From positions 1-32,209 of the forward strand of contig JANREL010000071.1 in the NCBI GenBank assembly GCA_030758355.1: a stretch of 32,209 nucleotides of DNA. Reading direction: 5' to 3'. A model generated the notes under the pieces. The model ran no database searches. It saw nothing but the letters and a program-made list of their open reading frames with translations, and was not told where the DNA came from. The translations under genes were made by a program, and so were the position numbers. Origin of the DNA: Polaribacter sp. (GTDB lineage: Bacteria; Bacteroidota; Bacteroidia; Flavobacteriales; Flavobacteriaceae). Shown here in pieces: positions 1-32,209 of the stretch. Each line of letters starts with the position of its first letter. Position 1 is the first letter of the stretch.

Positions 1-1542
1 AGACCATGAACCTCCTTTGTAAACACGGGTATTGTCGCTAATCAACGTAGTTCTTTTCTTGCTATCGTTTATTAAAATGTCTTTTCCTGTAATGGAATCA
101 AACTTTCTTGTAGGCCCTTTTGGTGAATTGTACATACTTGGTTTTGAAGTAAATTCATCTTTATTGGCATTGAAAAAACGAGAAGAATTCAAATCACCAT
201 CGCCAATATTCGAATTGTCAGCAATAGAAAAGTTTCTACGCATCACAGCATCTTCTCTGGTAATAGTCGTATCTTTGATAGTACCAGGCAATTGCTTAGG
301 AATAATTTTGCCGTTAGGTAAGGTGTCGTAATCAACTTTGGCAAAATCACCATCTGCAACATATACTAAATTTCCATCAGCATCAATACTTTTCTTGGTA
401 AACAAGTTTCCTCTAAAATAGTTGAAATCATTCGCTTCATTATCTATAATAGGTCTGTACACATCTGCTACCCATTCTGCTACGTTTCCGGACATGTCAT
501 ATAGTCCGTAAGCATTTGGCGGATATGATTTTATTTTGTTTGGAATGTCAGAACCATCTGAACTCCACCCTGGCAAACCACTGTATTCGCCATTACCTTG
601 TTTAAAGTTTGCCAATTGATCTCCTCTGTATCGTTTATCTTTGGCACGGGTATATTTACCATCCCAAGCATATTTTTTACGACCTCGGATATTGTTGTAC
701 TCTCTGTTTTCTATATTTGCTTTGGCAGCAAATTCCCATTCGGCCTCAGTTGGTAAGCGAAAACGCTGGGTTAATACACCATCTGCTTGAGTAATTTTTC
801 TGCCCTGAAAAGCCCCTTTTTCAGGTCTAGGTTCGCCTTTTTTACGAATCCCTTTGCTAGGAATACCTCTTTTATACACGGTTGAATCACCTTCAAACAA
901 ACGAGAATCATTTGCCAAGAATACATCTGTATCAAAAAAGTTACTGATTGAATCTATTTCAAAGATATTTTTGATATAGCCTTTGTCAATCAAGGTTTTT
1001 AAGTTTACCACATTGGTTCTCCATTTGCAGTATTCATTGGCTTGCAACCAACTAACCCCTACCACGGGATACTCTGCATACGCTGGATGACGAAAATAAT
1101 TTTCAGATAAAATATCAGTATTTCCCAAACTTTTTCTCCATACTAGGGTATCAGGTAGCACCGATGGATAAATGTGTTTGTAATTTTCTTCAGATGGAGA
1201 AAATACATCTTTGGTATATTGTACATACAAATAATATTCTGAGTTGGTCACTTCGGCTTCATCCATAAAGAAAGAACGAACATGTAATTTTTTTGGAGTG
1301 GTGTTCCAATCAAACATTACGTCGTCTTGCACTTGTCCCATGGTAAAAGACCCTCCTTCTACAGCAACCATTCCTATAGGAGGTTTTTGTTCATTTCCTG
1401 CTTTTCCTTTTACGTAATTTCCATTTTTTGGGTCATTAAATGACAAGCCAGTAAGCGAAGATTTGTTGGAAGTTGATTTATTACATCCAAAAATCATCAG
1501 CGAAATGCCAAGGATAAGAAAGGTTTTAATGGTATTTTTCAT
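1..1542 (-). CDS. gldJ: Gliding motility lipoprotein GldJ (3' end cut by window edge)
   Basis: My own translation of the minus strand from the ATG at 1542 is open for all 514 codons to the window edge; the ORF track missed it because it has no stop in the window. The N-terminus is a lipoprotein signal (MKNTIKTFLILG...) with lipobox MIFGC, Cys at residue 20. The body is an FGE-sulfatase (SUMF1-like) fold: GGSFTMG, EAEVTNSEYY, FRLPTEAEWEFAA, YDMSGNVAEWVAD and, at the edge, RVYKGGSW. This is the GldJ/GldK type; GldJ is an outer-membrane lipoprotein needed for gliding and for stability of type IX secretion components. The divergent porU-porV neighbours favour GldJ over GldK. About 40-50 residues are probably missing at the C-terminus, judged from the usual family length. 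Confidence 0.93.
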   Translation of the reverse strand, partial: MKNTIKTFLILGISLMIFGCNKSTSNKSSLTGLSFNDPKNGNYVKGKAGNEQKPPIGMVAVEGGSFTMGQVQDDVMFDWNTTPKKLHVRSFFMDEAEVTNSEYYLYVQYTKDVFSPSEENYKHIYPSVLPDTLVWRKSLGNTDILSENYFRHPAYAEYPVVGVSWLQANEYCKWRTNVVNLKTLIDKGYIKNIFEIDSISNFFDTDVFLANDSRLFEGDSTVYKRGIPSKGIRKKGEPRPEKGAFQGRKITQADGVLTQRFRLPTEAEWEFAAKANIENREYNNIRGRKKYAWDGKYTRAKDKRYRGDQLANFKQGNGEYSGLPGWSSDGSDIPNKIKSYPPNAYGLYDMSGNVAEWVADVYRPIIDNEANDFNYFRGNLFTKKSIDADGNLVYVADGDFAKVDYDTLPNGKIIPKQLPGTIKDTTITREDAVMRRNFSIADNSNIGDGDLNSSRFFNANKDEFTSKPSMYNSPKGPTRKFDSITGKDILINDSKKRTTLISDNTRVYKGGSWS

Positions 1543-1685
1543 TTCCTAATTATAAAATTTATAGGTTTCTTTATTCGTGATGCAATTTACAATAAAATCC
1601 ATTTCTAACAAGTTATTTGGAAATTTTAACGCATCCATATTTTTCTATGCTTTTAAAACGTTTTCTTTTTAAGTTTAGTATCTAT

Positions 1686-1693
1686 TATCTTTG
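1686..1693 (+). promoter_or_regulatory. Possible -7 promoter box for porU
   Basis: TATCTTTG matches the Bacteroidota -7 consensus TAnnTTTG, 49 bp upstream of the porU ATG in the 200-bp divergent gap with gldJ. I see no clear TTG at the matching -33 distance, so this is a weak call. I found no equivalent box for gldJ. Confidence 0.35.
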
Positions 1694-1742
1694 TTTTCCA
1701 TAAAATATATAAGTTTTATTTCCGTTATTTGGATACTGAAAC

Positions 1743-4700
1743 ATGATAAAACGTTATTTTTTATTTGCCGGTCTTTTTATAGCAAGCATCTCTTTTGCAC
1801 AAACCTCAAACAGTGTTTTGGCAACGGGTACTTGGTATAAATTTGCCATAGATACTACCGGAGTTTTTAAAATTGACCGTGGTTTTTTGCAACAATTGGG
1901 AGTGCCGTTGAATGGACTCAATCCTAAAAAAATTCATATTTTCGGTAATGGAGGGCAGCAATTACCAATACTGAATAGCGATTTTAGATACGATGATTTG
2001 CAAGAAAACGCTATCTATGTTGCGGGAGAAAATGATAATTCATTTGATGCGAATGACTATATTTTGTTTTATGGTAAAGGACCCCATGATTGGCAATTAG
2101 ACCCTGCCAATGCTGTGGCCAACCATAGGCACAATCCCTATACAGACCTGGCCTATTACTTTTTGAGTGTCGATGAAAACGATGGTAAAAGAATTCAGTC
2201 TAAAGCACCCGTAGCAGCAGCAGCCACTGCACCCATAACTCTTTTTGATGAATTTACCTATGTAGAAAAAGACGAACGGAATTTATTTGCGGCGGGAATG
2301 CAATGGTTTTTTGCATCGGACTTTAACATACAAAATACCCAAACCTTTAGCATTCCTTTTCCAAGTGCATCTCCCAATGAACCGCTTACTGTAAAAGTAA
2401 GAGCCGTATCCAATTCAGTGGTTTCCTCAACGATGGAGGTAACTCTTAACAGTCAGCAGCTATTTACGATCAATTTTCCGGGAGTAAATCCGCAGTCCTT
2501 AACCAAAGCGATTGCCATAGAACGCGCACAAACAATCGCCAATACTTCACAAAATTTAGCCATTTCAATTGCCTATAACAATAATGGCAATCCGTCTGCC
2601 AATGCCTTTTTAGACTATATAGAAATCATAGGGAAAAAACAACTCACAGTTGGAAATTTTCAGTTTGGATTTAGAAGTTTTCAGCAAGCCAATGCCAGTG
2701 GTACTGTGCAATACCAGCTTGCCAATGGCGCTAGTGCTTTTCAAATTTGGGATGTCTCAAACCCCGTCAGCCCTCAGCAAATCGCCAATGAAACTTCCGG
2801 AACTGATTTTGTTTTTAGCGATATAGCGGGTACTTTAAAAGAATATGTAGTATTGCAAGAACGTGATTTTTATACCCCGATACGTTTGCAAAATTCGCGT
2901 GTGCAAAATCAGAATTTACACGGTTTGCGCGATCTCAATTATCTGATCATTACCAATGCAACCTTGGCAGGACAAGCGCAACGTTTGGCAGCTTATCACG
3001 AACAAAATTCTAATTTAACCACAAAAGTGGTGCTCATTGATGAAATTTACAATGAGTTTGCATCAGGCGCTAAAGACATTACAGGCATTCGTGATTTTAT
3101 CAAGTATTTGTATGATACCAATTCAGCACCCGATAAAAAATTGCAATATGTATGCTTTTTCGGAGACGCCTCTTACGATTATAAAGACCGAATTCCGATG
3201 AATAATAATATTGTCCCTGTAAAATTGGCTTTTGACAGTTTTAATTTGGCGAACTCGTATGTTACGGATGATTTTTATGTGATGCTGGATGCCAACGAAG
3301 GAACGATGGCGTCTTCACATACCATTGATGTAGCCTCTAGTAGAATTCCGGTAGCGACATTAGATGAAGCAACAGTAGTAGTAGATAAGATACTCTCATA
3401 TTACAGTAAAAACGCCTTGGGCGATTGGCGCAATACCATTACCTTATTAGCAGATGACATTGATGCCTCAGGAGAAGAAGTGTTACAGCAAGGTGTAGAT
3501 AAAATAGCCAATCAAATAAAAACCAATCAACCTGTTTTCAATATCAATAAGATTTATTTAGATGGGTATGTACAACAAAATGCCTCTGGAGGAGAGCGTT
3601 ATCCTGAGGTAAACAAAGCCATTACCAATGCGATGGAAAAAGGAACCCTCGTCTTTGATTACTTCGGACATGGAGGAGAAGATGGTTTTGCATCAGAACG
3701 AATATTAGATGTGCCACAAATACAATCTTTCAACAATCTCAATACCTTGCCCTTATTTATAACGGTTACCTGCGATTTCTCTCGTTTTGACAATCCGAAT
3801 AGAATCACAGCCGGTGAATTGCTCTTTAAAAGTAATTCAGGAGGTGCTGCCAATATGATAACCACCACTAGAGAAGTATTTATATTTGTTGGGCAACAAT
3901 TCAATGAATTATTGGTTCCTATTTTAATGGGATTTAATAACGAAGATTTGAGTATATCTCAAGGGCTGGTGCGAGCGAAGAATCAGTTTGTCAGTACCCA
4001 AAAATTCTTTATTTACTCTTTTGGAGATCCAGCGCAAAAATTGGCGATACCCAAACCCAATATCCGGATTACTAAAATGAATGATATCGACATCACTCAA
4101 TCGTTGGATACCATCAAAGCCCTGTCTAAAATAAAATTTGAAGGCATTGTAACAGACAATAATAATGTGACACTGACTAATTTTAACGGAACCTTGTCTA
4201 CCACTATTTTTGATAAAACCCTGCAAAAGAAGACCTTAGACAATGATGGATTTGGAATAAACATGACCTATGAATCTCAAGAAAGCAAAATATTTAGCGG
4301 GAAATCATCTGTAGAAAATGGTACATTTACCTTTGATTTTATTGTTCCCAAAGACATCAGAGTCGCCTTTGGAAAAGGAAAACTCAGCTTTTATGCTGAT
4401 GATGGCACGATCGATAAAGGCGGTTTTAACAACGATATTGTGATTGGTGGTATCAATCAAAATGCCCCTGATGATAGGGTGGGCCCTGAAATTAAATTGT
4501 ATATGAATGATGAATCGTTCATTGATGGTGGCAATACCAACGCTTCACCAAATCTTATCGTGACACTTTCGGATGCAAGTGGCATCAATACTTCTATTAC
4601 TGCAGTTGACCATGATATTGTAGCTATTTTAGACGGAGATACCTCCAATCCTATCATTTTGAATGACTTTTATCAATCCGAATTGAATGATTTTACCAAA

Positions 4701-5138
4701 GGGAAAGTAACCTATATTTTGAGAGATTTAGAAGTTGGCCCCCATACGTTGCAATTAAAAGCTTGGGACACTTACAATAATTCTTCAGAAGCAACGTTGA
4801 ACTTTGTGGTGGTGAGTGATGCGATATTAAACTTAGAAAATGTATTGAATTATCCCAATCCATTTGTAAATTACACCGAGTTTTGGTTCAATCACAACAA
4901 ACCCAATGAGCCCTTAGAAGTTCAAGTACAAGTGTTTACGGTTTCAGGAAAATTGATCAAAACCATCAATCAAAATGTACAAACCACCGGAAATTTATCA
5001 CGCAGTATTGTGTGGAATGGGTTGGATGATTTTGGGAATAAAATTGGTAAAGGAGTATATATATACAAACTAAAAGTACGATCAACTTTGAATAATTTAG
5101 CCTCAGAGAAATACGAAAAATTAGTAATTCTTCAATAA
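1743..5138 (+). CDS. porU: Type IX secretion system sortase / C-terminal signal peptidase PorU
   Basis: The 1131-aa protein starts with a Sec signal peptide (MIKRYFLFAGLFIASISFAQ). The central part is a gingipain-like C25 peptidase domain: the catalytic His lies in YFGHGGEDGF (H643) and the catalytic Cys in TVTCDFSRFDNP (C677). The C-terminus, from about residue 1036 (NYPNPF...), is a FlgD-Ig-like beta domain ending GKGVYIYKLKV. In the family, PorU is the cell-surface protease that removes the C-terminal signal of type IX cargo and attaches many of them to the outer membrane, in complex with PorV. porV follows after 35 bp, and the gldJ-porU-porV arrangement is typical of Flavobacteriaceae. 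Both catalytic residues are present and the reading frame is intact. Confidence 0.95.
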   Translation: MIKRYFLFAGLFIASISFAQTSNSVLATGTWYKFAIDTTGVFKIDRGFLQQLGVPLNGLNPKKIHIFGNGGQQLPILNSDFRYDDLQENAIYVAGENDNSFDANDYILFYGKGPHDWQLDPANAVANHRHNPYTDLAYYFLSVDENDGKRIQSKAPVAAAATAPITLFDEFTYVEKDERNLFAAGMQWFFASDFNIQNTQTFSIPFPSASPNEPLTVKVRAVSNSVVSSTMEVTLNSQQLFTINFPGVNPQSLTKAIAIERAQTIANTSQNLAISIAYNNNGNPSANAFLDYIEIIGKKQLTVGNFQFGFRSFQQANASGTVQYQLANGASAFQIWDVSNPVSPQQIANETSGTDFVFSDIAGTLKEYVVLQERDFYTPIRLQNSRVQNQNLHGLRDLNYLIITNATLAGQAQRLAAYHEQNSNLTTKVVLIDEIYNEFASGAKDITGIRDFIKYLYDTNSAPDKKLQYVCFFGDASYDYKDRIPMNNNIVPVKLAFDSFNLANSYVTDDFYVMLDANEGTMASSHTIDVASSRIPVATLDEATVVVDKILSYYSKNALGDWRNTITLLADDIDASGEEVLQQGVDKIANQIKTNQPVFNINKIYLDGYVQQNASGGERYPEVNKAITNAMEKGTLVFDYFGHGGEDGFASERILDVPQIQSFNNLNTLPLFITVTCDFSRFDNPNRITAGELLFKSNSGGAANMITTTREVFIFVGQQFNELLVPILMGFNNEDLSISQGLVRAKNQFVSTQKFFIYSFGDPAQKLAIPKPNIRITKMNDIDITQSLDTIKALSKIKFEGIVTDNNNVTLTNFNGTLSTTIFDKTLQKKTLDNDGFGINMTYESQESKIFSGKSSVENGTFTFDFIVPKDIRVAFGKGKLSFYADDGTIDKGGFNNDIVIGGINQNAPDDRVGPEIKLYMNDESFIDGGNTNASPNLIVTLSDASGINTSITAVDHDIVAILDGDTSNPIILNDFYQSELNDFTKGKVTYILRDLEVGPHTLQLKAWDTYNNSSEATLNFVVVSDAILNLENVLNYPNPFVNYTEFWFNHNKPNEPLEVQVQVFTVSGKLIKTINQNVQTTGNLSRSIVWNGLDDFGNKIGKGVYIYKLKVRSTLNNLASEKYEKLVILQ

Positions 5139-5173
5139 AAATTAGATATTTGCTCAACTAACAAAAAACAACG

Positions 5174-6286
5174 ATGAAAAAAATAGGAATTTGTATGGCA
5201 CTTTGTGCTTTGGTAAGTTTAAAAAACACTGCGCAAGAAAATGCCATCACCACTGCAGCCCCCTTTTTATTAATTGTACCTGATGCAAGAGCAGGAGGTA
5301 TGGGTGATATGGGAGTGGCGACCACTGCCGATGCCTGGTCGTTGTTTCACAATGCTGCAAAAATGTCTTTCAGTGACAGACAGATAAAAACGGGTTTGAC
5401 CTATTCGCCTTGGTTGCGAAATTTAACCGATGATATCTTTGTAGGAAGTGCTGCTTATATCAATAGGTTTAGTGAAAATGCAGCTTGGGGAGCCGATTTT
5501 AAATATTTTTCTTTGGGTCAGATTGATTTGACAGACAGTCAAGGAAATCCAAATGGAACCATCAATCCGAATGAGTTTGTAGCAACCGGTGCTTATTCTT
5601 TAAAATTGAGTGAAACTTTTTCTATGGGAGTTGGTTTGAAATACATTCGATCTAACCTCGCTTTTAACGGCACTGCAGGAAACACTTTGCAACCCATCAA
5701 TTCATTTGCTGTAGATATTTCAGGATATTATCAATCATTCGAAGAAAATTATGGAAGCTTTAACGGTCGTTATAGGTTGGGTTTCAATATTGCAAACATT
5801 GGCCCTAAAGTATCTTACACGCCTGGAGAAGAGGATTTTATTCCAACGAACTTAAAATTGGGTGGAGGTTTTGACTTTATTTTGGATGATTACAATATTA
5901 TCTCTACCAATGTTGAATTCACCAAATTGTTAGTGCCAACCCCACAACCTGACGGTTCTGAAGAAGAAACAGGTTGGATTCAAGGAATTCTAGGATCATT
6001 TGGAGATGCACCAGGAGGATTTAATGAAGAATTGCAAGAGTTTACCTATGCTGTAGGTGCTGAATATTTATACAACAATGCTTTTGCTTTGCGAACAGGG
6101 TATTTTCACGAAAGTCAAAACAAAGGAAACAGACAATATTTTACCCTAGGAGCAGGATTTAGAACCAATGCATTGAATATTGATTTATCGTATTTAATCA
6201 ATTCTTCGGATGTAAACAATCCCTTAGAAAATTCGTTGCGTTTTTCATTGTCCTTTGATTTGGGCGAAATCTTTGATAATTATTGA
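5174..6286 (+). CDS. porV: Type IX secretion system outer membrane shuttle protein PorV
   Basis: 370 aa with an N-terminal signal peptide and the family opening motif around residues 25-60 (PDARAGGMGDMGVATTADAW, then HNAAKMSF). The rest alternates short hydrophobic and polar strands typical of a FadL-like outer-membrane beta-barrel and ends in an aromatic-rich strand (SLRFSLSFDLGEIFDNY). PorV is the outer-membrane protein that takes cargo from the translocon and presents it to PorU. It lies 35 bp behind porU and is very likely cotranscribed, with a terminator-like hairpin about 60 bp downstream. Nothing is missing for the family. Confidence 0.95.
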   Translation: MKKIGICMALCALVSLKNTAQENAITTAAPFLLIVPDARAGGMGDMGVATTADAWSLFHNAAKMSFSDRQIKTGLTYSPWLRNLTDDIFVGSAAYINRFSENAAWGADFKYFSLGQIDLTDSQGNPNGTINPNEFVATGAYSLKLSETFSMGVGLKYIRSNLAFNGTAGNTLQPINSFAVDISGYYQSFEENYGSFNGRYRLGFNIANIGPKVSYTPGEEDFIPTNLKLGGGFDFILDDYNIISTNVEFTKLLVPTPQPDGSEEETGWIQGILGSFGDAPGGFNEELQEFTYAVGAEYLYNNAFALRTGYFHESQNKGNRQYFTLGAGFRTNALNIDLSYLINSSDVNNPLENSLRFSLSFDLGEIFDNY

Positions 6287-6344
6287 GTGTAACTAATACC
6301 AATTATTAAAAAAATAATTGAAATTTTAATACCTTTCAAATTCC

Positions 6345-6371
6345 AAAGCAGTCTCTAGGGCTGCTTTTTTT
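6345..6371 (+). terminator. Rho-independent terminator after porV
   Basis: AAAGCAG (6345-6351) pairs with CTGCTTT (6361-6367) around a 9-nt loop and runs straight into a T stretch. It is the natural end of the porU-porV transcript. Confidence 0.7.
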
Positions 6372-6453
6372 GACAACACACGCTATAAAACGTCATTAAT
6401 ATATTGTTTGCGCGAGTAAACATCAACCAACAAAAAGCCAGTCGCATAACTTG

Positions 6454-6469
6454 TCCCGATAATTCGGGA
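6454..6469. repeat. Short perfect palindrome upstream of cdd
   Basis: TCCCGA-TAAT-TCGGGA is a 6-bp perfect inverted repeat about 30 bp before the cdd ATG. A partial look-alike (ATATCGGGAGC) occurs at about 7402. There is no U-tract, so it is not a terminator. It may be part of a dispersed intergenic repeat or a regulatory hairpin; a genome search would be needed to tell. Confidence 0.4.
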
Positions 6470-6500
6470 GCTAGCAGCTTAAAAATTAGATTTTACACCT

Positions 6501-6983
6501 ATGAAAAATATCGTAATCAATACTACTGCATCAATTTTTAAAGATATTTCTGAATTGGCAACAGACGATCTAATGCTGATGCAACAAGCCATTTTGGCGA
6601 GAGAAAAAGCCTATGCGCCGTATTCAAAATTCAGTGTAGGTGGAGCTTTGCTGTTAGCAAATGGCGAAACCATTTTTGGAAGCAATCAGGAAAATGCCGC
6701 CTATCCCTCAGGAATGTGTGCAGAGCGCGTAGTAATTTGGAGTGCAGGTGCGAGATTTCCAGGGGTGCCAATTCTTAAATTAGCAATTTCAGCAAAATCT
6801 GCCAATAGTTTGGTTGACAAACCTGTAGGACCCTGTGGAGCTTGCAGACAATCGCTCTTAGAATATGAGTTCAAACAAGAACAACCGTTTGAAATTTTGT
6901 TTATGGGTGAAGTAGGTGAGGTGGTAAAAGTACCCTCTGTAACCTCATTGCTTCCGTTTTCGTTTGATAATTCTTACTTATAA
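6501..6983 (+). CDS. cdd: Cytidine deaminase
   Basis: 160 aa. It has the two zinc motifs of the cytidine deaminase superfamily: MCAERV (His/Cys-Ala-Glu type, with the catalytic Glu) at about residues 73-78 and PCGACRQ at about 113-119, plus the substrate-binding region NQENAAYPSGMCAE. The enzyme hydrolyses cytidine and deoxycytidine to uridine and deoxyuridine in pyrimidine salvage. It has its own space after the porV terminator. The stop codon is immediately followed by the ATG of the haemoglobin pseudogene, so the two were probably once cotranscribed. The frame is complete. Confidence 0.93.
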   Translation: MKNIVINTTASIFKDISELATDDLMLMQQAILAREKAYAPYSKFSVGGALLLANGETIFGSNQENAAYPSGMCAERVVIWSAGARFPGVPILKLAISAKSANSLVDKPVGPCGACRQSLLEYEFKQEQPFEILFMGEVGEVVKVPSVTSLLPFSFDNSYL

Positions 6984-7343
6984 ATGAACTCTGGCATTGC
7001 TAATTTACAAGACATAGATACACTTATAACGAACTCCGTTTTACGAAAAATTACTGGGCGATGTCCTAAAGGGCCTTTTTTTTAAACAATTGTTCAGCAC
7101 AACCAACGAGAACATCCTATTGCTATCATCACTGATTTTTGGGATGACATCCTGTTAGATACGTAAAGGTGTCTTGATAATGTCATGTAAAAAAACCTTC
7201 AACAAAATACCTTAATTCCCTTTGAAAAAGTTCATTTTAAGCGTTGGGCATCGTATTTTATTAAGACCATTGATGCCTTATTTGAAGGAGTGTAAGCTGC
7301 TAAAATAAAATAAAAATCCATGTAAATTAGGACTTTTATGTCA
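6984..7343 (+). pseudogene. Decayed group III truncated haemoglobin gene
   Basis: No ORF is reported here, but conceptual translation gives a recognisable globin. An ATG directly abutting the cdd stop starts MNSGIANLQDIDTLIT (6984-7031). FYEKLLGDVLKG follows in the +1 frame (7039-7074), then the original frame returns with EHPIAIITDFWDDILLDT, IPFEKVHFKRW and YFIKTIDALFEG (7110-7289), and a tail KSM.IRTFMS. These match the order and spacing of group III truncated haemoglobins (FY..K, DFW, HF..W, T.D.LFEG). In-frame TAA stops at 7083, 7164, 7188, 7293, 7311 and 7323, plus two frameshifts (near 7031-7038 and 7075-7085), show it is dead. The position of the usual proximal His (family pattern KxHL) reads KNL, so that residue also appears lost. 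The family assignment is from motif recall, not a search. Confidence 0.8.
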
Positions 7344-7479
7344 TTAACGATACATCATTGCTCTAATACAATACCAAAATAGTAAAGAAAACCACCTGTT
7401 GAATATCGGGAGCAATTTTTAACGAATTTTCTCTTTCTAAATTTTAAATTAATTTTACCTTTAAAGTTTTTTTTAGCAA

Positions 7480-8544
7480 ATGATACATTCAAGAATTTCA
7501 GGTACGGGTACGTTTATACCTTCGTTGAAAAAGACAAATGCTGATTTTATCAATGAAGCGTTTTTAAATGCAGATGGTTCAGATTTTGCGGCTGATAATG
7601 CTGATATTATCCAAAAATTCAAGGCCATTACTGGTATTGAAGAAAGGAGGTATGCAAAAGATGATTTTAATACGTCTGATTTGGCATACCTTGCCTCTGT
7701 GAAAGCCATTGAAGATGCTGAAATTAATCCAGAAGAATTGGATTATATTATTTTTGCCCATAATTTTGGGGACGTTTCAAAAGATAGTGTTCAGAGCGAT
7801 ATACTTCCTAGTTTGGCAACCAGGGTAAAATTTAAATTAGGAATTGAAAATCCCAATTGTGTTGCCTATGACATTCTTTTTGGTTGCCCAGGTTGGATTC
7901 AAGGTGTAATCCAATCACAAGCGTTTATCAAAGCTGGGATTGCCAAAAAATGTTTGGTGATTGGTGCAGAAACCTTGTCAAGAGTTGTTGATAAATTTGA
8001 TAGAGACTCTATGATATATAGTGATGGAGCGGGTGCCTGTATTGTGGAAGCTACCAATGAACAAACCTCAGGAATACTCAGTTTTGCCGATCAAACTTTT
8101 GCTAAAGAGGAAGCCTATTATTTATTCTTCGGAGAATCATACAATAAGAATAACAAAGGCAATACCCGTTATATCAAAATGTTGGGGCGCAAAATTTACG
8201 AATTCGCCCTATCTAACGTTCCATTAGCGATGAAATCCGCTTTAGATAAAAGTGGAGTTGCTATTGATGATGTGAAGAAGATTTTCATCCATCAAGCCAA
8301 TGAAAAAATGGATGAAGCCATCATTCAGCGGTTCTATAGATTGTACAAAAAAAGAGTTCCAGAGGGTATCATGCCCATGAGTATTCATGAATTGGGCAAT
8401 AGTTCTGTGGCTACCGTACCTACTTTATTAGATATGGTGATCAAAAATCAGATTCCTAATCAACAAATTGAAAAGGGAGATGTTTTTATATTGGCTTCTG
8501 TTGGTGCAGGGATGAATATCAATGCGATTGTTTATAAATATTGA
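7480..8544 (+). CDS. 3-oxoacyl-ACP synthase III (KAS III/FabH-like) family protein
   Basis: 354 aa, thiolase-fold condensing enzyme of the FabH type. The Cys-His-Asn triad is visible: Cys136 in LFGCPGW, His271 in FIHQANE and Asn307 in ELGNSSVA. It also has the family-typical late glycine stretch (ASVGAGMNINAIVYKY). Family members condense an acyl-CoA starter with malonyl-ACP; FabH proper starts fatty acid synthesis, while relatives make 2-ketones, olefins or polyketide starters. There is no acyl carrier protein or other fatty-acid gene beside it, so the substrate is open and I give no symbol. A TACCTTTA box just upstream (7456-7463) resembles the -7 promoter element. Confidence 0.85.
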   Translation: MIHSRISGTGTFIPSLKKTNADFINEAFLNADGSDFAADNADIIQKFKAITGIEERRYAKDDFNTSDLAYLASVKAIEDAEINPEELDYIIFAHNFGDVSKDSVQSDILPSLATRVKFKLGIENPNCVAYDILFGCPGWIQGVIQSQAFIKAGIAKKCLVIGAETLSRVVDKFDRDSMIYSDGAGACIVEATNEQTSGILSFADQTFAKEEAYYLFFGESYNKNNKGNTRYIKMLGRKIYEFALSNVPLAMKSALDKSGVAIDDVKKIFIHQANEKMDEAIIQRFYRLYKKRVPEGIMPMSIHELGNSSVATVPTLLDMVIKNQIPNQQIEKGDVFILASVGAGMNINAIVYKY

Positions 8545-8608
8545 TGATGATATAAATCTTTTTTTTTGCACGAAATTATCTTTTTGTCATCAAAGATAAA
8601 TCAAACAG

Positions 8609-8682
8609 TCACAAAGCAACACGAAAGGATGCAAAGAGTATTCTAAAAATAAAGTTGAGAACTTTGCGAAAGACCTTTGTGA
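8609..8682. repeat. Imperfect inverted repeat with CACAAAG/CTTTGTG arms
   Basis: TCACAAAG (8609-8616) is the exact inverse complement of CTTTGTGA (8675-8682). Nested inside, GCAAAG (8631-8636) faces CTTTGC (8662-8667). The words resemble dispersed intergenic repeats I associate with Bacteroidota genomes, but copy number cannot be checked from one window. Confidence 0.4.
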
Positions 8683-8810
8683 GTATGAAATAAAAGCCTT
8701 CTTTCATAAATATTCCAATAAAACAATATTATGATTTGCCAGTTGTGCATTATACTTTAACATAATTTATTGATAGAAATTATAAGCGAATTCTTTAGTT
8801 AAAATAGTAT

Positions 8811-8852
8811 AATTCAGTATTTTAATAGGCTGAATTTTCTACTTTTTTTTAC
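8811..8852 (+). terminator. Weak terminator-like hairpin downstream of the KAS III gene
   Basis: AATTCAG (8811-8817) pairs with CTGAATT (8830-8836) around a 12-nt loop and is followed by a T-rich run on the plus strand. It lies about 270 bp after the KAS III stop, so its assignment is uncertain. Confidence 0.3.
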
Positions 8853-8912
8853 ATAAAAATCAAATTTTTATATCAAACGTAAGTTAAATAGAAAGTCGTT
8901 TTTTGCAAATTG

Positions 8913-8986
8913 TCGGGATGACAGGATTCGAACCTGCGACCACACGACCCCCAGCCGTGTACGCTACCAGACTGCGCTACATCCCG
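8913..8986 (-). tRNA. tRNA-Pro (GGG)
   Basis: 74 nt. The minus strand folds as a cloverleaf: acceptor arms CGGGATG/CATCCCG with discriminator A, anticodon stem CACGG/TCGTG, loop CTGGGGG with anticodon GGG, and T-loop TTCGAAT. CCA is not encoded. It is only 18 bp downstream of a terminator-like hairpin and has no room for a promoter of its own. Confidence 0.95.
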
Positions 8987-9004
8987 AAAATTATTTTAAA
9001 AAAG

Positions 9005-9034
9005 AAAAGTCTCAAAACTCATTTTGAGACTTTT
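9005..9034. terminator. Perfect 13-bp hairpin between two tRNA genes
   Basis: AAAAGTCTCAAAA and TTTTGAGACTTTT are perfect inverse complements around a 4-nt loop. On the minus strand it is followed by TTTTCTTTTTT, so it looks like a rho-independent terminator for tRNA-Thr. It lies upstream of tRNA-Pro(GGG), so it may instead be an attenuator or a processing hairpin. Confidence 0.65.
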
Positions 9035-9037
9035 ATA

Positions 9038-9114
9038 TGGAGCCGATAGAGGGACTCGAACCCACGACCTGCTGATTACAAATCAGCTGCTCTAGCCAGC
9101 TGAGCTACATCGGC
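9038..9114 (-). tRNA. tRNA-Thr (TGT), CCA encoded
   Basis: Acceptor arms GCCGATG/TATCGGC (with one G-U pair), discriminator T and an encoded CCA at 9038-9040. D-arm GCTC...GAGC, anticodon stem GCTGA/TCAGC, loop TTTGTAA with anticodon TGT, and T-loop TTCGAGT. The mature body is 9041-9114. Confidence 0.95.
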
Positions 9115-9125
9115 TTTTGATGGCG

Positions 9126-9156
9126 CAAATTAATGATAAAAAAAGTAGATGTACAA
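9126..9156 (-). promoter_or_regulatory. Promoter for tRNA-Thr
   Basis: On the minus strand a TTG (9156-9154) is followed after 20 bp by TTAATTTG (9133-9126), one mismatch from the TAnnTTTG consensus. It ends 11 bp before the tRNA-Thr 5' end, which fits transcription starting just ahead of the tRNA. Confidence 0.5.
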
Positions 9157-9157
9157 G

Positions 9158-9185
9158 AAAAAAATATCAGTAGTGAATATTTTTT
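9158..9185 (-). terminator. AT-rich terminator after the photolyase unit
   Basis: AAAAATAT and ATATTTTT pair around a 9-nt spacer about 15-40 bp after the phr stop codon, with a U-tract on the minus strand. The stem is weak because it is all A-T. Confidence 0.45.
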
Positions 9186-9200
9186 ATACATATGCGATCA

Positions 9201-10505
9201 TTAACTCAACGCTTCTTTATAAGTTTTCAAACAACGTTCTCTTGCAAAAGAATGTGCTACAATTGGTTTTTGATATGTAAATTCCTGAAAATCAGGAACC
9301 CATTTTTTGATATATGCCAAGTTTTTATCAAATTTTTCTATTTGAGATGTTGGATTGAAAATTCGGAAATAAGGTGCTGCATCCACTCCCGATCCGGCAA
9401 CCCATTGCCAATTGCCAATATTGCTTGCCATTTCATAATCGTGTAGCTTCTCTGCAAAATAGGCTTCACCCCATCTCCAATCTATTAATAAATGTTTGCA
9501 TAAAAAACTACCCACCAACATACGAACTCTGTTGTGCATAAATCCTGTTTCGTTTAATTGACGCATTCCGGCATCAACTAAAGGATATCCTGTTTTTCCT
9601 TCGCACCAAGACTTGAATTCTTCTTCATTATTACGCCATAAAATTCTGTCATATTTTGGTTTAAAGCTTTCTGAAACTGTGTGGGGAAAATGCCATAAAA
9701 TTTGCATAAAAAATTCGCGCCAAATCAATTCATGCCAAAATATCTCATTTTTTTCTGAAATTGCTTTTGCTACCATTTTACGAATACTTACTGTACCAAA
9801 ACGCAAATGAGGCCCTAATTTGGAAGTAGCATCTTTCGCAGGGAAATTACGAGTTTCCTCATATTCTTGGATCATCTTTGAGGAAACTGTGTAAGGAGCT
9901 ATTCTTTGATTAGAAGTTACGAATCCAATATCAGCAAGTGTTAAGAATTGAAAATCAAACTCATTTAATAGATTTTTGAGATGATTTTCTGAATTGAAAT
10001 GTACCAGTTTTTCATTCTTGAACTTCTCTTTCCAAGCCCGCATGAATGGTGTGTACACTACATATGGATTTCCATCTTTTTTTACAATATCATTTTTTTC
10101 AAAAATTACTTGGTCTTTGAAAGTGAGAAATTCAATGTTTTTTTTCTGGAGAAAACTTCCTATTTCTTGATCGCGCTTTGTGGCGTACGGTTCGTAATCG
10201 TGATTTGCAAAAACAGCTTCAATAGCATATTTTTCTGAAATTTTTTTAAAAATTTCTATGGGTTTTCCATTGAAAATAGCAATATCTCCAGCGTTTTTAT
10301 TCTGTAATTCTGCACGCATTTGTTGCAACGTTTCATGAATGAAAGCTACTCTTGCGTCATTTTTTGGTATTTTATCTAATATATCAGTATCAAAAATAAA
10401 TATAGGAAGGACTTTGTTTTTTGATTGTAGTGCATTGAAAAATCCGCAATTATCATCCAAACGCAAATCTCTTCTGAACCAAAATATGTTAATTTTTTCT
10501 ATCAT
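9201..10505 (-). CDS. phrB: Class I deoxyribodipyrimidine (CPD-type) photolyase
   Basis: 434 aa. It begins with the antenna-binding Rossmann domain (FWFRRDLRLDDN) and continues with the FAD-binding helical domain: LGPHLRFGTVSIR, the WREFFMQ helix, EGKTGYPLVDAGMRQL, FMHNRVRM, DWRWGEAYF, NIGNWQWVAGSG and DAAPYFRIFNP. The Trp positions of the electron-transfer chain (in DWRWG and GNWQW) and the Asn expected to face the flavin N5 are present, so it should be a normal light-driven CPD repair enzyme. The folate or deazaflavin antenna cannot be fixed from sequence. It is the last gene of the downstream transcription unit, 4 bp after the SRPBCC gene, and is followed by an AT-rich terminator. It is one of four paralogues in the island. 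Confidence 0.93.
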   Translation of the reverse strand: MIEKINIFWFRRDLRLDDNCGFFNALQSKNKVLPIFIFDTDILDKIPKNDARVAFIHETLQQMRAELQNKNAGDIAIFNGKPIEIFKKISEKYAIEAVFANHDYEPYATKRDQEIGSFLQKKNIEFLTFKDQVIFEKNDIVKKDGNPYVVYTPFMRAWKEKFKNEKLVHFNSENHLKNLLNEFDFQFLTLADIGFVTSNQRIAPYTVSSKMIQEYEETRNFPAKDATSKLGPHLRFGTVSIRKMVAKAISEKNEIFWHELIWREFFMQILWHFPHTVSESFKPKYDRILWRNNEEEFKSWCEGKTGYPLVDAGMRQLNETGFMHNRVRMLVGSFLCKHLLIDWRWGEAYFAEKLHDYEMASNIGNWQWVAGSGVDAAPYFRIFNPTSQIEKFDKNLAYIKKWVPDFQEFTYQKPIVAHSFARERCLKTYKEALS

Positions 10506-10509
10506 TTAA

Positions 10510-10971
10510 TTAGATTTCTCCAAAGATTTCTATCATCTTTTGTTGTCTATAATTGAATATCTCTTCCAATTTTGGCTTCACGATAAATGGATGCACCATT
10601 TGTCCTAAAATTCCTAAAGGAACTTTGTAATCTATAATATCTTCTAATTCAACGCCACCTTCAATCTTATTGATAAAATGTTTGTGATGCCAAAGTGCAT
10701 AAGGGCCATATAATTGAACATCTACAAAGTATTTTTTTTCTTCAAAGTGTGTGATTTCTGAAACCCATTTGGTTTTGATTCCTAAAATTGGTGTTACCAA
10801 ATACTGAATAATTTGCCCTGCAAACATCGGTTTTTCAGCACCAGAAATGATATCAAAACTCATATATGATGGTGTAATTATTTTTAAATTTCTAGGATTT
10901 GACAAAAATTTCCAAGCTTCATCAACAGTTATTGGAAGTTGTTGTTTTTTGTGTACAGTATAAATTTTCAT
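10510..10971 (-). CDS. SRPBCC (START/Bet v1-like) family protein
   Basis: 153 aa, no signal peptide or membrane segment. The opening (HKKQQLPITVDEAWKFLSNP.NL) and later motifs (GPYALWHHKHF, GVELEDIIDYKVP) are typical of the SRPBCC ligand-binding fold, specifically the group often annotated as cell-division-inhibitor-like in photolyase neighbourhoods. The fold binds hydrophobic ligands in a deep cavity; ligand and reaction are unknown. It is packed 1 bp after tspO and 4 bp before phrB, which ties it to the photobiology unit. I would not assign a function beyond the fold. Confidence 0.8.
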   Translation of the reverse strand: MKIYTVHKKQQLPITVDEAWKFLSNPRNLKIITPSYMSFDIISGAEKPMFAGQIIQYLVTPILGIKTKWVSEITHFEEKKYFVDVQLYGPYALWHHKHFINKIEGGVELEDIIDYKVPLGILGQMVHPFIVKPKLEEIFNYRQQKMIEIFGEI

Positions 10972-10972
10972 C

Positions 10973-11437
10973 TTAATTATAAATTAAAACATATAAATTT
11001 AGTGAGGTTGCAATACATAGCCATATCATGTATGGTGTCAATAAGAATGAATATTTCCCAATATTTTTACTCAAGTTTAAGTAGAAGTAAAATATCACCG
11101 CGGTCAGCAATATAATTCCAATCAAAGCTAAAAAAACTAAATGTTGATTAAAAAACAAAAAATTCCAACTCACATTTAAAATGAATTGAATTACAAATAC
11201 GATTGTAAGGTGTTTTGTGTCTTTTTTAGAAGTGAAAAGTTTCGCCAAATAAATTGAAAAACAAATCATGATAGTTGTCCAAGCAACTCCAAAAACCCAC
11301 CCTGGAGGAGTCCAAGGAGCTTTGTTTAAGTTTGAGTACCAATCAGAAGTAGGACCATTATTCATTAACCAACTCCCAAAAGCTAAACCTCCAAAATTGA
11401 TTGCAAAAAAAATAAAGAAATATGAAATTGGCTTCAT
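10973..11437 (-). CDS. tspO: TspO/MBR family tryptophan-rich sensory protein
   Basis: 154 aa with five hydrophobic segments, the usual TspO topology. The conserved Trp/Pro-rich loop is clear (NKAPWTPPGWVFGVAWT at about residues 38-54), as are the middle motif NVSWNFLFF and the last-helix tail. TspO proteins bind porphyrins and, in bacteria, influence tetrapyrrole and carotenoid regulation and stress responses; in the light, bound protoporphyrin can be degraded. Its place among photolyases fits a photo-oxidative stress role, but that is inference. It starts 4 bp after the small Lacal_2735 gene. Confidence 0.93.
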   Translation of the reverse strand: MKPISYFFIFFAINFGGLAFGSWLMNNGPTSDWYSNLNKAPWTPPGWVFGVAWTTIMICFSIYLAKLFTSKKDTKHLTIVFVIQFILNVSWNFLFFNQHLVFLALIGIILLTAVIFYFYLNLSKNIGKYSFLLTPYMIWLCIATSLNLYVLIYN

Positions 11438-11441
11438 TTTT

Positions 11442-11615
11442 TTATTTTTTTTCTTCTAAAAGCTTTATTTTTTTTAGAATATTATCAGCTTCTAAATACT
11501 TTTGATCACTTTCGCTTCTATTGATAGCTTGTAATTTAAAAGCTTCTTGCATGATTTTTTTGTATTCTTCATGAAGTTTTTCAACTTCTGATTTCTTTTT
11601 AAACAATCCAAACAT
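11442..11615 (-). CDS. Lacal_2735 family small protein
   Basis: 57 aa, absent from the ORF track because of its length; I translated it by hand. It begins MFGLFKKKSEVEKLHEEYKK and continues with an all-helical, charged sequence (MQEAFKLQAINRSESDQKYL, then EADNILKKIKLLEEKK). The MFGLFKKK start and NR..SDQK..EAD core match what I recall as the Lacal_2735 family, which is common in Flavobacteriaceae and has no known function. It lies 4 bp after gpx and 4 bp before tspO, so it is almost certainly cotranscribed. Both strong helices and the lack of a signal point to a cytoplasmic, possibly coiled-coil protein. Confidence 0.8.
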   Translation of the reverse strand: MFGLFKKKSEVEKLHEEYKKIMQEAFKLQAINRSESDQKYLEADNILKKIKLLEEKK

Positions 11616-11619
11616 GGCT

Positions 11620-12090
11620 TTATTTTAGGTGATTTGTGATTTTTGAACTTGTAGGTTTTGTGATAGAGAAGTAATAATCAATCAATTCTCCATTTTTATC
11701 AACCAAATATTTTTGAAAGTTCCATTTTACAGAAGAGCCCTTTTTTCTATTTAAATCTTTGGAAGTAAGCCAAGCATATAATGGATGTTGATTGTCGCCT
11801 TTAACGTCAATTTTTTCAGTCATCAAAAAAGAAACTCCATAATTTACTTCGCAAAATTCCTGAATTTCATTGGCATTTCCAGGTTCTTGTTTTCCAAATT
11901 GATTGCAAGGAACTCCAATCACAACTAACTTATCTTTATACGTTTGATGTAATTTTTCCAAATCTTCATATTGTGGTGTAAAACCACATTTAGAAGCAAC
12001 ATTCACAAACAACAGATACTTGCCTTTAAAATCTGAAAATTCAATTTTTTTTCCTTGTAAACTATTGATTTTGATTTCGTGTAAACTCAT
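11620..12090 (-). CDS. Glutathione peroxidase family (thiol peroxidase)
   Basis: 156 aa, thioredoxin-like fold. The catalytic Cys35 is in NVASKCGFTPQY, with the partner motifs VIGVPCNQFGKQEPG and VKWNFQKYLVD supplying the Gln and Trp of the active site. It uses Cys, not selenocysteine. Bacterial members usually take electrons from thioredoxin rather than glutathione and reduce hydrogen or lipid peroxides. No signal peptide is present, so it should be cytoplasmic. It sits 4 bp after the SDR gene. A peroxidase in a light-response operon is consistent with removal of peroxides formed under illumination, which is inference. Confidence 0.92.
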   Translation of the reverse strand: MSLHEIKINSLQGKKIEFSDFKGKYLLFVNVASKCGFTPQYEDLEKLHQTYKDKLVVIGVPCNQFGKQEPGNANEIQEFCEVNYGVSFLMTEKIDVKGDNQHPLYAWLTSKDLNRKKGSSVKWNFQKYLVDKNGELIDYYFSITKPTSSKITNHLK

Positions 12091-12094
12091 TTTT

Positions 12095-12778
12095 TTAGAT
12101 TTTAAAACTCACAATCCCACAATCCAATTCAAAAATTTGACCCGAAATTGATAACGCTTTCTCAGAGATTAAAAAATTAGCCAAATCTGCAACTTCATTG
12201 GGCGATAAAAACTTTTTCAATGGATGACGGTCAGTGATGTTTTCAATCATTTTTTCGTTTCGCAATAATTTTGAGGCCAAATCAGTGTCAGTGACAGTTG
12301 GTGCAATCGCATTGACACGAATTGTTGGTGCCAATTCGGCTCCTAATGATTTTGTCAAACCTTCAACTGCCGATTTTGCTGCAGCAACACTTGCGTGAAA
12401 AGGCATGCCTAATTTTGCTGCAACAGTGCTAAACAGTAAGATAGAAGGATTTTTTCCGTTTTTTAAAACGGGCAAAAAATGTTGGATTGCTTTTACAGCA
12501 CCAATCACATTGATTTCAAAATCTTCTCTGAATTCCTCCAATTTCAGTCTTGAAATTGGTTTTAAATTGATGCTTCCAGGACAATAAATGAGGCTATCCA
12601 CTGCTTCAATCGTTGGCAATTCATCCGTCAAAATATCACACGAAAAGTGTGTTAAATTCGGATGTAATTGTGCAGGCTGATTTCTACTGATGTTTATGAC
12701 TTGATTATCTGAAACTAATGCATTTACAATAGCATTTCCAATTCCTCTGCTTCCTCCAATAACTACTATTTTCTTCAT
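12095..12778 (-). CDS. Short-chain dehydrogenase/reductase with altered active site
   Basis: 227 aa, classical SDR Rossmann fold: cofactor motif GGSRGIGNAI at residues 8-17, SLIYCPG in place of NNAG, then FSTVAAKLG and SVAAAKSAVEGLTKSL. The usual YxxxK is read as VAAAK, so the catalytic Tyr is Val while the Lys is kept. The Ser/Thr position in FSTVAA is plausible. The C-terminal stretch (ISGQIFELDCGI) is standard for the family. It may be a non-canonical oxidoreductase or a binding protein. It is packed between the 71-aa protein (6 bp) and gpx (4 bp). Substrate is unknown. Confidence 0.82.
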   Translation of the reverse strand: MKKIVVIGGSRGIGNAIVNALVSDNQVINISRNQPAQLHPNLTHFSCDILTDELPTIEAVDSLIYCPGSINLKPISRLKLEEFREDFEINVIGAVKAIQHFLPVLKNGKNPSILLFSTVAAKLGMPFHASVAAAKSAVEGLTKSLGAELAPTIRVNAIAPTVTDTDLASKLLRNEKMIENITDRHPLKKFLSPNEVADLANFLISEKALSISGQIFELDCGIVSFKI

Positions 12779-12784
12779 ATTCTA

Positions 12785-13000
12785 TTAAGGTCTTCCTTTT
12801 AAACGCTTTTCAATTTTCTGTTTGACAAGTGTCAAGCGTTTCATTTGATCCATAATTTCAGGATCTTTTTTTATTTTGTAAAATTCATTTAATTCTAAAA
12901 TCAAAGCTTTTACTTCTCTTGACGCTAAAATTCTTTCGCTAGTAGTTTTGAAAGCAAAATTTCTGTTTTCAAATTCTAGCGCTCTTTCTAATAATTCCAT
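12785..13000 (-). CDS. Unknown 71-aa protein, tandem paralogue A
   Basis: I do not recognise a named family. The protein is short, charged and helical, with the core RALEFENR..., TTSERILASREVKALILELN and RLTLVKQKIEKRLKG. It is clearly paralogous to the 75-aa protein 72 bp upstream: same length class, same order of motifs, and roughly 60 percent identity by eye over the shared part. It has no signal peptide, no membrane segment and no Cys. It is 6 bp ahead of the SDR gene and in the same unit. The paralogy and intact frames indicate real genes. Confidence 0.75.
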   Translation of the reverse strand: MELLERALEFENRNFAFKTTSERILASREVKALILELNEFYKIKKDPEIMDQMKRLTLVKQKIEKRLKGRP

Positions 13001-13072
13001 GTTTAATCGGGTAATTTTACACCTTCCGAATATAGGTATTTCAATTAGAAAATCAAGGAAAATATTCCTAAA

Positions 13073-13300
13073 TTATGCAGCAGGGACTTTAAAGCCTTTT
13101 AAACGCTTTTCAATTTTTTGTTTGATCGCTGTTAAACGCTTCATTATTTCCATAATTTGCTGATCTTTATTTTGTTTATAAATCTCGTTCAAACTTAAAA
13201 TCAATGATTTCACTTCTCTTGATGCCAAAATTCGATCACTTGTAGTTACGAATTTCATCGGTCTTTGCTCAAATTCAAGAGCTCTGTGTATGATGTCCAT
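13073..13300 (-). CDS. Unknown 75-aa protein, tandem paralogue B
   Basis: Paralogue of the 71-aa protein downstream. The shared core is RALEFEQR, TTSDRILASREVKSLILSLN, IMKRLTAIKQKIEKRLKG; it differs by a short C-terminal tail (FKVPAA). Predicted all-helical and cytoplasmic, with no known domain that I can name. It starts 27 bp after folE. Conservation of ILASREVK and KQKIEKRLKG between the copies marks the likely functional surfaces. Two diverged copies side by side suggest an old duplication kept by selection, perhaps as a heteromer; that is inference. Confidence 0.75.
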   Translation of the reverse strand: MDIIHRALEFEQRPMKFVTTSDRILASREVKSLILSLNEIYKQNKDQQIMEIMKRLTAIKQKIEKRLKGFKVPAA

Positions 13301-13327
13301 AAATTTAGTAATTAATCTATTTTGAAT

Positions 13328-14026
13328 TTAATAATTTAATGCATTTTGTAATTCTGCGATTTTTTCTGGTGTATTAAACACACCCCCAAAATAAGAAGTA
13401 ACTGTTGCTGAAGTATCATCTTTTATCCCTCTTGATGAAACACACAAATGTTTTGCGTCTATAATAACAGCAATGTTTTCAGTTTGTAAAGCTGTTTTTA
13501 ATTCCTCAGCAATTTGGTTGGTTAAACGTTCTTGAACTTGTGGTCTTTTTGCATAATATTGCACGATTCTGTTCAATTTTGACAATCCAATTACTTTTCC
13601 TGAAGAAATATATGCTACATGCGCTTTTCCAATAATTGGCACAAAATGGTGCTCACAATTAGAATAAAAAGTGATGTTTTTTTCAACCAACATTTGGTTG
13701 TACTGATATTTGTTATCAAACAAAGCGATTTTTGGTTTGTTTGCAGGATTCAATCCAGAAAAAATTTCGTCAATATACATCTTTGCAACTCTGTTTGGAG
13801 TTCCTTTTAATGAATCGTCTGTTAAATCTAAACCCATTACATCCATAATTTCAGCAAATAATGAAGTAATTTTTTTCTTTTTTTCTTCGTCAGAAATGGC
13901 GAAAGCATTTGGTTTCATAGGAGTTTCAATTCCTGTGTACAAATGGTCATCTCCAATTTCTTCGAATGAAAATCCATTAATTTGTTGGTCTGTTTCTTTT
14001 TCTTTTAGTATGACTTCTGTAATCAT
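13328..14026 (-). CDS. folE: GTP cyclohydrolase I
   Basis: 232 aa. The family core is complete: GTPNRVAKMYIDEIF, the zinc site Cys-Glu-His-His in SNCEHHFVPIIGKAHVAYI, GLSKLNRIVQYYAKRPQVQERLT, and the second zinc Cys in AKHLCVSSRGIKD. The enzyme converts GTP to 7,8-dihydroneopterin triphosphate, the first step to folates and other pterins. Placed in a unit with photolyases that may use a folate antenna (methenyltetrahydrofolate), it probably boosts pterin/folate supply when the island is on; that is inference. The first 30 or so residues are a variable extension. A hairpin sits between the preceding gene and its ATG. Confidence 0.94.
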   Translation of the reverse strand: MITEVILKEKETDQQINGFSFEEIGDDHLYTGIETPMKPNAFAISDEEKKKKITSLFAEIMDVMGLDLTDDSLKGTPNRVAKMYIDEIFSGLNPANKPKIALFDNKYQYNQMLVEKNITFYSNCEHHFVPIIGKAHVAYISSGKVIGLSKLNRIVQYYAKRPQVQERLTNQIAEELKTALQTENIAVIIDAKHLCVSSRGIKDDTSATVTSYFGGVFNTPEKIAELQNALNY

Positions 14027-14045
14027 CTTTTTTATTCTTTTTAAT

Positions 14046-14084
14046 GTGCTGTCTTTAAGTACTCCAAGCTTAAAAGCAAAGCAC
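14046..14084 (-). promoter_or_regulatory. Hairpin in the folE leader
   Basis: GTGCT (14046-14050) pairs with AGCAC (14080-14084), and CTTTAAG (14053-14059) with CTTAAAAG (14069-14076, one bulge). It fills the 63-bp gap between the DUF2805 stop and the folE start. There is only a poor U-tract after it, so attenuation, mRNA processing or chance are all possible. Confidence 0.35.
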
Positions 14085-14089
14085 TGTGT

Positions 14090-14365
14090 TTATCTTTTTG
14101 ATATAGAGTTGTTTGATATTGATTTTTGTCTTGAACATTTAAAGCGTCCTTGCTCAAAAGTTCGTAATTTTTCATGTTTTGTTTTTCTTCCTTGAACTCG
14201 CGCCCTCCACATTTTGAAACTTTTCGGTTTCATTTCTTTGCGCATCAATTCAATGACTTCTTGTTCTTTTAAACCAAATTGAAACTGAATTGCTTCAAAT
14301 GAAGTTCTATCTTCCCAAGCCATTTCAATAATTCTATCGATTGCTATTTCGTCTAAATTTTCCAT
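14090..14365 (-). CDS. DUF2805 / TIGR03643 family protein
   Basis: 91 aa. The segment RIIEMAWEDRTSFEAIQFQF-GLKEQEVIELMR-MKPKSFKMWR is the hallmark of the TIGR03643 (DUF2805) family, which looks like a small helix-turn-helix fold and is of unknown function. The final 25 residues or so (EQGRFKCSRQKSISNNSISKR) look less conserved than the core. The ATG overlaps the end of the preceding gene in TGAATG, so the two are translationally coupled. A DNA-binding role is suggested by the helix-turn-helix-like pattern only; I do not claim it. Confidence 0.82.
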   Translation of the reverse strand: MENLDEIAIDRIIEMAWEDRTSFEAIQFQFGLKEQEVIELMRKEMKPKSFKMWRARVQGRKTKHEKLRTFEQGRFKCSRQKSISNNSISKR

Positions 14366-14788
14366 TCAATACAATTCGTATAATTTGCTGTTTTCAATTT
14401 TTAAGTCAACTAGTTTATCGAGAAAACTTTTATTTTCCCTCAACAAATTATTCTTTTTAAATTGAACAAAATTTCCTTGCGCATGAATGCTAAAGGTTTG
14501 CGTGTTATATATGTGCAATTGATAAAAAGGAATTGCCCAACTATAATTTTTTAAACCTTTGTTTATGTGAACTATAATTCCTTTTTCTCTCAATTCAATA
14601 TTTCCATAATTGATATCAGAAACATTGTTCATCATTGATGAAAATTTGGGACTAACTTGTTCAATCATCATCCTTTTTGAACCAACTCCACCCAATTTTA
14701 GTGCCTTCAAAAATGTGTAAGGTTTTCCTAATAAGACTTCAAATACTTCTTTAGCTTCTTTGTTATTGTAAGTTGTGTCGTAAATCAT
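14366..14788 (-). CDS. Unknown 140-aa protein at the head of the second unit
   Basis: I do not recognise a family. The ORF track starts at a TTG (14800), but this lies inside the -7 promoter box, so I prefer the ATG at 14788 (MIYDTTYNNKEAKEVFEVL). Visible features are GVGSKRMMIEQVSPKFSSMM, a beta-rich middle (GNIELREKGIIVHINKG, WAIPFYQLHIYN) and a Leu-rich helical end (KSFLDKLVDLKIENSKLYELY). No signal peptide, membrane segment or Cys is present. It is the first gene behind one copy of the duplicated operator module and is coupled to the DUF2805 gene, so it belongs to the photobiology unit. Confidence 0.75.
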   Translation of the reverse strand: MIYDTTYNNKEAKEVFEVLLGKPYTFLKALKLGGVGSKRMMIEQVSPKFSSMMNNVSDINYGNIELREKGIIVHINKGLKNYSWAIPFYQLHIYNTQTFSIHAQGNFVQFKKNNLLRENKSFLDKLVDLKIENSKLYELY

Positions 14789-14797
14789 ATCCAAAAT

Positions 14798-14840
14798 CAA
14801 AGGTAGTTATGTTTAATGAATAATCAATAACGTTAAACAT
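14798..14840 (-). promoter_or_regulatory. Promoter-operator module, copy 2
   Basis: On the plus strand CAAAGGTA (minus TACCTTTG, a perfect TAnnTTTG box, 14798-14805) is followed by the inverted repeat ATGTTTAA (14809-14816), 16 bp, TTAAACAT (14833-14840). A minus-strand TTG at 14827-14825 lies 19 bp from the box, a good -33 spacing, inside the inverted repeat. The arrangement is nearly the same as at 21379-21422. A factor bound here would cover the -33 region, which suggests repression. Confidence 0.7.
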
Positions 14841-14878
14841 AAATTAACAAAATATTATCTTTTAAAAAATCAACTTAT

Positions 14879-16366
14879 TTACTCATTTTTAAGCATTCTT
14901 GTTCGATCTCTTAGGGTATGTTTTAATAATATTTTGTGGCTCTCGTGAATAACTTCTGGGTCATTTCTTAAACTCCACAAAATTTCACTTGCTTTTTTTC
15001 TTGCAGATTTTGCATTTACAATTGGATAAGGATAGTCAATACCCAATTCAAAATTGTTAAATTGTTGATCTAAAGGGGTCATTAAATACGGTTCATGAAT
15101 GAATGGTAATGGTAGGTTTTTCAATTCAGGAACCCATTCTTTTATAAAATGAGCATCTTCGTCATGTTCCAAACTATTTTTTACAGGATTGTAAATTCGG
15201 ATGTTATTGATGCCTGTTTCAGCGGCTTGCATTTGCAACTGTGGAAAGTGAATTCCAGGCTCAAAATCCAAAAACATTTGCGATAAATGATGCGTTGCTT
15301 CTTGCCAAGGTTGCCACAAAATGTGCGTAAAAAAGGATACTAATAGCGAGCGCATTCTAAAGTTTAAATACCCAGTTTCGTTCAAACAACGCATACTTGC
15401 ATCTACCAGAGGAAACCCTGTTTTTCCTTCCATCCAAGCTTTTTTATATTCAGCAGAAATACTTTTTTTCAATTTATGATAGCCTTTATTGATGCTGGCA
15501 TTTTCCATAGTATGCTCCATTTCAAACTTTTGAATAAAATGTGCTTGCCAACGTAATCTTGAAATAAATGGGCCAAAATGACGTTTGTTTTGTTCGGTTT
15601 TAACGGTTTGTGCTTTCTGAAAAACTTGTCTGATAGATAAATTTCCCCAAGCAATATAGGGAGACAATCTACTGCTACTTTTTCTTGATAATGACGGTTT
15701 TGAAATATGAAACATGTAGTCTTTGTGACGATCTTCAAAAAATGAATTGGCATATCTCCATGCCATTTTTGTACCTCCTTTTTGGAAAATTTTAGAAATT
15801 GGTGTTGATAAATCTGTTACTAAAAATGATTTTTCTAACTGATTAATTTCATCAATACTTAGTAATTTTTCTGATTTAATTTCATTCAAAATTTGTGGTT
15901 CATTCATGTAATCTTCCCACTTTTCAAACCAATCTTCTCGATCAAGCAATCCTCTTAAAACACCATTATTTATGTTTTCAACCCATTCAATAGAGTAGTT
16001 TCTGCAAAATCTTTTAAATTCTTTATCTCGATTAAAAGTGATGAGTAAACCTGTTTCTTGATGCGAAAAAACACTATGAATGGAATAATAATTTAAAATT
16101 TGATTGAAAGCAGTTACAACTTCGGTGGTCACACACAAAACCTTTGAGTTATGAATTGCTAAATCTTCATTCAAATCAACTAAAGACTGCTTGATGAAAT
16201 TCCAATGACGTTCGTGATAATGAGGGTCTTCTAACAAAGATTTTTCAAAAACATATAAGAATAACACTCGTTTTTTGGATGATAAAGCATTAAAAATAGT
16301 CTCATTATCTTGTAAACGTAAATCACGTTTTAGCCAAACAACTGATATTTCTTCTTTAGTATTCAT
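14879..16366 (-). CDS. Photolyase/cryptochrome family protein of atypical type
   Basis: 495 aa. The N-terminal antenna-like domain begins VVWLKRDLRLQDNE, and the FAD domain has SSSRLSPYIAWGNLSIRQ, RLRWQAHF, EGKTGFPLVDASMRCL, YLNFRMRS and IRIYNPVKN. It departs from ordinary photolyases around residues 371-385: where the usual NxGxWQW motif stands it reads HFPQLQMQAAETG. By eye this replaces both the Asn facing the flavin N5 and the FAD-proximal Trp. A tail of about 90 residues follows (ARKKASEILWSLRNDPEV). I recall similar sequences in other marine bacteria, so it is a subfamily, not damage. Repair specificity, or a sensor role, is open. Its ATG overlaps the (6-4)-type gene by 11 bp. Confidence 0.85.
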   Translation of the reverse strand: MNTKEEISVVWLKRDLRLQDNETIFNALSSKKRVLFLYVFEKSLLEDPHYHERHWNFIKQSLVDLNEDLAIHNSKVLCVTTEVVTAFNQILNYYSIHSVFSHQETGLLITFNRDKEFKRFCRNYSIEWVENINNGVLRGLLDREDWFEKWEDYMNEPQILNEIKSEKLLSIDEINQLEKSFLVTDLSTPISKIFQKGGTKMAWRYANSFFEDRHKDYMFHISKPSLSRKSSSRLSPYIAWGNLSIRQVFQKAQTVKTEQNKRHFGPFISRLRWQAHFIQKFEMEHTMENASINKGYHKLKKSISAEYKKAWMEGKTGFPLVDASMRCLNETGYLNFRMRSLLVSFFTHILWQPWQEATHHLSQMFLDFEPGIHFPQLQMQAAETGINNIRIYNPVKNSLEHDEDAHFIKEWVPELKNLPLPFIHEPYLMTPLDQQFNNFELGIDYPYPIVNAKSARKKASEILWSLRNDPEVIHESHKILLKHTLRDRTRMLKNE

Positions 16367-17888
16367 CCAAATGGTTGATAATATGATGTGCTTTTTCTTG
16401 AATGGCCGTAATTTCTGATGCAGGCATTTTGTTGAGTATACTGTACATCATTTTCATTCTGAAATTGGAGGCTAATTGTGCTCGTTTTTCATCCAAAAAA
16501 TTCCAGTATAAACTATTGAAAGGACAGGCGTTTTTGGTTGTTTTTTCTTTGTAATTATAGGCGCAAGAACCGCAGTAATTACTCATTTTTTGAATGTAAC
16601 TTCCTGAGGAAACATAGGGTTTTGTGGCAATTTTTCCACCATCAGCAAACTGGCTCATGCCTCTTGTATTGGGCAATTGCACCCATTCTATGGCATCTAC
16701 GTAAATTCCCAAATACCAAGCGTCAATTTCATCAGGATGAATTTGTGCGAGCAACGCAAAATTTCCAGTAATCATCAACCGTTGAATGTGATGTGCATAG
16801 CCATTATCTAATGAATTTTTTACGGCATTTTTCACACAATTCATGTTCGTTTTTCCTGTCCAAAAAAACGATGGAAGTTTATTTTTATTTTGTAAAAAAT
16901 TTTCTGTCTTATAATTTGGCATCAACATCCAATACATGCCACGCATGTACTCGCGCCAACCAATAATTTGACGTATAAACCCTTCTACTTGCGAAATGTC
17001 AATTTCATCTGATCTTTCACTATAGGTTTGCAACACTTTTTCGATAATTTCTTTAGGAGAAATCATTTTGGTGTTCATTGCAAAAGATAATTTTGAATGA
17101 AAAAGAAAAACGGTATCTGTGTGCATAGCATCCTGATAATCACCAAAATGAATCAATAAATGCTCGCAAAAATAATCCAATTGTGCTAAAGATTGTGCTC
17201 GGTTTATAGGATATTCAAAATACTTTGCATTGATATTTCCTATGGTTTTGATACCTGTATTTTTGATTTCTTCAACAATAGTTGAAACATCATTGTCAAA
17301 ATTTTTTGTTGGTGGAATCAATACTTCTTGATTCCATTTTTTTCTGTTGGATTTATCGTAATTCCAAATGCCACCTTCAGGTTGATTATTGACCATTAGA
17401 ATTTGGTGTTTTTTACGCATTTCACGATAAAAATTTTCCATCAAAAATTGCTTTTTTCCTGAAAAAAATATCGCTAAATCCTCTCTTTTTGTATAAAAAT
17501 GCTCCGTTGAAAAAACAGTAGATTTTATGCTGATTTGATTGCAAAAGTCAGCTAGTTGTTTGTCTAATCGATATTCATCAGGTTCTTGATATTCAAATTT
17601 ATCAATATTGTGTTCATTGAATAGCGATAGTAAATTTTCAGTGAGTTGTTGTTTGTTTTTAGAGTCATTTATTTTTACATAAATTACCTTATGATTTTCA
17701 CTTTCAATATTTTCAGCAAAAGCTCTCATAGCAGCAAAAAATCCAACCACTTTTTGAATATGATGCGTTACATAATCCGTTTCTTGACGCATTTCAAAAA
17801 TGCAATAAATTACAGTATCATCCACATTAGAAAACCAAGAATGATTGCTATTTAATTGATCACCAAGAAGTAAGCGTAATGTATTCAT
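16356..17888 (-). CDS. Iron-sulfur bacterial (6-4)-type photolyase (FeS-BCP)
   Basis: 510 aa. It starts LRLLLGDQLNSNHSWF, the family signature. Four cysteines at 351, 439, 442 and 455 (NMNCVKN, YCGSC, ACPFNSLYW) match, offset by one, those I recall binding the 4Fe-4S cluster of Agrobacterium PhrB. HHIQR (366-370) gives the HHxxR motif of its active site, and the GYAHHIQRLM and WVQLPNTRGMSQFADGG blocks are typical. The family repairs (6-4) photoproducts using FAD and usually a dimethylribityllumazine antenna. It overlaps the next gene by 11 bp and starts 1 bp after the DASH gene's stop. All key residues are present. Confidence 0.93.
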   Translation of the reverse strand: MNTLRLLLGDQLNSNHSWFSNVDDTVIYCIFEMRQETDYVTHHIQKVVGFFAAMRAFAENIESENHKVIYVKINDSKNKQQLTENLLSLFNEHNIDKFEYQEPDEYRLDKQLADFCNQISIKSTVFSTEHFYTKREDLAIFFSGKKQFLMENFYREMRKKHQILMVNNQPEGGIWNYDKSNRKKWNQEVLIPPTKNFDNDVSTIVEEIKNTGIKTIGNINAKYFEYPINRAQSLAQLDYFCEHLLIHFGDYQDAMHTDTVFLFHSKLSFAMNTKMISPKEIIEKVLQTYSERSDEIDISQVEGFIRQIIGWREYMRGMYWMLMPNYKTENFLQNKNKLPSFFWTGKTNMNCVKNAVKNSLDNGYAHHIQRLMITGNFALLAQIHPDEIDAWYLGIYVDAIEWVQLPNTRGMSQFADGGKIATKPYVSSGSYIQKMSNYCGSCAYNYKEKTTKNACPFNSLYWNFLDEKRAQLASNFRMKMMYSILNKMPASEITAIQEKAHHIINHLDEY

Positions 17889-17889
17889 T

Positions 17890-19197
17890 TTAAAACAAGG
17901 TTTTTTCTAACCAAATATTCCTGAATTTATGGTTTCCATCATAATTTTGTGCTTGCAACTGCGTATTGAATTTTCGATCTCTAGGATCATTGCCAACTCC
18001 AGAAACATACAACCAATTCCCATAATTGCTATGCACATCATAATCCAACAACATCGATTCAAAATAGGCGGCTCCAATTCTCCAGTCCAACAATAATTCT
18101 TTCGCAAAATACGAAGCAACATTCTGTCTTCCTCTGTTACTCATCCACCCTGTTTCTTTCAATTCAATCATGTTTGCGTTCACAAAATCATCTTTTGTTC
18201 TTCCTTCTATCCAATCTGTGATGCCTTTTTTATTGAAATTCCAATGATAATCTCTGTCTAAAATTCCCCCAATTTTAAAGATTTTAGAGCCGTATTTTAG
18301 CGAAATAAATTTAAAATAATCTCTCCAAATCAATTCAAATACAATCCAATATGTTGAGTCGTTTGCGCCAAATTCCTTTTCATAACTCTTTAATTTCCAA
18401 TAAATCATTTTTGGGGAAATACTGCCATTTGCCAACCAAGGAGAAAATTTTGTACTGTAATCAATACCAACTAAACCATTTCTGGTATTTTTATAAATGG
18501 ATGCTTTTTTGCTTTCAAAAAGGTAGTACTCCAATCTTTTTAAACCTTCAGTTTCTCCACCTTTAAAAGGAAAAGCAGTATTTCTATGCGTGACAAAAGT
18601 TTTAAAACCCAATTCTTGTAAACTCGGAATTTTTGTGAAATTTTCTATCAAATTTGACTCACTCAATTTTGAAATCGGAATTTGAGCATCAATTTTTACT
18701 TTTTTTTCCACACCTTTTCTGAATTCAGTAAACACGTCAGGAATGTTTGAAAAATTAGTTGAAACTGCATTTGGATGATATAAAAATTGATCAAAATCTT
18801 CTATCAATTGAACAGTTGGTAGCTTCTTTTTAATAGCGATGCATGTGTCAACTTCATCTCTTGTCCATTCTTTTTGAGTGTAGATAGATTGTACGGAAAA
18901 ATCAGCACAAATTTTAGGTAACACCTCGTCAGGACTCGAAAAATAGGTAAGAAGTGTAATGTTTAAATTTGCTAAATTTTCTTTTAAATCCGTTATAGTT
19001 TCAATCAAAAACTGAGCTCGGAATTTTTCAGTTTTTTTAAATCCGAAGACATCTTTTTCAAAATACTTAGGATCAAAAAAATAGACGGCAATTACTTTTT
19101 CATGATGGTGAATTGCTTTAAAAAGAGAAACATTATCAGAAATTCGAAGATTATTTCGAAACCAAATTATGCTTGTTGTGTTTTGTTTCTTCTGCAT
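17890..19197 (-). CDS. DASH-family cryptochrome
   Basis: 435 aa. DASH hallmarks are [13 protein letters not shown] at the start, [93 protein letters not shown] and the C-terminal [11 protein letters not shown] and [14 protein letters not shown] proteins bind FAD and a folate antenna and repair CPD lesions in single-stranded DNA or loop structures; some also signal. Its ATG lies 31 bp inside the DUF2256 gene, and it is followed 1 bp later by the (6-4)-type gene, so translation is coupled. The residues are complete; the length is near the lower end for the family. Confidence 0.94.
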
Positions 19198-19307
19198 TTT
19201 TCGCTACAATATTTTACGTTTTCCCAGTTTTTCTCCCATTTTTTTCTCCAAGTGTAAGGCTTGTTGCAAACCAAACAATTCTTTTGAGGAAGGTTTTCTT
19301 TTTTCAC
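19167..19307 (-). CDS. DUF2256 zinc-ribbon-like small protein (GTG start)
   Basis: 46 aa, not in the ORF track. Reading from a GTG at 19307, 3 bp after the SDR stop, gives [34 protein letters not shown] and SEKCRRNK. Two Cys pairs (CxxC and CxxxxC) and the TWRKKW motif match the DUF2256 family, a small putative zinc protein found beside cryptochrome-DASH genes. An in-frame stop two codons upstream leaves GTG as the only sensible start. Its last 31 bp overlap the DASH coding start. Function is unknown; DASH co-occurrence suggests a shared role, which is inference. Confidence 0.85.
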
Positions 19308-19310
19308 TTT

Positions 19311-20732
19311 TTACTTATTGATGTTGTTGATCATTCCATTAAAAACAAACCAATGAAATGGCATTACTGCATACCAATACAATCTACCAGCAATTCCAGT
19401 AGGTCTAAAAGTTGCTGTTTGATAAAGGAAATTTCCTTCTATTTTAAATTCTAACCAAGCTTCTCCGGGTAAAATCATTTCTGCATACAACAACAATTTC
19501 CCTTTTTCTTTATCTGCATAAATTACTCTCCAAAAATCCAAAGCATCACCAGCATTTAGCTCTGTTGGATGTCTTCTGCCTCTTCTTAATCCGGCTCCAC
19601 CAAAAAAATGATCTAAAAATCCTCTTATTTTCCACAAAAAAGTGCCATAATACCAACCCGTTTCACCGCCAATCGCCCAAATTTTCTCACGTACATTTTC
19701 CAGATTTTTCAATTTTCTTTTTTTTGAATCTTTAAAACAACCAAATTCGGGAACATTGATAAATTCGTGCACATAATTTTTTAATTTTCCACTACTTATG
19801 TAAGAATCTTTCCAACTTGAGATAATGCTGTTTTGTTCTATTTTTTTGAAAGCCAATTCTACAGCTTCTTTGTAAGTCATTGGATTGACATTCAAAATTT
19901 TATTGATATCACTTTTATTGCCAATTACTTCAACACCCATTGAGTTTACTAATGAACTCGCCAATTTATAAGAAGTTGATGTTACAAAATACAACCAATA
20001 AGAAGATAATTTTGGGGTCATTACAGGAACCGTTATAATCCATCTTTTTAACTTTCTAACTTCAGAAAATTGTAATAACATTTCTTTATAAGTCAATATT
20101 TCAGGACCAAAAATGTCATACGATTTATTGAAAACTTCTTTTTTATTCAGTGAATTATGAAGAAAGCTCAACACATCTCTTATTGCCAAAGGCTGTGTTT
20201 TTGTATTCAACCATTTGGGAGCTATCATAGCGGGTAATTTCTCAACCAAATCTCTGATGATTTCAAAAGACGAACTTCCAGAACCTACAATAATTCCTGC
20301 TTTGAAAGTTGTTAACGCATATTTTTCAGAAGTTAAGGTGTTTTCAACATTTTTTCTTGATAATAAATGTTTGGAAAGCTTGGTGTCATTGGTGATTCCG
20401 CTTAAATAAATGACCTGTTGTATGCTTGATTTTTCGGCAAAACGTTTAAAATTAAGTGCACATTTTTCTTCCAAAATATGAAATTCTCTGGCAGAATTTG
20501 TCATGGAATGAATCAAGTAATATGCAAAATCAATATCTGTAGGAATTTTTTCAATACTTTTTGAGTCTAAAAAATCAGCTTCAACTAAAATTATTTGCTC
20601 TCTTTTTTTAAAGTAATTTTCAGCTCTTTTTAAATCTCTTACAGGGCAAACAATTGTGTGGCCATCATTTAATAATAATGGAATCAAGCGTTTTCCTATA
20701 TAGCCTGTTGCACCTGTAACTAGAATTTTCAT
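19311..20732 (-). CDS. SDR family NAD(P)-binding protein with C-terminal DUF2867
   Basis: 473 aa. Residues 1 to about 230 form an atypical SDR (NmrA-like) domain: VTGATGYIGKRLIPLLL, an acidic loop, YYLIHSMTN, IYLSGI and TTFKAGIIVGSGSSSFEI. The C-terminal half (WAIGGETGWYYGTFLWKIRG, FLDHFFGGAGLRRGRRHP, FRPTGIAGRLYWYAVMPFHWF) is DUF2867, a putative ligand-binding domain. This fusion is common near photolyases in many bacteria; its substrate is unknown. It is packed 1 bp after the flavin reductase gene and 3 bp before DUF2256. The GxTGxIG cofactor motif is complete. Confidence 0.9.
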   Translation of the reverse strand: MKILVTGATGYIGKRLIPLLLNDGHTIVCPVRDLKRAENYFKKREQIILVEADFLDSKSIEKIPTDIDFAYYLIHSMTNSAREFHILEEKCALNFKRFAEKSSIQQVIYLSGITNDTKLSKHLLSRKNVENTLTSEKYALTTFKAGIIVGSGSSSFEIIRDLVEKLPAMIAPKWLNTKTQPLAIRDVLSFLHNSLNKKEVFNKSYDIFGPEILTYKEMLLQFSEVRKLKRWIITVPVMTPKLSSYWLYFVTSTSYKLASSLVNSMGVEVIGNKSDINKILNVNPMTYKEAVELAFKKIEQNSIISSWKDSYISSGKLKNYVHEFINVPEFGCFKDSKKRKLKNLENVREKIWAIGGETGWYYGTFLWKIRGFLDHFFGGAGLRRGRRHPTELNAGDALDFWRVIYADKEKGKLLLYAEMILPGEAWLEFKIEGNFLYQTATFRPTGIAGRLYWYAVMPFHWFVFNGMINNINK

Positions 20733-20733
20733 G

Positions 20734-21360
20734 TTATTTTGTGCTTTTTATTGGTCTTTGATAAGAAAGTTGTTTCTTAAATGTTGGCGTAGCATACGTA
20801 TCCAAACCATTGATAGCAACCACTTTTCCTAATGACAAATTGATGAGTCCATCTTCTTGTAACAATTCATCATTCACATATAATTCCTGAATTTGAGCAA
20901 CAATCAACATCACATCATTAGAGGGAACATAAATTTCTTCGATAAATTTCATGTTCATTTGTACAGGGGCATTTTTTACAAAAGGAGCTTTAAAATCTCC
21001 CTTAAATTCCGGTTCTAGATTTGTCATTTCAAACTCTGAAATTTCTTCAGGATATTTTGCAGAAGTATGGTGCGCATCTTCTATGATATCTTCCCAAATA
21101 TGATTGATGGTAAAAGTTCCGGTTTCTTTGATGTTTTTATAGGTGTCTCTTGGAACTGTAGTTGGTCTTAAAATAAATCCTAAAGTTGGTGGATTTGAAC
21201 CTAAATGAGTTACAGAACTAAAGATTGCAACATTGGTAATTCCTTCATTTGAAATAGTTCCTAATAAATTTGCAGATTTAAATCCCGAACAACTGTTGAT
21301 GAGATTTATTTTATAAATTTTATGAAGTTTATTTATGTCTTTTGTGTCAAAAAATTTCAT
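20734..21360 (-). CDS. Flavin reductase-like (FMN-binding split barrel) family protein
   Basis: 208 aa. The fold is seen in SCSGFKSANLLGTISNEGITNVAIFSS, PPTLGFILRPTTVPRDTYKNI, TGTFTINHI, the DAHHTSAKYP stretch and INGLDTYATP near the C-terminus. This is a flavin-reductase-like split-barrel protein that would bind FMN or FAD; members reduce flavin or work as flavoproteins. First gene of the upstream unit, behind copy 1 of the duplicated promoter-operator module. A role in flavin supply or state for the photolyases is possible but not shown. I see no signal or membrane segment. Confidence 0.85.
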   Translation of the reverse strand: MKFFDTKDINKLHKIYKINLINSCSGFKSANLLGTISNEGITNVAIFSSVTHLGSNPPTLGFILRPTTVPRDTYKNIKETGTFTINHIWEDIIEDAHHTSAKYPEEISEFEMTNLEPEFKGDFKAPFVKNAPVQMNMKFIEEIYVPSNDVMLIVAQIQELYVNDELLQEDGLINLSLGKVVAINGLDTYATPTFKKQLSYQRPIKSTK

Positions 21361-21378
21361 TGATTCAATTTTACATTA

Positions 21379-21422
21379 CAAAGGTATAAATTGTTTAACC
21401 AATAACTTTTTTTATTAAACAA
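21379..21422 (-). promoter_or_regulatory. Promoter-operator module, copy 1
   Basis: Plus-strand CAAAGGTA (minus TACCTTTG, 21379-21386) is followed 4 bp later by the inverted repeat TTGTTTAA (21391-21398), 16 bp, TTAAACAA (21415-21422). The same box, half-sites and spacer length occur at 14798-14840, and AATAA is shared at the same spacer position. The leader to the flavin reductase ATG would be about 13 nt. A -33 TTG at the usual distance is not obvious here. Confidence 0.7.
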
Positions 21423-21544
21423 AAATTACGTTAAAATTTATGAAGAAAAACCCCTATAAATTTCATGAGTTTAAAAACTCGGTATGGGAGGTCCTAAATT
21501 TCGGAGTAACCAATGACTTAAAATTTAAGAATTAGAATTTTTAC

Positions 21545-21579
21545 AAAAATTAAAAACCCCGTAATTTCTTACGAGGTTT
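21545..21579 (-). terminator. Terminator of tRNA-Pro (TGG)
   Basis: On the minus strand AAACCTCGTAA pairs with TTACGGGGTTT around a GAAA tetraloop (one G-U pair), followed by a T-rich run. It begins 4 bp after the tRNA end. Confidence 0.85.
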
Positions 21580-21583
21580 AAAG

Positions 21584-21658
21584 TCGGGGTGGCAGGATTC
21601 GAACCTGCGACCTCCTGCTCCCAAAGCAGGCGCGATAACCGGGCTACGCTACACCCCG
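21584..21658 (-). tRNA. tRNA-Pro (TGG)
   Basis: 75 nt. Acceptor arms CGGGGTG/CACCCCG, discriminator A, anticodon stem CCTGC/GCAGG, loop TTTGGGA with anticodon TGG, T-loop TTCGAAT. CCA is not encoded. It has its own promoter and terminator. Confidence 0.96.
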
Positions 21659-21680
21659 AAAATGGTTTTTATTGGGACTG

Positions 21681-21709
21681 CAAATATACACTCTTTTCGA
21701 AGATTACAA
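21681..21709 (-). promoter_or_regulatory. Promoter for tRNA-Pro (TGG)
   Basis: Minus strand: TTG (21709-21707), 18 bp, TATATTTG (21688-21681), a perfect Bacteroidota TTG/TAnnTTTG pair ending 22 bp before the tRNA 5' end. Confidence 0.7.
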
Positions 21710-21790
21710 AGAAATCAAAAAATTATATTTAAAGTATTTTTTGATTAACACTTCTTATGTTTTGATTGTAAAAACTTATAAACATTCATA

Positions 21791-21819
21791 TTGATAAGAA
21801 TTAAAAAATTCTATTTTTA
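21791..21819 (+). promoter_or_regulatory. Possible promoter for trxB
   Basis: TTG (21791-21793), 18 bp, TATTTTTA (21812-21819); the last base of the -7 box differs from TAnnTTTG. It ends 21 bp before the trxB ATG. Confidence 0.45.
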
Positions 21820-21840
21820 CAACTTAAAATAGTTAGCAGT

Positions 21841-22788
21841 ATGTCAAATTCAATTGAAAAAATAAAATGTCTTATAATTGGTTCAGGACCTGCAGGTTAC
21901 ACAGCAGCAATTTATGCAGCAAGAGCAGATATGAAACCAATCATGTATACAGGAATGCAAATGGGAGGTCAGTTGACCACCACCACTGAGGTTGATAATT
22001 TTCCTGGCTATCCAAATGGAACGGATGGAACCATGATGATGGAAGATTTAAAAAAACAAGCTGAGCGTTTTGGAACAGATGTTCGTTTTGGGTTGGTAAC
22101 CAAAGTTGAATTGAGTAAAGAACTTGGAGGAATTCATAAAATAACAGTTGATGAATCAAAATTACTTGAAGTTCAGACAATTATTATTTCAACGGGTGCA
22201 ACTGCCAAATATTTAGGCATTGAAAGTGAACAAAGATTGATTGGGGGAGGAGTTTCAGCATGTGCTACCTGTGACGGATTTTTTTACAAAGGACAAGATG
22301 TTGTGGTAGTTGGAGCAGGAGATACAGCTGCTGAAGAAGCTACTTATTTGTCAAATATTTGTAGCAAAGTAACGATGCTAGTTCGTAAAGATTTTATGAG
22401 AGCTTCCAAAGCGATGCAACATAGAGTAAGTAAAACTAAAAATATTGAGGTTTTATACAATACTGAAATTGAAGAAGTTCTTGGTGAAAATGTGGTTGAA
22501 GGCGTTCGAATCATCAATAACAAAACAAATGAGACTTCAATAATTCCTGTGACAGGTGTTTTTATTGCGATTGGACATACACCAAATACGGATTTATTTA
22601 AAGGCGTTTTAGATATGGATGAAACAGGATATTTAATCACCAAAGGAAAAACTACAAAAACAAATTTGCCAGGAGTTTTTGCAGCGGGTGATGTTCAAGA
22701 TAAAGATTATAGACAGGCAGTTACAGCTGCAGGGACTGGATGTATGGCAGCATTGGATGCAGAGCGTTATTTAGGATCTTTAGAGTAA
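21841..22788 (+). CDS. trxB: Thioredoxin-disulfide reductase
   Basis: 315 aa, the usual length. FAD-binding motif IIGSGPAGYTAAIYAARA at residues 11-28, then GGQLTTTTEVDNFPGYP, the redox-active Cys141-Ala-Thr-Cys144, the NADPH motif VVGAGDTAAEEATYL, and the FAD-binding C-terminal motif GVFAAGDVQDKDYRQAVTAAGTG. It passes electrons from NADPH to thioredoxin and so could serve the peroxidase of the island. It is monocistronic, with its own promoter-like box and a strong terminator downstream. Confidence 0.97.
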   Translation: MSNSIEKIKCLIIGSGPAGYTAAIYAARADMKPIMYTGMQMGGQLTTTTEVDNFPGYPNGTDGTMMMEDLKKQAERFGTDVRFGLVTKVELSKELGGIHKITVDESKLLEVQTIIISTGATAKYLGIESEQRLIGGGVSACATCDGFFYKGQDVVVVGAGDTAAEEATYLSNICSKVTMLVRKDFMRASKAMQHRVSKTKNIEVLYNTEIEEVLGENVVEGVRIINNKTNETSIIPVTGVFIAIGHTPNTDLFKGVLDMDETGYLITKGKTTKTNLPGVFAAGDVQDKDYRQAVTAAGTGCMAALDAERYLGSLE

Positions 22789-22811
22789 TTTTTTAAAAAA
22801 AAATCAATAAT

Positions 22812-22848
22812 AAAAGAGCTTGCAATAATTTGTAAGCTCTTTTTTTTT
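22812..22848 (+). terminator. Terminator after trxB
   Basis: AAAAGAGCTT and AAGCTCTTTT pair around a 12-nt loop, followed by eight or more T. An A-run on the other side makes it potentially bidirectional. Confidence 0.85.
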
Positions 22849-23251
22849 GGTTAAAAGACAAAGTAAATTACTTTTTTTTCCATTAAATAGGCGTCCAAAG
22901 ATTCAATTGATATGTTAACTACTTTTATTGCTTAGACATAAAATTTTTGATTTATGGTTGCAAATTTGTAGGTTGGTCTGTGATAATCTTTATGCTCCTT
23001 TATGTCAAAATATATAAAAAAATTTTATTTGTAAAAAACTTTGAGATCAGAAGAGAGTGTCCAAGCTGATTGTTCTACTTTTTCAAAATCATATTGTTCC
23101 AATAGACTAGTAACTTTATAAGATTATACTCTGTCTAAAGTTTTTTCAAGTTGAGATGATACTACGTTCCGCAAATGTATAATTAAGGATTATAATCATT
23201 ATTCGGAATCATATCCATTTTGATGTTTTCAAATCATTTTTTACACGTATG
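22849..23251. other. Gene-free stretch with a possible decayed coding remnant
   Basis: About 400 bp with no intact ORF. A minus-strand segment (23025-23184) translates into a protein-like peptide interrupted by a stop and is listed separately. I see no RNA gene, repeat or promoter in the rest. Confidence 0.6.
23025..23184 (-). pseudogene. Possible remnant of an unknown protein C-terminus
   Basis: In one minus frame the translation reads IIHLRNVVSSQLEKTLDRV, a TAA (23126-23124), then SYKVTSLLEQYDFEKVEQSA and WTLSSDLKVFYK before a stop at 23025. The composition is protein-like and has no ATG of its own, so it may be the eroded 3' end of a gene. I do not recognise the family, and it may be chance. 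Confidence 0.3.
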
Positions 23252-23280
23252 AAAAAAGACCATTTTTACAAACGGTCTTT
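23252..23280 (-). terminator. Terminator of the fadN-A-E operon
   Basis: On the minus strand AAAGACC pairs with GGTCTTT, followed by a T-run, 55 bp after the fadE stop. Confidence 0.8.
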
Positions 23281-23334
23281 CTACATAATCAACTAGATTT
23301 CAAAACTTTAAAATTTTGAAATCCAAATTATATT

Positions 23335-25143
23335 TTAAAAGCAATATTTACCTTCTGATTTTAATTTTTCTGCAATTAAATCTCTTAAAGCAATCACATT
23401 TGGATAGTTTTGATATTTTGTAAATCGTTTCAATCCCATCAAAAGCATGCGTTGTTCATCACCCTCTGCGAATGAAATGATTGCCTCTTTTCCGTTTTTA
23501 GCGATGATTTCAACAGCATTGTATAGGTATAATTTTGCCATTGCGATTTGGGCTTCTTGTTCTTTCTGGCCAAAACGTTTTGCATTTTTTTCAGTTCTTA
23601 AAAGTGTTGACTCTGCCATATAAATTTCATTCAAAATATCAGCAGCAGCTAATAATAATTGTTGATGTTGCTCTAAATCAGGACCGTATTTTTGAATTGC
23701 TGAACCTGCAACCATCAAAAAAACTTTTTTCAATTTGGCAATCATTTCTTTTTCTTCTGCGAATAATTCTGAATAATCTGGAGTTTCAAAAGATGGAATT
23801 CCCATCAATTCATCAGCGACAGCAGTTGCAGGACCCAATAAATCAACATGACCTTTCATGGCTTTTTTGATCAACATTCCTACAGAAAGCATTCTATTGA
23901 TTTCATTGGTACCTTCATATATTCTTGCAATTCGTGCGTCTCTCCAAGCAGCTTCCATAGGTGTTTCTTCAGAAAAACCCATTCCGCCAAAAATTTGAAT
24001 TCCCTCATCAGCACAATTTTGAACATCTTCAGAAACGGTTACTTTCAAGATTGAGCATTCAATAGCATATTCTTCAACACCTTTTAATTCAGCTTCTTGA
24101 TGCGAATTTCCACTTGCAATTCGCAGGTTAATTCTATCTTCAATGTCTTTAGCAGCTCTGTAACTAGCAGATTCTCCTGCATAAGAATTAGTTGCCATTT
24201 CAGCTAATTTTGCTTTAATTGCTCCAAAATCTGCAATTGGTGTTTTGAATTGTTTGCGCTCTAAGGCATATTTTAATGCATAATCTATAACTCTTCTTTG
24301 AGAATCTAAACAAGCGGCAGCCAATTTAATTCTTCCAACATTCAATGCATTTACTGCAATTTTAAATCCTCCACCTCTTTCCGAAAGCATATTTTCAGCA
24401 GGAACAATGGTGTCATTAAAAAATACTTGACGTGTAGAGCTCGCTCTGATTCCTAGCTTGTGTTCTTCTTCTCCTAACGTAATTCCATTTGGATTTGCTT
24501 TGTCATATTCAACAATAAATCCAGTAATATTTTTATCATTTTCAATACGGGCAAAAACAATCATCAAATTGCAAAAACCTGCGTTGGAGATCCACATTTT
24601 TTGTCCGTTTATTTTGTAAGATTTTCCATCGGTAGACAATTCAGCAATCGTTTTTCCAGAATTTGCATCTGAACCAGCTCCAGGCTCTGTTAAACAATAA
24701 GATCCCATCCATTCGCCAGAAGCCAATTTCGGAACGTATTTTTGTTTTTGTTCTTCAGTTCCATACAATGTGATGGGCATGGTTCCAATTCCAGTATGTG
24801 CTCCAAAAGCTGTGCTAAAAGAGCCTGTTCCACTTGAAATATAATCACAAGTTAGCATTGTAGAAACAAATCCCATTCCCATTCCTCCATATTCTTCTGG
24901 AACAGCAACTCCTAAAAAGCCTAATTCTCCTGCTTTTTTCATTACATCTTCTGTAAGTTTGTAATCTTTTGCTTCAAAACGCGCTTTGTGAGCGATGATT
25001 TCACGTTCGTTGAATTCTTTCACAGCTTCACGCATCATGATTTGTTCTTCCGAAAAATCTTCTGGTGTAAAAATATCCTCGCAGTTAGATTCTTTCACCA
25101 AGAATTGACCACCTCTTAAAACGTTTTTTTCGATTGTTTCCAT
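23335..25143 (-). CDS. fadE: Acyl-CoA dehydrogenase
   Basis: 602 aa, longer than short acyl-CoA dehydrogenases and close to Bacillus FadE. The core shows AVPEEYGGMGMGF, YCLTEPGAGSDANS, KMWISNAG, RKQFKTPIADF, IFGGMGFSEETPMEAAWRDA and IYEGTNEINRML, where Glu in YEGT is the catalytic base. The C-terminal extension of about 150 residues is typical of this subgroup. It carries out the first oxidation step of beta-oxidation using FAD. It is the last gene of the marR-fadN-fadA-fadE unit, 17 bp after fadA, and is followed by a terminator. Confidence 0.94.
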   Translation of the reverse strand: METIEKNVLRGGQFLVKESNCEDIFTPEDFSEEQIMMREAVKEFNEREIIAHKARFEAKDYKLTEDVMKKAGELGFLGVAVPEEYGGMGMGFVSTMLTCDYISSGTGSFSTAFGAHTGIGTMPITLYGTEEQKQKYVPKLASGEWMGSYCLTEPGAGSDANSGKTIAELSTDGKSYKINGQKMWISNAGFCNLMIVFARIENDKNITGFIVEYDKANPNGITLGEEEHKLGIRASSTRQVFFNDTIVPAENMLSERGGGFKIAVNALNVGRIKLAAACLDSQRRVIDYALKYALERKQFKTPIADFGAIKAKLAEMATNSYAGESASYRAAKDIEDRINLRIASGNSHQEAELKGVEEYAIECSILKVTVSEDVQNCADEGIQIFGGMGFSEETPMEAAWRDARIARIYEGTNEINRMLSVGMLIKKAMKGHVDLLGPATAVADELMGIPSFETPDYSELFAEEKEMIAKLKKVFLMVAGSAIQKYGPDLEQHQQLLLAAADILNEIYMAESTLLRTEKNAKRFGQKEQEAQIAMAKLYLYNAVEIIAKNGKEAIISFAEGDEQRMLLMGLKRFTKYQNYPNVIALRDLIAEKLKSEGKYCF

Positions 25144-25160
25144 GTTATAATGTCTTTAAT

Positions 25161-26351
25161 TTAATTTAAAAATTCAAAAATTCCGGCAGCACCTTGTCCT
25201 GTTCCAACACACATGGTTACCATTCCGTACTTGTTTTGCATATTTCTTTGGCGCATTTCATCAAACAATTGAACAGATAATTTTGCGCCTGTACAACCTA
25301 AAGGATGTCCTAAAGCGATTGCACCTCCATTTACGTTGATGATAGCTGGGTCTAAACCTAATTCTCGAATTACTGCCAAAGATTGAGAAGCAAAAGCTTC
25401 ATTCAATTCAATCAAATTGATATCTTTTTGTTGCAATCCTGCTTGTTTTAGGGCTTTTGGAATGGCAGCAATAGGACCAATTCCCATAATTCTAGGAGGA
25501 ACACCAGCAGCAGCATAATTTACCAACCGTGCAATTGGAGTCAGATTTAACTCTTTTACCATGTCTTCACTCATGATTAATACAAACGCAGCACCATCAC
25601 TCATTTGTGATGAATTTCCAGCTGTTACACTTCCATTTGCAGCAAAAACGGGACGTAAACTTGATAATCCTTCTATGGATGTATCTTTTCTTGGACCCTC
25701 GTCTTTTGAAACGGTGTATTTTTTAGTTGCTTTTTTTCCATTTTCATTGATATATGTTTGAGAAACTTCAATCGGAACAATTTGTTTTTCAAATCGATTT
25801 TCACTTTGAGCTTTTAGTGCTTTTAAATGAGATTGCAATGCAAATTCATCTTGATCGGCTCTTGAAATTTTGAATTCGTTGGCAACTGCTTCGGCTGTAT
25901 TTCCCATTCCCCAGTAATATTCTTCATGTCCCGCGGCAACAGTGTCGTAGTTTAATTCAGGTTTAAAACCTGTCATTGGTACGGAACTCATACTTTCTGC
26001 ACCACCTGCAATGATACAATCTGCCATTCCTGATTGAATTTTAGCAGCTGCCATTGCAATAGTTTCTAATCCTGAAGAACAAAACCGATTGACAGTAACT
26101 CCAGGAACATCTTCAATTTTTAATCCCATTAATGAAATTAAACGTGCCATATTTAAACCTTGAGCGCCTTCTGGCATGGCATTTCCAACAATAACGTCGT
26201 CAATTCTTTTTTTATCAAAATCAGGCAGTTCATTCATCATGTATTGAATGGTTTCTGCAGCTAATTCATCAGCTCTTTTAAAACGGAACAATCCTTTTGG
26301 AGCTTTTCCAACAGCTGTTCTGTATGCTTTTACGATATATGCTTGTTTCAT
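25161..26351 (-). CDS. fadA: Acetyl-CoA C-acyltransferase (thiolase)
   Basis: 396 aa. The nucleophile Cys is in VNRFCSSGLETIAMAA, followed by GGAESMSSVPM; the base His is in GGAIALGHPLGCTGAK and the second Cys in MVTMCVGTGQGAAGIFE. It cleaves 3-ketoacyl-CoA to acetyl-CoA plus a shortened acyl-CoA, the last step of beta-oxidation. It lies between fadN and fadE. The 77-bp gap to fadN holds an inverted repeat. Confidence 0.95.
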   Translation of the reverse strand: MKQAYIVKAYRTAVGKAPKGLFRFKRADELAAETIQYMMNELPDFDKKRIDDVIVGNAMPEGAQGLNMARLISLMGLKIEDVPGVTVNRFCSSGLETIAMAAAKIQSGMADCIIAGGAESMSSVPMTGFKPELNYDTVAAGHEEYYWGMGNTAEAVANEFKISRADQDEFALQSHLKALKAQSENRFEKQIVPIEVSQTYINENGKKATKKYTVSKDEGPRKDTSIEGLSSLRPVFAANGSVTAGNSSQMSDGAAFVLIMSEDMVKELNLTPIARLVNYAAAGVPPRIMGIGPIAAIPKALKQAGLQQKDINLIELNEAFASQSLAVIRELGLDPAIINVNGGAIALGHPLGCTGAKLSVQLFDEMRQRNMQNKYGMVTMCVGTGQGAAGIFEFLN

Positions 26352-26381
26352 AAATATTTAGTTTTTTGTGTTTAGTTTTTG

Positions 26382-26427
26382 GTTGTAAGTGGGATTAACT
26401 TATCACTCACAATTAAAAACTTGCAAC
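26382..26427. repeat. Intercistronic inverted repeat between fadN and fadA
   Basis: GTTGTAAGT (26382-26390) faces ACTTGCAAC (26419-26427), 8 of 9 positions pairing. It sits next to the fadN stop and could form a hairpin that tunes mRNA stability; there is no U-tract. Confidence 0.4.
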
Positions 26428-26428
26428 T

Positions 26429-28834
26429 TTAATTACGCAATGGTTTTCCAGTTTTTAGCATGTGTTGAATTCTTTCTAATGTTTTGCGTTCTGTACACAA
26501 ACTCAAAAAGGCTTCACGTTCAATATCTAGTAAATATTGTTCAGAAACTCTGGTTGGTTCAGATAAATCTCCTCCAGCCATTACATAAGCTAATTTATTT
26601 GCTATTTTTTGGTCATGAGCTGAAATGTATTTACTCGCTTCCATAGAATCAGTTCCTACTAAAAACATTCCTAGGGCTTGTTTTCCTAAAACCAAAATGT
26701 CATTTCGCTTTACAGGTTGTGTATACCCAGCTTCTGCCATTAATACAGCATGCTTTTTGGCTTCTGCAATTTGTCGGTCTTTATTGACAACTACAATATC
26801 TTTTCCTTTTTGTAACAGTCCCAAATCAAAAGCTTCATAAGCAGATGTTGCCACTTTTGCCATTCCAATGGTTAAAAAATGTTCTTGTAATACATTCAAT
26901 TGAACATCACCTTTGTGAAACAAATCTTGCGCTCTTAAAGCCATTTCTTTTGAGCCTCCACCTCCAGGAATTACACCAACTCCAAATTCAACCAAGCCCA
27001 TATACGTTTCTGCAGCAGCAACTACTTTATCAGCATGCAACGAAATTTCGCAACCGCCACCCAGAGCCATTCCATGAGGAGCAGCAATTGTTGGGATGGA
27101 TGAATAACGCATGCGCATCATGGTATCTTGAAAATATTTGATAGCCATGTTCAATTCGTCATATTCTTGTTCTGCAGCCATCATAAAAATCATTCCGATA
27201 TTCGCACCCACAGAAAAGTTTGCTGCTTGATTTCCAACAATCAAACCTTGAAAATCTTTTTCAGCTAAATCAATCGCTTTATTAAGGGCAGCTAATACAT
27301 CACCACCAATGGTATTCATTTTTGATCGGAATTCTAAGTTTAAAATTCCATCGCCTAAATCTTCAATAACAGCACCAGAGTTTTTCCAAACTTCGTTTGA
27401 TTTTCTGATGTTATCTAAAATAATAAATGAATCTTGGCCAGGTTTTTTAACTTGTGATTTTGATGGAATATCATAATAATACGTAGCACCTTCTTTTACG
27501 GTGTAAAAGGAAGTTTCGCCTTTTGCCAACATTTCTGTAACCCAAATTGCTGGTTCTTTTCCTTCAGCTTTCATGATTTCAATTCCTTTTGAAACGCCAA
27601 TAGCATCCCAAATTTGAAATGGACCATGTTCCCAACCAAACCCAGCTTTTAAAGCATCGTCAATTCTGTACAATTCATCTGAAATTTCAGGAATTCTGTT
27701 TTGTACATATGCAAACATTGCGGCAAAACTTTTTCTGTAAAATTCACCAGCTTTGTCTTTACCTGCAACTAAGACTTTGAATCTGTCAGCGACATTATCA
27801 ATCGTTTTCGTAAGTTCTAGAGTGGCGAATTTTGCTGATTTTTTTGCGCGATATTCAAGGGTGTTTAAATCCAATGACAAAATATCTCTATTTCCTTGAG
27901 CATCTTTGGTCATTTTATAAAAACCTTGTTTGGTTTTGCTTCCTAACCATTTGTTTTCCATCATTTTGTTTACAAAATCAGGAATTACAAATTGGTCTTT
28001 CATTTCATCATTTGGACAATTGTCTTTTACGCCATTTGCAGTATGAACTAACGTATCCAAACCAACCACATCAATCGTTCTGAAAGTGGCAGATTTTGGA
28101 CGTCCAATTACTGGACCTGTTAATTTATCTACTTCTTCAATAGTTAAATCCATTTCTTTTACCACATGAAACAAACTCATGATGCCAAAAATTCCGATTC
28201 TATTACCTATAAATGCGGGAGTATCTTTTGCTAAAACCGATGTTTTCCCTAAAAATTTATCTCCATACATCATCAAGAAATCCGTTACTTCTTGTTTGCA
28301 TTTTGGACTTGGAACTACTTCAAATAATTTTAAATATCTTGGTGGATTGAAAAAGTGAGTTACTGCAAAATGTTGCTGAAAATCTTCACTACGACCTTCG
28401 CTCATAAATTTTATTGGAATTCCAGAAGTATTCGAAGTAATCAGCGTTCCTGGAGTTCTAAATTTTTCAATTTTTTCAAAAACACTTTTTTTTATGTCTA
28501 AACGCTCAACCACAACTTCTACAATCCAATCAACATTTTTGATTTTGTGTAAATCATCCTCTAAATTTCCGGTTGTAATTCTCTCTGCGAATTTTTGACT
28601 GTAGATAGGAGAAGGGCTTGATTTTAATGAAGCTGTTAAGGCGTCATTTACCAATCGATTTCTAACCAATTTATCATTTAGAGTGAGTCCTTTTGCTTTT
28701 TCAATATCATTCAAATCTCTTGGAATGATATCCAATAAAAGCACTTCTACGCCAATGTTGGCAAAGTGACAAGCGATTCCTGAGCCCATAATTCCAGAGC
28801 CAATGATTGCTACTTTTTTAATTTTTCGTGTCAT
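26429..28834 (-). CDS. fadN: 3-hydroxyacyl-CoA dehydrogenase / enoyl-CoA hydratase fusion
   Basis: The start is the ATG at 28834 (MTRKIKKVAIIGSG, 801 aa); the 21 residues added by the ORF track are Lys-rich leader translation and precede the cofactor motif. N-terminal half: NAD-binding GSGIMGSGIA, catalytic His in THFFNPPRYLKLFEVV, PAFIGNRIG. C-terminal third: crotonase domain with GNQAANFSVGAN, APHGMALGGGCEISLHAD and VEFGVGVIPGGGGSKE. The order (dehydrogenase first, hydratase last) is that of Bacillus FadN, the reverse of E. coli FadB. It catalyses hydration and oxidation in beta-oxidation, and fadA and fadE follow in the same order as in Bacillus. Confidence 0.94.
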   Translation of the reverse strand: MTRKIKKVAIIGSGIMGSGIACHFANIGVEVLLLDIIPRDLNDIEKAKGLTLNDKLVRNRLVNDALTASLKSSPSPIYSQKFAERITTGNLEDDLHKIKNVDWIVEVVVERLDIKKSVFEKIEKFRTPGTLITSNTSGIPIKFMSEGRSEDFQQHFAVTHFFNPPRYLKLFEVVPSPKCKQEVTDFLMMYGDKFLGKTSVLAKDTPAFIGNRIGIFGIMSLFHVVKEMDLTIEEVDKLTGPVIGRPKSATFRTIDVVGLDTLVHTANGVKDNCPNDEMKDQFVIPDFVNKMMENKWLGSKTKQGFYKMTKDAQGNRDILSLDLNTLEYRAKKSAKFATLELTKTIDNVADRFKVLVAGKDKAGEFYRKSFAAMFAYVQNRIPEISDELYRIDDALKAGFGWEHGPFQIWDAIGVSKGIEIMKAEGKEPAIWVTEMLAKGETSFYTVKEGATYYYDIPSKSQVKKPGQDSFIILDNIRKSNEVWKNSGAVIEDLGDGILNLEFRSKMNTIGGDVLAALNKAIDLAEKDFQGLIVGNQAANFSVGANIGMIFMMAAEQEYDELNMAIKYFQDTMMRMRYSSIPTIAAPHGMALGGGCEISLHADKVVAAAETYMGLVEFGVGVIPGGGGSKEMALRAQDLFHKGDVQLNVLQEHFLTIGMAKVATSAYEAFDLGLLQKGKDIVVVNKDRQIAEAKKHAVLMAEAGYTQPVKRNDILVLGKQALGMFLVGTDSMEASKYISAHDQKIANKLAYVMAGGDLSEPTRVSEQYLLDIEREAFLSLCTERKTLERIQHMLKTGKPLRN

Positions 28835-28853
28835 TAAAATATAGTTTTTAATT

Positions 28854-29309
28854 TTATTTTTCTTGATGTATTGCCTCAAAAATTTTTTTTTCTGCAATTA
28901 ATTTGTTAACGGTGGAGGTAACTTTAAAAAATCCATCAAGATCATTTTCACTTACTTGCGATTTTACAAAATCATTAAATTGATATACATGACCTTTCGA
29001 GATTTCTCTCATTTCTCTTCCATATTTAGTCAACTTAATCATCACACTTCTGCCATCTTCAGGATTTTTTTCTCTGTAAATTGCTCCTTTTTCTTCCATA
29101 GATTTTAAAATCCGTGAAAGGCTTGTGGGCTCCATACCCATCATGGGTCCTAATGCTGTTGAAGGGGTTCCGTTTTCTTTGTGAATACTCAATAAAACAA
29201 AAGCCATAGCCATCGTACTGCCTTGATTAGCAGCTTGCTCATTATACATTTTTGCAACTGCTTGCCATGTGGCTCTTAATTGATGATCGATTGTTCTAGT
29301 TTTGTCCAT
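28854..29309 (-). CDS. MarR family transcriptional regulator of the fad operon
   Basis: 151 aa from the ATG at 29309 (MDKTRTIDHQLRATWQAVAK). The ORF track starts at 29390, but that extension is only a translation of two DNA direct repeats (hence its LNLLCTHN/LNLLCMHN repetition). The winged helix-turn-helix runs through GTPSTALGPMMGMEPTSLSR, ILKSMEEKGAIYREKNPEDG, RSVMIKLT. MarR proteins are usually ligand-released repressors; its position at the head of fadN-A-E, 19 bp from fadN, suggests that it represses the operon and its own gene, with an acyl-CoA or fatty acid as a plausible ligand (inference). Confidence 0.9.
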   Translation of the reverse strand: MDKTRTIDHQLRATWQAVAKMYNEQAANQGSTMAMAFVLLSIHKENGTPSTALGPMMGMEPTSLSRILKSMEEKGAIYREKNPEDGRSVMIKLTKYGREMREISKGHVYQFNDFVKSQVSENDLDGFFKVTSTVNKLIAEKKIFEAIHQEK

Positions 29310-29316
29310 ACAAGCC

Positions 29317-29324
29317 CAAAGATA
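29317..29324 (-). promoter_or_regulatory. -7 box of the marR-fad operon
   Basis: Minus-strand TATCTTTG is a perfect TAnnTTTG box only 7 bp ahead of the marR ATG, so transcription would begin at or within a few bases of the start codon (a near-leaderless message). The direct-repeat operator lies just upstream. Confidence 0.5.
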
Positions 29325-29333
29325 TAAAAATTT

Positions 29334-29384
29334 GTTATGCATGCATAGTAAATTCAAAAAAAAGTTATGCGTGCATAGTAAATT
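29334..29384. promoter_or_regulatory. Direct-repeat operator upstream of marR
   Basis: Two 21-bp near-identical copies (29334-29354 and 29364-29384) differ at a single base. They repeat with a 30-bp period, about three helical turns. Each contains the palindrome TATGCATGCATA (TATGCGTGCATA in copy 2). They sit just upstream of the marR -7 box and between the divergent promoters, so they are the likely MarR binding sites. Confidence 0.75.
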
Positions 29385-29444
29385 TAACATTTTATTTTAC
29401 TGTAACGAATGCTAACTTTCGATGTCTAATCTTATTAAAATATG

Positions 29445-29452
29445 TAATTTTG
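29445..29452 (+). promoter_or_regulatory. -7 box of the ABC exporter genes
   Basis: TAATTTTG, a perfect TAnnTTTG match, 32 bp ahead of the ATG at 29485. It lies downstream of the track's start (29422), which argues for the later start. Confidence 0.5.
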
Positions 29453-29484
29453 TACAAATAGTACTTTTAAACAAAGGATTTTCC

Positions 29485-30414
29485 ATGAAAAATTTACTCG
29501 AAATAAATAATGTCATTAAAACCTATGGTAATTATACAGCATTAAACAACGTTTCATTACAAATACCAAAAGGGAGTGTCTTTGGATTGTTAGGTCCAAA
29601 TGGCGCTGGAAAAACTTCGTTGATCAGAATTATCAATCAAATTACGATGCCAGATTCAGGAACTATTTTTTTAGATGGAGAGCCATTGTCACCAAAACAC
29701 ATTGCTGATATTGGGTATTTACCCGAAGAAAGAGGGTTGTATAAATCTATGAAAGTGGGGGAACAAGCCTTGTATTTAGCCCAATTGAAAGGTTTGTCAA
29801 AAGAAGAAGCCAAAAAAAGATTGAAATATTGGTTTGAAAAATTTGATATTGCTTCTTGGTGGGATAAAAAAATTGAAGAACTTTCTAAAGGAATGGCGCA
29901 AAAAGTACAATTTATTGTTACGGTAATGCATCAACCGAAATTATTGATTTTTGATGAACCTTTTTCTGGTTTTGATCCTATTAATGCGCAATTGATTGCG
30001 AAAGAAATTTTACAATTGCGTGATGAGGGGGCCACCATTATTTTTTCTACACACAGGATGGAATCTGTGGAAGAATTGTGTGATGACATTGCATTGATTC
30101 ATAAATCCAACAAAATTTTGGATGGAAAATTGACTGATATCAAACGAAAATTTCGTTCAAATGTGTATCAAATTGGGTTATCAACTGAAAATAATGATGC
30201 AGTTTCATCCATCTTACATCAAAATTTTGAAGTTTTGCCTGCTGATTTTAAATTGTTTGGAGATGAATTTATTTGCAATGTGAGACTTTCCAAAAATCAA
30301 TCTTCCAATGATTTGTTATCGGTTTTGTCAAACCAAGGAGAAGTGAAACATTTTGTGGAATTGATACCAAGTGCCAATGATATTTTTATTGAAGCAGTAA
30401 GTAAAAACAATTGA
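29485..30414 (+). CDS. ABC transporter ATP-binding protein (ABC-2 exporter type)
   Basis: 309 aa from the ATG at 29485 (MKNLLEINNVIKTYG). The track start adds 21 residues upstream that include the -7 box and do not fit the family. Walker A is GPNGAGKTSL, the signature is LSKGMAQKVQ, Walker B is LLIFDEPFSGFDP, and the H-loop is IIFSTHRME; the DrrA/NatA-like C-terminal extension of about 90 residues is present. It powers the membrane protein encoded 2 bp downstream. Substrate is unknown; NatAB-like sodium or a lipophilic compound are both possible. Confidence 0.92.
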   Translation: MKNLLEINNVIKTYGNYTALNNVSLQIPKGSVFGLLGPNGAGKTSLIRIINQITMPDSGTIFLDGEPLSPKHIADIGYLPEERGLYKSMKVGEQALYLAQLKGLSKEEAKKRLKYWFEKFDIASWWDKKIEELSKGMAQKVQFIVTVMHQPKLLIFDEPFSGFDPINAQLIAKEILQLRDEGATIIFSTHRMESVEELCDDIALIHKSNKILDGKLTDIKRKFRSNVYQIGLSTENNDAVSSILHQNFEVLPADFKLFGDEFICNVRLSKNQSSNDLLSVLSNQGEVKHFVELIPSANDIFIEAVSKNN

Positions 30415-30416
30415 TT

Positions 30417-31742
30417 ATGAGTAAGTTAAAACTAATTATTAAAAGAGAATTTATTGCGAAAGTACGCAATAAATCATTTATTGTCATGACTTTTTTAAGT
30501 CCCTTAATCACAGTTGGTATGGGAGCTTTGGTATATTTTTTCATGAAAAAAAATGATGAAAAAGTAAAAAAAATCGTGTATGTAGATGAATCACGATTGT
30601 TTTCTAAAGACGATTTCAGTGATTCAAAAACCATCCATTATGAAGATTTTACATCCGTAGGAATTGATGAAACAAAAAAGAAAGTAGAGGCAGGAGATTA
30701 TTATGGAGTTTTAATTGTTCCAAAAATTGATAGTCTTGAAATTTTAGCGACCTCTATTGAGTTTTATTCAAAAGAATCCCCAAGTTTATCTTTGATAAAT
30801 TCCTTAGAATCAAAAATAGAATCCAAACTTAGGAATACAAAATTAACCAATCTTGGAATCGATTTAGATAAAATAGCCTCATCAAAAATTAAAACTCAGA
30901 TTAAAATGTTTGATTTTTCAGGAGAAGAATCATCCAAATTAATCAACGGATTAAAAATTGGTGTGGGAGCAATTGCAGGCTATTTATTAATGATGTTTGT
31001 CATTATATATGGTAGCTCTGTGATGAGAAGTGTGATTGAAGAAAAAACAAGCAGAATTATTGAAATTATAGTATCATCCGTAAAACCATTTCAACTGATG
31101 CTTGGTAAAATTATTGGAAATGCCTCTGCAGGATTGTTGCAATTTTTAATTTGGGGTGTTTTACTTTTTATAATTGGTACAGTTGCGGCATCTTTTTTTG
31201 GACTTAGTTTTACTGAATTGCAAACAAGTGGAGTTTCGGCTGAACAACTAGAAACTGCAAAACAAGCTGTAGGAGCTGATAAAATGCAACTCGTTATTCA
31301 AGAAATTTTAAGATTGCCAATTTTAAAAATGTTTGTCCTTTTTATCTTTTATTTTTTAGGAGGATTCATGCTTTACAGTTCGCTTTTTGCAGCTGTTGGG
31401 GCTGCTGTTGATAATGAAACTGATACACAACAATTTATGTTGCCAATTATGTTGCCCTTAATTTTGGGTGTTTATGTTGGTTTTGCAACCGTAATAAACG
31501 ATCCTCATGGATCAATTCCGGTTATATTTTCGCACATTCCTTTTACGAGTCCAATTGTAATGTTAATGCGTGTTCCTTTTGGTGTATCTTGGGGTGAATT
31601 AGTAATTTCTATGTCTTTATTAGTGGCAACTTTTGTATTTATGGTTTGGTTAGCTGCCAAAATTTACAGAGTTGGAATATTAATGTATGGAAAAAAACCA
31701 ACCTACAAAGATTTGTATAAGTGGTTGAAATACAAAGGATAA
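30417..31742 (+). CDS. ABC-2 type transporter permease (NatB-like)
   Basis: 441 aa. The track start is a TTG at 30411; the ATG at 30417, 2 bp after the ATPase stop, is preferred. One N-terminal membrane helix (FIVMTFLSPLITVGMGALVYFF), a soluble extracytoplasmic domain to about residue 175, then about five hydrophobic segments (AGYLLMMFVIIYG, FLIWGVLLFIIG, LFIFYFLGGFMLYSS, LPLILGVYVGFA and the last near VATFVFMVWLA). The motif SVIEEKTSRIIEIIVSSVKPFQLMLGKI is typical of ABC-2 permeases. It forms the membrane part of the exporter. Substrate is unknown. Confidence 0.92.
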   Translation: MSKLKLIIKREFIAKVRNKSFIVMTFLSPLITVGMGALVYFFMKKNDEKVKKIVYVDESRLFSKDDFSDSKTIHYEDFTSVGIDETKKKVEAGDYYGVLIVPKIDSLEILATSIEFYSKESPSLSLINSLESKIESKLRNTKLTNLGIDLDKIASSKIKTQIKMFDFSGEESSKLINGLKIGVGAIAGYLLMMFVIIYGSSVMRSVIEEKTSRIIEIIVSSVKPFQLMLGKIIGNASAGLLQFLIWGVLLFIIGTVAASFFGLSFTELQTSGVSAEQLETAKQAVGADKMQLVIQEILRLPILKMFVLFIFYFLGGFMLYSSLFAAVGAAVDNETDTQQFMLPIMLPLILGVYVGFATVINDPHGSIPVIFSHIPFTSPIVMLMRVPFGVSWGELVISMSLLVATFVFMVWLAAKIYRVGILMYGKKPTYKDLYKWLKYKG

Positions 31743-31778
31743 AATAATTTTATAAATCAAAAAAATCAACATAAACTC

Positions 31779-32209
31779 ATGTCAAAAATATTGATTATTG
31801 AAGATGAAGCTGCTATTAGAAGAGTTTTGAAAAAAATCATTTCCGAAGAAAATGAAACCTACCATGTTGACGAGGCAGAAGATGGTTTACAGGGATTAGA
31901 AATGATTAAAAATAATGATTTCGATTTGATTTTGTGCGATATCAAAATGCCGAAAATGGATGGAGTTGAGGTTCTTGTAAAAGCAAAAACTTTAAAACCC
32001 GAAGTGCCTATTGTCATGATTTCTGGACATGGAGATTTAGATACTGCTGTGAATACTATGCGTTTAGGAGCGTTTGATTACATCTCAAAACCACCAGATT
32101 TGAATAGATTGCTGAATACTGTTAGAAATGCTCTGGAACAAAAGGTATTGGTGGTTGAGAATAAATTATTGAAGAAAAAAATCAGTAAAAATTTTGAAAT
32201 GATTGGTGA
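31779..32209 (+). CDS. Response regulator, NtrC-like (3' end cut by window edge)
   Basis: 143 complete codons to the edge. The receiver domain has the acidic pair in IIEDE, phosphoacceptor Asp54 (LILCDIKMPKMDG), Ser82 (MISGHGD) and Lys104 (YISKPP). The linker after it (NALEQKVLVVENKLLKKK, then NFEMIG) is the pattern that normally precedes a sigma-54 AAA+ activator domain, so an NtrC-like regulator is likely, though the AAA+ part is not visible. It starts 36 bp after the permease gene. Sensor partner and targets are not in the window. Confidence 0.85.
   Translation, partial: MSKILIIEDEAAIRRVLKKIISEENETYHVDEAEDGLQGLEMIKNNDFDLILCDIKMPKMDGVEVLVKAKTLKPEVPIVMISGHGDLDTAVNTMRLGAFDYISKPPDLNRLLNTVRNALEQKVLVVENKLLKKKISKNFEMIG

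Follow-up and report, generated by a model that had tools for sequence, protein, structure and literature searches.

The window analysed here, the whole 32,209-nucleotide stretch of Polaribacter sp. DNA, contains two minus-strand gene units, each headed by a copy of the same promoter–operator module. Unit 1 comprises 11 genes running from 14788 down to 9201, and unit 2 comprises six genes running from 21360 down to 14879. Co-transcription within each run is an assumption based on strand and close spacing, and several gene names are based on similarity alone. Unit 1 opens with a 140-aa protein that has no Pfam or NCBIfam match (14366–14788), followed by a DUF2805/TIGR03643 protein (14090–14365), GTP cyclohydrolase I (FolE; 13328–14026), a 75-aa protein (13073–13300), a 71-aa protein (12785–13000), a short-chain dehydrogenase (12095–12778), a glutathione peroxidase (11620–12090), a 57-aa protein (11442–11615), a TspO/MBR family protein (10973–11437), a 153-aa protein that is SRPBCC-like by eye and has no Pfam match (10510–10971) and, as the last gene, a DNA photolyase (9201–10505). 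Unit 2 is composed of a flavin reductase-like protein (20734–21360), an NAD(P)-binding NmrA-like/DUF2867 protein (19311–20732), a 46-aa zinc-ribbon-like protein judged DUF2256-like by eye (19167–19307), a DASH-family cryptochrome scoring above the TIGR02765 cut-off (17890–19197), a photolyase-related protein (DPRP; 16356–17888) and a terminal cryptochrome/photolyase family protein (14879–16366). The adjacent 71-aa and 75-aa proteins resemble one another, an apparent tandem duplication inside the island. The TspO/MBR-family gene in the photolyase unit could possibly connect the island with tetrapyrrole handling.

The module consists of an inverted repeat followed by a promoter −7 box. On the minus strand, 14839–14798 reads TGTTTAA-N16-TTAAACA-N4-TACCTTTG, with the operator dyad at 14810–14839 and the −7 box at 14798–14805, 4 bp downstream. 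The second copy, at 21421–21379 of the same strand, reads TGTTTAA-N16-TTAAACA-N5-TACCTTTG, with the dyad at 21392–21421 and the box at 21379–21386, 5 bp downstream. The box fits TAnnTTTG, the −7 consensus of flavobacterial RpoD (PMC3587595). The window contains exactly two full modules (dyad plus TACCTTTG), one ahead of each unit, and exact dyads with inner spacers of 14–19 bp number two against 0.01 expected from shuffled windows. A TGTTAA on the minus strand at 14844–14849, 10 bp upstream of dyad 1 and in direct orientation, is a possible third half-site; in 12 of 25 cases the promoter of the 140-aa gene has the same hexamer at offset −10. The TTAAACA-TTTTG-TAnnTTTG spacing is tightly kept in island promoters, and these promoters have no clear or conserved −33 element (TTG).

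A first-pass annotation, made from sequence alone, had described two near-identical modules heading about 17 genes. Both copies are indeed present, and the count holds (11 + 6 = 17, including the 57-aa and 46-aa genes), as does the absence of a third full copy: no third dyad is found in the window at N16, even when two mismatches are allowed. Two distances needed correction, the inner spacer being 16 bp in both copies rather than 16–17 bp and the gap from half-site to box being 4 and 5 bp rather than 3–4 bp. The AATAA reported at the same spacer position in both copies is there, but the A/T-rich spacer is unconserved in relatives; a functional AATAA was rejected on this ground, and the likeness is probably due to chance.

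Four further sites are found in the same genome outside the window. The site at a FAS1 gene is exact, those at crtI and proteorhodopsin (C81:22804-22833, just upstream of the gene) carry one mismatch, and that at merR carries two. Single one-mismatch matches are no evidence by themselves, because a scan of this genome returned eight forward matches and seven in the reversed control; two of the five sites with one mismatch count for more only because of their position at crtI and proteorhodopsin. The clearest TAnnTTTG box at the FAS1 site is out of register.

The −7 box occupies three distinct positions relative to the dyad. In island promoters it starts at about +35 from the dyad start. In the merR–crtI intergenic dyad it lies inside the repeat, immediately before the right half-site, and at merR's own dyad it overlaps the left half-site, with the merR start codon located in the right half-site. 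Across merR loci the start of the box falls at −6 in 33 cases and at +15 in 22, and almost nowhere else, so that the steps between registers are 21 and 20 bp, close to two helical turns. merR is flanked by both dyads (merR–crtI and merR start) in most of the 30 best loci. The form with the box inside the dyad is present in 60 of 151 Flavobacteriaceae genomes, with no reversed-control matches. Apart from crtI, the genes found behind it are those for FAS1 (17), GLPGLI proteins (11), a mevalonate-kinase-like protein (3) and MsrA (2), with single cases at a CrtW-like ketolase, proteorhodopsin, flavin reductase and the 153-aa gene. Judged by similarity, the FAS1, flavin reductase and 153-aa gene types use both geometries, in different species.

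The island-type motif including its −7 box is found in 66 of the 151 genomes, where it makes up 79 distinct sites; the reversed control has none. The first gene behind these sites is most often a TetR_C_23 regulator (28) or the 140-aa gene (25), followed by FabH-like (6), DUF2452 (3), the 153-aa gene (3) and FAS1 (2). Single cases include a glutathione peroxidase (L059), a 57-aa protein (directly behind the L036 site) and a 71-aa protein (the first ORF found behind the L008 site, 292 nt downstream), each similar to its counterpart in unit 1. A scan of 85,462 genomes gave at least 80 records; of the 80 considered, 77 are flavobacterial or other Bacteroidota by title and three are titled Firmicutes. 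In this set, 71 of 80 sites head a member of the regulon gene families: TetR (33), the 140-aa gene (12), the 153-aa gene (10), flavin reductase (8), FabH (4), DUF2452 (2), photolyase (1) and FolE (1). For about half of the window genes, the switch is found immediately ahead of a homologue in another genome.

A FabH-like ketoacyl synthase turns up repeatedly behind the switch (L005, L014, L024, L029, L045 and L055). In part of the genomes only (L033, L039 and L049), a conserved small ORF of about 36–48 aa containing FVISLFINWLGCLK or a near variant sits between the promoter, which it follows directly, and the TetR gene.

Proteorhodopsin promoters contain the same dyad. A rhodopsin search gave hits in 71 of 301 genomes, including that of the window. 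In 30 proteorhodopsin upstream regions the dyad is exact in 16 and has a single mismatch in 11 (27/30); shuffled sequences reach this level in 0.2%. Ten further promoters from MerR-positive genomes are less clean, with four within one mismatch. Pooled, a dyad within one mismatch is found in 29 of 36 MerR-positive and 1 of 10 MerR-negative genomes, and the MerR-negative stretches searched were longer, a bias that works against the observed difference. One assembly that is 73% complete (G149) has an island-type site behind an unrelated gene together with an exact dyad at proteorhodopsin, and its MerR may possibly be missing merely from the assembly. The island-type site looks less like a chance match because of the exact proteorhodopsin dyad in the same genome.

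The MerR protein in question is the single MerR_1 match in the genome of the window. It is encoded on contig C67 and followed by crtI and crtB, the latter named by sequence and position without a family search. An ECF sigma factor gene (L081:8813-9307) is divergent to it. The protein contains an N-terminal winged helix (PF13411, E = 7.8e-16) and a B12-binding_2 cap domain (PF02607). The Wx9EH and ExHxxG motifs are found in all 30 best loci, with E190, H192 and G195 of ExHxxG invariant; Wx9EH is missing in G077, and the His that follows its Trp is Gln in most relatives. The later SxT...GG part of the B12 domain looks degenerate, and the PF02310 profile gives no match in this protein. Of the light signature defined by SignatureFinder (GxxW, EH, GxxH and GxxxP; PMC11796333), GxxW, EH and GxxxP are invariant, and the main group has another residue in place of the GxxH Gly (NEIH). 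The score against the NCBIfam CarH model NF052513 is 70 bits, below the cut-off of 400. The sequence nevertheless aligns to CarH, and a structure model (pLDDT 86) has Thermus thermophilus CarH as its top PDB matches (5c8d/5c8e, E ~5e-12). The half-sites TAAACA, TGAACA (at merR) and TAGACA (in the RKWE genomes described below) all fit the CarH core TnnACA. Tandem 11-bp direct repeats like those of CarH operators are absent; there is only the inverted dyad with N16 and, in some promoters of the 140-aa gene, the additional TGTTAA half-site.

Sites follow this MerR across the family. Counting either geometry, they are found in 87 of 122 MerR-positive genomes and 2 of 29 MerR-negative ones; when only good genomes are considered, the figures are 80/110 and 0/16 (p = 1.4e-8). 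The compared genomes are related and partly incomplete, so p-values overstate independence. One genome (G060) has the TetR gene without MerR, and its TetR promoter has no dyad. In another (G080), 81% complete, no MerR was detected and the dyad is kept.

The recognition helix and the half-sites change together. Genomes whose divergent MerR has an RKWE recognition helix in place of RIWE carry TGTCTAA-N16/17-TTAGACA in 7 of 9 cases, against 7 of 142 others (p = 3.7e-7), the latter figure being close to that of the reversed control (matches in 8 genomes). TGTTTAA promoter sites are found in none of the 9 RKWE genomes and in 87 of 113 others. The altered sites lie upstream of merR in three genomes (G141, G099 and G032) and at the TetR promoter in two (G038 and G040). 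Two divergent MerRs that retain RIWE (G025 and G007) retain TGTTTAA. The RKWE type may be a single clade. A joint change of both half-sites with one helix residue is hard to explain without direct contact.

These comparative data, in the absence of binding data, make it very likely that the regulator of the dyad is the CarH/LitR-like MerR. The first-pass annotation had proposed one dedicated regulator and mentioned LitR/CarH as a possibility only. The first proposal is supported by the limited set of recurrent gene families, many homologous to window genes, behind the conserved motif in relatives; the second is supported by co-occurrence, the sites flanking merR, the TetR promoter of the MerR-less genome and the covariation of helix and half-site. 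The module is not specific to the island: it belongs to a family-wide regulon that also covers carotenoids, proteorhodopsin and other genes.

In the explanation we consider best, and likely overall, both window modules would be operators of the MerR encoded on C67 upstream of crtI and crtB. One winged-helix domain would occupy each half-site (TGTTTA/TAAACA), and MerR bound to the dyad over the promoter would silence that promoter in darkness. On illumination MerR would leave the DNA, probably because its adenosylcobalamin is photolysed, and photolyases, cryptochromes, pterin synthesis, carotenoids, proteorhodopsin and antioxidant genes would come on together. The motif, its targets, the link to MerR and the residue–base covariation are shown by computation. 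Repression rather than activation and the oligomeric state are inferred, as are the B12 chromophore and the light signal, which are taken from the protein family; there are no binding or expression data. Repression is favoured at crtI and merR because the operator is placed over the −7 box there, and one sign throughout is favoured because the same gene types use both geometries. The three box registers are compatible with a repressor, which tolerates such variation.

Against this explanation stand the imperfect B12 signature, with the replaced GxxH Gly, the missing PF02310 match, the low CarH-model score and the Gln in Wx9EH, and an operator that is a 30-bp inverted dyad where known CarH proteins use 11-bp direct repeats (PMC9304148). 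Island promoters are also without a clear −33 element, which could mean activation. The same MerR might act with opposite signs. It would be a classical activator at island-type promoters, in which the −7 box follows the dyad and the dyad covers the −33 region, and a repressor of crtI and of itself. Apart from the lack of a conserved −33 TTG, the tightly kept spacing between TTAAACA and the box speaks for this reading, as does the fact that MerR proteins are often activators at unusually spaced promoters (PMC9478572). Against it, target types shared by both geometries would need opposite regulation in different species, and the LitR/CarH proteins known so far have been described as acting by repression (PMC6739363, PMC9758184); we regard it as unlikely.

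Two other owners of the dyad are less probable still. The TetR-type regulator (PF17931) could bind by autoregulation, its gene being the commonest downstream of the motif (28 of 79 sites), and palindromes in their own promoters are common targets of TetR repressors. We rejected this candidate, which is very unlikely: ten site-bearing genomes, several of them 99–100% complete, have no TetR gene, the genome with TetR and without MerR has no dyad there, and the half-sites covary with the MerR helix. The dyad might instead be an alternative sigma element, for example of the ECF factor whose gene adjoins merR on C67, and the fixed distances to the −7 box would agree with this. A sigma element needs one fixed register, but the box is found near −6, +15 or +35; the dyad is symmetric and both of its halves change jointly in RKWE genomes; and the −7 box is of the ordinary RpoD type (PMC3587595). 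This reading was rejected on register and symmetry and is likewise very improbable.

The preferred reading, a MerR repressor released by light, can be set beside known systems. The class I LitR proteins of T. thermophilus and Bacillus megaterium (CarH) share with the flavobacterial protein the MerR-type DNA-binding domain, the B12-binding_2 cap, Wx9EH and ExHxxG, a gene beside crt genes and the half-site core TnnACA (PMC9304148, PMC8156234). Their operators consist of three or four tandem 11-bp direct repeats (PMC9304148, PMC8156234), whereas the flavobacterial operator is a 30-bp dyad, an inverted repeat with half-sites 23 bp apart that is used in three promoter registers, and the regulon extends to photolyases, proteorhodopsin and FAS1. 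The Pseudomonas class II LitR regulon (PplR1, PmlR2) is the nearest functional parallel. It shares phrB, cryB, folE and a short-chain dehydrogenase as targets, and a repressor binds paired TGTACA half-sites over −35 or downstream of the start (PMC9758184). The operator there is TGTACA-N12-TGTACA (PMC9758184), and these proteins are without the full B12 module and work with a LOV protein, whereas the flavobacterial MerR keeps a second B12 domain with ExHxxG. Myxococcus xanthus CarA and CarH are also carotenoid-gene repressors whose operator overlaps the promoter; inverted repeats were once proposed for CarA and later read as direct repeats (PMC9304148), and the literature sections bearing on this system mention no photolyase or rhodopsin targets. 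MliR of Bizionia argentinensis is likewise a MerR-like regulator of a marine flavobacterium, but it acts in iron homeostasis, has another domain architecture and has no described B12 module (PMC9478572). MliR was rejected as the dyad regulator; it is not the C67 MerR. No paper on a CarH operator in Bacteroidetes was found in the literature searched, and papers outside that set are possible.

A bolder reading is that a single light regulon spans the Flavobacteriaceae. Its master switch would be a MerR photoreceptor of the B12 type that jointly controls proteorhodopsin, carotenoids, photolyases and redox genes through an inverted repeat in three helically phased registers, a layout undescribed for CarH. 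We consider this view more likely than not. The light-response network appears coherent by inference; there are no experimental data on light response or binding. The control of flavobacterial proteorhodopsin expression has been stated to need further work (PMC3587595), and a photolyase cluster is reported to be enriched in proteorhodopsin-bearing flavobacteria, with no regulator found in the relevant sections of that report (PMC5932025). The dyad offers a common, directly testable regulator link for the two. If the bolder reading is correct, this MerR is the missing proteorhodopsin regulator in these bacteria and their light response is tied to B12 supply. If B12 is the chromophore, a major marine group would need for its light response a vitamin that many of its members must import. 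The residue–base pair (Ile/Lys in the helix, A/G in the half-site) provides a ready test of CarH-type DNA reading. One genome (G136; L324 and L327) encodes both MerR types, RKWE and RVWE. The half-sites near its merR are mixed, TGTCCAA/TTAGACA for example, which makes this genome a natural instance of sites shared or divided between two regulators.
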